A DNA stretch of 64,000 nucleotides from a virus, in IMG/VR virus record IMGVR_UViG_3300023179_000056, positions 27,886-91,885 of that record. One strand, written 5' to 3'. Below the pieces are notes generated by a model. It was given only the letters and a program-made list of their open reading frames with translations. It ran no database searches and was not told the origin of the DNA. The position numbers and the translations under genes were made by a program. Each line of letters opens with the position of its first letter. The stretch's first letter is position 1. Shown piece after piece: positions 1 through 64,000 of the stretch.

Positions 1-45
1 GTTGAGATAGTTGGTCTTTGGTGTTGCTCTTGTAATGGTTGCCAT
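1..45 (-). CDS. N-terminus of a gene running off the left edge
   Basis: On the minus strand an ATG at position 45 opens a frame without stops to the window edge (15 codons, beginning MATITRATPK). An AAGGA ribosome-binding site lies about 11 bases upstream. It diverges from the baseplate block, so 46-155 is a divergent intergenic region. Too little is visible to name a function. Confidence 0.5.
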   Translation of the reverse strand, partial: MATITRATPKTNYLN

Positions 46-130
46 TGGGGCAAGATCCTTTAAAATATTATTTATTATAGCATATCTTCCCAGTTTGTCA
101 ATGATTATAAACTACGCGGTTTATTTTTTG

Positions 131-140
131 GGTAAATAAA
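131..140 (+). promoter_or_regulatory. T4-type late promoter-like box (GGTAAATAAA)
   Basis: A TAAATA core lies 16 bases before the ATG at 156. The same core recurs before many structural genes here and resembles the T4 late promoter TATAAATA recognised by gp55-type sigma factors. The assignment is by similarity and position. Confidence 0.5.
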
Positions 141-155
141 GAGTAGGGAATTATC

Positions 156-1661
156 ATGGCATACAGCAAAAATAACGCAACATCATTCAATCAATTGATA
201 CAACAAGGCCTCACAGTGACCGACGCCACTGCACAATCTGGAGTTAGTTCTGATGCTGCTTCATACGGCTCTGGTACAAATTTCAATGCAGGTGCAATAA
301 TTCCAGGTGCAGGGGGAGATATTGTCTCGTCAGGAATGACACAAGTACCCTACCCACAACCTAGCATTGCCGTAGATGCACAACCTGCCATAAAGAGTAA
401 TCCAGTAGTTGATCCACGTGTAATTGTGGTCACACCTCCGCTCCCTACTGTAACAATAATTGAACAACCATCTCCATATGTTGATGCTACAGGAGTAGAT
501 GCTGCGGTAAATGCAGCAACAGCGGCAGCACAACTATCTCCATATGTTGATGCTACAGGAGTAGATGCTGCGGTAAATGCAGCAACAGCGGCAGCACAAC
601 TATCTCCATATGTTGATGCTACAGGAGTAGATGCTGCGGTGATTGCTGCTAGCACACAAATAACACCAGCGGCTGCACCAGTTATAGTAAATCCAACAGA
701 TGCAAGACTTGCAGCTGGCACACAAACAACGCCAGCGGCTGCACCAGTTGTAGTAAATCCAACAGATGCAAGACTTGCAGCTGGCACACAAACAACGCCT
801 CTAAATGCTGCCACTGACGCCAACTCAAAAGCCTTGGTCGGTACACAATTGGCACAAAGACAAGCAGTATTAGAGGCGCAACGCAAATTGGTCAACAACG
901 GTGATTGGCGTGTGAGACTTAGTCTTGCTGCTGGTGCTAACTATTTGTACAATGAGCCATCGAACCCTGGTATACTGGAACCATTGGCTAGAACCGGCGG
1001 AGTAATATTTCCATACATGCCCAAGATTGACGTGGCATACAAAGCTGACTATGACCCTTACACACTTACACATTCAAATTACAAAGGGTATTTCTACAAA
1101 AGCAGTTATACCGACGCTGTGACTCTCACTGCAACATTCACAGCACAAGACACATCAGAAGCTAATTATTTGTTAGCAGTGATACATTTTTTCAGATCAG
1201 TAACAAAAATGTTTTATGGTCAAGATGCACAACGTGGTGCTCCGCCACCACTGGTATATCTAACTGGACTTGGTGAATATCAGTTTGCAGCACATCCTTG
1301 TGTGGTCAGCAGTTTTCAATATAGTTTGCCCAATGATGTAGATTATATTCGCGCAGGCAGTCCCAATATCAATGGTACCAATTTGATCACTCGCAGAGCA
1401 AGACAAGACTTGCCTACCAATCCTATAACAGGTGCTGTTAAACGATTAGAAAACTTGTTCTCTAGTCAAGGTATCAACAAAGGCGCTATTACAAGTACAC
1501 AGGCACCACCGTCATTGAGTAAAAATTCTCCAACTTATGTGCCTACCAAGATTGATTGTACAATAAGTCTATTGCCCATGCAAACTCGTGCTCAAGTCAG
1601 CCAGGTGTTCAGCCTCAAGAGCTTTGCCAACGGTGACTTGATCAAAGGAGGATTCTGGTAA
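156..1661 (+). CDS. Putative tail-tube/baseplate junction structural protein
   Basis: 501 residues. The N-terminal 60% is low-complexity Ala/Val/Thr/Pro sequence carrying a 22-residue unit (SPYVDATGVDAAVNAATAAA...) about three times and a second unit (TPAAAPVVVNPTDARLAAGT...) twice. The C-terminal part (about 265-501) is globular, with a conserved-looking stretch around YLLAVIHFFRSVTKMFYG and a PPPLVYL motif. It is the first gene of the baseplate block and is followed without a gap by a gp53-like gene. I infer a role near the tail-tube/baseplate junction (gp48/gp54-like) from gene order only; a baseplate hub component is the alternative. The ATG follows a late-promoter-like box. Confidence 0.55.
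   Translation: MAYSKNNATSFNQLIQQGLTVTDATAQSGVSSDAASYGSGTNFNAGAIIPGAGGDIVSSGMTQVPYPQPSIAVDAQPAIKSNPVVDPRVIVVTPPLPTVTIIEQPSPYVDATGVDAAVNAATAAAQLSPYVDATGVDAAVNAATAAAQLSPYVDATGVDAAVIAASTQITPAAAPVIVNPTDARLAAGTQTTPAAAPVVVNPTDARLAAGTQTTPLNAATDANSKALVGTQLAQRQAVLEAQRKLVNNGDWRVRLSLAAGANYLYNEPSNPGILEPLARTGGVIFPYMPKIDVAYKADYDPYTLTHSNYKGYFYKSSYTDAVTLTATFTAQDTSEANYLLAVIHFFRSVTKMFYGQDAQRGAPPPLVYLTGLGEYQFAAHPCVVSSFQYSLPNDVDYIRAGSPNINGTNLITRRARQDLPTNPITGAVKRLENLFSSQGINKGAITSTQAPPSLSKNSPTYVPTKIDCTISLLPMQTRAQVSQVFSLKSFANGDLIKGGFW
471..806 (+). repeat. 66-bp in-frame tandem repeats inside a structural gene
   Basis: A 66-bp unit begins at 471, 537 and 603, the first two copies identical and the third partial. 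A second 66-bp family follows, beginning near 660 and 726 with a partial third near 792. Both keep the frame, so they encode repeated 22-residue blocks. Confidence 0.85.
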
Positions 1662-1960
1662 TGGCCACATACGACTCGACTAGTGCATACTATACCACAG
1701 GGTACAGTCAATTTTTCTTGGATGTAATGACCAATCGTGCCATCCCCAAAGAAAGTGATGATCGACTCATGCAGATCAATCAAACATACCAGTATAGACC
1801 TGACTTATTGGCCTTGGATTTGTATGATAATCCTGGACTATGGTGGGTGTTTTATCAACGCAACCCCAACACACTCACAGCACCTCCACTGGATTTCAAA
1901 GCAGGCGTGCAGATTTATCTACCCAAAATAACTACGTTACGTAGCGTATTAGGATTCTAA
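1661..1960 (+). CDS. Baseplate wedge protein, gp53-like
   Basis: 99 residues. The run YRPDLLALDLYDNPGLWWVF followed by QRNP...DFKAGVQIYLPK is typical of short gp53-like baseplate wedge subunits in T4-related phages, whose C-terminal part is LysM-like. T4 gp53 is about twice as long, so this is the compact form. The start overlaps the last base of the preceding stop (TAATG), pointing to coupled translation. Confidence 0.75.
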   Translation: MATYDSTSAYYTTGYSQFFLDVMTNRAIPKESDDRLMQINQTYQYRPDLLALDLYDNPGLWWVFYQRNPNTLTAPPLDFKAGVQIYLPKITTLRSVLGF

Positions 1961-1962
1961 GC

Positions 1963-3441
1963 ATGGCATTATATATTGCTAATGAACTTTTTGTTCCTGG
2001 GCAGTTGTTGACAGCACGACAAATGTTAGCAATTGCTGCTGGCCTACAATTAGGTTTAACATATTCCTCAGATGTATTAGAACAATATTATGCTCAAGGC
2101 GGCCAGCTTGGAGCAGCACTGTTGGCTCAACAGCAAAGTATTGGTGCCCTTGCTAGCAGTAGTGCAGGTGATATCACAGCACAAGCACAAGTGGCCAGAG
2201 ATGATCAGGCTAATACCACAGCAACAGACCCACAGCAAAAAGTGGAAACTCCTGATGGTCGCATCACTAACAAAACACCTGTGGCAAATTCCAATGCCAA
2301 TCAACCCGACACTACCAACAATGGTAATACGGATGCGGGCACCAATGCTGAAACAAGAACACTAAACAACACTCAAGCCATACCATCTCCGGAACCATCG
2401 GGTGTGTTGCCGGCTCCGCCATTTAGGGATCCTCAACAACAAGCAGAATTCAACAACTTGCAAACTCAAGGAGCATTGCCCGGTTATGCTCCAGTTAATA
2501 ATGCCACTCAAGGTGGAGTGGGCGCACGAGGCGATGATGCCGCACAACCTACCACCAATGCAGTACGAAATAGACTGGATGAACTGTATGGAGGTATATC
2601 CAATGCTATTGTATCGCAAGATAATATTTTGGATTTTTATGCCAGCTATACCTATAGTCTCAGCTGGTATCTAGTGGACCCTGAAACTTACAATAAATTG
2701 GTCAAATCTCCCAAGAGAAATCTTGAAGGCTACTATCTCCTGGTACAAAGTGGAGGTGCTCCAGTCAACAACCAAGTGCCTGCAAACAACGGAGCCAATC
2801 CCACTGTACAAACATCGAGCACAGTGGGTTATGGGCGCAGTCCATTTTTTCCACTAGACTATTACATTGACAATCTTGAATTCAATGTTGCTTATGCAGG
2901 CACTGCAACCATGGGTGCAGCTACATTTAGCGATTTAACATTTACCATAACCGAACCCAACGGAATTTCGTTGTTGGATAATTTGTACAGTGCTGTGGCA
3001 GATTTATACAGTAAAAAAAATATTGTCAAACCAGGAACCCCACCAAATTATTCTGCTGCAATATATGTGATGGTAATAAGATTTTATGGGTACGATGTGG
3101 ACGGAAATCTTGTACAACCCATCGGACAACGAACCGGAGTTACAGATAATCAAGCAGTAGTGGAAAAATTTATTCCTTTTATCATTAGCAATATTGATTT
3201 CAAAGTGGCTAACAAGCTGGTTGAATATCAAATTGCCGGAACAGTACCAGGCACCGCAACAGGATTCAGTACCAATCGAGGCAGTATCCCGCAAAACTTT
3301 CAATTTCAAGGTACCACAGTCAAAGACATTCTGGTTGGAACAGTGGTACAACAAACAGCTAGTCAAGCAGCAGGCGATCAAACTAGAAATGGCATTCCTA
3401 TATCTGATGCTCCCAACAACACTGGATTAGGAATAAGATAA
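1963..3441 (+). CDS. Putative baseplate hub/tail structural protein A
   Basis: 492 residues. A hydrophobic N-terminal stretch (about 1-50) is followed by an Asn/Gln/Thr-rich linker (60-210) and a C-terminal domain (225-470) with alternating hydrophobic beta-strand-like segments such as YSLSWYLVDPETYNKLV and YSAAIYVMVIRFYGYDVDG. The next gene begins two bases after the stop and has similar composition; together the two resemble parts of a hub assembly located before the gp5-like spike. Function is inferred from position only. Confidence 0.5.
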   Translation: MALYIANELFVPGQLLTARQMLAIAAGLQLGLTYSSDVLEQYYAQGGQLGAALLAQQQSIGALASSSAGDITAQAQVARDDQANTTATDPQQKVETPDGRITNKTPVANSNANQPDTTNNGNTDAGTNAETRTLNNTQAIPSPEPSGVLPAPPFRDPQQQAEFNNLQTQGALPGYAPVNNATQGGVGARGDDAAQPTTNAVRNRLDELYGGISNAIVSQDNILDFYASYTYSLSWYLVDPETYNKLVKSPKRNLEGYYLLVQSGGAPVNNQVPANNGANPTVQTSSTVGYGRSPFFPLDYYIDNLEFNVAYAGTATMGAATFSDLTFTITEPNGISLLDNLYSAVADLYSKKNIVKPGTPPNYSAAIYVMVIRFYGYDVDGNLVQPIGQRTGVTDNQAVVEKFIPFIISNIDFKVANKLVEYQIAGTVPGTATGFSTNRGSIPQNFQFQGTTVKDILVGTVVQQTASQAAGDQTRNGIPISDAPNNTGLGIR

Positions 3442-3442
3442 C

Positions 3443-5155
3443 ATGGCTGATAATCTACAACCAACACCGAGATACACTGGCAAACCAGGAGAAAGCATTT
3501 TGGCCAATGCTGCTGCTGGACTTGCACCAGCCAAAGCTGACGCTGCACCAAAATCTGGCGCCACCGAAACAGGTACTGGACTAATTGCAGCACTCAATGC
3601 CTATTGGGCAGGAATAGCCAACTCAAAAGGGCTAATACCTGATATTTACGAAATCAAATTTGTTGATCCTTTGTTGAGCAATGCCAGCGTGATTCCACCA
3701 GGGCCATTGGATAAAAGTTTTGCTGGCGGATCTTTACAGGTAACTGCTGCTGATGAGCTACTGCCTGAAAAACAAAACATGAGTCCGGCTGTGAGACAAC
3801 GATCTGCTACAGCCGGACAACAGATTCTACAATTCATTGACACAGTATTGCGTAACAGCAATTACATCACAGATCAGCAAAAAGTAATTTGGAATTCAAA
3901 AACCAACACATGGGATTACAACGGAAAACCTGCACAAAACTTTGCGTGGTTCAATATCTCTTGTCAAGCCGAACAGTTACAGTATGATCCCAAGCAGAAT
4001 GATTTTGCATATAGGATAACTTATATTATTGCACCGTACCAAATTCCTGTTCAAAGTGAATACTTTGACAACAGTTCTTTCAGAGGTGTACACAAAGTTT
4101 ACAATTACTGGTTCACAGGGCAAAATTCTCAAGTCACACACTTTGAACAAAATTACAACAATGCCTGGACACAGTCATTGACTAGTGATGTATCTGTCAG
4201 AGCAGGCAATGACTCCAACGCCAGTCGAGTAAACAGCAGAGAGCAATGGAAAAAAAGATACATGCCGGCTAGTAATCAAGCTAGGCAAGGCAGCGACGGC
4301 AACACATTTGAACCCGGTGCCAATGCTGCTGATTATCTTTACTCTGTTGATACTGCTACTATTGCATTAAACATACTAGGAGATCCTGCATGGATTCCGT
4401 CACCAACCAATGTACAGCCAGGACAATTTAGCACGTCACCTTTTTTTCCTGATGGCAGCATTAACACCACAGCAAGTGCAGCGTATTTTGAGTTTGCCTG
4501 GAACCGGCCCACTGATTACAATACAACCACTGGACTTATGGATCCAGGGCAAAACAACTTTGGTTCCAGTTACAGTAATTATGTTGTAAAAAGAGCCAAT
4601 GACAAAGCAGGTGTTGCTCAACAAGCTGTTTCGTATCTGGCAACTGGTGTAAAAAGTAAATTTCGTGGTGGTAAATTCACTCAAGAACTAACCGGAACAT
4701 GGTTGCAAACCCCTGCTAAAAATGCTGTAGCTGCTGCCGACACTGGTAGAAAAACTGATCCAGTTACTGGAACAACACCAGTAGGCAGCATTAACAATGC
4801 ACAAGATCCCGAACGAGGTGGCACTGGTGTTAAATCTCTGGGATTACAAGCTGGTGCATCAGTGTATAACATTAATAATTTTCAAAATCTTGCTACATCA
4901 GTGGTAAACATCAACTCTTCATCCACTCCAAATTCAATTGCGTCAGTTAATACTGCTGAACTCAGACCAGCTGAGCCACCCACTCAAAACCCAGCTCTGA
5001 CCCCTAATCCTGCTGTGGCAGCGCCGCCGGTATTGCCAAAAAACGGGTTAGGTAGCGGAGCTTATGACTCAGAATTTACCAACTTCAGTGATACAGCAGT
5101 ATCATCTACACCAACACAAGGCATTGTAAATGATGATCAAGGTAAACCAAGATAA
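3443..5155 (+). CDS. Putative baseplate hub/tail structural protein B
   Basis: 570 residues. An ordered central region (about 55-280: IPDIYEIKFVDPLL, FAWFNISCQAEQLQYDPKQN, YNYWFTGQNSQVTHFEQNYN) is flanked by Asn/Ala/Pro-rich tails. It lies directly upstream of the gp5-like spike, the usual place of the gp27 hub. No catalytic motif is visible. Hub membership is an inference from synteny. Confidence 0.5.
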   Translation: MADNLQPTPRYTGKPGESILANAAAGLAPAKADAAPKSGATETGTGLIAALNAYWAGIANSKGLIPDIYEIKFVDPLLSNASVIPPGPLDKSFAGGSLQVTAADELLPEKQNMSPAVRQRSATAGQQILQFIDTVLRNSNYITDQQKVIWNSKTNTWDYNGKPAQNFAWFNISCQAEQLQYDPKQNDFAYRITYIIAPYQIPVQSEYFDNSSFRGVHKVYNYWFTGQNSQVTHFEQNYNNAWTQSLTSDVSVRAGNDSNASRVNSREQWKKRYMPASNQARQGSDGNTFEPGANAADYLYSVDTATIALNILGDPAWIPSPTNVQPGQFSTSPFFPDGSINTTASAAYFEFAWNRPTDYNTTTGLMDPGQNNFGSSYSNYVVKRANDKAGVAQQAVSYLATGVKSKFRGGKFTQELTGTWLQTPAKNAVAAADTGRKTDPVTGTTPVGSINNAQDPERGGTGVKSLGLQAGASVYNINNFQNLATSVVNINSSSTPNSIASVNTAELRPAEPPTQNPALTPNPAVAAPPVLPKNGLGSGAYDSEFTNFSDTAVSSTPTQGIVNDDQGKPR

Positions 5156-5170
5156 AGGAAACATGTTGCA

Positions 5171-6688
5171 ATGACAACCAATACAAATCAAGCATCTGGC
5201 AGAACAAAGAATTTCAAGTTTGATCGTGGGGGCACACCCGCCGAGATGGGACCATTCATTGGCCGAATTGTCAACAACATTGATGCTACTCGTACTGGTC
5301 GTGTACAAGTGTTTATTGAACAATTTGCCACAGGCCAACCCAGCACCAATCCCGAAACCTGGCGATGGGTGCGTTATCTATCACCATTCTATGGAGTAAC
5401 AGAAAAAAACAGTACCAGTGCAGGAGCAGGCTCATATCCGGGCAATCAACAAAGCTATGGCATGTGGTTCACTCCTCCGGACATGGGAACATTGGTCATG
5501 TGTTTTTTTGTGGAAGGAGATCCTGACCAAGGCTACTACGTTGGCAGTGTGATTGACAACAGTTTGAATCACATGTTGCCCGCCATTGGTGCTGCTAACA
5601 AATCTCAGTATGTTACACAAAACAAAACTCAAGCAGCATATTTTGCAGATGCTCCACAACTTCCAGTTACTGAAATCAACACAGCCAATAAAGAATTAGA
5701 TCAGAATCCCAGGTTCTTTGATCAACCCAAGCCGGTACACAGTTATCAAGCAGCTATATTTTTTCAACAAGGTCTAGACAAAGATCCTGAACGTGGACCC
5801 ATTATATCCAATGCACAACGAGAAAGCCCTAGCACAGTGTATGGTATATCCACACCAGGACAACCAATATACCAAGGTGGGCTAGATCCTGCTACCATAC
5901 GCAAACAACTCAACGCAGGCTCAGTTAACCCTCAAGATGTCAGGGTCATTGGCCGTAAAGGCGGGCATACTTTGGTAATGGACGATGGCGACCTGGAAAA
6001 TAAAAATGCTTTGTTTAGATTGAGAACATCCAAAGGTCATCAGATCATGATGAATGATTCAGAAAATTTCTTTCAAATTATTCATGCCAATGGACAAACC
6101 TGGTTGGAGTTTGGCGAAGAAGGCACAGTGGATGTTTATTCCACTAATTCAGTGAATGTTCGTACACAAGGTACTATAAACTTACATGCTGACAAAGATA
6201 TCAACATGTATGCCGGCGGCAATCTCAACATGAAATCAAATTCCAATACCAACATAGGTGCAGTAGGTACCATGGACCTAGCCAGTCAAGGTGAAATGGT
6301 ATTGTATGGGCAATCAACTGTGGGAATAAAAGCCGATGGATCACTGGCATTGCAAAGCAAAATCACTGGATCATTTGACGGTGGCGCTTCATTGAGACTC
6401 AAAGCAGCCAGAATAGATCTCAACGGATTACCGCCAACTCCAGTTAAAACTCCTAGGCTGTATCCCAAAACCACATTGGATGACACTGAATTTGATAATT
6501 CTACTGGATGGAAAGTAAAACCAAAATCTTTAGAAAGTATTGTCACTCGTGCTCCTACTCATGAGCCATATCCATATCACAACAAAGGAGTAGCAGTTAG
6601 TGTAAATCTTGGAGGCACAGGAGCGCCTACTCCGCCTCCAGCAGCAGAACCAGTTCCTACAAACTGGAGTATCATAAGAAAATCATGA
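5171..6688 (+). CDS. Baseplate hub spike, gp5/VgrG-like, lacking a lysozyme domain
   Basis: 505 residues. The N-terminal OB-fold-like domain (about 25-140) contains GPFIGRIVNNIDATRTGRVQ and WFTPPDMGTLVMCFFVEGDP. The C-terminal part (about 275-425) consists of short beta repeats (GGHTLVMDDGD, VNVRTQGTINLHADKDINMY, GGNLNMKSNSN, GTMDLASQGEM) typical of the gp5/VgrG beta-helix spike. T4 gp5 has a lysozyme domain between these parts; here only a short linker is present, so peptidoglycan digestion must come from elsewhere. The stop overlaps the next start (ATGA at 6685-6688). Confidence 0.85.
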   Translation: MTTNTNQASGRTKNFKFDRGGTPAEMGPFIGRIVNNIDATRTGRVQVFIEQFATGQPSTNPETWRWVRYLSPFYGVTEKNSTSAGAGSYPGNQQSYGMWFTPPDMGTLVMCFFVEGDPDQGYYVGSVIDNSLNHMLPAIGAANKSQYVTQNKTQAAYFADAPQLPVTEINTANKELDQNPRFFDQPKPVHSYQAAIFFQQGLDKDPERGPIISNAQRESPSTVYGISTPGQPIYQGGLDPATIRKQLNAGSVNPQDVRVIGRKGGHTLVMDDGDLENKNALFRLRTSKGHQIMMNDSENFFQIIHANGQTWLEFGEEGTVDVYSTNSVNVRTQGTINLHADKDINMYAGGNLNMKSNSNTNIGAVGTMDLASQGEMVLYGQSTVGIKADGSLALQSKITGSFDGGASLRLKAARIDLNGLPPTPVKTPRLYPKTTLDDTEFDNSTGWKVKPKSLESIVTRAPTHEPYPYHNKGVAVSVNLGGTGAPTPPPAAEPVPTNWSIIRKS

Positions 6689-7797
6689 GCAACTTTACAT
6701 TCACTGGTCCAGATGGTGCAACTTACGAAGTTCAAGGACCTCCTACAGCTACATTTTCCCAAGCTCAAGCAGTGTTTGCTCAACAAATTTCCACCGGCGG
6801 CCTAACTGGATTACCGGTAGGAGGGTTAGTTAATGCAGTGACTCAATCAGCTGGCGGCCTAAGTTCTGCGGTGGCACAGCTGGGGTCACAAGCTATAAGT
6901 TTGACAAAACAAATAGGCAATTATATCAATCTGCCTAACTTAACTGGCCTACCAGTGCCCAACGCTATCACTACAAGTGATTTTGTCAATACCAGAACCT
7001 TGGCGCAAACAATTGGAACCATTGGGTCTACACAAATACAAGGATTAGTAGCGCAAACTGCTGCATCAGTTAATCAAGCTGTGGATGTGATTACCAACAC
7101 CAAGGGGCTGGGACAATTTGGGTTCAATGCTGACCAACTACAACTATCAGGTTTGATCAAACCAGGGCTGGCTGATCAGATCAACCTTGACCCATCTCAA
7201 TTTACCAGCATACTATCAAGTCCCACCAGCTGGACAGGCAAATTAGGCGCAACTGACATTACTTCTGTTCTCAGCAGCGGCAGTTTACAAACCACAGTGC
7301 AACAAGGATTAATGAACACAGCCCTTGATCAGCTTAAACAACTAGGCACAATTACAGGGTCAGAATCAGCAACACAACTGGGTCCGTTGTTAAATGTAGC
7401 TACAAAATTTAGTGCAGGTACTGCCACTGAATGGCTATCCGGTGCCACCGGAGCATCGGGTATTACCAGTGCAATAACCAGTGCTGTGGGTGGCAATATA
7501 AGTGGACTAATCTCCGGCGGAGGTATCGGCGGTGCAGCTAGTTTGTTAACTGGCGGGTTGACGTCGGCGCCTGGGTTATCGTCGGCAATAGATGGCTTTG
7601 CACAATCTGCACAATTTGCGCAGGTATTTTCATTTGCTAGTTCTTTTTTGGGTGGCGGTGGAAACCCGCTAGAAGCAGGTACTGTGACTCCTGCGCCCGC
7701 CACCAACACAGTGAATAGACAAACTGTAAATCAAGCAGTGTTAGCCATAATTGGCAACAACAAAATACCCGTGCCGGACTTTGTACCAACAGCGTAA
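6685..7797 (+). CDS. Low-complexity virion protein coupled to the spike gene
   Basis: 370 residues. A short ordered N-terminus (MSNFTFTGPDGATYEVQGPP) precedes a long Gly/Ser/Thr/Gln/Leu-rich sequence with no charged clusters. It overlaps the spike gene by ATGA and precedes gp25. Its composition and position suggest a spike-associated or internal baseplate component. I do not recognise the family. Confidence 0.5.
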   Translation: MSNFTFTGPDGATYEVQGPPTATFSQAQAVFAQQISTGGLTGLPVGGLVNAVTQSAGGLSSAVAQLGSQAISLTKQIGNYINLPNLTGLPVPNAITTSDFVNTRTLAQTIGTIGSTQIQGLVAQTAASVNQAVDVITNTKGLGQFGFNADQLQLSGLIKPGLADQINLDPSQFTSILSSPTSWTGKLGATDITSVLSSGSLQTTVQQGLMNTALDQLKQLGTITGSESATQLGPLLNVATKFSAGTATEWLSGATGASGITSAITSAVGGNISGLISGGGIGGAASLLTGGLTSAPGLSSAIDGFAQSAQFAQVFSFASSFLGGGGNPLEAGTVTPAPATNTVNRQTVNQAVLAIIGNNKIPVPDFVPTA

Positions 7798-7816
7798 ATC
7801 TGCACTGGAATTCAAT

Positions 7817-7826
7817 GGATAAATAT
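7817..7826 (+). promoter_or_regulatory. T4-type late promoter-like box (GGATAAATAT)
   Basis: A GATAAATA core lies just before the gp25-like start at 7831, so close that the box overlaps the expected ribosome-binding region. It could equally be a chance A/T-rich leader, but the same core recurs before other late genes. Confidence 0.45.
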
Positions 7827-7830
7827 CAAC

Positions 7831-8205
7831 ATGCCTACATTCATTGGATTCAACACACAAAATCAATACAAAAAGTTTACTGTAGTAGACCAAGAGCTAA
7901 TCAAACGTGATCTCTTGAACGCTTTTAACATATGGCAAGGTCAGCTGCCTGGCCGGCCTGCATACGGTACCATACTTTGGGATTTTTTATTTGAAAGCCA
8001 GGATCAAACTACTATGGCTGCTATCTTGAGAGAAGTACAGCGTGTGGCCGGCGGCGACCCTAGAGTAGCGGTTACAGATGTAAATTTATTTCCACAAGAA
8101 AATGGTGTGCTAATTGAAATTGAAGTGCAATTTGTTCCCAATACTGATGCTCAATTGTTGAGCGTGTTCTTTGATCAACAACAACGTAGAGCTTCGTTTG
8201 TATAA
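7831..8205 (+). CDS. Baseplate wedge subunit, gp25/GPW family
   Basis: 124 residues, the usual size for gp25. The family signature is visible in RPAYGTILWDFLFESQDQTT (about 47-66) followed by VQRVAGGDPRV and a C-terminal beta segment GVLIEIEVQFVP. gp25 helps join inner and outer baseplate during sheath assembly. It precedes the gp6-like gene as in other T4-related phages. Confidence 0.88.
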   Translation: MPTFIGFNTQNQYKKFTVVDQELIKRDLLNAFNIWQGQLPGRPAYGTILWDFLFESQDQTTMAAILREVQRVAGGDPRVAVTDVNLFPQENGVLIEIEVQFVPNTDAQLLSVFFDQQQRRASFV

Positions 8206-8224
8206 ACGTAGCCGTTTATATATT

Positions 8225-8235
8225 CGGTAAATAAC
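8225..8235 (+). promoter_or_regulatory. T4-type late promoter-like box (CGGTAAATAAC)
   Basis: A TAAATA core lies 20 bases before the gp6-like ATG at 8254, almost the same sequence as the box before the gene at 156. Confidence 0.5.
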
Positions 8236-8253
8236 AAATAACAACGGACAATC

Positions 8254-11200
8254 ATGGCAACCACTACCAGACAAACAGTTATATTCGGAGTAGAAGATTG
8301 GAAACGCATCTACGAGACCTACAGAGAAGCGGATTTCCAAAGCTATGACTTTGAAACCTTACGCAAAAGTTTTGTAGACTATCTGAGACAGTATTACCCA
8401 GAGACTTTTAATGATTACATTGAAAGTTCAGAATTCATTGCACTGTTAGATGTGATAGCATTCATGGGTCAGGCCATGAGTTTTCGTAATGATCTCAACA
8501 CCAGAGAAAACTACATAGACACTGCTGAACGTAGAGACAGTGTGGTTCGACTGGCCAATTTAATAAGTTATACACCCAAACGAAACACTGCTGCCAGTGG
8601 GTATCTCAAAGTATTTTCTGTTCAAACCACAGAAAACCTCACAGACTTCAATGGTATAAATCTAGCCAATGTCACAATCAACTGGAACGATCCTACCAAC
8701 TTCAATTGGTTAGAGCAGTTCACAGCCGTTATCAATGCAGCATTGGTAGATACACAACGAGTTGGACGTCCAGGCAATCGTGAAACCATAGTGGGAGTAG
8801 ATACATCAGAATATGCAATCAACCTGGTTCCTGGATTTTTGCCAGTATTACCCTACACAGCCACGGTGGATGGGGTTAATATGCCATTTGAAGCAGTGAA
8901 TGCCACATCGGTTGGGACACCATCAACTTCTCCTTTTATCTTTGAGCCAGCACCACAACCTAGTGGTATTTTCAACGTGTTGTTCCGCAATGACTCACTG
9001 GGTTATGCAGCAGCCAATACAGGATATTTTTTCTACTTCAAGCAAGGTGTATTGCAAAATCAAGATTTTAATCTAGCTGAACGCATTCCTAATCGCACAG
9101 TCAATATCAATATTGATGGTGTAAACAATGAAGATCGTTGGTTGTTTCAACTTGACAATACTGGCACAGTAACTAAACAATGGCAGTATGTACAGTCTGT
9201 ATATGCTGCGGCAGCAGAACAACTGGCACCAGACCAACGTAGTTTATTTTCAGTAACATCCAGGGCCAACGATCAAATCACATTGACATTTGGCGACGGT
9301 GTATTTTCAGCTGTGCCTACTGGGTTGTTCCGTGCATATGTTCGTGCATCAAACGGATTACAATACATTATTAATCCAGAAGAAATGCAAAGTGTAGTAT
9401 TGCCTATCAGCTATATCAGCAGATCAGGACAGTTGGAAACTATCACATTTACCTGTGGTATCACAACCCCAGTAAGCAATGCTCAAGCTAGAGAAACACT
9501 GGATGAAATCAAACAACGTGCGCCTGCTAGATACTATACACAGAATCGCATGGTCAACGGTGAAGATTACACTAACTTTCCGTTTACTGAATACAATTCT
9601 ATCATCAAGAGTTATGCATTAAACCGTGCCAGTATTGGTACCAGTAGATATCTTGATCTAGTGGACAACACAGGCAAGTACAGCTCCACCAACATCTTTG
9701 CATCTGACGGTGCCATATGGGAAGAAAATCAGTTGCCTACATTTTTGTTCAACTGGCTTACCAACAATGACATTGCTAATGTGCTGGTTAATCAAGTACA
9801 GCCAATAATAGCAACTGATGCATTTGTGCAGTTTTACTATGCCAACTTTCTTAGACCAGATCTAGCAGTATTGAATTTAACCTGGCATCAGAGCACAACG
9901 TTGGCCAATGAAACCACTGGATACTTTGTGAATGCTGCCGGCAATCCTGCACCTATCGGCGCATACAGCAGTTCTAATTCAAAATTTATTACTGTGGGCA
10001 GTTTGGTTAAATTTACAGCACCCGCAGGCTATTTCTTTGATGCCACCAATCGACTCAAATTGGGCATACCCACACTAGCAGATGAACGCTTGTACTTTTG
10101 GGCTAGTCCTTTGAGTATCTATCTAGACGGAACCAATCAAGGGCAAGGAAACTTTGTAGATGGAACAGGACCTGTGGCCATGAATGTGTTTGTGCCAACT
10201 GGTGCAATTCCAACTGAAGTAATTCCATTGTTAATTACCAGTTTGCCCAGCAGTTTAATCACAGAAATCACACAACAAATTTTGCTGTATAGAAATTTTG
10301 GGTTAGGATATGACAACACCGGCGCAATCACAGGTACACCGTACACATGGTATCTAATCACGTCCAACAACATAGACGTTGATGCCACTTTTAGTTTGGT
10401 CAATGCAGGTAGCACATCCGGCACAAATCAAGATGCCAGCTGGATGATCCAAGCAGTGACCAATGGTACAAAATACACAGTAACCAGTCGTGCATTGGTG
10501 TACAATTGGGGTTCGGTATTACAAACAAGATTTTTCTTTGAAACCGGCAATCGCATCTATGATCCGCGACTGGGCAATATAGTGAGCGACTATATTAATG
10601 TGCTCAAAGTCAATAGTTTGCCTGACTCAAATAGTCCTCAACCCGGGGACATTTATCTCAAGATTACCGGACAGCCTGTGCAGTCCGACGGACTAGTTGA
10701 TGATTTCCAAGTCATCGTCAGCTATGAAGATCGTAACAATGATGGTGTTACAGATGATCCTGATTTCTTCAATGAAATTGTTGCGCCTGACGTGAATTCA
10801 AATACAAAATATGTATTCTTCCAAAAGACCGTGGACTTTGACAATCTGCAACGCTATTTGTTAATTGCCTCTGGAGTTGTCAACAGTGACTATGCTACCA
10901 TGGATGATATTGAAGCTGTAAAAGCTCAATACATTATTGGGCAGATTTTTTATGCATATTCACAAACAATAACAGTGGGACCATTGGCCGGACAAGTGGG
11001 TGCGTTTTATCAATTGGTAATCAGTACCAATGGAACAAAAATCCTACTGGACGTGTCAGGGGAGTGGTTGGCCAAAGTGGGACGATCAGGAATGTATTTC
11101 CAATACCGGCACAATGCTCCGCTGACCGACCGTATTGATCCAGGTACTACCAACATTATTGATTTGTATGTGGTCACCCAGGCCTATTACACAGCTTATC

Positions 11201-11724
11201 AAAATTGGATTAGAGATTCAACAAACACAGTGCCCAAACCTGATGTTCCCACAATTAATGAACTCAGCACTGCATATCAAGGACTTGATTCTTACAAAAT
11301 GATATCTGACAATATAGTATTAAATTCAGTATCATTCAAGCCGTTGTTTGGTCCCAAAGCAGCTGAAAATCTACGTGCAACAATCAAGGTAATACGTGCT
11401 GCCAATTCCACTGCTAGCGAAAGTGAAATTAAAACCCTGGTAGTGGCCAATTTAAATGAATATTTCAGCATTGACAAATGGAATTTTGGAGATACATTTT
11501 ATTTCTCAGAACTGGCTGCATACATCCACAGAAACATGGGCGGCATCGTGAGCTCAGTGGTGTTGGTGCCATTGGATCCATTGAAATATTTTGGTGACTT
11601 GTATGAAATACATTCAGCACCGAATGAAATATTTGTAAATGGTGCCGGTGTAAGCTCAGTAGAGGTTATAACTTCCTTGACTTCAACTAATATCAGAACT
11701 GCACCCGGCAGCGGAGTAATTTAA
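8254..11724 (+). CDS. Baseplate wedge subunit, gp6-like
   Basis: 1,156 residues. The N-terminus (about 25-115) carries the gp6 signature: [40 protein letters not shown] and [19 protein letters not shown]. gp6 forms the iris ring that drives baseplate conformational change. It is nearly twice T4 gp6 (about 660 aa); the extra middle region (about 480-950) is beta-rich and likely inserted. Its stop overlaps the start of the giant gene at 11724. Confidence 0.85.
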
Positions 11725-14700
11725 TGGCCACAACAAAGTCGGTAGATTTTCTACCACCCATATTTCAAACCAGCACTAACAAGCAATTCTTATCAGCTAC
11801 ACTAGATCAACTGGTCCAGGAACCCGAATTCAAAAAAACACAAGGGTTTGTTGGACGTCATGTTGGCCCTGGAGTAAATCCCAATGACTACTATGTGGTT
11901 GAACCTACTGCCGCTCGATCAAACTATCAGCTGGAGCCGGGCGTTATAAGTTTAGTGCCAGATACTGATACCATTGCAGATGCAGTAACTTATCCAGGTA
12001 TCACTGATGCAATAGGTCGGCAAGGTGGATTCACCAACAATTCATCAAGACTGTATACCAGCGACTACTATACCTGGGATCCGTTTATAAACTTTGATAA
12101 GTTTACAAATTACAGTCAGTATTACTGGCTGCCGGGCGGTCCTATATCTGTGGGTGTGAGTGGAACTACAATTCCAACCACAGCTACCTATGACGTGACC
12201 AGAACAGACGCCTATTATGAATTTTCAAGCCTACCGGGCCAGAATCCAGTGATCACCTTGGTGCGTGGCGGAACTTACAAGTTTGCAGTCAATCAGGCAC
12301 CCGATGCTTTTTGGATACAATCAGACCCTGGTGTAAATGGACGCTTGCCGTATGCTCCCAACATCAGTTCTAGAACGGTGCTAGGCGTTACCAACAACGG
12401 TGAAGATTCGGGCACCATTACGTTTAGTGTACCTTATAAAACAGCTCAACAGTTTTATTACGATCTAACACTGGCCCCTACTATTACTGTTGCTGGGCAA
12501 GTTGATTTGGTAACCAACATTGATTACAATCAAATCAACGGAGCGTTAGTAGCTGCATTTTTTGCCAGCTATCCTTCAGGCATAGACGGTATAACTAATC
12601 TTCAAAATCGCACAGTGGTATTCAACAATACCACAGCACCTACTGATGTATATCAAATACAATACATAGGCACTGGTCCTAGCCAAACTATTCAGCTGGT
12701 ACCAGTGTTGTCAGTCCCGAGCCTGAACAAATTTACCATCATGTTTGGTGCCGAGTGGAGTAACACACAGTGGTACCTCAATGCATCGGGCTATTTTGAA
12801 CAAATACCGTTGCTGACTGCGGTACAAGATCTGCTGTGGTATCAAGACAGTACCAACCCAGAAATTTTTGGACAAATCAGACTGGTAGATCAAACTCAAG
12901 CAGCTTCTATCAATGTGGTCACTGACATCCTGGGCAAGAAAAACTACACCTCGCCCAATGGTGTGGTGTTCACCAACAATTTAAAGATCACATTTGAAGG
13001 CACAGTGTTTCCTGCCAGCTATCAAGCTCAGACTTATTATGTGGCCGGAGTAGGCACGGCTATACAGTTGTTGTTGGAAACTGATTATGTTACCCCTGAA
13101 ATTGCACACACTGCCAGTATTCCTTGGGATTTTGTTCCTTGGGATTCTGCCAACTGGGACGGAACACTGAATCAACCACTGGATCCTGATTACATCACAA
13201 TAGCACTGGATAGTCCTGATCTCAATGCCTGGACAAGATCAAATCGCTGGTTTCATATTGATGTAATCAACGCAGCAGCCGCATACAATAACACAATTCC
13301 GGTGTTAGATAACGCATTCCGTGCCAAACGTCCTATCATTGAATTCCGCGGCGGTACACGTTTGTACAACATGGGCACCGAGTCCAAAGATCCCATAAAC
13401 ATCATTGATCTCAATCAAACTGATGCTTTGTCCAATGTCAATGGCACCACTGAGTACTACATTGACGGTTATCAATTGCAACAAGGCAGCAGAGTTATTT
13501 TTGCACGCGATGCAGATCTTGCTGTGCGTGACAAGATTTATGTGGTAAATTTTGTCAGTCCAGCTTCGGTGCCATTGCCTGACAGTTCGTTGGTGGATCA
13601 GCCTATCATTGACCTAGTGCCAGCGGATGATGCATTGGCTCTGATTGATCAGTGTGTGGTTTGTTTGAGTGGTAATACACTGCAAGGTGTGACTTTTTAT
13701 TATGATGGTACACAATGGATTCGTGCACAGCAGAAAACAGAGGTGAATCAGAATCCCATGTTTGATGTTTACGATCAAGCAGGATACAGTTTGGGTAATC
13801 GTGTGGTTTACCCAAGCTCAACTTTTTCAACTGTCAAGAACAATATTGGTACTGTCACAGGCGGAAGCCCGTTGTTCAGTTATGCAATTGGTCCAGGAAC
13901 TGTGGCAGATACTGTGTTGGGATTTCCCCTAAGATATCTCAGCTTGAACAACATTGGCGATATTGTGTTTGATAACAATCTTTATGCAGATACTTTTATC
14001 TATGTCAAAGACAATATACAACAAACTGCCAATATCAGTATAGGGCATGTTCGACAATACGAAAATCGAACTGTGTATGCTAAAGAACTTGGCTGGCAAA
14101 AAGCCGCGGTCAAGAGTCAAGTTTATCAACAGTTTAATTTCACATACAGTACCACTCTCGTAACAGCATCTATATCAGGTACAACACTAACTGTGACTCA
14201 AGGTCCGGCCACAGGCTCACTGTTAATTGGGCAAAGTATCTCTGGCAAAGGGGTGGTGCCCGGTACTCAGATCACAGGATTGCTCACCGGAACCGGCGGA
14301 ACCGGAACTTATACTGTCACCCCGGCACAAACGGTTCTGTCTGAAATTATCACAGCAACCACACCATTGATCCTGGATGTGGCTGCTGTACCAACTGGCA
14401 TGATCCCCAGCGTTAAAGTCTATGCTACCAGTGTGAGTCAAAACTACAGTAGTTTATTTCAAGACCCAGGCAATTACACAGTTACCACCACCGATAACAC
14501 CACAACTATTAGATTCAATCCCACAACAAAAATAGTGCAGGGCGACATTGTTGAAGTATTAGTTCTGAGCGATCAAACAAGTGCTGTGGGATTCTATCAA
14601 GTTCCTGTCAACTTAGAAAACAATCCATTGAATGGCAATAACCCATACTTCACGTTGGGTACCATTAGAACACATTATGACACAATTGCACAAAACTTAG

Positions 14701-17700
14701 TCAATCTCACTGGGCCAGTGAATGGTGCCAACAACTCAAGAGACTTGGGCAATATTGTTCCGTACGGGTTGAGCATTTTGCAACAAAGCTCGCCTATGAC
14801 TCTGGCTGGATACTTCTTGCGCAAACCCGATTACGATATCTTTGCGTCATTGGCATTCAATTCTAGAGAATACGAAAAATTCAAAGCGCAGTTCCTGAAC
14901 ACAGCAGTTCAAGGTGATTACACAAACATGACAGTGGCAGAAATACTGAATGCAGTGTTTTCTGAAATTAACACAGGGCAGACCAGTTCAAATCCATTCT
15001 ATTGGTCAGACATGTTGCCCACCGGCACAGTGTATACTCAATTACAGACCACAGTGACTCCTATCACTGGGCTGGTGTTTGATCTCACACAAGTATACAA
15101 TTACACCTCAGCCAATTATCAAGCATTGCTGGTGTACATCAATGATCGATTGTTGACTAGAAATATTGAATATGTTGTCAGTACCGATGCACCAGTTATC
15201 ACAATCTTGATACCATTGGCAGTGGGAGAAGTTGTGACCATTCAAGAGTACGAAGCTACTTTTGGTAGCTATGTTCCTAACACTCCTACCAAGCTGGGAT
15301 TGTATCCAGCATATGTACCTGAAATATTTTTAGATGAAACTTATGTAACACCTACTGTTGTTATTCGTGGGCATGATGGATCCATTACTAGAGCGTTTGG
15401 TGATTTCCGTGATCAATTGTTGTTGGAATTTGAAACTAGAATCTACAACAACTTAAAACTAGATAACAATCCAGTACCTCTGACTGCCGCAGAAGTAATT
15501 CCAGGTCAATTCCGCACCACCGATTACAGTCTATTAGAGATACAAGATATTCTCAATCAAGACTTTTTGACCTGGGTGGGCTGGAACAAACTTGATTACA
15601 AAACACAAGATTATATTCCAGCCAACGAGTTTACTTGGAATTATAGCACAGCATCAAACAAACTCACTAGTGATCCATTGTTGATTGGCGCCTGGCGCGG
15701 TATCTACAATTATTTCTACGACACTATCTATCCTGCCACACGACCTTGGGAATTACTGGGATTCAGTGAGCGTCCATCATGGTGGGAAAATCAATACGGC
15801 CCGGCCCCGTACACTTCGGGTAACCTGGTGTTATGGGGAGATCTAGCAGCAGGCCTGGTAAGAGATCCAGTGGCTGCTTATGTGCGCCCGGAATACATTC
15901 GTCCTGAATTGTTGCAAGTAATTCCAGTTGATAGTGAAGGTCAATTGTTAAGCCCACAACAAGTGGTAGTAGGCAACTTTAACACAGCCGACTTTCGCAA
16001 GAGTTGGACAGCTGGTGATGACGGCCCTGTAGAAAACGCCTGGCGTACCTCAAGTGCGTATCCATTTGCCATCATGAGATTGTTGGCATTGACCCGCCCG
16101 GCTGAATTCTTCTCATTGTTTGCTGATAGAGATCTGTACCGATTTGATACTGATTACGATCAATACTTGTACAATAATCGTTATAGACTAGATGCCAATG
16201 GTGTTGAAGTGTATGGCAACGGCATCAGTAAAGCCAGTTATATTGATTGGATTGTGGACTTTAACCGAGTAAGTGGTATTAACTCAACTGCTGCACTCAC
16301 TGCTGATCTTAAAAATCTTGACGTGAGATTATGCTATAGAATGGCATCATTCACCGGCAAAAATCTACTGGAACTGTACACCGAGAAATCTAGTCCTAAC
16401 AGTTTAAACTCCAACTTGTTGTTGCCTGATGACAGTTACAATCTGTTGTTCTACAAAAACGTACCGTTTGCACAACTCACTTACTCTAGTGTGATTGTGC
16501 AAAGTACCGCCACGGGCTGGGCAGTGTATGGTTACAATATGAGTCAACCATATTTTAACATTTTGCAAAGCCGAGTCAATGGCAATCTGGGCACTATATC
16601 AGCCGGCAATAGCACAGTTCGTGTTCCAGTGACATATACCAATAATGTGGTACAAATTCCATATGGTTATGTGTTTACCAATCAAACATTAGTGGCTGAC
16701 TTCTTGTTGAGTTACGGCGCACTATTGCAAAGTCAAGGTGTTGTGTTCAACACATTGGAAAATGGATATGTGTTGGATTGGAATCAGATGGTCAGTGAAT
16801 TCTTGTACTGGAGCAATCAAGGCTGGGACACTGGCAGTATTATCAATCTGAATCCAGGTGCAAGCAAATTGATTGTGGAGCGTCCAGGCGCAATTGTTGA
16901 TAGCATTGCAGTGCAAACTGTAGAGAACATGGTGTTAAATGCCGATAGGGTTCCATTCAATGCCAGAGACTTGGTAATTGAAAGATTGGATAATACTTTC
17001 ACTATTACCAGCTTGACCACAGAAACTATCAACTTCCTCAACATCAAGTTCACCAGTTACGAGAACATGATTGTGTTGGACAACACCAGTATCTTTGCTG
17101 ACTTGATTTATAATCCCATAACTGGTGCAAGACAAAGTCGTATTAGACTGGTAGGATGGACCACTACAGAATGGAACGGGCAATTGAATGCTCAAGGATT
17201 CATATTAAATCAAGATGATATCAAGCCCTGGGATCCATTGAAGAAATACTCTCGTGGCGAAATTGTAAAATGGAAAAATACCTATTACAGTGCCATTGAC
17301 ATAGTACAGCCATCTGCAGAGTTTGATATCAATAACTGGAGAGTTAGTAACTATACATCAATACAACAAGGGCTGTTACCTAACTTGGCCAACAAGAGCA
17401 ATCAACTGGCCAACAGTTACAATATCTACACTGCTAATCTTGAACTCAACCAAGATTTATTCTCATATGCATTGATTGGGTGGAAACCTCGACAATACAT
17501 GGTAAATCTAGAATTAGATAGTACCAGCCAGGTGAGTTTGTATCAACAATTTTTAGGTACCAAAGGCACCGTACGTGCGGCTGACATATTCTCATTTGCT
17601 GACATAGGGCACGGTCCTACACAGTATCAGATTTATGAAAATTGGGCCATACTTCGCGGAGTATACGGTGCCAATGCTAACCGCAGCTTCTATGAACTGC

Positions 17701-20700
17701 AACTCAACGAGGCATTGCTAACTGCTAATCCTAGCACCGTACAGGTTATTTTGCCCAACCAAGCTAGTTTGGCTGAGCAAACAGTGCTGTTGAATAACTT
17801 ATGGAAATCCAGCTACAAGATAACAAGTCCAAATATATTGACCACTGTGACTTTGCCTATAGAGGATTCGGCATTGCCCAGTGCTGGTTATGTGAATTTT
17901 GATGATGTTGATATCACGGTATTTGATATCACAAACACTGCTGAACTAAGTGCTAATATTGACAATATCAATTTAGGAACTGACATATGGGTGGCACGTA
18001 TCAACAGTTATGATTGGGGCATTTATCGAACTAGTCAGATTCCGGGATATCTTGATTCGGTTACCACAAACCTTGACGGCACCAGTGTGTTTACCTTTAC
18101 TCAACCTCATGGTATTACTACCACTGGGCGGCTGTTTATAATTCGATTCTTCTCTGACGAGGTCAATGGAGTATACAACGTACTACGTATACCAAGTATT
18201 AATCAACTGGTTGCTGAATTTAGTTTTGTCAATGCTGGGCAAATTACTGCTGTTGGCAATGGTATTGGATTTGTATTGCAAACTCAACGTGTGAAACAAG
18301 CCAGTGATGTGATCTCATTACCGTATGCCAACAGTTTGATCCCAGGTAATAAAGTATGGGTAGACAACAATGGGTTGGGTCTATGGGAAGTGTTGGAAAA
18401 ACAACTAGTTTTCACATCCACAGACGAAATAAAAGCTGCTGTTCCACAAACCAATAGTGAATTTGGTCAAAGTGTAGCACAAAACAAAGACAATATCTAT
18501 GCAATTGTTGGTAGTCCAGCATACAATTCTGGCATTGGTGCAGCATACACTTACATACGATCAACAGTTAACCCATTTGCAGAAAATTCTGTTCTTGAAC
18601 TCAATGCCATAGACACTGTCGGATACGGACGCGCAGTCAGCATTGGCAATCAGACTTGGCAAGTAATAGGCGCACCGGCCAGTGATAACAACCTAGGATA
18701 TGCAGCCACGGTTTATAGAATCCCTGGCACCAGCACTTTCATAACTTCCGGTTTGCTCACAGTTCCAGTGGTCACTGACTTGGTATATCCAGCTGAGTTT
18801 GGCTACAGCGTAGCAATGAGCCAAGATGAGCATTGGATGTATATTGGTGCACCGGGAATTAATAAAGTTTTTGCATATGGATTGGTAGAGGTACAGACTC
18901 AAACTAAAAAATACACAACTACCGGCACTACATCAATTTTCAATTACAGTAATTACATTGTGATTGATTCACAATATCCCAATCAGCTTACTGTGGTCTT
19001 GAACAATCAAGAATTAACAGAAGGACTTGATTATATTTTAACAGCCAGCAGTGTAGTGTTTAATTCAACACCACCAAGTGATTTGATATTACAAATCAGT
19101 CGTAGAACTTCTGCAACTTATACCGGTGATGGATCAACACATTTGTTTTCGCTGAATGAATATTTGTACACCGCAGTCAACATCTACAGTTTTGTTGTGG
19201 CAGTCAACGGAGTATTGCAGCGTCCAAATATTGATTACGAATTCAACGCAGACTACAGTACCACTGGTAGAGATTTAATATTCTTCACCGCACCCGCTGC
19301 CGCAGCAGTAATTACAATAACCACCAACAGTTACTATACATTTGTTGATACGTTAGAGTTTACCATTGAATTCACAGCTTCAATCACAGGCAACACACTC
19401 TCAGTAACTGATATGCCAATTGGCTCTCCGTCTCTTGCTGTTGGCATGATTCTCAGTGGTACTGGTGTTGCACAAGGCACACGTATCACAGCACTGGTCA
19501 GCGGAACTGGTGGTACAGGAACATATCTAGTATCACCAGGACAGACCACAGCATCTACTGTTATCACAGCTAGATTGCCCGATGATAGTAGATTTGGTGA
19601 AAGTATTGCATGTACCATTGATGGAACTCAGATCCTCATTGGTGCACCAAATACTGATACTGGTAACGTGATAGATGCTGGTACAGTTTATGCATATGAT
19701 CGTTCAGTACAAAATTTTGTCATAACCAACGCTACTCAAACATCTTATACTGTGGATGGCGGTGTATTAATTTCACCTACTTTTGTAAATTTAAACAACA
19801 ATTTCTTGGTCAATACTGAAGACAACATAGACGGAACATTCTCTGTAAGTGGAGCCACAGTCACAGTCACAGTTCCACTGGCAGTGGGTGATGTGTTACA
19901 AGTACAACCAAACACATTTAGTTTATTGCAGATTGTAAATGCTAATACACCAAGTGTGGCTGCTAATTTTGGTAGCAGTGTAGACATGTGCCGATTCAGT
20001 TGCAGTGTGTACACAGGAGCACCACACGATAGTTCTGTGTTGTCACAGGCTGGATCAGTGCAACGCAACGTGAATCAAAGTCGTTTATACGGTACTACCA
20101 CTAGCCAAACAGTTGATCCTGAATTGACCCCAGGGCATAGCATCAGAATCAACAATCAACAAGTGGTATTGAGCAATCCTGATCAATGGATCGGCACAGT
20201 AATTTGGCCTGCCAACAGCTTGGTGCAAGATACCGGATCAGTGTATCAAGCTATTCGTACTGTACCAGTTGGTGTAACACTCAATGATGTAACCTACTGG
20301 AAGCAAAGTAGCTGGGTAGCAGTATTGGCAAATGATATCAACACATCTGGCATTGCCAACGTGATAGCCAGTACTGGTGCAATTGGAACAGCAACATTTG
20401 GATTATTAACTGTAAGCGTGAAGAATGTGTCAGCAGCTGATCCCGGCAATCGTGTTACTGTATTGCCGGGTCTGACAGGAACTATATTCCAGGCCCTAGG
20501 GTTCAATACCTATGCATACACACAAACTATTACCAGTCCGGCACCGTCAATCAACGCTAATTTTGGTGCAGCACTGAACATTGATACATCGGCTACTACA
20601 CTAACAGTAGGAGCACCGGGCGGAAACTTATATCGTCCCAACACGTTTGATCAGGGCACTACATATTTTGACGGTCGCACTACCACATTCAATGGACCGT

Positions 20701-23700
20701 TGTATCAAAGTGGTGTAGTGTACACATATGATTATCTAAGTAGTGCTTCAGACTCTGTGAGAGATCCAGGCAAGTTTGCATTTGGACAACAAATATATGA
20801 TCAACGTGTGCAAGAACTAGACCAGTTTGGTACTGCAATGGATTATACCAATGGTGTATTAATGATTGGTAGTCCAGGCAGTGATGTTGACGACAGCACT
20901 TTGAGTGAACTCAATTATGGACGTGTGGCAATATTCAGAAACGATACACTTACGCCAGCATGGGCAGTGATACATGAACAACTGCCTGTGGTTGATATTA
21001 AATTGATCAATTCTGTATACAGTTACAGCGCCAGCACTGGTGCTAAAACCACGTTCTTTGATTTTATTGATCCATTACAAGGAAAAATCCTAAGTGCTGC
21101 CGCTGAAAATATTAATTATACCAGTGCTGTGGATCCTGCTGCATACAATGTAGGCCCGGTGAACAACTATGGTAGAATTTGGGCCGAAACTCATGTGGGA
21201 GAAATTTGGTGGGATACCAACAGTGTGAGATTTGTTGACCCCAACCAAGACAACATCACTTATGCAGCTCGCCGTTGGGCACAAATATTCCCAGGATCCA
21301 CTGTTGATGTATATCAATGGGTCAGCAGTGCAGTACCTCCAGCTGGATACACAGGTCCGGGCACACCACGAGATATTGTCAGTTACAATGCAACCAATGG
21401 TATAAATGCCAATGGTATTTTTACTACCACTTATTATTTCTGGGTAAAAGGTATCACCACAATCAATACCACAGCTGGCAAAACTCTCAGCATCAATGGT
21501 ATTTCCAGATACATTGCAGACCCGCGCAGTTCAGGTATCCCTTATGTGGCATTCTTGAATGCCAGTTCAACTGGCATCTACAATGCAGTAAATGATATTT
21601 CTGCACAAGATACTATACTCAGTATTGAGTTTGATCAAGAATTAACCAGCGACAATGTTCACACACAATACAGTTTGATTCCTCAAGATCGTGCCGATGG
21701 ATTTCTTCCTGACAATCTGTATCTTAAATTTATAGACAGTCTTTGTGGAGTCAATTCCACTGGTGCAGCAGTACCTGATGTGACTTTGAGTCCAGCCAAT
21801 CGTTATGGCGTACAATTCCGCCCACGACAAAGCATGTTTGAGGATAGATTCTTGGCACTAAAGAACTATTTTGGCCGAGTTAATTCAGTACTAGCACAGT
21901 ATCCAATCACTGAAATTCGTAGTTTTGCATTGTTAAACAGTAGAGAACCTGAGCCACCGGCAGGAACTGGCGCCTGGGACAAGCGGGTAGCCAATCTTGA
22001 AGAGTTAAGTTATCAAAATCTTGCATCAGTTCCGGTAGGATATCTATATCTTGTGGCAAGTGATTCAGATCAAAATGGTCTATGGACTATCTATCAAGTT
22101 ACTGCAACAAAAACATTTGCTACCTTGGATCTAGTGCGAGTACAAAACTACGATACTCGTAGATACTGGAGTTATATCAACTGGTACTTACCGGGATACA
22201 ATCCTAGCAAATTGGTCATTGCCACAGTGGGGGTATACAGCGACCTCAGCAAGTTAAGTTTGTACCAAGCACCAGTGGGATCCAGTGTGCGAGTTACTGC
22301 AAACTCACAAAACAAGTGGGAAATATACCTGCGTGTGGCCACTGACACATGGGATCGTGTGGCTCTACAAGATGGTACTATAAAAATTTCTGCTGAATTG
22401 TGGGATTATCAATTGGGTCGCTTTGGTTTTGATACCGAAGTGTTTGATGCACAATACTTTGATCAAGAACCTGTAATTGAAACACGACGAATCATACAAG
22501 CAATCAATCAAGAACTATTAGTAGACGAACTGTTGATTGATCGCAACCGTGCATTGATCCTGATGTTTAATTTTGTACTCAGTGAGTTTGAATCTCCTGA
22601 TTGGTTGTCAAAGACTTCATTGATTGATGTGGATCATACTATTCGTGAATTGGTTGCATTCCAAACATATCAACGAGACAATCAAGATTTTGTGTTGGAT
22701 TACATCAAAGAAGTCAAACCGTATCATGTACAAATACGTGAATTCAATTTGATTTACAATGGTTTAGATAGCTATCAAGGGTCGCCAACTGACTTTGATG
22801 TACCTGCATATTACGACACTGATGTAATCCCCAATCAGTTTGTGAGTCCTATTCTGACTCCTTATACTGTGAGCACAGCACAGGGTACTGGGACTCCGGA
22901 TGACGCCAGTGACGCTGCATCTGACAGTTTGATATGGCAAGCACAGCCTTGGAATTTCTGGTATCAAAATCACACTCTGGCAGTGGTAGGTGCATCGGTA
23001 GCAGCAGCAGGATCAGGATACACTGTGGCCCCAGTGGCCACAGTTACCGGCGATTGTGTTACCCCTGCCGAACTAACAGTGACCATAAACAGTGCTGGGC
23101 AATTGACTGGAGTTGTAGTGAACAATCCTGGAGTGGGATACACTACCACTGCGTTGATAACCCTGAGCGGCGGCAATGGAACTGGAGGACAGTTGGTAGC
23201 AGTAATGGCCGGCCCAGGTGTTGGAACAGATCAAAATCCAATGGCAGCAAACAGCGGCGACACACAGTATTATAATCTGGTGCGCAGTTTCAATCTCACA
23301 ATGAAATATGATAGATATCAATATGTATCAACCATTGTGGATTGGGAGCCCAATGTGAACTATGACACTGGCACACAAGTTCGCTATGACAATCGTGTGT
23401 GGTCTGCAAATAGCCCTGACTCAACAGCGGTCAATTCTCAAACATTTGACCCTGCAGACTGGCTATTGGTCGATGCTGCCACATTGAGTGGTGTAGATCG
23501 TACCATGGGACTGTATGTGCCCACAGTGAACCAACCTGGGTTGGATCTGGGTCAGTTGATCAGTGGTATAACTTACCCAGGTGTACAAGTGAGTGCGCCG
23601 ACATTTGGACAAAATACTGGTTTTGATGTGGGCAATTTTGATATAAATCCATTTGATAATATTGCATATGGACCTGAGGGACTACCTACATATGATCCGG

Positions 23701-24590
23701 GCATACTGGACGTTATCTATCAAAGCAGATTCTCGGATATCTATTTGGGTCTGCGTGCCACAGACATCAATGTGGTTGGTGGAGAATTTGTTGGTCCTTT
23801 TGAAAGCCATGCACCAGAAGAGCTGATTCCCGGATCAGCATTTGACACCTTGGATTTCCGTGTGTTCACTCAAGTGAGTGTGGTAGCAGAATTGTTTGGT
23901 GATTTGGTGGTGCCAGAATCAGTGGATTTTAGAATTTTCCAAGACATGCGAGGCGCACAGGCCACTTACCGAATCACGCCTGATACCACAACCGTGCTCA
24001 CACAAAAATTGTTTAAAGATCAAGACACAATACATGTTGCAGATGCCGCAGCACTGGCACAACCCAATTTGCAAGCCAACATCTGGGGTGTGATCACCAT
24101 AAACGGTGAACGCATTATGTATCGTGAGATTGACACCAACAACAACACTGTGAGCAGTTTGTTGCGTGGCACAGCAGGTACCGCAGTGGCCGAGCATGAC
24201 TTGGGTTCCACTGTGTATAACATCAATAATGGCAACTTGGCGCCAGTTGAATATCAAGATCACGTGGTGTATACCAATACTTTAGCTGATGGCAGTACCA
24301 CAACATTCTCAGCACCAAATATCGATCTCAGTGCATTGACTGTGAGTTTTGCTGAACAAGCCATCTTGGTGTATGTGGCAGGCATACGGGTGTACACTGG
24401 ATACACTGTGGATTCTGTGGCACCTGCAACCATAACATTTGGCACAGCACCTGCTGCTGGTTATGAAGTTTCCATACTGGTACGTCAAGGATTTGGTTGG
24501 TATCAACCAGCAGCTGGCAATCCATCAGACGGCACAGCTCTGCAGGTCACCCAAACCGACGCCGCAAGGTTCTTCCGAGAACAAAATTAA
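11724..24590 (+). CDS. Giant baseplate-associated virion protein with FG-GAP-like propeller
   Basis: 4,288 residues in one uninterrupted frame, starting on the last base of the gp6 stop. The N-terminus ([20 protein letters not shown], then [20 protein letters not shown]) and a late region (about 3350-3700: [18 protein letters not shown]) look like conserved structural domains. A motif pairing FG or YG with GAP/GSP recurs near residues 2246, 2300, 2358, 2623, 2748, 2946 and 3035 (for example FGQSVAQN...[15 protein letters not shown]...[15 protein letters not shown]...IGAPNTD), consistent with seven FG-GAP blades interrupted by insertions. A Gly/Thr-rich module (TGGTGTYTV..., TGGTGTYLV...) occurs twice (about 830-865 and 2560-2615). 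Position after gp6 suggests it replaces gp7/gp10-type wedge-periphery proteins or acts in adsorption. Confidence 0.75.
14153..14354 (+). repeat. Diverged Gly/Thr-rich module, copy 1 (paired with about 19378-19578)
   Basis: Residues about 812-876 of the giant protein ([35 protein letters not shown], then VLSEIITA) match a second stretch at about 2553-2617 ([35 protein letters not shown], then TASTVITA). The DNA has diverged but the protein pattern is clear, pointing to internal module duplication or shuffling. Confidence 0.6.
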
Positions 24591-24591
24591 G

Positions 24592-24602
24592 CTAAATAAA
24601 TC
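24592..24602 (+). promoter_or_regulatory. TAAATA late-promoter-like box
   Basis: CTAAATAAATC directly precedes the small gene at 24603. It is too close to the ATG for a conventional leader, so assignment as a promoter is tentative. Confidence 0.3.
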
Positions 24603-24749
24603 ATGAAGCAAAATCAGCAGATCACCCCACAGACGCCACGCCAGGCACCAGTAGCTCGCCCAGACGAGCGTGGTGCTATTGCAGTATCAGGATTTTTAAA
24701 GATCTCTGATCCTGTGACCAAACAAATATTTGTGGAGAAAAAAGCATGA
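24603..24749 (+). CDS. 48-residue protein resembling the N-terminus of the next gene
   Basis: Starts MKQNQQITPQTPRQAPVARP and ends in a segment GFLKISDPVTKQIFVEKKA. That segment matches GFVKIFDPKSGEVFVDKKN near the start of the following 203-residue protein. The stop overlaps the next start (ATGA, 24746-24749). It may be a small structural partner or a remnant of a duplicated copy of the neighbour. There is no clear ribosome-binding site; it may be coupled to the giant gene. Confidence 0.6.
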   Translation: MKQNQQITPQTPRQAPVARPDERGAIAVSGFLKISDPVTKQIFVEKKA

Positions 24750-25357
24750 TAATACCAGTTCAGATACAAGGGTTTGTAAAGATTTTTGATCCAAAATCTG
24801 GTGAAGTTTTTGTAGACAAAAAGAATTCAATACACTATGAAAACATGAGTATTTCTCTAGCCCAGACACTAAGCAATAGAACTCTAGCCCAAGGTGGCGG
24901 ATGGATTTATGCCATGGCATTCGGCAACGGTGGAAGTTCAGTTGACCCCACTGGTGTGATCACATATTTGCCACCCAATACCACCGGTGTCAATGCAGAC
25001 CTGTACAATGAAACTTTTGCCAAGGTAGTAGATGACAATTCTGCTGCTGACACTGATGTGACCAACAATTATCTACAGGTGTTGCACACCTCCGGGCAGG
25101 TGTACACTGATATTCTGGTGAGTTGTTTGTTGGACTATGGCGAGCCGCCAGGACAACAGCCTTTTGACAATTCAACCAATTTCAATGGAGAATATGTGTT
25201 TGACGAGCTGGGACTCAAAGCTGTAAACGGAGACACTACCAATCTTCGACTGATAACACATGTGATTTTTCACCCAGTACAAAAAAGTCTAAATCGCCAG
25301 ATACAAATTGACTATACTGTGCGAATTCAAACACTAACTAACCTAAGCACAACATAA
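24746..25357 (+). CDS. Virion structural protein, probable baseplate/fibre connector
   Basis: 203 residues. The N-terminal motif GFVKIFDPKSGEVFVDKKN is followed by an amphipathic segment (SISLAQTLSNRTLAQGGGWI) and a beta-rich C-terminal half ending in paired strands (LRLITHVIFHPVQKSLNRQI, IDYTVRIQTLTN). It lies between the giant protein and the fibre gene. I do not recognise the family; a connector role is a guess from position. Confidence 0.55.
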   Translation: MIIPVQIQGFVKIFDPKSGEVFVDKKNSIHYENMSISLAQTLSNRTLAQGGGWIYAMAFGNGGSSVDPTGVITYLPPNTTGVNADLYNETFAKVVDDNSAADTDVTNNYLQVLHTSGQVYTDILVSCLLDYGEPPGQQPFDNSTNFNGEYVFDELGLKAVNGDTTNLRLITHVIFHPVQKSLNRQIQIDYTVRIQTLTNLSTT

Positions 25358-25362
25358 ATATG
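25353..25362 (+). promoter_or_regulatory. T4-type late promoter-like box (CATAAATATG)
   Basis: ATAAATA overlaps the stop of the preceding gene, 48 bases before the fibre gene at 25410. This is the best-spaced TATAAATA-like box for producing a leader with a ribosome-binding site (GGAGCAAGCAAT). Confidence 0.55.
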
Positions 25363-25409
25363 TGTAGACAAACAGGTAACACACACCTATAAGATTTGGA
25401 GCAAGCAAT

Positions 25410-26801
25410 ATGTCATATACAATCACTCTTACCGATGGTTCAACGTTCGCAACAATACCTGACGGAACCATCAACACCAGCTCAAGCATGACCCTGGTGG
25501 GCAAAAACTACGCTGGTTACGGACAGTTCATCAATGATGACATCATTCGTTTACTGCAAAATGGAGCAAATACCACAGCACCGGGGGCACCGCTGCAAGG
25601 TCAATTATGGTACGATCAAACCACAAACACCATGAAGATGTACTCCGGTAGTGCATTTAAGATTATTTCGGGTGCCACTTCCAGCGCCACAGCACCTTCT
25701 GTGTCCAATGTGGCAGGAGATTTGTGGTACGACAATGTAAATGCTCAGCTGAAAGTATACAGTGGTAGTGCCTGGTTGTTGGTGGGCCCGGCCTATACTG
25801 GAAATACCGGTGTGAGCGGAGCAATTGTCACAACCATTACAGACACCAATGCCATAAGTCATGTGGCTGTGGAAATGTATGTTGCTGATGCAGTTGTGGG
25901 CATTTTCAGCAAGGATGCTGCATATACCCCTGTTACACCGCCAGCAGGTGGCGGCTGGACCGGTAGTAAACAAGTGCAGCCAGGGTTGACCATGTCTGGT
26001 GCAATTTCTGGTGTAACTCCATTGTTTCAGGGCACAGCCAACAACGCCAATTACCTGGGCGGAACAGCAGCGTCGGGATTTTTGCGCACCACCACCAACC
26101 AAACCATGACAGGTACATTGGGTATCTTGAATGATACTGGACTGTCGGTGGGTGCAAGTTCCAGTTTTCGAGTTTCGGTAACTGGGTCAGATGTGTATGT
26201 GCGCAATCAAATATCCAATGGCAATTTGAATATACAAGCCAATGTGGGCGGAACCACAACCACAGTCATTGGCGTCAATGGCAGCACCGGCACAGTTAGT
26301 ATTCCTACTGTTTCGGTAGGAAACATTGTTAATGCCAATGCCAATGGTGTTGGCAATATTGGAAGCAGTAGCGGTTATTTCAACAAGGTATTTGCACAAG
26401 CTACCACAGCACTTTATGCCGACGTTGCAGAACGTTTTGCTGCTGATGAAATCTACGAGCCGGGCACTGTGGTTGAACTGGGTGGATCTGCAGAAATCAC
26501 AAGAGTGCTAATGGATGCCAGCGACAATGTATTTGGAGTTATTTCTACCCAGCCTGCATTTACCATGAATGGCGGTGCAGGGGATGACAATACTCACCCG
26601 CCAGTTGCCATGACTGGTCGTGTGCCTGTTCGTGTGACAGGTATTGTAAACAAAGGTGATCGATTGATCTCTGCAGGTGATGGTATTGCTCGTGCTGCAT
26701 TGGCTGGCGAAGCAACTGCATTTAATGTGATTGGTCGTGCATTATCCCACAAGCCCACCACAGGGGTAGGTACTGTAGAAGCCATTGTCACAATAAAATA
26801 A
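25410..26801 (+). CDS. Tail fibre protein with C-terminal chaperone-like domain
   Basis: 463 residues. The N-terminal half has repeated short units ending in LWYD...MYSGSAF / LWYD...VYSGSAW (about 65-130), seen in phage fibre shafts. A Gly/Asn/Thr-rich shaft follows, then at about 335-463 a domain beginning DVAERFAADEIYEPGTVVEL with ITR, GVIST and GRVPVRVTG, as in the C-terminal domains of many cyanophage and T4-like fibres (some self-cleaving chaperones). Likely role: host recognition. Confidence 0.7.
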   Translation: MSYTITLTDGSTFATIPDGTINTSSSMTLVGKNYAGYGQFINDDIIRLLQNGANTTAPGAPLQGQLWYDQTTNTMKMYSGSAFKIISGATSSATAPSVSNVAGDLWYDNVNAQLKVYSGSAWLLVGPAYTGNTGVSGAIVTTITDTNAISHVAVEMYVADAVVGIFSKDAAYTPVTPPAGGGWTGSKQVQPGLTMSGAISGVTPLFQGTANNANYLGGTAASGFLRTTTNQTMTGTLGILNDTGLSVGASSSFRVSVTGSDVYVRNQISNGNLNIQANVGGTTTTVIGVNGSTGTVSIPTVSVGNIVNANANGVGNIGSSSGYFNKVFAQATTALYADVAERFAADEIYEPGTVVELGGSAEITRVLMDASDNVFGVISTQPAFTMNGGAGDDNTHPPVAMTGRVPVRVTGIVNKGDRLISAGDGIARAALAGEATAFNVIGRALSHKPTTGVGTVEAIVTIK

Positions 26802-26813
26802 TAGGAAACCAGC

Positions 26814-27803
26814 ATGACATATTCAACAGGCGGATTAATCCAAGCATCGGACTTCAATGGTTTTGCAAGCAGTCTAAATGACGTATGGGGCACAGGCAGC
26901 GGAGACAGTGGATGGGGGCAAACAGCTATTCCCACAGTGAGTTCAAATGGTACAGTGACTGCTACCAACTGGGCCACATTGATCAACAATCTTTCCACAG
27001 CAGCTGGTCAAACTAATACTGGGTTAACGGTTCGAACCGCACCAGTCGCGGGCAATATTATTTCTCCCTTTATCAATTTGGGCACTGACATTGCCAATGT
27101 CGGTACTAACCGTGGAAATGCAAGGTTTACTGGCAGCAGCATTAACTCCTGGAGCGGTACAGTTTCTAAAACCACTAGCACCGTCGAGGGCCCAAGTCAC
27201 AACTGGGCACTAACTTGGGATCACACCATAACATTTCCCAGTGCCAACCAAGCTAGATATTTTTGGAACGCGGGAGGGTTGGTTCAAATCATCATGAGCA
27301 AAACCTCCACTGGTCTGGCCAACGATGCATCATGGAACAGTTTTATATCAAACATGGGCACTTTTTATTTAAGTGGTAGAGTCAACAATGCTTCTCAGTC
27401 CATTGGTGGTCAGACATTTACAGGATTCACAAGATATCTTGGTACAGGTACCCCCACCGTGTTCAATTCAACCACTGGATGGTGGCAGTTACCACCTAAT
27501 ATTGGTTATTCACTACTGTGGTCGATCTATAACAATGCTCCATACTCCCTTGAGCAGGTTATTATATCTGCGGGTATTCAAGGTACAAGTACTTTGATTC
27601 GGACCGTTTGGCAGCAATACGCGAATTTCAGTTCATCTTATGATGCTACTATAAGTGGTGGCACACCGACCAACAGCCCGTTTGGTGGTTATGGCACAGC
27701 ACCAACTGTATTATGCACACCAATTCTACCAGACACCAGTTATCTGCCCACTAATTCATGGGGAACTCCTACTGTGACTGCTTCTGTTATACAGTCAGGC
27801 TAA
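26814..27803 (+). CDS. Virion structural protein of the fibre region
   Basis: 329 residues with start MTYSTGGLIQASDFNGFASS, 12 bases after the fibre stop and preceded by AGGAAACC. Rich in Ser/Thr/Asn/Trp/Gly with no charged clusters, like other fibre or adhesin proteins. No catalytic motif is seen. I infer a fibre-associated virion component. Confidence 0.5.
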   Translation: MTYSTGGLIQASDFNGFASSLNDVWGTGSGDSGWGQTAIPTVSSNGTVTATNWATLINNLSTAAGQTNTGLTVRTAPVAGNIISPFINLGTDIANVGTNRGNARFTGSSINSWSGTVSKTTSTVEGPSHNWALTWDHTITFPSANQARYFWNAGGLVQIIMSKTSTGLANDASWNSFISNMGTFYLSGRVNNASQSIGGQTFTGFTRYLGTGTPTVFNSTTGWWQLPPNIGYSLLWSIYNNAPYSLEQVIISAGIQGTSTLIRTVWQQYANFSSSYDATISGGTPTNSPFGGYGTAPTVLCTPILPDTSYLPTNSWGTPTVTASVIQSG

Positions 27804-27822
27804 AACTCATCCGGGCTCAGAG

Positions 27823-27851
27823 TTGACTGTTGTGTTGTTTTTGTTTATAAT
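27823..27851 (+). promoter_or_regulatory. Sigma70 promoter TTGACT-N17-TATAAT
   Basis: -35 TTGACT at 27823-27828, 17-base spacer, perfect -10 TATAAT at 27846-27851. The ATG of the next gene begins seven bases after the -10, where transcription should start, implying a leaderless or near-leaderless message. Confidence 0.75.
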
Positions 27852-27857
27852 ATCTCA

Positions 27858-28163
27858 ATGAATACAGATGATTTACTTGCTCATGCAAAATCACGGTTTG
27901 ATCATGTGGCTGCACGCCGTGTGTTGAAGGAAAAATACGAAGCCAAAATGTTGTTTGCACATGCCGGAGGCATGTGGCGCGCAGGCCCTGACCTAATTGC
28001 ATTGTGTAATGCTTGCGCAACACAACAAGTGGTATTGCTAGATCTTTATGAAAACCCGGTCAAAGTAAATGCAGCAGATCTACAGGCATTGGCTCAGAGT
28101 TGTTGGCAAGAACAAATGAATGCCTGGCTGGTAGAGTATGAACATCTGAATAAAAAACGATGA
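27858..28163 (+). CDS. Small conserved-looking protein of unknown function
   Basis: 101 residues, mostly helical, with MRVLKEKYEAK-like charged helices and a CNAC pair (about 50-53). The stop overlaps the start of the glycosyltransferase gene (ATGA at 28160-28163), so the two are probably co-translated. The ATG sits at the predicted transcription start of the preceding promoter with no ribosome-binding site. I do not recognise it. Confidence 0.6.
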   Translation: MNTDDLLAHAKSRFDHVAARRVLKEKYEAKMLFAHAGGMWRAGPDLIALCNACATQQVVLLDLYENPVKVNAADLQALAQSCWQEQMNAWLVEYEHLNKKR

Positions 28164-28963
28164 CCACCGGTGCCTTGATATTTGCATTTGACAGCGAGCA
28201 AATAGACTATATTGGCCTGGCTGCCTGGAGCGCTCAGCGTATCAAACGGCATTTAAACATACCCACTGCTGTGGTAACCAATTGTACAGATCAGTGTCGC
28301 TTGGTCAACTTTGATCGCGTGATACTAGCAGATGCTGCCACAGGCGGAACGCGACTTTTTTCAGGTTACACACAAGCACAAACATGGTACAACGCTGGAA
28401 GAGTAGATGCATACACATTGACTCCTTGGGATCAAACTTTAGTTCTAGATGCTGATTATGTTGTTTGTAGTGATCAGTTGACCACAGCTATTCACAGCAA
28501 TCGAGATTTTTTATGCCATCGTATGGCTTGGGATATAACAGGAATCAATGATTTTGTGGAGTTGAATTGGTTTGGTACCAGTCGCATGCCCATGTGGTGG
28601 GCCACTGTGATGATGTTTCGCAAAAGTACCACAGCTGAATATATCTTTGATTGTATGAAAATGGTCAAAGAAAATTGGCCGCACTATAACGACTTGTATC
28701 ACAGTTCTGGTGGCATTTTTCGCAATGACCATGCACTCAGTATTGCATTGGGCATAACAAGTGGTCATACATTAAAAGTAGATCACATGCCATGGAGCCT
28801 GGCCACTATTGTGTCCAGTCACAGCTTGACTCAACTGGGCCCAGATCATTTTGAAATACAATATCACGACCAAGGCAAGTTAAAAACACTTGAGTGGCAA
28901 AACATGGATTTTCATGCCATGTGCAAAAAACAACTGGGAGACATAGTTGCTAATACAGTCTGA
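28160..28963 (+). CDS. GT-A-fold glycosyltransferase-like protein 1
   Basis: 267 residues. A Rossmann-like N-terminus (GALIFAFDSEQIDYIGLAAW) leads to a DxD-type metal/nucleotide-sugar site in TLVLDADYVVCSDQ (about 97-107), as in GT-A glycosyltransferases. A second acidic/His region (FRNDHALSIALGITSGHTLK) follows. The next gene is a paralogue with the same layout. Probable role: transfer of a sugar to a surface glycan, virion protein or DNA; the acceptor cannot be told. Confidence 0.65.
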   Translation: MTTGALIFAFDSEQIDYIGLAAWSAQRIKRHLNIPTAVVTNCTDQCRLVNFDRVILADAATGGTRLFSGYTQAQTWYNAGRVDAYTLTPWDQTLVLDADYVVCSDQLTTAIHSNRDFLCHRMAWDITGINDFVELNWFGTSRMPMWWATVMMFRKSTTAEYIFDCMKMVKENWPHYNDLYHSSGGIFRNDHALSIALGITSGHTLKVDHMPWSLATIVSSHSLTQLGPDHFEIQYHDQGKLKTLEWQNMDFHAMCKKQLGDIVANTV

Positions 28964-29720
28964 ACGAGGGTATTTAATAATAGCTCAACACTCTCAATCA
29001 GTTGACTATGTTGGCTGTGCACATCAGCTGGCTCGATCTATCAGACACTTTCATCCCAATGCCAAAATTTGTTTGTTGTCGGATTCTCACACCCAGCCAT
29101 GCAATTTGTTTGATTATCATCGAATATTCGCACACCCACTTGACCCCAACCCATACGCCAATGACTGGCAGGTGTTTGGCATCAGTCCGTTTAGACAAAC
29201 TATCAAATTAGAAGCAGACATGATCATTGCTAGTGCGATTGATCATTGGTGGACCATGCTAGAGCACAAGGATCTGGTGATATCCACCGGTGCAAGAGAT
29301 TTTTACGATCAAAAAACTACCAACCGATGGTATAGAAAAATATTTGATGACAACAATTTACCAGATGTATATAATGCCATAACATACTGGAGGTTAAGCA
29401 AAACTGCACAAGAGTTTTTTCAATTAGTAAAAACAATTTTTGAAAACTGGGAACAATACAAGACTCTACTAAAATTCCCTGACAAAATCCCATCAACAGA
29501 TTTGGTCTACGCCATGGTAGCGCAAATCATGGGACCAGATCAAGTGACCATGCCGTTTGTGAGTTATCCCAGAATTGTGCACATGAAGCGCGGCATAATT
29601 CCAACAAGTTTGCAAGACTGGACACAAGAACTGACTTGGGAATCTAATCCATTAAGGATTCAAACTGTGGCACAATGGGGTGCTGTACATTATCATCAAA
29701 AAGCCTGGCGCCATGACTGA
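28947..29720 (+). CDS. GT-A-fold glycosyltransferase-like protein 2 (start uncertain)
   Basis: 257 residues if started at TTG 28947. Paralogue of the preceding protein: YLIIAQHSQSVDYVGCAHQL, then IKLEADMIIAS in place of the DAD motif (E-A-D). The frame has no ATG at the expected N-terminus. The best ribosome-binding sequence (GAGGG, 28966-28970) would serve a start near 28974-28980, where only TTA and ATA codons exist, so initiation is non-canonical or coupled to the upstream stop at 28961. Confidence 0.6.
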   Translation: MLIQSERGYLIIAQHSQSVDYVGCAHQLARSIRHFHPNAKICLLSDSHTQPCNLFDYHRIFAHPLDPNPYANDWQVFGISPFRQTIKLEADMIIASAIDHWWTMLEHKDLVISTGARDFYDQKTTNRWYRKIFDDNNLPDVYNAITYWRLSKTAQEFFQLVKTIFENWEQYKTLLKFPDKIPSTDLVYAMVAQIMGPDQVTMPFVSYPRIVHMKRGIIPTSLQDWTQELTWESNPLRIQTVAQWGAVHYHQKAWRHD

Positions 29721-30057
29721 ACAAGAATTTTTAGACTTTTGGAAAACAATCAAATGGCCTGAACCCAGGCCAATTTTTTACAGATTATATCACGACCATA
29801 ATGGTTGGCCATTATTTTATAGTCGAGAAGATTTGGCTGGTAAGTACATAGATATTACTCCGGAACAATTCATAGTTCGTGACATGTCAGTGCGTGTGAT
29901 CAACGGAAAACTTGTGCCACGTAAAACTGTGTGGCTCAGCAAACTTGTGCCTGCCGCCTCGGGAACTCTTTGCCACCACAAAGATGTTGCTGTTGTGGTT
30001 AGCAATCAATCAGGACAACACTGGAAGAAAAAAGAAAATGTCACCGAAACAGATTAG
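29713..30057 (+). CDS. Small protein of unknown function in the glycan cluster
   Basis: 114 residues from the ATG at 29713, which overlaps the previous gene by eight bases. Starts MTEQEFLDFWKTIKWPEPRP; rich in Trp/Tyr/Pro early, basic at the end. Ends in TAG. I do not recognise it. Bases 30058-30158 downstream hold no gene. Confidence 0.6.
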   Translation: MTEQEFLDFWKTIKWPEPRPIFYRLYHDHNGWPLFYSREDLAGKYIDITPEQFIVRDMSVRVINGKLVPRKTVWLSKLVPAASGTLCHHKDVAVVVSNQSGQHWKKKENVTETD

Positions 30058-30158
30058 TACAGTAGATTTGACCCCAACAGAATTTTTGCACCAGTTTTGT
30101 TTGATTTGATCTGTCAAATTGAGTAGTTGATTTTCTAGAAATAACATGAAAGGTTGTT

Positions 30159-31073
30159 ATGAATCAAAAATCAGTAGATCTAGCAGATCTCTGTACCATT
30201 TATTTATCTTATGATGAACCCAAAAAAGAACAACATTGGATAACAATACGCAACCAAGTGCCTTGGGCCATAAGGGTAGATGGGGTCAAAGGTTCAGATG
30301 CTGCACACAAAGCTGCCGCAGAGGTCAGCACCACAGAACGATTTGTTTTAATTGATGGTGATAATCTTCCTGATCCTGAATTTTTCAATCAAACATTGAC
30401 ATTCTCCACAACAGATCATGAACATGCTGTGTACAGATGGCGGGCACGAAATCATATAAATGGACTCATGTACGGCAATGGCGGACTGAGCTCATGGACC
30501 AGAACTCATGTGAAAAACATGCAAACACATGAGAATTCAGATGGTCGAGCAGAAACACAAGTTGAATTTTGCTTTGACCCACTGTACTGGTCCATGCATG
30601 ATTGTTATTCAACCACATACCCCAATGGATCTGCTGCTCAAGCCTGGCGCGCTGGATTCAGAGAAGGAGTGAAAATGTGTTTGGATCGAGGCCAACGACC
30701 TACCATGATAGAATTTCAATCGCGGGTGCATCAACGCAATCTAGATCATCTCACAATTTGGCATAACATAGGTGCAGATGTAGAGTATGGGTACTGGGCC
30801 ATGGCCGGAGCACGTCAGGGCACATACATGACCATGCTCACAAACTGGGATTATTTGCAGGTGCAAGACTTTGATGCATTGAATGAATTGTGGCTTACAG
30901 TGAAAGATCAGCAGCCCGAGCATGTGAGCAACAACATTGCAAACGAACTGCACACACAGTTGGGTTTGCCCATGCACATGTTTACTCAAGAAGCCAGCAA
31001 ATTTTTCAAACATCATTATCGATCAAACTGGCGCAATCGTGGTGTTATGGTTCGAGAACTAGATGCAACGTAA
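30159..31073 (+). CDS. Glycosyltransferase-like protein, DGD-motif family
   Basis: 304 residues with an AAAGG site before the ATG. N-terminal pattern VDGVKGSDAAHKAAAEVSTT then FVLIDGDNLPDPEFF (about 62-76) fits a GT-A nucleotide-sugar fold with a DxD site. The C-terminal half of the gene at 34338 has the same architecture (VDSVNGRAAAYHAAARASTT) but has lost the DGD, so they are paralogues. Substrate unknown. Confidence 0.55.
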   Translation: MNQKSVDLADLCTIYLSYDEPKKEQHWITIRNQVPWAIRVDGVKGSDAAHKAAAEVSTTERFVLIDGDNLPDPEFFNQTLTFSTTDHEHAVYRWRARNHINGLMYGNGGLSSWTRTHVKNMQTHENSDGRAETQVEFCFDPLYWSMHDCYSTTYPNGSAAQAWRAGFREGVKMCLDRGQRPTMIEFQSRVHQRNLDHLTIWHNIGADVEYGYWAMAGARQGTYMTMLTNWDYLQVQDFDALNELWLTVKDQQPEHVSNNIANELHTQLGLPMHMFTQEASKFFKHHYRSNWRNRGVMVRELDAT

Positions 31074-31088
31074 CAGCATAAAAATAAC

Positions 31089-32459
31089 ATGAGCAAAAGC
31101 AAATTCTTGTCTTCGGCCGAGCAAATGCATGCAAAGCTGGGTGCCTCATTGTGTTTGGCCAAATGGAAGCAGGTGAGTTTGCATTTGCCCACGGGGTTGA
31201 ATAACTCATGCTATCATCCGCCATTGCACTCAATAGATCCTGCCGAGATCAAACACAATCCGTCTGCTCTACATAACACTCAGCATAAAAAAGCACAACG
31301 CAAAATAATGTTGCAGCAACAGCGCCCTGCGGAATGCAGTTACTGTTGGAACATGGAAGACTTGGGTCGGCTTAGTGATCGACACTACAGATCTGGCGAA
31401 CCTTGGGCAGCAGTGGATTTTGAAAAGATAAAAAACTCAACTGGAGATGAAGATGTTGTACCGTCGTATGTGGAAGTTAATTTTAACCATGCTTGCAACC
31501 TTAAATGCAGCTATTGCAGTCCGCAATTTAGCTCTAGTTGGCAACAAGAAGTTGAACGGCATGGCGCATTTCCTACTTTGGTGCCTCATAACGCTCCTGA
31601 GCACTTTAGCGGCCATCGCAGGCCTATCCCTGCCCGTGACCACAATCCTTATGTAGAAGCGTTCTGGGCATGGTGGCCTGATCTCTACTCTGAACTCAAA
31701 CACTTTCGAATGACTGGCGGAGAACCACTCCTGGATCGCAACACCTACAGAGTATTTGACTATGTGTTGTCTCATCCCAAAAGCGATCTGCATCTGGCAG
31801 TAACTTCGAACTTCAGCGTGGAACCCGAGTTGTCAGACAAATACTTCGACTATGTGAAAAGATTGTGCAATACCGACATCGAACACTTTATGCAGTATGT
31901 GAGTCTTGACTCGGGAATTGGTCCACAGGCAGAATACATCCGTTATGGATTGAGCTTTGAAAGATTGCAAACCAATGTAGAAACATATCTCAGAGATATT
32001 CCGTATCGCAACAGTCTCACGTTCATAGTGACCATGAACAATCTGTCAGTGACTGGATTTTTGCCATTGATGAAATGGATATTGGATCTACGTCGACAGC
32101 ATAGCCAAACATATCAACGTGTGTGGTTCGATACACCTGTGCTACGACAACCTGCTTGGCAAAGCCTGCAAACACTGCCTGAAAGTTACGCTGCTCTATT
32201 GGAAAAAGCAAGAGACTTTATGCTGGAAAATCTAGAGACTGAATCTGACCCATTTCATGGATTTAAAGATTATGAAGTTCAGCGACTGGAACGTGCCATA
32301 GACTGGATGCGATCTGCTACGTCGCAACCCACTGCTCTGGCCAACTTTTATAGATTTTTCATGGAACACGATCGTCGTAGAGGTACTGACTTTGAGACAA
32401 CATTTCCAGAAATGATCTCTTGGTGGAAACAATGCAAGGACACAACACATGGCCAATGA
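31089..32459 (+). CDS. Twitch-type radical SAM protein 1
   Basis: 456 residues. The CxxxCxxC [4Fe-4S]/SAM site is CNLKCSYC (Cys136, 140, 143). An upstream CSYCWNME pair (Cys83, 86) and the GGEPLL motif (about 215) match twitch-domain radical SAM proteins. The stop overlaps the start of a paralogue at 32449. Such enzymes modify proteins, peptides or small metabolites; the neighbouring glycosyltransferases suggest a joint surface or virion modification, an inference. Confidence 0.8.
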   Translation: MSKSKFLSSAEQMHAKLGASLCLAKWKQVSLHLPTGLNNSCYHPPLHSIDPAEIKHNPSALHNTQHKKAQRKIMLQQQRPAECSYCWNMEDLGRLSDRHYRSGEPWAAVDFEKIKNSTGDEDVVPSYVEVNFNHACNLKCSYCSPQFSSSWQQEVERHGAFPTLVPHNAPEHFSGHRRPIPARDHNPYVEAFWAWWPDLYSELKHFRMTGGEPLLDRNTYRVFDYVLSHPKSDLHLAVTSNFSVEPELSDKYFDYVKRLCNTDIEHFMQYVSLDSGIGPQAEYIRYGLSFERLQTNVETYLRDIPYRNSLTFIVTMNNLSVTGFLPLMKWILDLRRQHSQTYQRVWFDTPVLRQPAWQSLQTLPESYAALLEKARDFMLENLETESDPFHGFKDYEVQRLERAIDWMRSATSQPTALANFYRFFMEHDRRRGTDFETTFPEMISWWKQCKDTTHGQ

Positions 32460-33813
32460 TCAAAAAATACAATTTTTAAAAAACGTTAGAGATAGACTAA
32501 ACGCAGTAAGCCCTAGCTTCTGCACACAAAAATGGTTAAACCAAACCCTGTATTTGCACACAGGCGACAATCACAGTTGCTATCACCCAAGACCACATCA
32601 CATTGGCCTAGATGAAATTGCCACAGATCCCAGTGCATTGCATAATACAAAATGGAAAAAACAACAACGCAAAATGATGTTGGAGGGCAAGCGTCCGGAT
32701 GAGTGTTACTACTGTTGGAACATTGAGGACCTAGAAGGCGACCACATTAGTGATCGCATGATTCACAGTGGTAGTGATTACTCAGAACCTATTATTGAAA
32801 AACTAGCCGAGCTTCCTTGGGATAGAAATATCAATCCCAAATACTTGGAGGTTAGTTTTGGCAATAACTGTAACTTTCGTTGTGGATACTGCTGTCCGCA
32901 GGCCAGCACACAATGGGTTGATGAAATCAAAGAGTATGGTAATTATGACTTAACCTACAATCAATATGGCATAGAGTTCTTGCATAACGGAACCTACTAT
33001 ACTGCCAAAGAACAAAATCCATACATTGATGCATTTTGGAAATGGTGGCCAAGTCTCAAACAAGACCTACATACATTGAGAATCACCGGCGGTGAACCTT
33101 TGATGAACCCAGCAGCCATGCACTTTTTTGACTTGCTAGAACACAAACCTGCTTCTGAACTAGAGATCACTCTCAACAGCAATCTAGGAGTTGCCTACGG
33201 TAAAATTGACAGACTGTTGGCTCGTGTTAAGAGTCTATTAGATCAAAAGAAGATTCGTAAGTTCAGTTTCTTTACCAGCATTGATAGTTGGGGAGAGCAA
33301 GCAGAGTATATGCGTACAGGCTTAGAATGCAGCCATTGGGAACGCAATGCCAAAGCTGTTATGGACACAGGTGCTACGGTTAATCTAATGTGTACATTTA
33401 ACATTCTCTGCGTTACTAATTTTCAACAGCTATTGGAAAAAGTAATCGAATGGCGCAAGGAACGTGGTATGAAGTGTGTGGCATTTGATACACCTTACCT
33501 TAAAGAGCCGCCGCACTGGATGATTAAAATCCTTACACCAGATTTTATTCCTTATATGGATAATACTTTAAAGTTCATTGAACACAATTCAGAATGGTTC
33601 ACCGATTTAGAATACGAAAAATTTAAACGTGTTACAAACTTTATGAAAGAACATGATATCGGTCAAGACAAGATTCGTGCAGGCCGTAGAGACTTCTATG
33701 TGTTCTTTACTGAAAATGATAAACGTATTGGCACTGACTTATTAAAAACATTTCCTGAATACGCCGAGTTCTACGAAATGTGCAAAGAGATATATGAAAA
33801 CTATGATAACTGA
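32449..33813 (+). CDS. Twitch-type radical SAM protein 2
   Basis: 454 residues, clear paralogue of the preceding gene along its length. CNFRCGYC (Cys141, 145, 148) is the SAM cluster site, with CYYCWNIED before it and ITGGEPLMNP after. It starts inside the end of the first copy (11-base overlap). Intact by length and motifs. Two truncated relatives follow immediately. Confidence 0.8.
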   Translation: MANDQKIQFLKNVRDRLNAVSPSFCTQKWLNQTLYLHTGDNHSCYHPRPHHIGLDEIATDPSALHNTKWKKQQRKMMLEGKRPDECYYCWNIEDLEGDHISDRMIHSGSDYSEPIIEKLAELPWDRNINPKYLEVSFGNNCNFRCGYCCPQASTQWVDEIKEYGNYDLTYNQYGIEFLHNGTYYTAKEQNPYIDAFWKWWPSLKQDLHTLRITGGEPLMNPAAMHFFDLLEHKPASELEITLNSNLGVAYGKIDRLLARVKSLLDQKKIRKFSFFTSIDSWGEQAEYMRTGLECSHWERNAKAVMDTGATVNLMCTFNILCVTNFQQLLEKVIEWRKERGMKCVAFDTPYLKEPPHWMIKILTPDFIPYMDNTLKFIEHNSEWFTDLEYEKFKRVTNFMKEHDIGQDKIRAGRRDFYVFFTENDKRIGTDLLKTFPEYAEFYEMCKEIYENYDN

Positions 33814-34213
33814 AAAAAATGAACACTCATGGTGTGTCAATGCTTTCCACGGCATGAGAGCCAACAATGATGGTAGCACTCAGATGTGCTGTATGATATC
33901 TAAAGAGTATCGTAGAATGGGCACCATTGATTATTCAATTGGTAAAGTATCTATACGGGATAACTTTGACAATCCTATTGCTATTTCAATTTGAGAAAAC
34001 CTTGCCAACGGTGTGCGAGATGAAGCCTGCAATAACTGCTGGCAAGCAGAAGATGGCGGCCGTAAGAGCAAACGTATGCGTGACAATGAGCGTTATCTAC
34101 ACGAGCTACAATGGCAAGAGCGCACTCCATATTCTGGACTTGCAAAATTAGAATTGAACCTGGGTAACACCTGTAATATTCAATGCACATACACAAGAAA
34201 TCATAATGAGTGA
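33794..34213 (+). pseudogene. Truncated radical SAM gene with an in-frame TGA
   Basis: One reading frame encodes WCVNAFHGMRANNDGSTQMC..., is stopped by TGA at 33992-33994, and continues in the same frame with ENLANGVRDEACNNCW and LGNTCNIQCTY. This is the N-terminal half of a twitch radical SAM protein. It breaks exactly at the cluster motif, where the third cysteine is replaced (CNIQCTYT) and the frame ends at 34213. A single C-to-T change (CGA to TGA) would explain the stop. Genes here use TGA as a normal stop, so recoding is unlikely. Confidence 0.75.
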
Positions 34214-34325
34214 AACTACATTTTATACATGTTCGTTTGACAAGTTGTTTATGGACGTAGACGTAGTATAAAACCCTGTTGTTCTTTTGCAGCAAAATTC
34301 AATTGCACTCCGACAAGAATTATGT
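34206..34325 (+). pseudogene. N-terminal fragment of a further radical SAM gene, frameshifted
   Basis: ATG at 34206 overlaps the previous stop and encodes MSETTFYTCSFDKLFMDVD before TAA at 34269. In the neighbouring frame the sequence continues IKPCCSFAAKFNC, the PCC motif found at the N-terminus of the intact radical SAM protein at 59566 (FKPCCKYA). It looks like the first 35-40 codons of a fourth copy, frameshifted and cut off. Confidence 0.55.
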
Positions 34326-34337
34326 TATATATACTGT

Positions 34338-35657
34338 ATGTTTGATATTGTGATTATGAATATGGGCGGGCATGAGGAGAATCTAAATTGTCTACAAGAT
34401 CAATTTCCTCATGCCATCACAGTGAATTGGACTGACCACTTGTCTACCATTCAACGAGGATCTCGGAATATAAGAACTAGATATTTTTGGGTCATAAGCA
34501 GTTGCTGCGATTACAGTGACTTTGATTTTTTATGGGAACCCAAACCTTGGCAAAGCCATCAGATACATTGCTGGCCCAGCGGCGATCAACAATTTGGTGA
34601 TACATTTCTAATACCCACAGCTGACTGGAATCAACAAAAAGACTTGTTGGAACGATTGGAACAATATCGAGATGTGAATTTTGAACATGAATCTGTGACC
34701 AGATTGCCTTGGCAAAAAATACAGTACAATCAGGACAGTGTAGTCACAGCTATTGCTAGTTCACAGTGTGTGACTCCGTATGTGTTATTTGAACATGAAA
34801 ATAATCCAGTAACTGTGCAACCTGATCCGTGGCTGTGGAGAGAACAACCAGTTGTTGGACTCACCCGTAATCAAGCATCTTGCCTAGTACCTAGACATGC
34901 ACATGGTAGCATACAAACACAAGTGTATGACTACCGATATTTACAAAAGACAAATCTAAATCCCAGCCAACCGTTAGACATAGTATTCATCTCCAATGGA
35001 GAACCCAACGCTGAACAGAATTTCAAACGTTTGATTTTATTGCCTAGAAAAGATCATCGCACAGTACGAGTAGACAGTGTTAATGGACGAGCGGCAGCAT
35101 ATCATGCAGCAGCAAGAGCCAGCACCACACCTTGGTTCTTTGCTGTGTTTGCCAAGCTGGAAGTAGATATTGATTTTGATTGGTCATGGCAACCGGATTA
35201 TATGCAGCAGGCCAAACACTATATTTTCCATGCTTGTAATCCGTGCAACGGCTTAGTATACGGGCATCAAGCCATGATTGCATACAATCGACAATTGGTA
35301 CTAGATAATCCAGGCCGTGGTTTAGACTTTACATTAGACTCACCGCATGAAGTGGTGCCTATCTTGAGTGGGATAGCAGCTTACAACACATCTGCCTGGA
35401 GCACCTGGCGCACAGCCTTTAGAGAAGTGTTGAAGTTACGAGCCAGCTTACCTGATGTAGAAAATGAATATCGCATACAGCAATGGTTAAAACCAAACCA
35501 GGCAGTTCGTAGTGAATTAAGTGCAGCAGGTGCACAAGATGCACTAGACTACTATGATGAAGTAGCCGGCGACTTTGATCAACTAAAGAAAAGCTACGAG
35601 TGGAAGTGGTTGGCCAGTTATGCGTTTTTTAAACGGCAGCTAACACCGAATCAATAA
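34338..35657 (+). CDS. Two-domain glycosyltransferase-like protein
   Basis: 439 residues from the ATG at 34338 (MFDIVIMNMGGHEENLNCLQ). Both halves look like related domains: the N-half has RGSRNIRTRYFWVISSCCDY, the C-half VDSVNGRAAAYHAAARASTT. The C-half parallels the protein at 30159 but lacks its DGD site, so one half may be inactive or bind without catalysis. It closes the plus-strand cluster and converges on the minus-strand aminotransferase gene, overlapping its 3' end by 29 bases. Confidence 0.55.
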   Translation: MFDIVIMNMGGHEENLNCLQDQFPHAITVNWTDHLSTIQRGSRNIRTRYFWVISSCCDYSDFDFLWEPKPWQSHQIHCWPSGDQQFGDTFLIPTADWNQQKDLLERLEQYRDVNFEHESVTRLPWQKIQYNQDSVVTAIASSQCVTPYVLFEHENNPVTVQPDPWLWREQPVVGLTRNQASCLVPRHAHGSIQTQVYDYRYLQKTNLNPSQPLDIVFISNGEPNAEQNFKRLILLPRKDHRTVRVDSVNGRAAAYHAAARASTTPWFFAVFAKLEVDIDFDWSWQPDYMQQAKHYIFHACNPCNGLVYGHQAMIAYNRQLVLDNPGRGLDFTLDSPHEVVPILSGIAAYNTSAWSTWRTAFREVLKLRASLPDVENEYRIQQWLKPNQAVRSELSAAGAQDALDYYDEVAGDFDQLKKSYEWKWLASYAFFKRQLTPNQ

Positions 35658-36714
35658 CGTAGTCAGTCTCCAGATCGGTCAGTTCAGGATAGAATGGCAA
35701 TGAGACGCATCGACGTGACAAACTTGATGCCACGCTCAACAAGTTAGGTCCTTTACAATCTTGATACGCAGTCAGCTCATGCAGAGGATTCTTGTAGTGT
35801 ACCTTGGTTTCAATTTGCCCAGCAGCAAGCCTTTGTTGCAATTCTCTTTGATTATCTACTTCAATCACAAACTTCTGCAACGCATGACCCCTAAAGTTGG
35901 TATCATCAATCAAGCATCTAATAGATTTTTCTTTTAGTCGGGCCATCCAGTATCTTGCTATCTTGCTTCTGCGCAGTTGCCAATCATCTAGATGCTGAGT
36001 TTTAACCATCATCTGCGCACAGTCAATCTCACTCATGCGACTGTTTGTGCCGACAACGGCATGCCCACCAGCTTTGCCGTTGTTGCACCAATTGCGAGCA
36101 TATTCAGCTAGGTACAAATCTGAAGTGATCACAGCACCACCATTGCCGTAGTTGGGGAGATTTTTGGTGGGATCAAAACTGATGGCAGCACAGCTAGATT
36201 GTCGATGACAGTTGTCAGATAGCCAATGCTGCGCACCATCTTCGATCAAACAATCAGTCATGTCATACCATCTATGCGTTAACGCAGCACCGTAGAGGCC
36301 TACAACACAGATAGCATCATAACTACGTGTGAGATCATTCTGGATCACGGCAGGATCCATACATCCATATGTGTCAGTATCCACAATCTCTACTTGCCAA
36401 CCGGTCCGGATGAATGCGTTGGCTGTGGCTGGATATGTTAACGCCGGAACCAATACTGTGGGAGTCTTGCCTGCATCACGAATGTTATCGAAACAGTAAG
36501 CAGCAATGATTTCTAGAGCCTGTGTGCCCGAGTGGCATGTCACTGCATGCAGATTATGATTCTTTTTGGCCAACCACGACTCAAACTCAGCAGTATAGTT
36601 ACCATCCATGAGATTACCTGAACGCAACACTATGTCGGTTACATCCAAGATCTCCTCACGGAGATTGTTATACTGTTTTTGGAGCCCAGTAAATGCTATT
36701 TTTAAACCAGCCAT
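35629..36714 (-). CDS. DegT/DnrJ/EryC1/StrS-type PLP aminotransferase
   Basis: 361 residues from the ATG at 36714 (MAGLKIAFTGLQKQYNNLRE). Fold-type I features: HSGTQALEI (PLP-phosphate region), LVPALTYPATANA, EDGAQHWL (Asp on the pyridine nitrogen) and SFDPTKNLPNYGNGGA with catalytic Lys about 184. These enzymes aminate keto-sugars for glycan synthesis. Its start lies inside the 3' end of the epimerase gene, so they are coupled. Together they imply a nucleotide-amino-sugar pathway. Confidence 0.85.
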   Translation of the reverse strand: MAGLKIAFTGLQKQYNNLREEILDVTDIVLRSGNLMDGNYTAEFESWLAKKNHNLHAVTCHSGTQALEIIAAYCFDNIRDAGKTPTVLVPALTYPATANAFIRTGWQVEIVDTDTYGCMDPAVIQNDLTRSYDAICVVGLYGAALTHRWYDMTDCLIEDGAQHWLSDNCHRQSSCAAISFDPTKNLPNYGNGGAVITSDLYLAEYARNWCNNGKAGGHAVVGTNSRMSEIDCAQMMVKTQHLDDWQLRRSKIARYWMARLKEKSIRCLIDDTNFRGHALQKFVIEVDNQRELQQRLAAGQIETKVHYKNPLHELTAYQDCKGPNLLSVASSLSRRCVSLPFYPELTDLETDYVIDSVLAAV

Positions 36715-37642
36715 GGTAGTTCTCAAATCCTTGTTCAACATCAACTTGTGGGTTGTAACCCAATACTTGTTTGGCACGACCAATATTCAATGCACCACGT
36801 GACGGAAAGTCTGCATCTTTATCTCGTAGTTCAATGCTACCTTTGCCGACTATGTCAATAATCATTCTAGCAGCCTGTAACAAGCTCACGCTGTGGCTTT
36901 TTGTAATGTTGAAAGTTTGGTTGGCAGCATTGGGTAATACAGCAGCAGCTACAATACCATCCGCAGCATCATCCACATAAGTGAAGTCTAGTGTTTCGCT
37001 GGCTCCGTTAACTCTGAGCACTCCGCCTCGCATTGCTGTGAGCATGAATTTTGATACCACGCGGTCTTCTACATCAAGTGGTCCATAAACAGCACTGGGG
37101 CGGATAATAACATGATCAAAACAACCACGGCGAGTATAATCTTTAACAAGATCCTCTCCTGCAAGTTTCATAATGCCATACTGCCCCTGTGGACGACATA
37201 CAGCATCTTCGGTAACGTCATCCACAAAGTCTCCATACACCATTGAACTGCTGATATAAACAACTCGCTTGATTTTGTGTTTTTTGGCACTCTCGAGTAC
37301 ATTGATCGATCCTTCCATCATGACACTAGCACCCCATGCAGGGTTAGCATTCACAACTTTTTGTCGAGGAAAGCTGGCCATATGAATCACTACATCGGGT
37401 TGTTCAATCTCAAATATGTCGTTAATGGATTCTCTGTCACAGATGTTTCGACTGTACAAGTGCGATGGCGATTGATTTATTTTTTTCAATCTTTCACTCA
37501 TCAAGTAATCAAGTTCAGATTGTGGGATTATTCCATACGTGGTTCGATTATCAATTATGGATACTGTGTGTGATTGATCTTGTAGTCTCTTAACTACATT
37601 GTGTCCAATCAAGCCAAGACCGCCTGTTACTAATATTTTCAT
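36668..37642 (-). CDS. NAD-dependent sugar epimerase/dehydratase (extended SDR)
   Basis: 324 residues from the ATG at 37642, which overlaps the preceding stop (ATGA) and follows GGGGATC. An N-terminal Rossmann motif GGLGLIGHNV, SSSMVYG, a catalytic YGIMK (YxxxK) and RPSAVYGP define the extended SDR family acting on nucleotide sugars. It precedes the aminotransferase in the same operon; the order fits conversion of a nucleotide sugar and then amination. Confidence 0.88.
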   Translation of the reverse strand: MKILVTGGLGLIGHNVVKRLQDQSHTVSIIDNRTTYGIIPQSELDYLMSERLKKINQSPSHLYSRNICDRESINDIFEIEQPDVVIHMASFPRQKVVNANPAWGASVMMEGSINVLESAKKHKIKRVVYISSSMVYGDFVDDVTEDAVCRPQGQYGIMKLAGEDLVKDYTRRGCFDHVIIRPSAVYGPLDVEDRVVSKFMLTAMRGGVLRVNGASETLDFTYVDDAADGIVAAAVLPNAANQTFNITKSHSVSLLQAARMIIDIVGKGSIELRDKDADFPSRGALNIGRAKQVLGYNPQVDVEQGFENYHGWFKNSIYWAPKTV

Positions 37643-37905
37643 TTTGATCCCCATTTCAAATTATAAAACATATAGACCTTTTCGTCCATCAAAGTCCATT
37701 TGCCTTGGAAGTAATTCCAATAACATCCATTCACATATTGTCCGGGCGGCCCGTAGGTGTTTTCTAACCACTCGTATACTTTTGCATCAAACTTGTGTTC
37801 CACCCTATACAAAAGCAAAGGCACAAATTCTTTGCCGTTCCAGATCTGTTTTTTCACTGGAGGGTGATCCACTTTATTTGTCTCGTCTATATATTCAACG
37901 TACAT
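37639..37905 (-). CDS. Small protein of unknown function
   Basis: 88 residues (MYVEYIDETNKVDHPPVKKQ...), rich in Trp/Tyr/Lys. Overlaps the gene before it by 11 bases and the epimerase start by ATGA, so it belongs to a four-gene operon. No recognised motif. Confidence 0.6.
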   Translation of the reverse strand: MYVEYIDETNKVDHPPVKKQIWNGKEFVPLLLYRVEHKFDAKVYEWLENTYGPPGQYVNGCYWNYFQGKWTLMDEKVYMFYNLKWGSK

Positions 37906-38221
37906 ACTTCAGTGTATAAAAGGTTTGGTCAGATTCTTTCATGCGAGCTACGATTGCAAACTCAAATCCATGCCATAAGTGATCTACTTGCCGTATCCAC
38001 CATGTTTCTACAGCATGTTCTATTACAAATTGTCCAGCTTCGGAGTTTTGCCAATCAGATATGGGTTCAGCAGCAATTTGCACAGGATTGTCAGTATCGG
38101 CTATGCGGAATCGATGAACCACCATGTCAGAAAATTTAACAACATTGCCGTCGATAATTTTATATTCAGGTGGTCTACCATGCTTACTATGTTCTCTCTC
38201 CAAGTTACGCAAAATGGCCAT
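37895..38221 (-). CDS. Small protein of unknown function, first gene of the sugar operon
   Basis: 108 residues (MAILRNLEREHSKHGRPPEY...; VVHRFRIADTDNPVQIAAEP; ETWWIRQVDHLWHGFEFAIV). Compact alpha/beta-like composition. A TATACT sits just upstream (about 38231-38236) but without a good -35. I do not recognise the family. Confidence 0.6.
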   Translation of the reverse strand: MAILRNLEREHSKHGRPPEYKIIDGNVVKFSDMVVHRFRIADTDNPVQIAAEPISDWQNSEAGQFVIEHAVETWWIRQVDHLWHGFEFAIVARMKESDQTFYTLKYVR

Positions 38222-38244
38222 GTGCTAGTATAGCACAGCAATTT

Positions 38245-38913
38245 CTACTTTGCAACTAGATCGGCAGCCATTGGGAAAATTTTGGCAATAACTTGAGCAC
38301 AAGCTAACGCTACTTCTTGATGTTCTCGCTGTGTACCGTTTGCACTGCGCAGTTCAATAAAGTGGCACCATGAGCGTAGTGTGCCATTCATGTATAGTCT
38401 GCTGACTGTGTTGCCTTCAGGCAAGATAGCTCGGGCTTGTTCTTTAGCAATGCCGTTTTCAATTGCCCAGGCATAATGCTTTCGTACAAGTGCAATAACT
38501 TCTTGCTGACGAACATTCCATTCATTGGACAAGCCAAGATCATCAGTGTCAATGCTGTTTTGTCTGTTCTTTGTGTCTTGCAGTCTGGCAGCACGTGGCA
38601 CAAAGTCTAGATCTTTGGTTGGATCAGCATAACGTTGGCTGAACTCCTGAAAGCTAAAGCTACGGTGACGTAGGATTTGTCTTGCAATATCACGAGTGGT
38701 AGTGATTTCAATACAAGCCGATACCATTTCAAGTGGTGACCAGTGTTGGTGTTTGACCAGATACTTGATGAGTTTTTCACTGGTATCTGTGTTTAGTTGA
38801 TTTGAAGGATTGCTTACGCGGGCGCAATATGCCACAAGTTCCTGAGCGTCATCAATGCCCTGACTTGCAAATTCTTCTGTTGGTTGGCTGTGGCTGAGTA
38901 ATCTAACGTTCAT
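38245..38913 (-). CDS. thyX: FAD-dependent thymidylate synthase ThyX
   Basis: 222 residues, normal length. The ThyX motif is present as RHRSFSFQEFSQRY (about 82-95; family RHRxxSxxExSxR), which binds FAD/dUMP. ThyX makes dTMP from dUMP using methylenetetrahydrofolate and NADPH for phage DNA synthesis. Ends in TAG. The start overlaps the preceding stop (ATGA). Confidence 0.93.
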   Translation of the reverse strand: MNVRLLSHSQPTEEFASQGIDDAQELVAYCARVSNPSNQLNTDTSEKLIKYLVKHQHWSPLEMVSACIEITTTRDIARQILRHRSFSFQEFSQRYADPTKDLDFVPRAARLQDTKNRQNSIDTDDLGLSNEWNVRQQEVIALVRKHYAWAIENGIAKEQARAILPEGNTVSRLYMNGTLRSWCHFIELRSANGTQREHQEVALACAQVIAKIFPMAADLVAK

Positions 38914-39212
38914 AATTTTTTTAGTAATTTATCAGTTGCTGGTTGTACAATGCCAGCCACAGTATTAACATCTACCACAAAGTCAATGGTTCGAACTGTA
39001 TCTCCCAGCATTGAAAGATTTCTATTTAGGATTTCTTCAACTTCATCATCGTCAAGACCGTCGCGACGTAATCTAGCAAGATTGATAGTCTTTTGTTTAC
39101 CACCATCAATCTTGATGACCATTTTATTAATGCATTCTAACGGAACTTCAGTCTTGTCGACTTCAGAAATTATATAATCCCATTTGGCTAAGAATTCATC
39201 ACTCAGTGGCAT
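38910..39212 (-). CDS. Small conserved-looking phage protein upstream of thyX
   Basis: 100 residues (MPLSDEFLAKWDYIISEVDK; TINLARLRRDGLDDDEVEEI; FVVDVNTVAGIVQPATDKLL). Helical and acidic. It overlaps the neighbours on both sides by 4-14 bases, so it is translated as part of an operon. Function unknown. Confidence 0.65.
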   Translation of the reverse strand: MPLSDEFLAKWDYIISEVDKTEVPLECINKMVIKIDGGKQKTINLARLRRDGLDDDEVEEILNRNLSMLGDTVRTIDFVVDVNTVAGIVQPATDKLLKKL

Positions 39213-39963
39213 GAGCAGCAGCCTTGGCCTTTGCAGGGCGGCCTTTTTTCACTGCGGCAACTTTTGGTGATTCGGTTTCAGCTTCAACTTGTGGAATTGG
39301 AACCATCTTGGGCAAGTCCATCATCTTTACACCCGGGAACATTCTTTCAGCTTCCTTCTTCATTCTGGCTGCTTCGTTGATCATACCAGTTGCTTCGTTG
39401 TGCATACGTACAGCTTGAGTAAGCATGTTAGCAGCAATGGTCTTGTCATCCAATGCACCATCTGTGGGTGCAGCAGTGTAACCAGCTTCTACCGGTGTAG
39501 AGCGTGATTGTTGACCAGCTTTGTACGCAGCTTCAGCAGCACGTTTAATTTTTGGATCAACAAGGCCACGGCTGTTGTCAATCTCTGCCAGTTTGCGCAC
39601 AGCATCTTCGCCCTTTTTCATCTCATTGAGAATCTTGTTAAGCTCACTGAGTCGAACATTGGAGCTCATGTTAGGGGTCATCAAAATCTGTTCAGTTTGC
39701 ACACGTTTCATTAGTCGTTCGGCATGCAAGGTGTGCAGCATATTACGACCATCGGGCAAGATACTTCGATTCAATGCATCTGCAAATTCTTCAGCAGCTT
39801 GCCCAACTGGACTTTCTAACACCTTCATCAATGGGTCGTGAATACTGATGGCCAACAGGTCTGGATAAATGCAAAGACACATATGATCATCGCCGGGGAT
39901 CTGTCTAAAGATTACTGCAACTTTACGGTCGCCGTGTTTACCGATGTGTTTTAAAAATGCCAT
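39199..39963 (-). CDS. Phage protein of unknown function with basic tail
   Basis: 254 residues. An N-terminal domain (MAFLKHIGKHGDRKVAVIFR; IPGDDHMCLCIYPDLL) is followed by long charged helices and a Lys/Ala-rich tail with KKGRPAKAKAAAH, resembling an AT-hook-like nucleic-acid contact. AAGGAGC precedes the ATG. A DNA- or RNA-binding role is only a suggestion from the tail. Confidence 0.6.
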   Translation of the reverse strand: MAFLKHIGKHGDRKVAVIFRQIPGDDHMCLCIYPDLLAISIHDPLMKVLESPVGQAAEEFADALNRSILPDGRNMLHTLHAERLMKRVQTEQILMTPNMSSNVRLSELNKILNEMKKGEDAVRKLAEIDNSRGLVDPKIKRAAEAAYKAGQQSRSTPVEAGYTAAPTDGALDDKTIAANMLTQAVRMHNEATGMINEAARMKKEAERMFPGVKMMDLPKMVPIPQVEAETESPKVAAVKKGRPAKAKAAAHATE

Positions 39964-39973
39964 AAAATGCTCC

Positions 39974-40204
39974 TTAAAGGGTTGTAGATTCAGATGAATC
40001 TGGCACTCCAGCCTGGGGCTGAATTCCTGCTGCGGCTTCTGCTTGTGCTACTGCATTCTTGATGAACAGATCAATCTTTTCATACAAGGTTCCAACTTGT
40101 TTTGCTTCAGCAGCACCAAATGCACCACGTTTGACAGCAGTATTGATTACATCGCGAATTAGCGCAATGTCGTTAATTGTGAGTTGAGTGTTGATGTTTT
40201 CCAT
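39974..40204 (-). CDS. Small helical phage protein
   Basis: 76 residues from the ATG at 40204 (MENINTQLTINDIALIRDVI). The upstream terminator hairpin (40226-40250) rules out the longer frame reaching 40321. Helical, with an Ala/Gln-rich C-terminus. Function unknown. Confidence 0.6.
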   Translation of the reverse strand: MENINTQLTINDIALIRDVINTAVKRGAFGAAEAKQVGTLYEKIDLFIKNAVAQAEAAAGIQPQAGVPDSSESTTL

Positions 40205-40208
40205 ATAG

Positions 40209-40218
40209 ATATTTACAT
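40209..40218 (-). promoter_or_regulatory. TAAATA late-promoter-like box
   Basis: On the minus strand TGTAAATATC lies just before the ATG at 40204, between it and the terminator. Weak match; spacing to the start is very short. Confidence 0.3.
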
Positions 40219-40251
40219 AAAAAAACCCCCTGATGTAATTTTTCAGGGGGT
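40218..40251 (-). terminator. Intrinsic terminator of the VWA gene
   Basis: Stem CCCCCTGA (40226-40233) pairs with TCAGGGGG (40243-40250) over a nine-base loop, followed on the minus strand by a run of eight T. It ends the message from the gene at 40272-41570. A-runs on the other side could make it work in both directions. Confidence 0.88.
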
Positions 40252-40271
40252 TTTGGTAAAACAATTTGATT

Positions 40272-41570
40272 TTACTTTTTGTGTTCCTCATAATAAGCAT
40301 GAACACCCCAGGGCGGAACAATGCTTGTAGTACCGTGCAAGATCCAAGTTACTTCACAGTAGTTTTCATCACCCCAGCTGCCGCAAGGATAACCATCTGT
40401 AAACACTACCAAGCGACGCGGCACAATGTCGTTGGCTTTGAAGTATTCGTAAAAACAATCAAAGTCTGTGCCACCACCACCTGTTACTTCGTAGTCACAG
40501 ATACCGTCCAAGTTGTCTGAATCGTACTGTTGTGGATTGTACGCTTGTGTATCAAAGGTCACCACGTGGATTTTGTAAGCAGGAAACGAATCCATAATGC
40601 CTTGAATCTCGCCCAGAAAGTCGCGCAGCATATTTTGACTAATACTGCCTGATGCATCAATTGCAATAGCAATATCAATCATCTCGTCGGGCTTCATACC
40701 GGGCATTACTGCATCCATATGCCAGCCTCGACGGCTTGCTCGCATCCAGGTGTAGTCGCTTTTGATGGTACTTTCTAGGTTCATACGCAGCAGTTCACGC
40801 CAGTTCATCTGCGGCTCAGTCATATCTGCAATAAGACGTTTTACACCAGCAGGAATATTACCAGCACCGTCAGCTGTGGCAGCAGCAGCCATCATGGCTT
40901 CTTTGATCTCGTCCTTGATAGCCCGGCGATCAGCTTCACTCAGTTTGGGACGCCCTTTGCCTTTTTTGTCATTAGTACCGGCGTCGCCATCACCATCACC
41001 ATCACCTTCGCCATCACCTTCACCATCCAAGTGATCATCCAGCAATTGGCCAATGAGATCTGACAAGCTAACACGTTTGACATTTTTCATGAGATCGTCG
41101 TACACTTTCTCAGAACTCCAGCCGTTGTACTTGTGATCGTACAAACAAGGCACTGACGTAATAAACTCACCAACGCCATGTTCTTTCAAGTCTGCGTTAA
41201 CGCAGAAGTCATTGGCCACATTCCAAATCTGTGGATCACGTTCATTGCGACGTCCGAAGTGATCATAAACACAATGCAGCACTTCGTGACCAAACAAGAA
41301 CTCAATCTCTTTAGGCCGTAGCAGCTCGATGAATCGAGTGTTGTAATAAAAGTGACGACCGTCTGTGGCAGCAGTACCGCACCATTCATCTGCGTTAACC
41401 AACTTCAAACGAGTTGCCAAGTTACCAAAGAAGCTGGCTTTCAACAGCAAGCCCACACGGGCTGTGATCAGCTTTTCACGTACCTTGCTGTCTAGCTTTT
41501 CATTTTTGGGGCCAATGAGATTTTTAAATTTATCTTCTTTTTTGTTTGCTGTGGTGGTGGCAGTTGTCAT
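40272..41570 (-). CDS. VWA-domain protein with HExxH metallopeptidase-like N-terminus
   Basis: 432 residues. HEVLH (95-99) in FLFGHEVLHCVYDHFGR is a zinc-metallopeptidase-like motif. An acidic Gly/Asp linker (about 180-205) separates it from a C-terminal von Willebrand A-like domain with the MIDAS DASGS (about 302-306) and FTDGYP (about 390). This matches the DUF2201/VWA-like family that works with MoxR-type AAA+ ATPases, one of which is encoded at 44120. It starts under its own sigma70 promoter and ends at a strong terminator. The target is unknown. Confidence 0.8.
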   Translation of the reverse strand: MTTATTTANKKEDKFKNLIGPKNEKLDSKVREKLITARVGLLLKASFFGNLATRLKLVNADEWCGTAATDGRHFYYNTRFIELLRPKEIEFLFGHEVLHCVYDHFGRRNERDPQIWNVANDFCVNADLKEHGVGEFITSVPCLYDHKYNGWSSEKVYDDLMKNVKRVSLSDLIGQLLDDHLDGEGDGEGDGDGDGDAGTNDKKGKGRPKLSEADRRAIKDEIKEAMMAAAATADGAGNIPAGVKRLIADMTEPQMNWRELLRMNLESTIKSDYTWMRASRRGWHMDAVMPGMKPDEMIDIAIAIDASGSISQNMLRDFLGEIQGIMDSFPAYKIHVVTFDTQAYNPQQYDSDNLDGICDYEVTGGGGTDFDCFYEYFKANDIVPRRLVVFTDGYPCGSWGDENYCEVTWILHGTTSIVPPWGVHAYYEEHKK

Positions 41571-41596
41571 AGATTGTTCCTTGTTGATGTGTTTGT

Positions 41597-41625
41597 ATTA
41601 TACAAGGTCTTGCAATATCGGTCAA
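41597..41625 (-). promoter_or_regulatory. Sigma70 promoter TTGACC-N17-TATAAT
   Basis: -35 at 41620-41625, -10 at 41597-41602 (minus strand), with the spacer containing ATTGCAAGACC, shared with other promoters of this region. Drives the VWA gene. Confidence 0.85.
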
Positions 41626-41634
41626 CCGTGTTAG

Positions 41635-41775
41635 TTAACTATTATACCATCCGCAAGTGAATCGACGCCAGGGTTTCCAGGCCCAATACCGACCACGCAA
41701 GTGACAGACGCGAACCCACGCCCGCCCAATCTGTAGTTCGTAAGCAGTAAACCCTTTGAATAATGAAAAGATCAT
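41635..41775 (-). CDS. 46-residue Trp/Arg-rich protein, last of the tiny-gene chain
   Basis: MIFSLFKGFTAYELQIGRAW... then RGRYWAWKPWRRF. The start overlaps the preceding stop by ATGA. Strongly basic and aromatic, predicted to contact nucleic acid or membrane. Base composition is GC-richer than the flanking regions. Function unknown. Confidence 0.55.
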   Translation of the reverse strand: MIFSLFKGFTAYELQIGRAWVRVCHLRGRYWAWKPWRRFTCGWYNS

Positions 41776-41912
41776 TTTTTACCCTTTTGTTGAGTGATGT
41801 GTGTATTAGCCAGTGCTGCCTTCGGGGCGTCAACTGTCTCTTCGTAGAACTCGTCTTTCAAATGCGCCAAATGATCCAGCGCCTGCTGCGCGGCTTGTCT
41901 CAAGTCAGTCAT
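41772..41912 (-). CDS. 46-residue helical protein of the tiny-gene chain
   Basis: Starts MTDLRQAAQQALDHLAHLKD, an amphipathic helix pattern common in small phage early proteins, and ends in a basic tail. ATGA overlaps on both sides. A longer upstream extension exists but conflicts with the coupled arrangement. Function unknown. Confidence 0.6.
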   Translation of the reverse strand: MTDLRQAAQQALDHLAHLKDEFYEETVDAPKAALANTHITQQKGKK

Positions 41913-42037
41913 ACCAAACTCCAAATAATCCCAGCTACCGCCACAACCAGCAGCGCCAGAATAATCAGCACAGTGCGCGTCAGGTCGCGCCGCCATTTGT
42001 CCCGACCTTTAGCCAGTTCGTGAATGTGAGGCATCAT
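41909..42037 (-). CDS. 42-residue single-pass membrane protein
   Basis: MMPHIHELAKGRDKWRRDLT followed by a hydrophobic helix LIILALLVVAVAGIIW. An AAAGGAG site precedes the ATG. It resembles small phage inner-membrane proteins; no lysis motif is recognised. Confidence 0.6.
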   Translation of the reverse strand: MMPHIHELAKGRDKWRRDLTRTVLIILALLVVAVAGIIWSLV

Positions 42038-42243
42038 TTTTGGCTCCTTTCGCGAATGGCGTTGCGGACAACGGCATACACACTCCAGCCGCACGAGACC
42101 ACAAACGCCAACGCACACCCGGGCAACACCCATTCAAAACCGGGCTTGCGGTTGAAAACGACCTCCACTATCAACTGAGCCAAGAACACGATTCCGGTAA
42201 TCTTCATGGCAGTACGCGGCCAAAAGTAGTCGATGCGCTTCAT
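42034..42243 (-). CDS. 69-residue two-helix membrane protein
   Basis: MKRIDYFWPRTAMKITGIVF..., with hydrophobic stretches at about 14-28 and 40-58. The start overlaps the preceding stop (ATGA, 42240-42243) with GGGGGC upstream. Function unknown; holin-like size, but no direct evidence for lysis. Confidence 0.6.
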   Translation of the reverse strand: MKRIDYFWPRTAMKITGIVFLAQLIVEVVFNRKPGFEWVLPGCALAFVVSCGWSVYAVVRNAIRERSQK

Positions 42244-42473
42244 ATCTGCCCCCTTGCGCGGAGGGCGGCGGCGCACCACGTTGCTAGCACATCCTCGCCA
42301 TCATATTTAGTGTCTATGTCCTCACATACCTTCGCGCACGCCTCCCGCTCGGCTGCTGCTCCTGCGGCGTATGCGGCTCGGAAGAAGCGTTCAAGTGTGT
42401 CTGTGTGCAAAGGCCACCAAGTTGTGCCACCGCCGGCCTCTTGCGCCATGCGGATGATTTCTTCTCGGTTCAT
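42240..42473 (-). CDS. 77-residue conserved small phage protein (MNREEIIRMA type)
   Basis: MNREEIIRMAQEAGG, LERFFRAAYAAGAAAEREAC and AKVCEDI form a pattern I recognise from many phages of Gram-negative hosts, where the function is unknown. Cys residues at about 46 and 50. Coupled to the neighbours by short overlaps. High GC suggests exchange with other phages. Confidence 0.7.
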   Translation of the reverse strand: MNREEIIRMAQEAGGGTTWWPLHTDTLERFFRAAYAAGAAAEREACAKVCEDIDTKYDGEDVLATWCAAALRARGQI

Positions 42474-42501
42474 TTATTCCCCTTTGCTCGTAAGGCATCA
42501 A

Positions 42502-42672
42502 TCATTTCACTTCCTCCCTTGTTACTTTCATGCACTTGTCTTTGACCCACTCCGTCTTGACAGACTGGCAGGCAACTTCCTGACCGACCTTTTGTCCATA
42601 GACAAAACCAAATAGCGCGAAGCACGTCAACAGCACGACAACGGCAGTTATTTCCTTGGATGCGTTAATCAT
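42502..42672 (-). CDS. 56-residue protein with N-terminal membrane anchor
   Basis: MINASKEITAVVVLLTCFAL continues with FGFVYGQKVGQEVACQ and a charged tail. One transmembrane helix (about 9-25) with the rest probably periplasmic, with two cysteines. AAGGAGTG precedes the ATG. The size and layout recall Rz-like spanins, but it is short and there is no partner, so that is only a possibility. A further 11-codon frame (42470-42505) links it to the next gene. Confidence 0.6.
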   Translation of the reverse strand: MINASKEITAVVVLLTCFALFGFVYGQKVGQEVACQSVKTEWVKDKCMKVTREEVK

Positions 42673-42690
42673 TTGTCACTCCTTGTTTAG

Positions 42691-42834
42691 TCAGTAGATC
42701 ACCAGTTCGCCGGATTTCTCGTCCAACTCTATTGAATCAATGGAATCGCTGCAATCCCAATCACGGTTCCACACAGTTACTTCTTTGTCCTGATCTTGCT
42801 TCAACAGGAACTCTACCAATTCTCTTACTTTCAT
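42691..42834 (-). CDS. 47-residue small phage protein, MKV-EL family
   Basis: MKVRELVEFLLKQDQDKEVT... with many acidic residues. AAAGGGAG sits at ideal distance. Related to the gene at 45749 (MKVQELIEQLQSMNPEAEV), so the two are paralogues of a small family. Function unknown. Confidence 0.65.
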   Translation of the reverse strand: MKVRELVEFLLKQDQDKEVTVWNRDWDCSDSIDSIELDEKSGELVIY

Positions 42835-42846
42835 GATTTACTCCCT

Positions 42847-43023
42847 TTATGCAGCAGAACCTTGTTGCGCAATACCACGAGGGCCCCACTCTTCACCGTA
42901 TTGGTCGATAGCTCGTGCTACCATGTCTACAGAGACACCTAGATCACGTGCAATCCAGAGCACTGAGTCGCCGGCTTGGTAGGCGTCTTTGATTGAGAAG
43001 AGGAGGGATTTTGTTTGACTCAT
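42847..43023 (-). CDS. 58-residue putative helix-turn-helix protein
   Basis: From the ATG at 43023 (preceded by CAGGAAACAACC): MSQTKSLLFSIKDAYQAGDS then VLWIARDLGVSVDMVARAID, a helix-turn-helix-like pattern. A small DNA-binding early regulator is plausible. It has its own promoter immediately upstream. Confidence 0.6.
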   Translation of the reverse strand: MSQTKSLLFSIKDAYQAGDSVLWIARDLGVSVDMVARAIDQYGEEWGPRGIAQQGSAA

Positions 43024-43048
43024 GGTTGTTTCCTGTTTTGATAGATCA

Positions 43049-43077
43049 ATTATAACAAATCGTCTAATTTCTGTACA
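43049..43077 (-). promoter_or_regulatory. Sigma70-like promoter TGTACA-N17-TATAAT
   Basis: -10 TATAAT (43049-43054) and weak -35 TGTACA (43072-43077). Lies 26 bases upstream of the helix-turn-helix gene. Confidence 0.6.
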
Positions 43078-43082
43078 CCGTT

Positions 43083-43430
43083 TTATGCAAAGTAGCGGTA
43101 AGGCAGGCCAACCAGATAGCACAGGTACTCGTCATCACCGTCGGAACCTTCAGCTTCGTGGATCCAACGCAGTGCCATCTCACGATCCTTGGCGCCGCAG
43201 CCGATCACAGCCTGCACCCGCTTCTCGAAGGCAATCACAGCCTTCTCTTCAGCTGCCTCACGCAGGCTCACGTTGTCGGTGATCACGTGATGCAGAACCT
43301 CAAACGCATGGTTGAATTCCTCCTCAGTCCAGCTGGAGGTGTCGATGCCACGTGGGCGAATGCCGTAAGCATCCTTGTACATGTCCCAGTAGATCGACTG
43401 GAGTTCTTCTTGGCGAGTCATGTAATCCAT
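43083..43430 (-). CDS. 115-residue early phage protein of unknown function
   Basis: MDYMTRQEELQSIYWDMYKD; helical and acidic with EGSDGDDEYL near the end. AAGGAATCACT precedes the ATG, and a consensus promoter lies upstream. No recognised domain. Confidence 0.65.
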   Translation of the reverse strand: MDYMTRQEELQSIYWDMYKDAYGIRPRGIDTSSWTEEEFNHAFEVLHHVITDNVSLREAAEEKAVIAFEKRVQAVIGCGAKDREMALRWIHEAEGSDGDDEYLCYLVGLPYRYFA

Positions 43431-43459
43431 AGTGATTCCTTTTTGCTGTTTATGTGTAT

Positions 43460-43488
43460 ATTATATCCGATCTTGCAATTACGGTCAA
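43460..43488 (-). promoter_or_regulatory. Sigma70 promoter TTGACC-N17-TATAAT
   Basis: Minus-strand -35 at 43483-43488, -10 at 43460-43465; spacer contains AATTGCAAGATCGG as in sister promoters. Confidence 0.85.
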
Positions 43489-43516
43489 CCGAAAAAATGT
43501 GAGTTTTTTACAACAT

Positions 43517-43777
43517 TTACAGGTATTTTAGCTGAAACCAAGTTAATGCAGCTTCGTTAAAAAAGTCCAAATGCACTTTCTTTATGTATCGCCTTCTTGC
43601 CTGGCTCCATTCCTCATGGTGCCGCACAGTGAATCCCAACTCGCGTTTCAACACCCAACTCAGTGCAATGCTAGGACTGTTGTGGGCTATTATCTTGTTC
43701 CAAACTTCATCCCAATCCGCAGTTGAGCAAAAAATAATGAGATTCTTTTTTACAATTACTTTAGGTTTCTCGAACAT
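43517..43777 (-). CDS. 86-residue protein of unknown function
   Basis: MFEKPKVIVKKNLIIFCSTA...; ends ALTWFQLKYL, similar to VAWFQLAHVRET at the end of the next gene upstream, so the two may be distant paralogues. They overlap by 17 bases. Confidence 0.55.
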   Translation of the reverse strand: MFEKPKVIVKKNLIIFCSTADWDEVWNKIIAHNSPSIALSWVLKRELGFTVRHHEEWSQARRRYIKKVHLDFFNEAALTWFQLKYL

Positions 43778-44084
43778 GAGCCAACTGGAACCACGCTACT
43801 TCTTTGTCAGACGCTACATAGATACGATAATCACGATACTCAGTTTGATATGCCCAATGTGGATTAGATTCAAGCGGAGCATTAATTGCTCTACATTGCC
43901 GGTTCATTGCTACCTGCAACTCAGCTTCTTGTGCATATCCGTATGTTTGATTGAACCAACGACGAGCTCGATCAAAGTCCAATGCACCAGTGCCGATGAT
44001 TGAATCAATGCTGAATCGAATCATGTATCGATATCTATCGCGATGATTGTGACGCCAATCTAGTTTGGTAATTTCGTATCGCAT
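43761..44084 (-). CDS. 107-residue protein of unknown function
   Basis: MRYEITKLDWRHNHRDRYRY...; aromatic and basic N-terminus, FDRARRWFNQTYGYAQEAEL in the middle. Shares a C-terminal WFQL motif with its neighbour. Lies downstream of the MoxR gene, probably in the same transcript. Confidence 0.55.
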   Translation of the reverse strand: MRYEITKLDWRHNHRDRYRYMIRFSIDSIIGTGALDFDRARRWFNQTYGYAQEAELQVAMNRQCRAINAPLESNPHWAYQTEYRDYRIYVASDKEVAWFQLAHVRET

Positions 44085-44119
44085 GATAAAATATGGGGAC
44101 CGTAGTCCCCATTCTTGTG

Positions 44120-45205
44120 TTAGCCCTGAGCTTGAAGCACGTACTTACCAAACTTGCTGTGGAACTCATCAAAGTTCTTGAGCTTGGTAGGCTTGAACGG
44201 CAAGTTGTAAGTGGTCAACGCAATACGTGACCCCATCACAGTCAACTCAGTTTCAAAGTTACGCATCATGTAGCCGAGGAAGTTGTCGGCCATTTCATGA
44301 AACTTCTTTTCGTCCATCTTGCTTTCAACAGCAGCCTTGAGCTCGTAGCACATGGAAATAACCAGGCTGTACATGGCACTGATTTCTTTCACGTTCAAGT
44401 CTTTGACTTTGCCGCTGAGAATGTCAACCGGGTTAGGCATACGACCTGATACTTTGCGGTGAGCCATAAACTTCACTGCCAAGCCTTCGCCAACAGTACC
44501 TGCTACCAAGTTGGTAAAGGTGTCGTCGTCGCCATCCGTATCATGCAGCAGCTCGCTCACAAAGGTCCAGCTACGCGGAGTAGCAAATGCACGGCTCGAG
44601 CTTTTGGCATCAAAATCGTACAGGTCTTGCTTGGCAAAGCTCAAGTAACCAACCACGTCCTTGTGGATGTTGTTGAGCACAGCCCATTCTTGCCAGCTAG
44701 CAAAGTCCACTTTCATTTCCTGGTGGATGAAACGATTTGCCAGCGGAGTGGGCATACGATACGTCACACCTTTGTCGCTTTCGCGATTGCCTGCTGCTAC
44801 CATCACAACATTGTCGGGCAGCTTATACTTGCCAATGCGACGGTTCAAAATCAGCTGATAAGCAGCGGCTTGCACACTGGCAGCGGCACTGTTGAGCTCG
44901 TCCAAGAACAGTACCACAATAGGATACTGGCTAGCAAGTTCTTCATCGGGCAGTTCCACAGGGGGCGCCCAATCCATCTTGCCGATTTCTTTGTTGTAAA
45001 ACGGAATACCGCGAATGTCGGTAGGTTCCATCTGACCCAGACGCAGATCGATCATGTGACCGTTAAGATCTCGGGTAATGCCTTCAACCAATTCGCTCTT
45101 GCCAATTCCGGGAGGGCCCCACAAGAACAAAGGACGCTTGACTTTGAATGCCTTGAGTAGGGATTTATGCGCTTGGCGAGCTGTAACTGTACGAGATTCT
45201 GACAT
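44120..45205 (-). CDS. MoxR-type AAA+ ATPase
   Basis: 361 residues. Walker A GPPGIGKSE (about 30-38) and Walker B VVLFLDELNS (about 97-106), with sensor-region AAGNRESDKGV and an arginine-rich PTPLANRF stretch. MoxR ATPases act with VWA proteins as remodelling chaperones; the VWA/HExxH partner is encoded at 40272. The gene has its own promoter. The assembly could be directed at host or virion complexes. Confidence 0.88.
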   Translation of the reverse strand: MSESRTVTARQAHKSLLKAFKVKRPLFLWGPPGIGKSELVEGITRDLNGHMIDLRLGQMEPTDIRGIPFYNKEIGKMDWAPPVELPDEELASQYPIVVLFLDELNSAAASVQAAAYQLILNRRIGKYKLPDNVVMVAAGNRESDKGVTYRMPTPLANRFIHQEMKVDFASWQEWAVLNNIHKDVVGYLSFAKQDLYDFDAKSSSRAFATPRSWTFVSELLHDTDGDDDTFTNLVAGTVGEGLAVKFMAHRKVSGRMPNPVDILSGKVKDLNVKEISAMYSLVISMCYELKAAVESKMDEKKFHEMADNFLGYMMRNFETELTVMGSRIALTTYNLPFKPTKLKNFDEFHSKFGKYVLQAQG

Positions 45206-45235
45206 GGTGAATACCTTTCTGTTGTTGATAAGTCT

Positions 45236-45264
45236 ATTGTAAGCGATCTTGAATTTCAGGTCAA
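45236..45264 (-). promoter_or_regulatory. Sigma70 promoter TTGACC-N17-TACAAT
   Basis: -35 at 45259-45264, -10 TACAAT at 45236-45241, spacer with TTCAAGATCGC. The leader begins CTTATCAACAACAG, as in neighbouring units. Confidence 0.8.
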
Positions 45265-45692
45265 GCAGTTTGTTTAGTCAACTGTTCTTGCAACACATAC
45301 AAGGTGTTGGGCTTCATGCCTTCTACAGCATACATAGTACCACAGTACCATACATCATCTTTCATGATGTAAAAATACTCAGCACCGCAGTTGTCTACCA
45401 GTTCCAGGAACTGGGCAAAGCTATGGCTCACCTGGAAGTCCACATCGGTTTCGCCGCGGTCACGTTTATAAAAAGTGCAACCGTCTTCATAGTGATCATC
45501 GAAGTCGTGCTTCTCGCCAAGGTTCTTGTGCAGTATCGATAAGTCACCCAGTGCCACAAGATGATTGGCCTTGGCTGAGTCATAGTGTTCCTGCAGAATG
45601 GCACCAACGCCGCTGAGATATCCATCCCAATGTGCATAAACGCTCTTGCACTTGTCACCATGCATCACACCAATTCGACTACGTGTACCCAT
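45261..45692 (-). CDS. 143-residue early phage protein of unknown function
   Basis: From the ATG at 45692 (AACAGGAGT upstream): MGTRSRIGVMHGDKCKSVYA then HWDGYLSGVGAILQEHYDS. A compact domain with many Tyr/His/Asp. I recognise the MGTRSRIG...VYxHWDGY pattern from phage proteins but not its function. Confidence 0.7.
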   Translation of the reverse strand: MGTRSRIGVMHGDKCKSVYAHWDGYLSGVGAILQEHYDSAKANHLVALGDLSILHKNLGEKHDFDDHYEDGCTFYKRDRGETDVDFQVSHSFAQFLELVDNCGAEYFYIMKDDVWYCGTMYAVEGMKPNTLYVLQEQLTKQTA

Positions 45693-45723
45693 TTTTACTC
45701 CTGTTTGTTGTTGATAAGTGTAT

Positions 45724-45752
45724 ATTATACTCGATATTGCAATACCAGTCAA
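45724..45752 (-). promoter_or_regulatory. Sigma70 promoter TTGACT-N17-TATAAT
   Basis: -35 at 45747-45752, -10 at 45724-45729; the leader CACTTATCAACAACAAACAG is nearly shared with the MoxR unit. Confidence 0.85.
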
Positions 45753-45973
45753 CCGATGATTACCACGCGGCGTGTACCCTCAAAGTCGCCCTCGTCTTCG
45801 TCCATCAGCCGGTCCATACCATGGTAGGCACTGCGCTTGACCACACCTTCAAACACTTGGTCCACAGAGGGAGCAACCTGCGTCCTCCAGTGATCACCGT
45901 AGCAGTAAGAAAAATGCACTTCGGCTTCGGGATTCATTGATTGCAGTTGCTCAATGAGTTCTTGAACTTTCAT
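45749..45973 (-). CDS. 74-residue small phage protein, MKV-EL family
   Basis: From the ATG at 45973 (CAGGAGTGGTTT upstream): MKVQELIEQLQSMNPEAEVH..., acidic middle and VVIIG end. Paralogue of the 47-residue protein at 42691. Function unknown. Confidence 0.65.
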   Translation of the reverse strand: MKVQELIEQLQSMNPEAEVHFSYCYGDHWRTQVAPSVDQVFEGVVKRSAYHGMDRLMDEDEGDFEGTRRVVIIG

Positions 45974-46006
45974 AAACCACTCCTGTTTGTTGCTGCGTAT
46001 GTGAGT

Positions 46007-46035
46007 ATTATAGCCGATCTCAAAATAGCAGTCAA
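46007..46035 (-). promoter_or_regulatory. Sigma70 promoter TTGACT-N17-TATAAT
   Basis: -35 at 46030-46035, -10 at 46007-46012; spacer with GAGATCGGC. Just beyond lies hairpin CCCACAC/GTGTGGG (46044-46061), possibly the terminator of the cassette upstream. Confidence 0.8.
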
Positions 46036-46043
46036 CCTGAATA

Positions 46044-46061
46044 CCCACACAAAAGTGTGGG
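46044..46061. terminator. Hairpin, possible weak terminator
   Basis: Stem CCCACAC-AAAA-GTGTGGG with seven perfect pairs. It lacks a long T-run on the minus side, so efficiency is doubtful. Confidence 0.4.
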
Positions 46062-46099
46062 ATTCTTACAACAAAAAAGTTGTTTAAATTACAGGGTTT

Positions 46100-46147
46100 T
46101 TGTCAGTGGATTTCTGACGGGGAGCATCCACTCGACTAGCAAGATCA
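46100..46147 (-). repeat. 48-bp direct repeat, copy 1 (identical to 49053-49100)
   Basis: 48 identical bases in the same orientation as copy 2. Copy 2 encodes DLASRVDAPRQKSTD, the C-terminus of the small gene at 49037. Copy 1 keeps those codons followed by KNPVI and a stop, but without the rest of the gene. The two copies bound a 2.9-kb three-gene block. Confidence 0.93.
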
Positions 46148-46150
46148 ATG

Positions 46151-47284
46151 TCAAGGAGGACCAAGATAATATTCACGACTTGGACAACTGGACAGCACAG
46201 TGAATTGAGAATCACTTGGGTCAGGATGCGTGTATTTTTCAAAAGGAGTGGCATGAACAAGAGCGGACACAGAATCTGAATAATTTTTAGCAGTTTGATA
46301 CCAATTCTTAGCAGCCTGATTTTGTTTATACTGACTCTGAAACCAAACATCTCTATCAGAACTGACTGTGCCAACCGGCTTGCGCACCTGCCAGATATCT
46401 CTATAATCCGGATATATCAAACTTTTGATTAAATTCTTATGTTGTTGATTTCTATTACCACGAGATTTTAATAAATTTTTATGATCCGGGTGTTTCTTGA
46501 AAAAATTCATTACAGTGTGTGCCTGTTTGATCAAAAGAGGTACACAATCAGGATCCCAGTAGAAAAATAAATCATGCCATGCTATTCCTGACATAGCACG
46601 TTCGTATACACCTTTATGTAAAACTTGGTCATCATAAAACACTAGATACCAACCATCATCACAAAGTTCTACTATGGGTTTGTCAATGCCAAAAATATAA
46701 GCAGTGCTGGGCAAATTGGGCAATTTAAATGGATTAATATCAAAGTAGCCATCAGATGGCACAAATGTTGGAAGTATTATATTATTGGATAAAATATCTC
46801 TAGGACCTTGTTTCCAATTATCAGTGATAACTTTTTCAATATCCCAAGTGGCCCATTTCATGCCGGGTACCAGTTGTTGGAACTGTTGAAAACCTCCCCA
46901 TGCCTGAAACTTTCCTTCGGCCCAGTAGTTTGTGGGAGAGAAATCTGATTTCTCTCCCACACAAGACTCAATCACTCTATGAATAATTAAATCTACTTTG
47001 AGTCCTTGCCTACAAAAAGAGTTAAGCACGTTCCAACTGTCGGATCCTCCTGAGAACTCCAAGGCCACAAAGGAATATTTTTCACGTATGCTGCGAGCAC
47101 GAACTTCATATAACTGCTGAAGACTTGCTGTGGGTTCTTGGGTCCAGTCATATTTGCCAAAAATGTCTTCGTTAAAATTCCAGTGCACCCAATGGTTGTG
47201 AGACACGGCGTCCATTACCGCCTTTAGTTTGTTTATGTATTTTTTTCCACGAACCTCGTAATGACCAAATCGATCAGCAAACAT
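46151..47284 (-). CDS. PP-loop (N-type ATP pyrophosphatase/asparagine-synthase-like) protein
   Basis: 377 residues. FSGGSDS (about 77-83) is the PP-loop that binds ATP and adenylates a substrate in the alpha-hydrolase/asparagine synthetase fold. There is no N-terminal glutaminase domain, so this is not a full asparagine synthetase. Neighbours are a periplasmic-type carboxylate receptor and an oxygenase, suggesting a small-molecule or peptide modification. Substrate unknown. Confidence 0.7.
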   Translation of the reverse strand: MFADRFGHYEVRGKKYINKLKAVMDAVSHNHWVHWNFNEDIFGKYDWTQEPTASLQQLYEVRARSIREKYSFVALEFSGGSDSWNVLNSFCRQGLKVDLIIHRVIESCVGEKSDFSPTNYWAEGKFQAWGGFQQFQQLVPGMKWATWDIEKVITDNWKQGPRDILSNNIILPTFVPSDGYFDINPFKLPNLPSTAYIFGIDKPIVELCDDGWYLVFYDDQVLHKGVYERAMSGIAWHDLFFYWDPDCVPLLIKQAHTVMNFFKKHPDHKNLLKSRGNRNQQHKNLIKSLIYPDYRDIWQVRKPVGTVSSDRDVWFQSQYKQNQAAKNWYQTAKNYSDSVSALVHATPFEKYTHPDPSDSQFTVLSSCPSREYYLGPP

Positions 47285-47285
47285 A

Positions 47286-48233
47286 TCAGTACAGATGTTG
47301 ATATTTTTTTATATTCTGATATTCAGTTTCCACAAACTTTTCACTCTGTGCCACAGTGAAATCCAATGCAGTGGCGTTTAGAGATTCAAATCTTTTGCGC
47401 TGCTCTGTACTGTGTGCAGCCAATCGATATGCTCGATTCCAAAATTCCACTAGGTGACTTGGGGTTCCGGCTCGCACAGAAATCATTTGGAAATTATTGA
47501 TCCGAGTCTGAGGCATGTATTTTGTGATTGGCACAGCGTCGGGCCATATTTCCAGTCGGGTCGCAGAACCCACCATCAACGGCGTGATTTTTTTGCCTTG
47601 GACCCAACTCAATCCTGATGCCGGGCTAGCCATGGTTACCTGGATATCACCTTGTACCATTCCAATCATTACATCAGGTATGCCTTTGTAAGTAACACGT
47701 TGAGGACGGAGTCCTTGCGAATCAAAAAAAGCTGATAGATACAAGCATGCCAATGGAAAACTGCAACCTGCATTAAACTTGGGATTGTTCCGAGCTTCAT
47801 TGATTAGGTTTTCTACAGTTTTGATATTGCCGTTGGCACTAACATAAAAAACTTGATGAGTCAATAAAAACACATTCACAAATTGAAATTCCTTGTTGTC
47901 TACTTTTGTAGGCAGGTTCAACGCCGAGTTTACTACAAACGTTTCGCTGGCTGACCCTAGTAATGTAAGACCATCAGCAGGTGAATTGAGTATACTTTGG
48001 GCAGCGATCTTGGTATCTGCCCCAGGTCGATTGATTACTACTATCTTGAGACCAGTGATTTTTTCCAGCTGCTGTGCCATGGCTCGATGATTGATATCAG
48101 TATCACCTCCAGGTGTTACTCCAAGAACCAAGTTAATTGTCTGTCCCTGAAGTTCGGCAGGAACTTCTAGTGTCTGACCCTGTACTATGCTTGCAATCAT
48201 ACAGATTGCGATCATTAAGATTTTCTTCATCAT
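47286..48233 (-). CDS. Bug/TctC-family tricarboxylate receptor (periplasmic)
   Basis: 315 residues, normal for the family. An N-terminal signal peptide (MMKKILMIAICMIASIVQG) is followed by family patterns INLVLGVTPGGDTDINHRAM, VINRPGADTKIAAQSILN and DGLTLLGSAS. Bug proteins bind carboxylates for tripartite transporters and are very abundant in Burkholderiales. No transporter subunits accompany it. Its presence in a phage is unusual and points to acquisition from the host. Confidence 0.88.
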   Translation of the reverse strand: MMKKILMIAICMIASIVQGQTLEVPAELQGQTINLVLGVTPGGDTDINHRAMAQQLEKITGLKIVVINRPGADTKIAAQSILNSPADGLTLLGSASETFVVNSALNLPTKVDNKEFQFVNVFLLTHQVFYVSANGNIKTVENLINEARNNPKFNAGCSFPLACLYLSAFFDSQGLRPQRVTYKGIPDVMIGMVQGDIQVTMASPASGLSWVQGKKITPLMVGSATRLEIWPDAVPITKYMPQTRINNFQMISVRAGTPSHLVEFWNRAYRLAAHSTEQRKRFESLNATALDFTVAQSEKFVETEYQNIKKYQHLY

Positions 48234-48234
48234 T

Positions 48235-48894
48235 CTATTTCTCCAATGTAAATTGTACGTTGTCTGGAGTCAACGCAATGTCTAAAAACATACGGCAACC
48301 TTGTTGATTCAACACGCCGTGTCGTATGTACCCATTAAATACCACCCATTGGTTTAATGGAAGTTTTTTCCGATCTAGTTCAATCAATTCATCTACGTTA
48401 TTGTCACTGTAAGTATAACCGTGCTTGCTAAACCAAGCGTCAGTATCAAACAATACTGATTCTCCAGGCCGGATATACCATACTGTTTCAACATTCGGCC
48501 CTCCGGGATCTACTAGATAAAAAAGTCGGAGTTTTCCAGGCCGGTCCACATGTGGCCCAGTGGTAGCGCGATCATTGAAAATAGTGATCCTTGCACCGGT
48601 ATCAAAATATCGATCTGTGATATTATCCCGAACCCATTGTTCCCATTCTTGTCCCAAGGCGTATTTGGCAGTGATCTTTGATTTCTGTGTAACACCATTT
48701 ATTGTTACATCTCGATCTAGATAGGAAGGATGCCGGCCACCGGGCATGATATTTTCTTCTCCTAATTGTTCGCTACGGCCCATGGACAACACGCGGTCAA
48801 CAAAATGCTGAGGAACACCGGGCAATCCAGGCATAGGGATACAAGTGAACACTGGAATCCCCGACAGAGATAGGGGAACTGATATGTCAGACAT
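48235..48894 (-). CDS. 2-oxoglutarate/Fe(II)-dependent oxygenase-like protein
   Basis: 219 residues. A double-stranded beta-helix pattern with HVD (His115, Asp117) and a distal His (RHGV, about 192), followed by Arg201 in CRMFLDIAL, fits the Fe(II) triad and 2OG-binding Arg. The start is preceded by AAAGGAAATCT. Likely hydroxylates or demethylates a substrate; which one is unknown. Ends in TAG one base before the Bug gene. Confidence 0.6.
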   Translation of the reverse strand: MSDISVPLSLSGIPVFTCIPMPGLPGVPQHFVDRVLSMGRSEQLGEENIMPGGRHPSYLDRDVTINGVTQKSKITAKYALGQEWEQWVRDNITDRYFDTGARITIFNDRATTGPHVDRPGKLRLFYLVDPGGPNVETVWYIRPGESVLFDTDAWFSKHGYTYSDNNVDELIELDRKKLPLNQWVVFNGYIRHGVLNQQGCRMFLDIALTPDNVQFTLEK

Positions 48895-48953
48895 AGATTT
48901 CCTTTAAACAAATTAAATAAGCTCGTGAAAGAGATCCGCTCACGGTTGACGTT

Positions 48954-48970
48954 CTGTAGTAATACTACAG
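48954..48970. repeat. Perfect inverted repeat CTGTAGTA-A-TACTACAG
   Basis: Eight-base arms around one base in the leader of the cassette. It could be an operator or a small hairpin. No T-run follows, so it is not a terminator. Confidence 0.55.
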
Positions 48971-49031
48971 TAAAGACATCACCATGCCAAGAGTCTAATA
49001 CACCGGCGTCAAGATTACTTGGCGCTGTAAC

Positions 49032-49041
49032 TATATTTATT
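49032..49041 (-). promoter_or_regulatory. TAAATA late-promoter-like box of the cassette
   Basis: Minus-strand AAATAAATAT lies about 138 bases before the oxygenase start, giving a long leader. It may drive the three cassette genes. Confidence 0.35.
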
Positions 49042-49210
49042 TGCTAATGGTATTGTCAGTGGATTTCTGACGGGGAGCATCCACTCGACTAGCAAGATCA
49101 GCTTGAATCATGAGTCTACGAATTTCACCGCGATATTGCGGGTCCACAATAACTGCTAGTTGACGTTTAATGCTTTTGGGCATGCGGTAAGTTGAGTTTG
49201 ATTTAATCAT
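49037..49210 (-). CDS. 57-residue phage protein whose C-terminus spans the 48-bp repeat
   Basis: From the ATG at 49210 (AAGGAAACC upstream; overlaps the preceding stop by ATGA): MIKSNSTYRMPKSIKRQLAV then DPQYRGEIRRLMIQADLASR. Basic. The last 19 codons (DLASRVDAPRQKSTDNTISK) run through repeat copy 2. Copy 1 indicates the ancestral ending was STDKNPVI. Confidence 0.65.
   Translation of the reverse strand: MIKSNSTYRMPKSIKRQLAVIVDPQYRGEIRRLMIQADLASRVDAPRQKSTDNTISK
49053..49100 (-). repeat. 48-bp direct repeat, copy 2
   Basis: Identical to 46100-46147. This copy is in frame with the intact small gene at 49037-49210, so this junction is the gene side of the insertion. Confidence 0.93.
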
Positions 49211-51153
49211 TGGTTTCCTTGTGCTAATCCGGCCTGGATGGCACGTTGCCATACCTGAGTCCATTTTTCCTTTACATCTGGCGGCAATGCATCAAATGCA
49301 GCTTGACTGGGCACAAGCTGTCTGAATTCTGCCCGTATTTTTTCGAACTCAGCTTGATCTATTGCGCTCATGGTTTTTGGCGCTGTCATAAATTCCCAGC
49401 TTTTATATAAACCGGCTCCGACGGTACCGAGTGTTGCTAATTTGGCCGCTGGAGCAATTACATTATTAATAGTTCCTCTAACAATTGCGTTTCCGCTTGG
49501 TTTAATAACATTATCCCATGCAGACTTTGCAGCTGGTGCAATTATATTTTTAGCAGCCCATGAGACTGGTCCTTCATTCACTATGTCACGATATCGTGCC
49601 AGTTGCTCGCTTTCGCTGAGTGTGTTAAACTTGACACTTTCAAAATTATTTTTCTTTAGTAATTTATCAAGTTTGTCCAATGTAACATTGAGTTTTGGTA
49701 CCACAGTGTTTGCTGCCGGCGTAGTTGGTTGCACCGCCGGAGTAGGAGCCTGTGTTGGATACGCTACTGGCGTAGTATGTTTAGTATCTACTGCCAACGC
49801 TTTTAGACCTGTCATGACTTTCTCTACCCGAGCTTGTGTGTCTGGTGATAGTGTATCTGCAATTTTAGGATCTTTCATGAAACCATTGACCACAGCAAGA
49901 TTCTGTTTAATCACTGCTTGATCTGCATCATTCATGCCTTCAAGATTTTTAGAATCTTTGTATATGTCATACAGAAAGTTACCTACATCCCACACAGTAT
50001 TTACTGCGCTTCCAAGAAAAAATAGTGGAGCAAGTGGACCCGATACTGCTGTGGCTCCAGCCCTGGCTGCTGTTCGAGCACCTAACCCGGGTAACTTAGA
50101 AAGGATCTTTTGCCCGGCACTAGCTGCCCAACTTTTTGGTTTGGCAGATGCAGACGCCGCTTGTTGTGCACGAAACGCCTGTGCTTCTCTACTGCCGCCA
50201 GGTCTCTGCACATTGGGATTTGCTGGGCTAGTAGGCGCAGGAGGAACAGGAGGAACAAACCCTCCTGTTTTTATCTTTGACTGCAGAAATCCAGGAGTTT
50301 CTTGAGCAACAGGATCTGGTGGTATAGTCTGATTAATACGGGCCATGTATTCTTTTGCACTGAGTGGACGATTGGCTTCGTAAATTCGACTTTCAGGAAC
50401 TTTGGACTTGCCTTTGTATTTGGCAATGATTGATTCAATTGCAGTTAGAGCAGCATCCAATTTGCTAGTGTCCACCACAGGAGTAGCAGCTTGAGCAGGT
50501 GCCGCAGCCCTGTTGAGATCGGTGTATTTTGCAGCGATATCAGGATACTTGGCCATGGCAGCCCGAGTCAATGGCCCCAAGTCACCATCTATGCCGTCAC
50601 GGCCCGCACCAGTCTGGCCTAAATCGGCACCTGCTTGTTTTAACTCTCTTTGTAATTGTTTGATGCGACCAACATCTCCACCACCTCCTGTTGTGTCGCC
50701 TTGCGGTACAGGTTCTGGTGGAATGTTGCTACCAGGAACAAATTTATGTTTTAGATTTTGATGTTGATTTTGGGGAGTGCCGCACACCGCACACCTTGTG
50801 TCCAAATTTTGCTGGGCCAGTGCAGCCGCAACAGCATCATCATTGCTGAATGTGTTTGCACTTGGCAGAGCCACATCAGTATTAGGTGGTACTAGATCTG
50901 GCTCGGTATTGCCAAATGTTCTTGAATTTGATTGTGCTGCTGGCGCAACAGGTTTAAATTTGTTCGGAGCACGATTGGCAATATACGGATCTGTTAAATC
51001 AGGTCGGCCGCCGTTTCTGGTTGCCCATTCTTGATCTTCTGGGCTTAACGACGCATAGATAGCTGCTTGTTTGGGATCGTTGGCATAGGGATTTGACATC
51101 ACATCTGCCTCGTTTAAGAGATCAAGATACTGGCGGAATTGATTGGTGCTCAT
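49207..51153 (-). CDS. Large, possibly virion-internal protein with peptidoglycan-binding-like segment
   Basis: 648 residues. N-terminus MSTNQFRQYLDLLNEADV; CAVCG...H (about 123-135) may bind metal. A segment DGIDGDLGPLTRAAMAKYP (about 185-203) resembles a peptidoglycan-binding repeat. Pro/Ala-rich linkers and hydrophobic stretches (about 385-410 and near 575) follow. A late-type box precedes it. I infer a late virion or ejected internal protein. Confidence 0.5.
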   Translation of the reverse strand: MSTNQFRQYLDLLNEADVMSNPYANDPKQAAIYASLSPEDQEWATRNGGRPDLTDPYIANRAPNKFKPVAPAAQSNSRTFGNTEPDLVPPNTDVALPSANTFSNDDAVAAALAQQNLDTRCAVCGTPQNQHQNLKHKFVPGSNIPPEPVPQGDTTGGGGDVGRIKQLQRELKQAGADLGQTGAGRDGIDGDLGPLTRAAMAKYPDIAAKYTDLNRAAAPAQAATPVVDTSKLDAALTAIESIIAKYKGKSKVPESRIYEANRPLSAKEYMARINQTIPPDPVAQETPGFLQSKIKTGGFVPPVPPAPTSPANPNVQRPGGSREAQAFRAQQAASASAKPKSWAASAGQKILSKLPGLGARTAARAGATAVSGPLAPLFFLGSAVNTVWDVGNFLYDIYKDSKNLEGMNDADQAVIKQNLAVVNGFMKDPKIADTLSPDTQARVEKVMTGLKALAVDTKHTTPVAYPTQAPTPAVQPTTPAANTVVPKLNVTLDKLDKLLKKNNFESVKFNTLSESEQLARYRDIVNEGPVSWAAKNIIAPAAKSAWDNVIKPSGNAIVRGTINNVIAPAAKLATLGTVGAGLYKSWEFMTAPKTMSAIDQAEFEKIRAEFRQLVPSQAAFDALPPDVKEKWTQVWQRAIQAGLAQGNQ

Positions 51154-51156
51154 GAA

Positions 51157-51167
51157 GATATTTATCC
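51157..51167 (-). promoter_or_regulatory. T4-type late promoter-like box (GGATAAATATC)
   Basis: Minus-strand GATAAATA just upstream of the ATG at 51153, identical in core to the box before the gp25-like gene. Supports late expression of the large protein. Confidence 0.5.
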
Positions 51168-51189
51168 TTTTTCACAAGCACCGTGTACT

Positions 51190-51423
51190 TCAATATTTTC
51201 TGTGATGGCTTTTTGACACAATATCTTGTGGTTTGTAAAGCCAGCTACGATCCACAAAACCTTGCTCAATTTCTCTCAATGCTGTGACTGGATGCCCAGT
51301 CACTTTGGTAACTCGCGGCATGTCTCCACGTGCTAGTTCTCGTGCTCGTCGTGCTGCAATCAGTACCAATTCGTATCTATTGCCGATCATCTCTGCTGCA
51401 TGTTGACTGGTGATTCTTGCCAT
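51190..51423 (-). CDS. rpoZ: RNA polymerase omega subunit homologue
   Basis: 77 residues from the ATG at 51423 (CAGGAGAACAAC upstream). MARITSQHAAEMIGNRYELV, LIAARRARELARGD and VTALREIEQG follow bacterial RpoZ closely (E. coli: NRFDLVLVAARRARQ, ALREIEEG). Omega binds beta-prime and helps assemble RNA polymerase. A phage copy may replace or compete with host omega and change promoter choice or ppGpp response. It has its own early promoter. Confidence 0.85.
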   Translation of the reverse strand: MARITSQHAAEMIGNRYELVLIAARRARELARGDMPRVTKVTGHPVTALREIEQGFVDRSWLYKPQDIVSKSHHRKY

Positions 51424-51452
51424 GTTGTTCTCCTGGGGTTGTTGATAGTTAC

Positions 51453-51481
51453 AGTATACAATCGACCACATACAAAGTCAA
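51453..51481 (-). promoter_or_regulatory. Sigma70 promoter TTGACT-N17-TATACT
   Basis: -35 at 51476-51481, -10 at 51453-51458; leader GTAACTATCAACAACCC. Drives the omega homologue. Confidence 0.8.
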
Positions 51482-51482
51482 G

Positions 51483-51725
51483 TTAAAATTCTTTCAATTT
51501 AGAAATATTCTTGTGTGTGGCAATGATGATATTGTGTATCACTCCTTCGTGTTTGATTGGGAGATCCAAGTGAATTGAGATTCTGGGTCCGGTGTTGTCA
51601 ATCACAGTATCGTTGCCCACGGTGCCAATAAATGGAATCTTGTTCCATGTTCCAAACACACGATCACCGATCCAATATTTGGGTCTATAACCAATGCGTT
51701 CAAAGTATTCTGTTTGATTTCCCAT
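51483..51725 (-). CDS. 80-residue phage protein of unknown function
   Basis: MGNQTEYFERIGYRPKYWIG, DRVFGTWNKIPFIGTVGND, beta-rich. A TTGACC with TACATA 17 bases later (51744-51761 region) puts the transcription start within a few bases of the ATG, so the message may be leaderless. No domain recognised. Confidence 0.6.
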   Translation of the reverse strand: MGNQTEYFERIGYRPKYWIGDRVFGTWNKIPFIGTVGNDTVIDNTGPRISIHLDLPIKHEGVIHNIIIATHKNISKLKEF

Positions 51726-51763
51726 GATTATAGTATGTAGCAAGGTGTCAACACATGGTCAAC

Positions 51764-51788
51764 AAAAAGCCCACCGAAGTGGGCTTTT
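51764..51788 (-). terminator. Intrinsic terminator with UUCG-type loop
   Basis: Stem AAAAGCCCAC/GTGGGCTTTT with loop CGAA (TTCG on the minus strand) and a T-run, ending the message from the secreted-protein gene. The T-run leads straight into the -35 of the next promoter. Confidence 0.88.
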
Positions 51789-51957
51789 ACACTTGATATC
51801 GAGCACGTGACATGGCCAATCGTCGAGCTTGGTTCAATCGATGTTTCACATAAGGACTAACATCATCTATACCATCTCCATCTTCTGGAGTATGATCTCT
51901 TCCTCGATGAAGATCGATGGTCACCCAATCTTGGTCATTGTCATCGTCGTCAATTTC
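51787..51957 (-). other. Acidic open frame lacking a start codon
   Basis: After the stop of the secreted-protein gene the +1 frame stays open, encoding NFEIDDDDNDQDWVTIDLHR then DGDGIDDVSPYVKHRLNQAR and a basic end. It reads like a genuine C-terminus but has no ATG/GTG/TTG until the GTG at the Val of DWV. It may be reached by frameshift, start at GTG, or be a remnant. Confidence 0.4.
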
Positions 51958-51961
51958 AAAA

Positions 51962-52171
51962 TTACTTACTCGCTGGTGCAACCGGTTTTGCTGCGTCCTT
52001 GGCAGGAGCACTTTTGGCAGGCGCTTTCTTGTCTTTATTTTCTTTTTTAGCAGCAGAAGCAGCAGGTGCAGGTGCAGAAGCAGCAGGTGCAGCAGCAGGT
52101 GCTTTGGCTGGCTCGGCAGCAAAAGCAGAAACAGCAACGAGACCAGAGATTAGAGTAGCAATAATTTTCAT
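51962..52171 (-). CDS. Small secreted Ala/Pro/Lys-rich protein
   Basis: 69 residues from the ATG at 52171 (CTTAAGGAAACTTTGC upstream). Signal peptide MKIIATLISGLVAVSAFAAE with AFA-A cleavage, then an Ala/Pro-rich and Lys-rich tail. Such proteins are common in betaproteobacterial genomes and their phages. Function unknown. Confidence 0.65.
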   Translation of the reverse strand: MKIIATLISGLVAVSAFAAEPAKAPAAAPAASAPAPAASAAKKENKDKKAPAKSAPAKDAAKPVAPASK

Positions 52172-52274
52172 GCAAAGTTTCCTTAAGGTTAGCGCAGACA
52201 ATCTGTCTGCGTACATATATAACGCCTTAACCTAACAAAGAGTTGACACTGTTTGAAAGCATTTTTAAAATAGT

Positions 52275-52298
52275 CAAAAAAAAGCCCCTTGCGGGGCT
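52275..52298 (-). terminator. Intrinsic terminator AGCCCC-GCAA-GGGGCT
   Basis: Stem 52283-52288 with 52293-52298 followed on the minus strand by eight T. Ends the 69-residue gene at 52302. Confidence 0.88.
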
Positions 52299-52301
52299 AT
52301 G

Positions 52302-52511
52302 TTAGCGGCAAAGACCGCGATACTCTGCTTTCACGTACCAATCAGGTGTAGACGTTGCACTGTTGTGTTCTCGGTTGTAATCACTTGCACGTTGCCGGGC
52401 TTCTGCTTCGTTATCGTAATACTCTGTATCCCAATGTTTTTGACCCCAACCACGTTCGTATTCGGTGAATTCTACGCGATAAGTTGCTGTAGGGGGTTGA
52501 ACTCTTGCCAT
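52302..52511 (-). CDS. 69-residue early phage protein
   Basis: MARVQPPTATYRVEFTEYER, GWGQKHWDTEYYDNEAEARQ..., aromatic and acidic. A strong AGAAGGAGAAGC site and its own promoter. Resembles small beta-alpha phage proteins; function unknown. Confidence 0.65.
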   Translation of the reverse strand: MARVQPPTATYRVEFTEYERGWGQKHWDTEYYDNEAEARQRASDYNREHNSATSTPDWYVKAEYRGLCR

Positions 52512-52535
52512 ATGCTTCTCCTTCTGTGTAATTAC

Positions 52536-52564
52536 AGTATAGTACCTTTTGAGATAGTGGTCAA
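52536..52564 (-). promoter_or_regulatory. Sigma70 promoter TTGACC-N17-TATACT
   Basis: -35 at 52559-52564, -10 at 52536-52541, immediately downstream of the amber-containing gene. Confidence 0.8.
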
Positions 52565-52571
52565 CCTAACG

Positions 52572-53141
52572 TCAACTGTACTCGTACGGGGTATCTGGAT
52601 CATTATAGTTGACTTTGATATCACCTTTACTCTTGTCATATTCTTGGTAATAGACTTCGTTGGGTTGTAAGATTCTAAAACCATCATATTTCAATAAAGC
52701 AAATGTTACCTCTGCTTTATCAAGCATATCACAGATAATAAACGAACTGGCACAAGCACCTCTGATGTTTTTGAAGGAACTATGTTTGAATTCTTTATTC
52801 CGGAGTGCATTGTGCATATTACTGTTGGGGCTAAACATGATTCGTGTGATACCTAACTTTTGGTTACGCAAACGAATTTTATCAAAAACAGTGAGTTCAG
52901 TTAAGGTTGCTTCGTTATCGTCATTGATCTGTAATAAACAGTTTTTGACTTTGATGCTGCCTTTTGTAGATACATTGTCGGGCGTTTCCTTAGTTGACCA
53001 AGGTAGCCGGCAGTCTACATGATTGACGTATAACGTCTCCCCATGAAATTTTAAGACCCACATTGGGATGGTCTCGTCTTCCAAGTGCTTTTTGTTAAAG
53101 TGGAAAACACAATCTTTACAAGCATATTCAATCTACAACAT
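52572..53141 (-). CDS. Protein of unknown function with an amber codon at position 3
   Basis: ATG at 53139-53141 follows a strong AAAGGAAAATAAA site. Codons are ATG TTG TAG, then an open frame to 52572: IEYACKDCVFHFNKKHLEDE, TIPMWVLKFHGETLYVNHVD and so on, 189 codons in all counting TAG. The first residues after TAG contain CxxC...H (Cys-Lys-Asp-Cys), so the coding part starts right after it. An alternative TTG start at 53084 or ATG at 53063 would lose this zinc-like motif and lack a good ribosome site. The adjacent upstream tRNA has anticodon CTA. Confidence 0.65.
53133..53135 (-). promoter_or_regulatory. In-frame TAG, third codon of the 52572-53141 gene
   Basis: Amber codon between ATG TTG and the rest of the frame. 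Reading it needs suppression, for which tRNA(CUA) at 53163-53239 is the natural candidate. Confidence 0.6.
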
Positions 53142-53162
53142 TTTATTTTCCTTTAAGTTAAA

Positions 53163-53239
53163 TGGTGCGCTAGACAGGAATCGAACCTGCTACAATCTGG
53201 GTTAGAATCAGCTGCCCTTACCTTACGGGCTACTAGCGC
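53163..53239 (-). tRNA. tRNA, anticodon CTA by position (putative amber suppressor)
   Basis: Acceptor GCGCTAG/CTAGCGC, A73 and encoded CCA; D-stem GCCC/GGGC; T-arm GCAGG-TTCGATT-CCTGT; five-base variable loop. This fixes loop 32-38 as TTCTAAC with T33, anticodon CTA, A37. The anticodon stem GCTGA/CCAGA has mismatches at 27-43 and 31-39. Reading the loop one base earlier (TCT, Arg) would destroy the stem. A normal tRNA-Arg(TCT) exists at 57079. Confidence 0.7.
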
Positions 53240-53247
53240 ATGAGTGT

Positions 53248-53276
53248 AGTATATATGTTTTGCTTGATCAAGTCAA
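53248..53276 (-). promoter_or_regulatory. Sigma70 promoter TTGACT-N17-TATACT of the suppressor tRNA operon
   Basis: -35 at 53271-53276, -10 at 53248-53253. Transcription should start about 53241, essentially at the tRNA 5' end (53239), and run into the amber-containing gene. The -35 follows directly on the T-run of the tmRNA terminator. Confidence 0.85.
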
Positions 53277-53301
53277 GAAAAAAGGCAACCGAAGTTGCCT
53301 T
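53275..53301 (-). terminator. Terminator of the tmRNA
   Basis: AAGGCAAC-TTCG-GTTGCCTT on the minus strand (53282-53301) with a T-run. Same UUCG-loop style as the terminator at 51764. Confidence 0.88.
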
Positions 53302-53585
53302 TAGTGTTATTTTTGGTTACAAGGTATAACTACCTCGCTATTAGGCGTTTGCTGCCAATAGGAATTGTGAATCGTTTGCGATTACTTTTTGTGCTTCTTC
53401 GGCCGAGTTCCCTCAATCCTAACGGCTTCTACATTGCCGGACTGTCTGGTCAAATACTAATTACCCAATCGATCACCATGTCCGCCCCACTAAAAAACTC
53501 TTTTTCAAAAAAAAATCTTTTGGTGGAGCGGGGGGTTTCGAAACCCCGTCTTGAATACTTTTCTTTTTCCTTCATACAATCATAA
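53302..53585 (-). ncRNA. ssrA: Permuted (two-piece) tmRNA
   Basis: On the minus strand the acceptor piece comes first: about 53585 to 53521, ending in T-arm GGGGT-TTCGAA-ACCCC, CCGCTCC, ACCA. A 32-nt A/T-rich spacer follows, then the coding piece starts at 53488 with GGGGCGG, which pairs with CCGCTCC including the G3-U70 pair typical of alanine charging. GGTGATCGATTGGG resembles the tmRNA D-loop region. The tag frame starts GTAATC-GCA (resume codon 53379-53377) and encodes ANDSQFLLAANA, then TAA TAG. A terminator follows. tmRNA rescues stalled ribosomes and tags the nascent peptide. Circular permutation is known in alphaproteobacteria, some cyanobacteria and some betaproteobacteria. Confidence 0.88.
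53538..53581 (-). repeat. tmRNA acceptor-piece sequence, functional copy (A)
   Basis: Shares TTCATACA, the GTCTTGAAT core and the TCGAA T-loop with copy B at 54435-54480 beyond the GIY-YIG gene. This copy continues to the CCA end. Confidence 0.75.
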
Positions 53586-53662
53586 ATAGTAGAGTAAGGT
53601 GTTAGCGGTAACTAACACCAACCCCGGGGTTACTCGGGACTGTCCTCTACTGTATTTATAAG
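53583..53662. repeat. Long inverted repeat with nested hairpins upstream of the GIY-YIG gene
   Basis: Outer arms ATAAATA-GTAGAG and CTCTACTGTATTTAT close around hairpins GGTGTTAG/CTAACACC and AACCCCGGGGTT. The right arm on the minus strand contains TATAAATA, a possible late promoter for the tmRNA; the left arm contains ATAAATA on the plus strand. Confidence 0.6.
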
Positions 53663-53673
53663 GGTTACACATC

Positions 53674-54426
53674 ATGTTCTATATTGTATATAAAACAATC
53701 AATCTTGTCAACAATAAATTTTATATTGGCAAACATCGCCAAACTATTGATCCGTATCAATTTGACGGTTATTATGGATCCGGTTCCCAGATAATCAATG
53801 CTGTAAAAAAGTATGGCAAAGATAATTTCGTTAGGGAAACTTTGTTTGTGTTTGAAAATGAATCTGAATGTTTGCTCAAAGAAGAAGAAACAGTAGCACC
53901 GCACCTGGGTAAATCATATTGTTATAATATGCGGTCAGGTGGTATAGGTGGGTTTGAACACATAAATTCTATACCAAAAGAAGATAGACCAAATATTAAG
54001 GCATATCGTCAAAAAGTTGATTCAGGTGAGATTGTAGTAGGCGGAACTCAAAATTGGACCGAAGAAACTTACAATAAAGTTAGGCAAACAGGTTGGTCTA
54101 AATTAGTAGAAATGGGATTGTTAAATCCTAATACTTGGGAAAATCTAACGGAAGATCAAAGAAAAGAAAGATCCGAAAACTTATCTAAAAAAGTTTCTGG
54201 TAGCAACAATGGATCTTATGGAACAAAGTTCTACTACAACCTAACAACAAAAGAAAAGAAGCGATTCGGACCCGAAGATGTTATTCCCAACGGATGGGTA
54301 AGTTCTGTAGATTATTTTGAATCAAAGAAAAAGACCCACTGGTATAACAACGGGTCTAAAAGTTATTTGTTAAAAATAGGTGATCCTAAAATTCAGCAGT
54401 TGGGGCTGGTCAAAGGAAGATTGTAA
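53674..54426 (+). CDS. GIY-YIG homing endonuclease
   Basis: 250 residues. The GIY-YIG module at the N-terminus: MFYIVYKTINLVNNKFYIGK (VYK...FYIG in place of GIY...YIG), the FDGYYGSG signature, KKYGKDNFVRE and the catalytic Glu region, as in T4 Seg-type and intron endonucleases. The C-terminal half carries NUMOD-like DNA-binding repeats (GSNNGSYG, WYNNGSKSYL). It lies inside the tmRNA locus, between two copies of acceptor-piece sequence, so it is probably the mobile agent. Confidence 0.85.
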   Translation: MFYIVYKTINLVNNKFYIGKHRQTIDPYQFDGYYGSGSQIINAVKKYGKDNFVRETLFVFENESECLLKEEETVAPHLGKSYCYNMRSGGIGGFEHINSIPKEDRPNIKAYRQKVDSGEIVVGGTQNWTEETYNKVRQTGWSKLVEMGLLNPNTWENLTEDQRKERSENLSKKVSGSNNGSYGTKFYYNLTTKEKKRFGPEDVIPNGWVSSVDYFESKKKTHWYNNGSKSYLLKIGDPKIQQLGLVKGRL

Positions 54427-54434
54427 TACCTTTG

Positions 54435-54480
54435 TCGAACCCGCGTCTTGAATCCTTTTCTGTCAACTTCATACAGTCTT
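54435..54480 (-). repeat. Displaced tmRNA acceptor-piece copy (B), truncated in the T-loop
   Basis: Minus strand: ACTGTATGAAGTTGACAGA..., GGATTCAAGACGCGGGTTCGA, then unrelated sequence. It matches copy A but ends in the T-loop before the acceptor 3' strand and CCA. A promoter (54488-54516) points into it, suggesting that B marks the original tmRNA start. Confidence 0.7.
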
Positions 54481-54487
54481 AACTTGC

Positions 54488-54516
54488 AGTATATATTTAT
54501 TTCTACATGCTGCCAA
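54488..54516 (-). promoter_or_regulatory. Sigma70 promoter TTGGCA-N17-TATACT
   Basis: -35 at 54511-54516, -10 at 54488-54493, transcription start about 54481 at the edge of copy B. Lies between tRNA-Thr and the split tmRNA. Confidence 0.6.
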
Positions 54517-54523
54517 GTGAATT

Positions 54524-54598
54524 TGGTGCTGATAGCAGGATTCGAACCTACGACCTCTTTCATACCAAGAAAGCACACTACCTCTGTGTTATATCAGC
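54524..54598 (-). tRNA. tRNA-Thr(GGT)
   Basis: Acceptor GCTGATA/TATCAGC, A73, CCA encoded; anticodon arm CTTTC-TTGGTAT-GAAAG; T-arm GTAGG-TTCGAAT-CCTGC. Confidence 0.9.
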
Positions 54599-54671
54599 AA
54601 ATTAATTTAGTAAAAAACCTCTTGCTAGAGTGTTAAGCAAAGAACCTATTTAACTATAGGAGCACGTTGAT

Positions 54672-54746
54672 TGGTCTCCGCGACCAGAATTGAACTGATA
54701 TTTAAGTCTTAGGAGGACCTTGTTCTATCCTTTGAACTACACGGAG
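54672..54746 (-). tRNA. tRNA-Arg(CCT)
   Basis: Acceptor CTCCGTG/CGCGGAG, CCA encoded; anticodon arm AGGTC-CTCCTAA-GACTT; D-stem GTTC/GAAC. Confidence 0.9.
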
Positions 54747-54751
54747 TAGAG

Positions 54752-54826
54752 TGGCCGGTCCTGCAGGAATTGAACCCACATCACATGGTTCGAAGCCACG
54801 CATTCTATCCATTGAACTAAGGACCG
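54752..54826 (-). tRNA. tRNA-Arg(TCG)
   Basis: Acceptor CGGTCCT/AGGACCG, G73, CCA encoded; anticodon arm CGTGG-CTTCGAA-CCATG. Confidence 0.9.
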
Positions 54827-54827
54827 A

Positions 54828-54856
54828 AATAAAGAACCCTGCTGTGAGGTTGTCAA
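54828..54856 (-). promoter_or_regulatory. Possible promoter TTGACA-N17-TTTATT
   Basis: Consensus -35 with a weak -10, upstream of the Arg/Arg/Thr tRNA run. Confidence 0.35.
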
Positions 54857-54881
54857 GAGCACAAGGCAGAGCCGTGTTGTT

Positions 54882-54973
54882 TGGCGGAAAGCAGAGGAGT
54901 CGAACCCCATCCCATTTCTGAGAACCTGGTTTTCAAGGCCAGTCGCAGGACCATCCCCGCTGCATTACTTTCC
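54882..54973 (-). tRNA. tRNA-Ser(TGA)
   Basis: Class II with long variable arm. Acceptor GGAAAGT/GCTTTCC, G73, CCA; anticodon loop CTTGAAA between CTGGC and ACCAG; T-arm TGGGG-TTCGACT-CCTCT. Confidence 0.85.
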
Positions 54974-54978
54974 AAAAT

Positions 54979-55031
54979 TGGTGGGAGGCGTTTTGAGGCC
55001 CGATGCTCCCTAGGGTAGATCACTACCGCCT
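54979..55031 (-). ncRNA. tRNA-like minihelix ending in CCACCA
   Basis: Minus strand: AGGCG...CGCCT and GGGAG...CTCCC stems, then ACCA, with TCAAAAC in a T-loop-like position, but no anticodon arm. Possibly a decayed tRNA. Confidence 0.35.
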
Positions 55032-55123
55032 GTCTCATTGCATTTTGATACTGTTACCTGCCCTAAGGATTAGGTACCTACCTTAGTGACTCATACTGGC
55101 GAATGAGACTTCGCCGCTGTTGT

Positions 55124-55198
55124 TGGAGCGGGCAGCGGGAATCGAACCCGCAACTTGTCCTTGGCAAGGATATGTGTTACCACTAGCACCATGCCCGC
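55124..55198 (-). tRNA. tRNA-Gly(GCC)
   Basis: Acceptor GCGGGCA/TGCCCGC, T73, CCA; anticodon loop TTGCCAA; T-arm GCGGG-TTCGATT-CCCGC. Confidence 0.92.
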
Positions 55199-55199
55199 A

Positions 55200-55207
55200 T
55201 ATAAATA
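55200..55207 (+). promoter_or_regulatory. T4-type late promoter box, exact TATAAATA
   Basis: Perfect match to the T4 late consensus, six bases before the HNH ATG at 55214, overlapping the edge of tRNA-Gly. Confidence 0.5.
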
Positions 55208-55213
55208 CTTATC

Positions 55214-55510
55214 ATGTTGAAACAACATATACCACGAAATCTTCGACGCAGAATCATTGAACGAGATGGCTTACGTTGTGTTTATTGCGACGAGGATCTG
55301 TGTGATTCAGAAATCCATATGGATCACGTGATTCCTGAATCACAAGGAGGAGCAACCACTTACCACAATCTACAAGTGACTTGTCGTAAGTGTAATCTAG
55401 CAAAGGGTGTGTTATCTGAACATGAGTTCTCCAACAGATTGAGAACTCGTGCAATGAACATCCTTTACAGGCTCGGGTCTACAACAGACCTTCCGCAGTC
55501 AACACAGTAA
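55214..55510 (+). CDS. HNH endonuclease
   Basis: 98 residues. CVYCDE, DHVIPESQGG, YHNLQVTCRKCN and KG form a complete HNH/zinc-type nuclease motif (CxxC...DH...N...CxxC). Free-standing HNH enzymes are common mobile genes in T4-like phages. It is the only plus-strand gene between minus-strand tRNAs and converges with the next gene, overlapping it by 32 bases. Confidence 0.88.
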   Translation: MLKQHIPRNLRRRIIERDGLRCVYCDEDLCDSEIHMDHVIPESQGGATTYHNLQVTCRKCNLAKGVLSEHEFSNRLRTRAMNILYRLGSTTDLPQSTQ

Positions 55511-56063
55511 CTGCATCGGCACCAAGCTCGATCTCAGTACGAACGTTGATATCCAACAATTCGTCCTGCAACTTTTGTTTGGCTTTCTTGCCCTGACTTA
55601 CTGCTGCCCGGAACCCTGCAATATCTTCTTGAGTGAAGATAGAAGTATCCACAGTGGCCTCGTGCCCGTAGTACAAATTACGAGTGTCTTCTTTGCGATT
55701 ACACAATTTTGACATCTTGCCTGCCACAACTTCCTCACTGTCACGTACAGCTTTACCAGACAATTCGACCAGATACTGGATTTTCTTGTCCATCAAGGCC
55801 ACATCGGCCAATTTCACATCCACACCCTGAGCCGCATTGGCCTGGCTCACAGCCTTGCGGATATCGTACAGGCTGTTCAGCAGTTCACGGTGACGATTTT
55901 GATTAGCAGCAAAGGCTTCACGCGCCTTGGCAATCACATCTTCTGCCACTTGGAATTCGTTGATTTTGACTTCAGTGTCAAATTTGATTGTTTTGATTGT
56001 GTCCTGGATGGCCAGTTGCAATGCATTGGCTTTACGTAGATTGATTTTCATATTTTCTTTCAT
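55479..56063 (-). CDS. Helical phage protein of unknown function
   Basis: 194 residues (MKENMKINLRKANALQLAIQ), long charged helices typical of coiled coils, acidic C-terminus. No catalytic motif. A promoter lies about 270 bases upstream, leaving a long untranslated leader. Confidence 0.65.
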   Translation of the reverse strand: MKENMKINLRKANALQLAIQDTIKTIKFDTEVKINEFQVAEDVIAKAREAFAANQNRHRELLNSLYDIRKAVSQANAAQGVDVKLADVALMDKKIQYLVELSGKAVRDSEEVVAGKMSKLCNRKEDTRNLYYGHEATVDTSIFTQEDIAGFRAAVSQGKKAKQKLQDELLDINVRTEIELGADAVTVLTAEGLL

Positions 56064-56332
56064 TAAACAATAAGGGTGGCAAGACCCAGGTCAAGTTGCA
56101 GACTGAGCAAGGTGCAATATGCAACATGCAAAATACAAACCACAGTGGCCTGCATATGTCCGGTTATCAAAGTGCATATGTCTATAATAAGTCCGGTTCA
56201 CACAAGCACGATCCAGGAAACCCCGGAGGCCATAATTGGTCAGCTTTCAAGGCTGGTTGCTGGCTTGAAGCCAACAGTTTGTCTGTTCTAATCTACCTGG
56301 TTCTTACCTGCCAGCTTTCGCTGACAAAACTA
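56064..56332 (-). other. Long leader between promoter and the 194-residue gene
   Basis: About 270 bases with hairpins such as GTTGGCTTC-AAGCCAGC and CAGCGAAAGCTG on the minus strand. The plus strand holds a weak open frame (about 56126-56374; MQNTNHSGLHMSGYQSAYVY...) without a convincing promoter. Either a structured leader or intergenic filler. Confidence 0.35.
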
Positions 56333-56361
56333 ATTATATACAAAACAGCGATACAAATCAA
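56333..56361 (-). promoter_or_regulatory. Sigma70 promoter TTGATT-N17-TATAAT
   Basis: -35 at 56356-56361, -10 at 56333-56338, just after the stop of the YkuK-like gene. Confidence 0.65.
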
Positions 56362-56370
56362 CTGTTTCGG

Positions 56371-56853
56371 CTAAGCTGCTCGGCGATTGCTCAACACCCA
56401 ATCCAGCCTGTCAGCAGCATAGCTGGCAGCAAAGGCTCTAGGCTTGACCATTGGAATCACATTGCAAGTGCCTTTGATGTAACCAATTGCTTGGTTAACC
56501 ACCACAGAGCTTTTGTGCATTTGATCTGGATTGATGTCCAAATGTACTTCCACAACACGATCTTCAAGCACATCACTCATCTTTTGGAACAGTTCACTAA
56601 CCTTGTATACTTCGTTCATGAGTCTCATGGCAGGTTTGTCGCTGCGTTGATCCCAGTCACGTTCACGTTGTACTTCACCAAAGATTTTGCAACCATGGCA
56701 GCTATCAATGTGTACAACCACCGCCAGAGCATAGTCTGCGTACCATACGTCATTGACTTTTACTCGTTCGCTGTCGCAGCCCAGATACACACTGGTTTCA
56801 GGACTTTGAGCATGTATAAATGCTTTGACTTTTTCTAGGTCCATTTTTTTCAT
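56371..56853 (-). CDS. YkuK-like RNase H-fold protein (DUF458 type)
   Basis: 160 residues. VYLGCDSERV near the N-terminus, VEVHLDINPDQMHKSSVVVN, GYIKGTCN and KPRAFAAS...AD follow the DUF458/YkuK pattern, an RNase H-like fold of uncertain activity. Located in the tRNA array. Confidence 0.7.
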   Translation of the reverse strand: MKKMDLEKVKAFIHAQSPETSVYLGCDSERVKVNDVWYADYALAVVVHIDSCHGCKIFGEVQRERDWDQRSDKPAMRLMNEVYKVSELFQKMSDVLEDRVVEVHLDINPDQMHKSSVVVNQAIGYIKGTCNVIPMVKPRAFAASYAADRLDWVLSNRRAA

Positions 56854-56870
56854 AGTTGACTTTCTTTTAT

Positions 56871-56945
56871 TGGCGTACCCCGAAGGACTCGAACCCTCAA
56901 CTTACGGCTTTGGAGGCCGATGTGTTGCCATTACACCAGAGATAC
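56871..56945 (-). tRNA. tRNA-Trp(CCA)
   Basis: Acceptor GTATCTC/GGGGTAC, G73, CCA; anticodon loop CTCCAAA between CGGC and GCCG; T-loop TTCGAGT. Confidence 0.88.
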
Positions 56946-56979
56946 ATTTTACTTACTTACACACTTTCACATTACACTT

Positions 56980-57071
56980 TGGTACGAGCGGAGAGGATCG
57001 AACTCTCTCAAGAACCCTAATCTGGGGCTAAAAGGCTTATAAAACCTCTCTGACTACCAAGTCTCGCTCGC
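56980..57071 (-). tRNA. Class II tRNA, anticodon TAT by position (isotype uncertain)
   Basis: Acceptor GCGAGCG/CGCTCGT, CCA, T-arm GAGAG-TTCGATC-CTCTC and a long variable arm as in Leu/Ser/Tyr, yet the loop TTTATAA (stem GAGGT/GCCTT) reads TAT. May be a mutated tRNA-Leu(TAA). Confidence 0.65.
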
Positions 57072-57078
57072 AATATTC

Positions 57079-57153
57079 TGGTCCGGCGTAGAGGAATCGA
57101 ACCTCTATAATGACTTTAGAAGAATCATGTCCTATCCGTTGAACGAACGCCAG
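57079..57153 (-). tRNA. tRNA-Arg(TCT)
   Basis: Acceptor CTGGCGT/ACGCCGG, A73, CCA; anticodon arm TGATT-CTTCTAA-AGTCA. Confidence 0.9.
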
Positions 57154-57161
57154 AAAATCTT

Positions 57162-57244
57162 TGGTGCGGGTAGAGAGACTCGAACTCTCACGCTAAAGCG
57201 TCTGGGCTTAAACCAGGTGTGTCTGCCAATTCCACCATACCCGC
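57162..57244 (-). tRNA. tRNA-Leu(TAA)
   Basis: Class II. Acceptor GCGGGTA/TACCCGC; loop TTTAAGC after CCTGG; variable arm ACGCTTTAGCGT; CCA encoded. Confidence 0.9.
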
Positions 57245-57272
57245 ACTTATTTTTTTTGCTCTTTCAATGTGT

Positions 57273-57346
57273 TGGTCTCGGTAGGAAGAATCGAACTTCC
57301 GCTTCATGCTCCCAAAGCACGGGTGATACCATTTCACTATACCGAG
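57273..57346 (-). tRNA. tRNA-Pro(TGG)
   Basis: Acceptor CTCGGTA/TACCGAG; anticodon arm CGTGC-TTTGGGA-GCATG; CCA encoded. Confidence 0.92.
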
Positions 57347-57353
57347 TATTAAC

Positions 57354-57431
57354 TGGAGCAACGGGAGGGATTTGAACCCCCGGGTTTAGTGATTTGCAAT
57401 CACTTGCATTGGACCGCTCTGCCACCGTTGC
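57354..57431 (-). tRNA. tRNA-Cys(GCA)
   Basis: Acceptor GCAACGG/CCGTTGC; anticodon arm AGTGA-TTGCAAA-TCACT; T73, CCA encoded. Confidence 0.9.
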
Positions 57432-57438
57432 ATGTTGT

Positions 57439-57512
57439 TGGTACCTCGTTGGAGAATTGAACTCCCGTATCCACCGTGTAAGGATGGCGTTCTACCATTA
57501 AACTACCGAGGC
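57439..57512 (-). tRNA. tRNA-Val(TAC)
   Basis: Anticodon arm CCATC-CTTACAC-GGTGG; acceptor GCCTCGG with ACGAGGT (one mismatch); CCA encoded. Confidence 0.85.
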
Positions 57513-57519
57513 AAATTTT

Positions 57520-57604
57520 CTATTCTGAAACACACTCATCACGCACCGTATTAACTGCGATCAACTAGTTAACCTAATAGGTATCAAAATGTGTTTTAGA
57601 ATAG
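57520..57604. repeat. Long-armed hairpin element 1
   Basis: Arms CTATTCTGAAACACA and TGTGTTTTAGAATAG (14 of 15 paired) close 55 bases with a nested TTAACT/AGTTAA stem. Confidence 0.75.
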
Positions 57605-57937
57605 TGGAGTGCTGAGAATACACACTTACCCAACAACACCTCGGACATTATTGTACACCTTGCGAGCATACTTTCTTCCGACTTCCACCAAGTTCTATTT
57701 CTAGATATCCTGGTCTGTTGTCAACATCGCCGTTTAGAGACAGGCAGTAGTCTTGTCGCCATATGCTATTCTACGCTTTCTATCCCGTTGACCTTGCGAG
57801 CCATTCAAGTGCGCTAACACCTTACGAAACTTCCTGCATAAACAAACCTCACCTTGCGAGCTTGGGTTGACTGGATTACCTTGCGGCTCCAGTATTAGAT
57901 GCTTTTCACATATGACCGAGTCAGTCTTTGCATTTTA
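57605..57937. other. Non-coding spacer with short ACCTTGCGAGC repeats
   Basis: No convincing gene. The 11-mer ACCTTGCGAGC occurs at 57657-57667, 57791-57801 and 57851-57861, with a variant at 57878-57888. Possibly a processed RNA region. Confidence 0.5.
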
Positions 57938-58007
57938 ATCGTTAGTAGGACTTGAACCCACAGTCGACTCCTTAACAGGGAGTTAGCTTACATTAGCTTA
58001 TAACAAC
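57938..58007 (-). tRNA. tRNA-Asn(GTT), no encoded CCA
   Basis: Anticodon arm ACTCC-CTGTTAA-GGAGT; acceptor GTTGTTA/TAACGAT. No CCA follows, unlike most neighbours. Flanked by CTGAGTCAG (58023-58031) and CTGACTCGG on the minus strand, which can pair around it. Confidence 0.8.
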
Positions 58008-58550
58008 CTACTGCGATGTGCTGACTCAGTTGCTTCATATTCTTTTGGAATACAAAATACAACACACCACGTTCCTTTTGTCTTGCGGACTACTCAGACG
58101 TCTTTCACGATCGGCGTCGGGGTCTCGGCTTTCGCATACCCGCCACTAACCATTAAAACTGCATACAAGCCCTTGGGTGCAACCCCTTGGACAAATACAC
58201 TACCCTTTCTCATACTAACTAACTGGACTGGTTTAGTTGTGAAGTCAGCACCACCTGTTACTTTCCATCTACTCCGGTTACCCTTGCGGGCCGGTAAGCA
58301 AACGTTCTTTCCACAACATCCAGCGTCATTGTTACAACCACCGGTCTTATCAGTGATCGGATCCTCACGGACCTGAGCAGGCTTGTCTAAACGAACCATT
58401 GCTGGCGGAGTTATGTAGGCATACCTCCTTTGGCTGTGTCACCACAGTTATTCTTCATAAACCAGCAAGCTGGCCTATAGGATGTTAAACCACCCTTGAA
58501 TTTCATTGTAACATCAACTGCTGAACTAGTCAACTATCAATGTTACCAAA
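58008..58550. other. Mostly non-coding stretch between tRNAs
   Basis: No tRNA recognised. Contains one doubtful minus-strand frame (58094-58399) and a CCCTTGCGGGCCGG related to the short repeats to the left. Confidence 0.4.
58094..58399 (-). CDS. Doubtful 101-residue frame
   Basis: MVRLDKPAQVREDPITDKTG..., with GGCNNDAGCCGKNVC in the middle and a plausible KPVQLVSMRKGSVFVQG end. No ribosome-binding site and unusual composition. May be a real small gene or chance. Confidence 0.3.
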   Translation of the reverse strand: MVRLDKPAQVREDPITDKTGGCNNDAGCCGKNVCLPARKGNRSRWKVTGGADFTTKPVQLVSMRKGSVFVQGVAPKGLYAVLMVSGGYAKAETPTPIVKDV

Positions 58551-58560
58551 ATCTCTATAT

Positions 58561-58662
58561 CCACATACACTTGCAGGAATTGAACCTGCCCACCTGGCGA
58601 CCATTTGTACATCCAGGCTGTAATCCGCTACATCTGCCCGGCCTGGGCATTTGTGCATGTGG
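58561..58662 (-). ncRNA. Degenerate tRNA-like structure
   Basis: Outer stem CCACATGCAC/GTGTATGTGG, T-arm GCAGG-TTCAATT-CCTGC, D-like GCCC/GGGC and CCTGG/CCAGG arm. No clean anticodon loop with T33 and no CCA, so the isotype is not assignable. Confidence 0.45.
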
Positions 58663-58743
58663 ATATAAAGACTTGAACTGTTGTCAGTCTTTATATCAAG
58701 CGAATTTTTAATGAACAATCAGTTAATTTCTTAACTTGCAGCA

Positions 58744-58772
58744 AGTATAACATCAGTGGAGATACTTGTCAA
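58744..58772 (-). promoter_or_regulatory. Sigma70 promoter TTGACA-N17-TATACT
   Basis: Consensus -35 at 58767-58772 and -10 at 58744-58749, immediately downstream of tRNA-Val(GAC), serving tRNAs to the left. Confidence 0.8.
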
Positions 58773-58773
58773 G

Positions 58774-58847
58774 TGGTAGACTCTACAAGAATTGAACTTG
58801 TTTCTGTACCATGTCAGGGTACTGTTCTTCCATTGAACTAAGAGTCT
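58774..58847 (-). tRNA. tRNA-Val(GAC)
   Basis: Acceptor AGACTCT/AGAGTCT, A73, CCA; anticodon arm GTACC-CTGACAT-GGTAC. Confidence 0.9.
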
Positions 58848-58857
58848 AGGATCTGTA

Positions 58858-58947
58858 TGGCAGAGGAAGGAGGAATCGAACCCCCACCAGCTCACGCCAG
58901 TGGCCTGTTTTCCAAACAGGTGTAGGAACCATCCTACTGCATCCTCT
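58858..58947 (-). tRNA. tRNA-Ser(GGA)
   Basis: Class II. Anticodon arm CCTGT-TTGGAAA-ACAGG, acceptor AGAGGAT/TTCCTCT, G73, CCA encoded. Confidence 0.9.
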
Positions 58948-58954
58948 AATGTGT

Positions 58955-59029
58955 TGGTGGAGGATAGCAGATTCGAACTGCTGACTCTGCCATGCCATGA
59001 CAGTATGTTTCCAACTATATCAATCCCCC
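58955..59029 (-). tRNA. tRNA-Ala(GGC)
   Basis: Anticodon arm CTGTC-ATGGCAT-GGCAG; acceptor GGGGGAT/ATCCTCC with the alanine identity pair G3-U70; CCA encoded. Confidence 0.82.
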
Positions 59030-59035
59030 GAGCCC

Positions 59036-59045
59036 GGTAAATATG
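59036..59045 (+). promoter_or_regulatory. TAAATA late-promoter-like box
   Basis: GGTAAATATG 19 bases before the small plus-strand gene at 59064, which has a strong CAGGAG site. Confidence 0.45.
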
Positions 59046-59063
59046 TATTACCAGGAGATTTTT

Positions 59064-59252
59064 ATGAGTGACTTTTTTGCCCGCGATCCACGTATCCAAG
59101 ACGATGTAATCAGAGACCTTGAAAAAAAGATACACTATCTCATGGCCTGCATTGACAATCAAGGCATGCTCATGGACAACACTGTGTTCAACGTGCCCAG
59201 TTTGCCTAATGAAGTCATGGCCGATGCCATGGAAGTTGCACAACAATTATAA
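59064..59252 (+). CDS. 62-residue late phage protein
   Basis: MSDFFARDPRIQDDVIRDLE..., a charged helix, then VFNVPSLPNEVMADAMEVAQ. CAGGAGATTTTT before the ATG and a late-type box. Embedded between oppositely oriented tRNAs, its stop abuts tRNA-Leu. Function unknown. Confidence 0.6.
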   Translation: MSDFFARDPRIQDDVIRDLEKKIHYLMACIDNQGMLMDNTVFNVPSLPNEVMADAMEVAQQL

Positions 59253-59335
59253 TGGTGCCCCGGGCGGGATTCGAACCCGCAAAAACCTGGCTTCTAAGAC
59301 CAGTAGCTGTGCCAATTTGCATAAGTCACCAGGGC
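59253..59335 (-). tRNA. tRNA-Leu(TAG)
   Basis: Class II. Anticodon arm CTGGT-CTTAGAA-GCCAG; acceptor GCCCTGG/CCGGGGC; CCA encoded. Confidence 0.9.
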
Positions 59336-59352
59336 AAATTTCTTGGTGGTTG

Positions 59353-59426
59353 TGGTAGTAATTGAAAGAATCGAACTTTCGTCACCAGCGTATGAAACTA
59401 GGGTTTTACCATTAAACTAAATTACC
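59353..59426 (-). tRNA. tRNA-Met(CAT), elongator or Ile-type
   Basis: Anticodon arm CTAGT-TTCATAC-GCTGG; acceptor GGTAATT/AATTACT; CCA encoded. Fully paired 1-72 distinguishes it from the initiator at 62053. A CAT anticodon could also be lysidine-modified for Ile. Confidence 0.82.
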
Positions 59427-59473
59427 AATATTTATACTTTGATTAGTCGCTATGCTACACTGCCATTAATTTT

Positions 59474-59549
59474 TGGGTTGATCTATGGGAGTTGAACCCA
59501 TTCTATCGCTTTCACAGAGCGAGGTGCGCACCGGTACACTAAGAACAAC
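59474..59549 (-). tRNA. tRNA-His(GTG), copy 1
   Basis: Anticodon arm TCGCT-CTGTGAA-AGCGA; extra G-1 opposite C73 as in histidine tRNAs; CCA encoded. Confidence 0.9.
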
Positions 59550-59565
59550 ATAAATATAGTTAAGA

Positions 59566-60666
59566 TTACATATTCAAGATAGAAGCAAATTCAGGAAAAT
59601 ATTCTTTATACGATTGATCTCTCAATTGATCAACTTCACGTATCCTATCTGATAGGCATCTAGTTAAAGTTTCCTGTCCATCACCCAGTAAATAAGTCTT
59701 GATCGGCTGTGCCGGGGCAGATAATAAATTTCTAGCTATCAAATCTTTTAAATTATTAGATAAATTAATAATGTTAAAATGCTGCGGTTTTGTTACTAAC
59801 CCAATATAGGGTACAGGTAATTCTTCTTGTTCGATCCATCTTATGAAATTGTCTAAGTAAAAAACGTTTAAGATACCAACGGTGTGACTAATGCTTAATT
59901 GAATGTTACTAGTTGCACGTTGAAATTCTTGATATCGCTTAATATTAGCATATACAATTTCCCACTTAGCGGGATGTCGCATATACTCAAATTGATTACC
60001 TACACCGTCTATACTCAGTTGAATATCAACACTTTTAAATTGCTTCCATAAAGAAATTAACTCTGGTTTGGGAAAGTTTGTACAATTTGTAATGTATCTC
60101 AGTGTTTTCTTTTCTGGATTATGATTTAATAAATATTTGATATAATCTATGTGTTCTTTTATACCCGAATAAAATGGTTCACCGCCCGGGAACTCAATCA
60201 AAATCGCGTCTTTTGACAATTCAAAAAGACGAAGCATTGTTTCAGTATTTTTATAAAATTTATTATGATTGAAAATCTTAATCTCAGGTCTATGCTTTTT
60301 TAATTCTTTTTCATCCGAAACCCAACTTGAGCTAGCATAACTTTTGCAATATCTACAAGATAGATTACATGTATTACCAAATGCAAAACTTACTATTTTA
60401 AGCGTATCATTAAAAGATTCTTGACATAGAGTACTTGACTCTAATTGTCTTTTGCTATCTTTGCCTGATAATTCATCTTTCCAACATCTATTACATGCGC
60501 TAGGCTTTTCTCCTAACAAAAAAGCAGACTTCAACTCTTTTAGTTCTTTGCTCGATAGATAATCATCTAGATTATCTGCAATAGAAGTAGCATATTTACA
60601 GCAAGGTTTGAATTCCCCCTGAGGACTAATGTCTATTCCTTGCCACGGTAGCTTACAAAAAGTCAT
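59566..60666 (-). CDS. Twitch-type radical SAM protein 3
   Basis: 366 residues from the ATG at 60666 (MTFCKLPWQGIDISPQGEFK, then PCCKYA). Cluster motif CNLSCRYC (Cys100, 104, 107), CNRCWKDE (about 58-65) and EFPGGEPF. A-T-rich codon use compared with copies 1 and 2, so it was acquired separately. Located alone between tRNA genes. Confidence 0.8.
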   Translation of the reverse strand: MTFCKLPWQGIDISPQGEFKPCCKYATSIADNLDDYLSSKELKELKSAFLLGEKPSACNRCWKDELSGKDSKRQLESSTLCQESFNDTLKIVSFAFGNTCNLSCRYCKSYASSSWVSDEKELKKHRPEIKIFNHNKFYKNTETMLRLFELSKDAILIEFPGGEPFYSGIKEHIDYIKYLLNHNPEKKTLRYITNCTNFPKPELISLWKQFKSVDIQLSIDGVGNQFEYMRHPAKWEIVYANIKRYQEFQRATSNIQLSISHTVGILNVFYLDNFIRWIEQEELPVPYIGLVTKPQHFNIINLSNNLKDLIARNLLSAPAQPIKTYLLGDGQETLTRCLSDRIREVDQLRDQSYKEYFPEFASILNM

Positions 60667-60800
60667 CTTATATTTAACATGCAATATAACAGGATGCATT
60701 TTTACGTTTTAGATTAGAAGTCTAGTGTATAAAATGTTTGCAGTTAGCATCCTAAAATTGGTTTCCAGCAGGTAACGCTACTTGATATTAAGTTAAGGGC

Positions 60801-60810
60801 AATAAATACT
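60801..60810 (+). promoter_or_regulatory. TAAATA late-promoter-like box (AATAAATACT)
   Basis: Just before the tiny plus-strand gene at 60814. Confidence 0.4.
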
Positions 60811-60813
60811 ATT

Positions 60814-60978
60814 ATGAAAACATACAAGAATCATACTCCAAGTGGTTTGAACTTCCACCTGTCACTTAGTGACTCTGGCGTTTGCTACATCATTGTGTAC
60901 GATGTGTTTACTGCCGAAGCTCAAATGCGTTATTTTACCAACGTGTCTCGAGCCTTGCGTTTTATCAACAATCTTTAA
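60814..60978 (+). CDS. 54-residue small protein
   Basis: MKTYKNHTPSGLNFHLSLSD, then SGVCYIIVYDVFTAEAQMRY and a helical end. Alternating polar/hydrophobic strand pattern. It abuts tRNA-His copy 2 on the other strand. No ribosome-binding site beyond AAGGGC at distance. Unknown function. Confidence 0.5.
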   Translation: MKTYKNHTPSGLNFHLSLSDSGVCYIIVYDVFTAEAQMRYFTNVSRALRFINNL

Positions 60979-60979
60979 T

Positions 60980-61054
60980 TGGGGTGACTAACGGGTAACG
61001 ATCCCGTGCTACAACTTTCACAGAGTTGGGTGCTTCCATTACACCATAGCCACC
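60980..61054 (-). tRNA. tRNA-His(GTG), copy 2, unusual T-loop
   Basis: G-1 and acceptor GTGGCTA/TAGTCAC, C73, CCA; anticodon arm CAACT-CTGTGAA-AGTTG. The T-loop is ATCGTTA, not TTCGANN. Confidence 0.8.
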
Positions 61055-61068
61055 ATATCTTTTGTCTA

Positions 61069-61196
61069 CTATATAGAAACATTTTCAATATTAGTTCAAT
61101 GCTGGCACAAAGAACCGTTCGCCCCTGCCAGGGGACCGAAGTAGTTACCGCTAATTTCTGGGCGGCACCCTCCCCGTCAAAAATGTTTATATATGG
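61069..61196. repeat. Long-armed hairpin element 2
   Basis: Arms CTATATAGAAACATTTT and AAAAATGTTTATATATGG enclose internal stems including CCCCTGCCAGGGG. Also carries TTAGCGGTAACTA (minus), a 13-mer found in the inverted repeat at 53583. Confidence 0.7.
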
Positions 61197-61269
61197 CCCC
61201 AGTCTCTCCTAGGAAGTCACGACTGACGCTGCCGTTTACGCTGGGTAATGACCCCAGACCGGAACCTTA

Positions 61270-61344
61270 CCATATAGAAACACACCGCTGTTGCTACGTC
61301 ACAGGTAGGGTGATCAATCCTCTTACCGATGTGTTTTTATATAG
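61270..61344. repeat. Long-armed hairpin element 3
   Basis: Arms CCATATAGAAACACA and TGTGTTTTTATATAG. The right arm abuts the 3' end of the Ser-like tRNA. Confidence 0.7.
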
Positions 61345-61442
61345 CGAACTCATTGTAGACAGGATTCGAACCTGCAAGAGGCGTTTATTTCCTCAGGCCC
61401 CTTCAATGAGGCCCATGTATACCATTCCATCACTACGAGTTC
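61342..61442 (-). tRNA. Degenerate class II tRNA, Ser-like (TGA loop)
   Basis: Acceptor GAACTCG/TGAGTTC, T-arm GCAGG-TTCGAAT-CCTGT, arm GAGG/GCCTC in the variable position. There is an extra CTACAA between the T-stem and acceptor, a six-base loop ATTGAA, and CTA in place of CCA. Probably a decaying gene. Confidence 0.45.
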
Positions 61443-61492
61443 ATCGGGTCATGACTCCCGATTCTGGTCGAGGTTAATTACTCCTTCAGATA

Positions 61493-61585
61493 CCATAAGT
61501 AAACACACTACAGGGTCCTCTATAACCTGCGCCGGAATGAATTCGAATACTTCACCGGAAGATTTAGTAATGTGTTTGCTTATGG
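61493..61585. repeat. Long-armed hairpin element 4
   Basis: Arms CCATAAGTAAACACA and TGTGTTTGCTTATGG (14 of 15 paired). The right arm includes the CCA of tRNA-Lys(TTT). Confidence 0.75.
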
Positions 61586-61658
61586 TCGGGGCACAGGGAT
61601 TCGAACCCTGAATTGGCACTTTAAAAGAGTGCTGTGATAACCGTTTCACTATACCCCG
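61583..61658 (-). tRNA. tRNA-Lys(TTT)
   Basis: Anticodon arm GCACT-CTTTTAA-AGTGC; acceptor CGGGGTA/TGCCCCG; CCA encoded. Confidence 0.92.
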
Positions 61659-61663
61659 TATAT

Positions 61664-61738
61664 TGGTCCCGTGGCTCAGATTCAAACTGAGTTCTCTCGG
61701 CTTAAGAGGCCGGACTTCATCATCAAAGTTTCCTCGGG
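61664..61738 (-). tRNA. tRNA-Lys(CTT)
   Basis: Anticodon arm CCGGC-CTCTTAA-GCCGA; T-arm CTCAG-TTTGAAT-CTGAG; acceptor CCCGAGG/CCACGGG with one mismatch; CCA encoded. Confidence 0.85.
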
Positions 61739-61855
61739 CGGTGCATACTAAATTGTCTTTAATGTGCCAATCCAGGACCAATATACGGGGTCTACGATTG
61801 ACACTACATTTTACGAGATTTTCGTTTCATATAGTACCTTTTTGTTTATGTATTA

Positions 61856-61884
61856 ATTATACAACCTTTTGCAGTAGTTGTCAA
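61856..61884 (-). promoter_or_regulatory. Sigma70 promoter, full consensus TTGACA-N17-TATAAT
   Basis: -35 at 61879-61884, -10 at 61856-61861, between tRNA-Arg(ACG) and tRNA-Lys(CTT). The strongest promoter in the array. Confidence 0.9.
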
Positions 61885-61900
61885 CTGTGATCTGCTTGCA

Positions 61901-61977
61901 TGGTACCACCTGAGAGATTCGAACTCCCAATCCCCGGATTCGTAATCCAGTGCTCTATCCAGTTGAGCCAAGGCGGT
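61901..61977 (-). tRNA. tRNA-Arg(ACG)
   Basis: Anticodon arm CTGGA-TTACGAA-TCCGG; acceptor ACCGCCT/AGGTGGT; D-arm GCTCAACTGGATAGAGC; CCA encoded. Confidence 0.92.
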
Positions 61978-62052
61978 AAAAAAACTAGTCCAGAGGCTCT
62001 CCAAATAACGGAACAAACACTCAGTCACTGTGAGTGACGCATGGACTTGACT

Positions 62053-62131
62053 TGGTTGCGGGGGGTGGATTCGCACCACCGATCTCCAGCTTATGAGACT
62101 GGCGGGGACGACTAGACTCCCCTACCCCGCG
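62053..62131 (-). tRNA. Initiator tRNA-fMet(CAT)
   Basis: Acceptor CGCGGGG with CCCCGCA gives the C1-A72 mismatch diagnostic of initiators; anticodon arm CCAGT-CTCATAA-GCTGG; CCA encoded. The usual three G-C pairs of the initiator anticodon stem are not conserved. Confidence 0.85.
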
Positions 62132-62137
62132 ATAACT

Positions 62138-62212
62138 TGGTGCCCCTTGCAAGAATCGAACTCGCACACCCTGCTTACAAAACAGGACCTCTACCATTAA
62201 GGATAAAAGGGC
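62138..62212 (-). tRNA. tRNA-Thr(TGT)
   Basis: Anticodon arm CCTGT-TTTGTAA-GCAGG; acceptor GCCCTTT/AAGGGGC; CCA encoded. Confidence 0.9.
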
Positions 62213-62229
62213 TAAATTTCTTTTAATAT

Positions 62230-62249
62230 GTCTTGCCATTAAATGGCAA
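62230..62249. repeat. Hairpin CTTGCCATT/AATGGCAAG
   Basis: Short perfect inverted repeat upstream of tRNA-Thr(TGT). No T-run on the minus side. The remainder to 62351 shows no gene. Confidence 0.5.
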
Positions 62250-62351
62250 GATCTTTGTTATAATTTTGTGTTTTATTCTTCCGTCTATTCTCCATGGCAG
62301 GAAGATATTGTAAATTGTCTTGACATTGTGGTGAGGTGCACCATGTCATCT

Positions 62352-62708
62352 TCAAAAAGAGATAACCTCTGCAGCAGATAATGCAGATCTTGCTTGTTCT
62401 AATGTAATGCCTAAATCATAGTTCATTACTAAAAATGTAGCAAACAATTCTGTTAGGTCAGTTGTATAATATTCCAGTTGTTGCTTGTACGCTTGAGCTT
62501 CGTATTTTAAACGAGCTTCTTTACTGAAATAGTATCTTAACGGAAACATAATTGGGTTGCTCCAGAATTGTTTAACGTGCGTTAATTCATGTGTTAACAA
62601 TCCTCTATCTTCTTTGTACTTGGTGCGAATGAGACATACTGGTCCTATTGTGTAAGCACCAAACCGTTTTGGTATAAACCATTCTGTGTAAAATACTAAA
62701 CTTATCAT
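62352..62708 (-). CDS. Small HExxH metalloprotease-like phage protein
   Basis: 118 residues. GLLTHELTHVKQFWSNP (about 35-51) has HExxH followed by a Glu-containing helix (EARLKYEAQAYKQQLE), as in zinc peptidases of the SprT/DUF type widespread in phages. A late-type box GATAAATAC precedes the ATG. Substrate unknown. Confidence 0.75.
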   Translation of the reverse strand: MISLVFYTEWFIPKRFGAYTIGPVCLIRTKYKEDRGLLTHELTHVKQFWSNPIMFPLRYYFSKEARLKYEAQAYKQQLEYYTTDLTELFATFLVMNYDLGITLEQARSALSAAEVISF

Positions 62709-62725
62709 AAAACTTCCTTATGTTT

Positions 62726-62734
62726 GTATTTATC
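62726..62734 (-). promoter_or_regulatory. T4-type late promoter-like box (GATAAATAC)
   Basis: 18 bases before the ATG at 62708, with AAGGAAG in between. Confidence 0.5.
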
Positions 62735-62736
62735 AC

Positions 62737-62820
62737 CATATTGAAACACCCATTGCGCTTTTAAGTAATGCTACAGCCTAGCATTTGGCTCTCACTTAAA
62801 AGAATAGATGTTTCGATATG
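62737..62820. repeat. Long-armed hairpin element 5
   Basis: Outer arms CATATTGAAACA and ATGTTTCGATATG; nested perfect nine-base stem CTTTTAAGT/ACTTAAAAG. Confidence 0.7.
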
Positions 62821-63234
62821 AAAGCTGGTTACGAATCCAGCACAAGTATATCGTTCTCGTCGATCAAATCACGTATACTTACTTCGTTTAAGACTCGCCG
62901 CCTTTTACTTCGCTGTATACCACGAAGGCTGGTTACGATAACTTCCAGCGTTGGTGCCGCCCATGCAACCACAGACCTTCTCTTCCGCTACGCAGTTGAG
63001 CCAACCGATCAAGCATTAATGAATTTGTAAGCATAGACCCTCAGGTTAGTTCTATGATTTAGATGTGCAACGCTAGTCAATTCACATCGAGGTTTTCCAG
63101 GGTATGTTACTTGGGATACTTGACATAGGTGCTCCACTGCATTTACGGTACTCGAACCCGCCCTACTTTTACACTGAGTTGACCTTCGAAGAATCTTCCC
63201 AGCGAGTCTTTCTCTTGCTAACTCTTACAAAAAT
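62821..63234. other. Non-coding stretch with tRNA fragments
   Basis: No complete tRNA or gene. T-arm-like GCTGG...CCAGC near 62824-62840 and an imperfect T-arm near 63138-63155 suggest decayed tRNAs. Confidence 0.35.
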
Positions 63235-63310
63235 TGGCTTCGTCAGCAGGACTCGAACCTGCGATAGGGGCTCAAAATCGCGTATGCTGGGTGCCCCCGT
63301 GTTTCCCAAT
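63235..63310 (-). ncRNA. tRNA 3'-half-like sequence ending in CCA
   Basis: T-arm GCAGG-TTCGAGT-CCTGC, acceptor strand TGACGAA, G73, CCA, and an arm GCGA/TCGC, but no matching 5' acceptor strand (TTCGTCA) nearby. Either a fragment or a split gene. Confidence 0.4.
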
Positions 63311-63497
63311 GATACCCTCACATCCCCTCAATGCCTTATCTCGACGTTCACACATTTCAACCTGTTCCGCACTTCCCGGACTCACAGTGTTTGGTTTTAA
63401 AGCCTACGCGATTATTATCTACTTTGTGCTACTAGCAGCCTTATCTCACCTACTCAATGCTACTCTTTCATCCTCTACACTATAACGAAATAAAAAT

Positions 63498-63578
63498 TGG
63501 TGGACCCCGTCGGTATTTCACCGCACTCTTAGTTCAGTAACGTTATTTCTGAACCAACGCATCTCACGTTGAGAGCCC
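63498..63578 (-). ncRNA. tRNA-like RNA ending in CCACCA with GAAA-capped arm
   Basis: Acceptor GGGCTCT pairs with GGGGTCC including G3-U70. The middle arm GTTCAG/CTGAAC has an 11-base loop, and the 3' arm is CGGT-GAAA-TACCG in place of a T-arm. Confidence 0.45.
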
Positions 63579-63585
63579 ATAAACT

Positions 63586-63684
63586 TGGTGGATTGTAAGG
63601 GACTTGAACCCTTGTCAGACCAAGAGTGCGATGGCGCACACTCGATAATGCTCCTACGGCTATTCACCGTGCATAAGACCATCC
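63586..63684 (-). tRNA. Probable tRNA with aberrant arms
   Basis: T-arm AAGGG-TTCAAGT-CCCTT, acceptor strand ACAATCC, A73, CCA. The best 5' strand is GGATGGT (six of seven pairs). The intervening arms are over-long and no standard anticodon loop is clear. Confidence 0.35.
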
Positions 63685-63891
63685 TTGACAACCCATTAGA
63701 AAGCAATCTTGGCGTATTCGGGCGAGTCCCTTACGGGAGAGTTTACCTGGGATGCCAAACCTGATCCAGTATTTCTACTAGATTTAGATTGCTTACTGAT
63801 AGGGCCCTGCGAGTAAGAATTGCGCTTACTGCTTACATGCATGCGGTGTCGTGCTACTAGTACACTACGCAGGGATAAACTTGGTGCATCA

Positions 63892-63969
63892 TGTTGGATT
63901 CGAACCAACGCTAGAAAACCTTGACACTTCAAGGTTGAGGCAACCGCACCCCGTTACATCCTATGACGC
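63892..63969 (-). tRNA. tRNA of undetermined isotype
   Basis: Clean acceptor GCGTCAT/ATGATGC with G3-U70, T-arm GTTGG-TTCGAAT-CCAAC and CCA. The middle has a perfect hairpin AACCTTGA-AGTG-TCAAGGTT that does not give a normal seven-base anticodon loop. Confidence 0.5.
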
Positions 63970-64000
63970 GAAACTAAAGCAAAGTGGCAGCGTGAGTCCG

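Follow-up and report, generated by a model that had tools for sequence, protein, structure and literature searches.

A stop codon placed a few codons past the start, together with a phage tRNA that reads this very stop, recurs on a small set of genes in jumbo phages. The identity of the stop, its position, the matching tRNA, the parallel change in stop and anticodon, and the relocation of the stop to genes of the peptidyl-tRNA hydrolase Pth2 are shown here. In the absence of proteomic or reporter data, we consider it very likely that this arrangement serves as a dedicated gate, worked by a suppressor tRNA, on a module for translation rescue. Under this reading, a stop 1–9 codons (rarely up to 12) past the start would end translation after a di- to oligopeptide unless it is read by a phage-encoded tRNA of matching anticodon, which would yield the full-length protein. 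The module would consist of Pth2, an HD-domain protein or an IEYACKD-family protein, often with a permuted tmRNA near. That the full-length protein is made by suppression is inferred from the conservation of the coding sequence right after the stop and the presence of the matching tRNA, without protein data, and that its dose follows suppression is likewise an inference.

The putative gated locus of the window

The window, that is, the whole stretch of 64,000 nucleotides that was analysed, belongs to an IMG/VR virus fragment of 91,885 bases with 24 tRNA genes. On its minus strand, a permuted tmRNA, a promoter, a tRNA with the anticodon CTA, AAAGGA, ATG TTG TAG, 186 sense codons and TGA follow one another (Table 1), the ribosome-binding site (RBS) with ATG TTG TAG sitting 21 nt 3′ of the tRNA. 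An earlier note, made from the sequence alone, had claimed a consensus promoter ahead of the tRNA, the anticodon CTA, and an RBS about 20 nt after the CCA leading into ATG TTG TAG and a 186-codon frame. These claims held, the promoter on direct reading and the anticodon in an ARAGORN run, which gives CTA and not TCT. The permuted tmRNA that immediately precedes the promoter goes beyond that note; it is a recurrent neighbour of the gate, found in relatives (L005, L016, L038 and L039) and also in the phages RHph_I1_18 and XacN1.

Table 1. Features of the gated locus and of its surroundings, in positions of the window
Feature	Positions	Strand	Basis and remarks
Permuted tmRNA	53278–53632	−	Rfam RF01850 / RF04321; directly upstream of promoter
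Sigma-70-like promoter, TTGACT-17-TATACT	53248–53276	−	Read directly from sequence; function inferred; precedes tRNA
Promoter boxes	TTGACT 53276–53271, 17-nt spacer, TATACT 53253–53248	−	Direct reading
tRNA, anticodon CTA (amber suppressor)	53163–53239	−	ARAGORN; Rfam RF00005, 50.4 bits; start at 53239, encoded CCA ending at 53163, discriminator A
RBS AAAGGA and ATG start	53139–53155	−	Sequence; ATG at 53141–53139; same layout in homologues
Gate, in-frame TAG at codon 3	53133–53135	−	Sequence; kept in 59/59 homologues
Gated protein, 186 codons after TAG	52572–53132	−	Stop TGA at 52572–52574; no Pfam match
GOLLD RNA	57609–58070		RF02032, 203 bits; inside tRNA array; overlaps tRNA-Asn at 57936–58008

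The anticodon stem that presents CTA has a three-pair core (CTG/CAG) flanked on both sides by a mismatch, and on this reading by hand we regard it as weak but conventional. The anticodon TCT was rejected, as ARAGORN does not call it and the stem would break. ARAGORN labels the gene tRNA-Pyl only because of its CTA anticodon; the tRNA has a canonical cloverleaf, a standard D arm and a 5-nt variable loop (by hand), matches RF00005, and does not meet the hallmarks of tRNA-Pyl, a small D loop and a short variable loop. Isotype guesses by tRNA similarity were inconsistent (Lys 30, Arg 12 and Leu 10 of 97), and we therefore claim no inserted amino acid. Loose tRNA patterns also match tRNA-Arg(TCT) and needed confirmation by ARAGORN to serve as proof.

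In viral contigs, 59 first-round homologues of the window protein were detected, with 47–77% identity. All 59 carry an in-frame TAG directly before the conserved IEYACKD segment, 1–9 codons lie between ATG and TAG (ATGAAATAG, ATGTCATAG, ATGACACAATAG, ATGACCGATTTAAACCCTATCGCTATCTAG), and the gate stop is never TAA, TGA or a sense codon; wider scans extended the set to about 100 distinct loci with TAG. The alignment of homologues proposed in the earlier note as a check thus found the TAG kept, and also the stretch that links it to the conserved core. A tRNA-CTA lies within 5 kb in 46/59 loci, on the same strand in 46/46 and upstream of the gene in 42/46. In the Rhizobium phage RHph_I1_18, where the gate reads ATG AGT GAG TTC ATG TAG AAC GAA TCG, the CTA tRNA follows 11 nt after the gated gene, which is unannotated.

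Apparent endonuclease-like ORFs in two contigs (L181 at 2304 and L060 at 4311) open with a duplicate of the 5′ portion of the gated gene, ATGxxxTAG IEY included, which is possibly a hitchhiking gate. A freshwater-2 RNA motif (RF02980) was seen at 3584–3666 in a relative's locus (L034).

The family to which the window protein belongs is marked by the motifs IEYACKD and FHFNKKHL...PMWVLK...WSTKETPD. The window protein has no Pfam match, hence no PF01981, and a Pth2 profile search of the window record, a fragment, gave no match. Searches with the protein returned nothing convincing in PHROG, no relative in PDB sequences and no relative in genome contigs. Its AlphaFold model (pLDDT 80, pTM 0.57) found no PDB match by fold search, and in BFVD the only clear fold match was an uncharacterized relative, 55% identical. 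The frame had been said to begin with a CxxC motif; this is not a family feature, and the idea of a zinc finger was rejected, since most homologues have Val in place of the second Cys. As far as the searches made can show, the window protein is without known family or fold, and no function is assigned to it.

Stop choice, relocation of the gate and the matching tRNA

When all three stops were searched by a single rule in the IEYACKD, Pth2 and HD families, 137 distinct TAG gates, one TGA gate and no TAA gate emerged from 1811 TAG, 2199 TGA and 2198 TAA candidates. In an earlier search with an RBS requirement, the TAG cluster numbered 104, and the clusters for TAA and TGA had at most 2 members. 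The base after the gate TAG is A in 127/137; an A following TAG favours suppression. The 137 gates come from related sequences and are not independent events, and the strongest independent evidence lies in the relocation of the gate to other genes and in a TGA gate paired with a TCA tRNA. Gate scans of single genomes yield several chance matches for every stop, and therefore only conserved gates were counted.

It could be argued that ATG-n-TAG forms a small ORF of its own ahead of the gene, translation of the protein beginning anew at the stop or beyond it. Several gated genes are annotated from internal starts, AUU can rarely initiate, and the lambda bar minigenes (ATG-ATA-stop) are known (PMC8012679). 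However, any stop would serve re-initiation, yet the count is 137 to 1 to 0; moreover, the codon following the stop varies (ATT, ATC, AAT, GTT, ACT and AAC), and the stop tracks the tRNA anticodon. We regard re-initiation as highly improbable.

The earlier note had also held that TAG is a normal stop and that there is no whole-genome recoding, which was borne out. TAG terminates 9/57 ORFs of ≥120 aa in the window record and 3.5–12% of long ORFs in five TAG-gated isolates (overall about 3–16% of genes), and in the genomes tested the extensions beyond terminal TAG resemble those beyond TAA or TGA. Because TAG still serves as an ordinary terminal stop, whole-genome recoding is excluded for the genomes tested. 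The 735-kb LR756501 (L371), which carries two CTA tRNAs side by side and a gated Pth2 that contains a further internal TAG, may be a TAG-recoded genome.

The gate is not specific to one protein, a result that the earlier note did not contain: the module is built around Pth2 and recurs in many described jumbo phages. Some relatives of the IEYACKD domain lack the TAG; they open on an ordinary Met or form part of a fusion with a different domain. Where the domain gene has no TAG, a nearby upstream Pth2 gene is usually gated, as found in 12/12 contigs counted (L190, L196, L197, L199, L200, L204, L207, L208, L211, L180, L209 and L213). In L200, where the Pth2 gate reads ATG ACT TAG, the stop codon of Pth2 and the beginning of the domain gene overlap, and a single gate at the start of the operon could therefore govern both by coupling, which is an inference. 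L187 has gates on both the domain gene and Pth2, and in the Sinorhizobium phage Phosso Pth2 is gated (ATG AAG TAT TAG) and its annotated start lies downstream of the true one. The gated proteins of L200, Phosso, Atu_ph07, L370 and XacN1 score above the curated cut-off of PF01981, and those of L180 and RAS14 just below it. L223 has the domain without a gate, and no CTA tRNA was found in this contig fragment, which is consistent with the gate reading within the limits of a fragment. Just after the domain gene, L200 and L197 each show a tiny gate-like frame (ATG ATG TAG ATT GCA... and ATG ACA TAG ATT AGA...).

A further proposal would be that a non-standard residue, required by the protein, is inserted at the stop, as with pyrrolysine or selenocysteine. 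The dedicated tRNA and the conserved position speak for it, as does a second conserved TAG inside the neighbouring HD ORF (ELDTG-TAG-GDP) of six RaK2-like phages (Kaldavass, XbC2, CBB, GAP32, BF and pEa49; L434–L438 and L442). However, the stop moves between unrelated genes and stays outside conserved folds, the TAG-less family members L180 and L223 start with a plain Met, and the HD-internal site is Val in Arash and ME3, so we give this proposal very little weight. The HD gene with the internal TAG has been deposited as split ORFs, and this second TAG means that suppressed stops in the module genes are not limited to one.

In named jumbo phages, the gated gene is Pth2, Pth2-HD or HD-Pth2. A whole-genome scan (RBS, ATG, up to 12 codons, TAG, open frame) detected a gated, Pfam-supported fusion of HD and Pth2 in XacN1 (243735) and the Stenotrophomonas phage RAS14. 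Gated homologues were found in ME3, Kaldavass, XbC2, CBB, GAP32, BF, pEa_SNUABM_49 (pEa49), Arash, CM1 and the uncultured LR756511, with a CTA tRNA in each; gate and CTA tRNA also occur together in the isolates RHph_I1_18, Phosso, XacN1, RAS14 and pT24. The last of these, a Tenacibaculum phage, has a CTA tRNA and an HD gene that at first appeared ungated, and the predicted gate was then found as ATG AAA TAG at 194083, on a fused Pth2-HD upstream of the annotated start. RAS14 (OP752703.1) has an ochre tRNA with the anticodon TTA (c302428–302502) besides its CTA tRNA, and no TAA gate was found on these families.

The Pth2 gate of the Agrobacterium phage Atu_ph07 uses TGA instead (ATG ATT GGC GAA CAC TTT TGA ATT AAT), and among the 30 tRNAs that ARAGORN finds in this genome (490,380 bases) there is one TCA and no CTA; stop and anticodon thus change jointly. 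In RaK2 and Hallingskeid Pth2 is ungated, and their whole genomes contain no CTA, TCA or TTA tRNA. Considering the isolates alone, 15 are gated with a matching tRNA and 2 are ungated without one (p ~ 0.007), although the genomes compared are related and not independent. In the gated uncultured phage LR745206, neither a pattern search of the entire record nor an ARAGORN run covering 395 of its 635 kb turned up a CTA tRNA, and none was found in the available sequence of the contig fragments L003, L057 and L060. The earlier claim that the gene is coupled to the phage suppressor is strongly supported by the conserved TAG, the linked CTA tRNA and the TGA/TCA pair of Atu_ph07. Its stricter form, that the protein is made only when the suppressor is charged, remains an inference without protein data.

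The early stop might alternatively be a sensor, in which UAG would report low RF1 activity (and UGA low RF2 activity) in the manner of prfB, the tRNA only raising the ceiling of read-through. The start-proximal stop in a context favourable to suppression and the RF-1-domain protein beside the module in L200 agree with this. However, a matching tRNA is present in every gated isolate genome checked, and in Atu_ph07 the anticodon has changed with the stop, whereas release-factor sensing alone needs no TCA tRNA. We consider such a sensor unlikely. The RF-1-domain protein itself is short, carries GGQ (PF00472, E 9e-24), and lies at L200 281–682, with the gated Pth2 operon following about 2 kb downstream.

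Proposed functions of the gate

Pth clears peptidyl-tRNA that has fallen off ribosomes, and short start-stop frames provoke drop-off, as in lambda bar (PMC8012679). In a feed-forward view, the suppressor tRNA would cause readthrough past normal stops and hence stalled or dropped peptidyl-tRNA, and the gate would yield the peptidyl-tRNA-clearing enzyme in proportion to suppression, so that supply matches need. This logic is an inference without direct evidence, and we hold it only tentatively, on roughly equal terms with a timing switch. The bolder reading, a widespread feed-forward device in which rescue capacity scales with suppression and stop and anticodon coevolve, also has, in our judgement, slightly more against it than for it. 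The nearby tmRNA and the RF-1-domain protein of L200 may fit such a rescue kit. Pth2 was not found in the window genome, a fragment, or in RHph_I1_18, and the Pth2 logic therefore leaves the domain-only phages not directly explained.

The timing switch rivals the feed-forward step and not the gate itself: the suppressor tRNA would arrive at a fixed point in the infection and the gate would hold the module back until then, without any feedback from peptidyl-tRNA. Gate and tRNA share a strand, the tRNA being usually upstream and often close, and the late genes of recoded phages are believed to be timed in this way (PMC10879173). However, timing leaves unexplained why peptidyl-tRNA hydrolase modules, and not lysis or structural genes, are gated repeatedly; we judge it less likely than not.

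The suppressor-tRNA gate, under either function, bears on the suppressor tRNAs previously reported without a target. CUA suppressor tRNAs were described in XacN1, where extending 18 TAG-ended ORFs revealed no target (PMC5852040), a UCA suppressor was described in Atu_ph07 without a target (PMC6102473), and the target of an orphan suppressor tRNA in RsoM2USA was unidentified (PMC8504454). The HD-Pth2 of XacN1 (243735) and the Pth2 of Atu_ph07 are new candidate targets, their suppression being inferred. We suggest that for the lone suppressor tRNAs of large phages the gate is probably a main purpose. The gate provides a specific conserved target for such tRNAs of non-recoded jumbo phages in at least 15 described isolates, some of them with hosts that are easy to grow, ties suppression to peptidyl-tRNA hydrolase and tmRNA, and predicts annotation errors at the gate, where genes would be cut short, divided or overlooked. 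Nature would here provide a gene switch operated by a dedicated nonsense-suppressor tRNA without recoding of the genome.

Comparison with known systems

In phages with a recoded stop (code 15, in which UAG encodes Gln; crAss-like phages among others), a phage suppressor tRNA likewise reads UAG in phage genes. However, the gated genomes keep TAG as a normal stop and use the codon as a single start-proximal gate, and no recoding is seen in them beyond one or two module genes. The frameshift of prfB (RF2) likewise depends on an early in-frame stop at which the balance between decoding and termination regulates a translation-termination gene, whereas the gate involves no frameshift, the frame being continuous through the TAG in the family, and a dedicated matching tRNA would decode it. 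The lambda bar minigenes are likewise two-codon ATG-x-stop frames tied to peptidyl-tRNA drop-off and Pth, but in the gated phages the gene of the hydrolase, or of its partner, itself begins with the mini-frame, which is apparently meant for readthrough.
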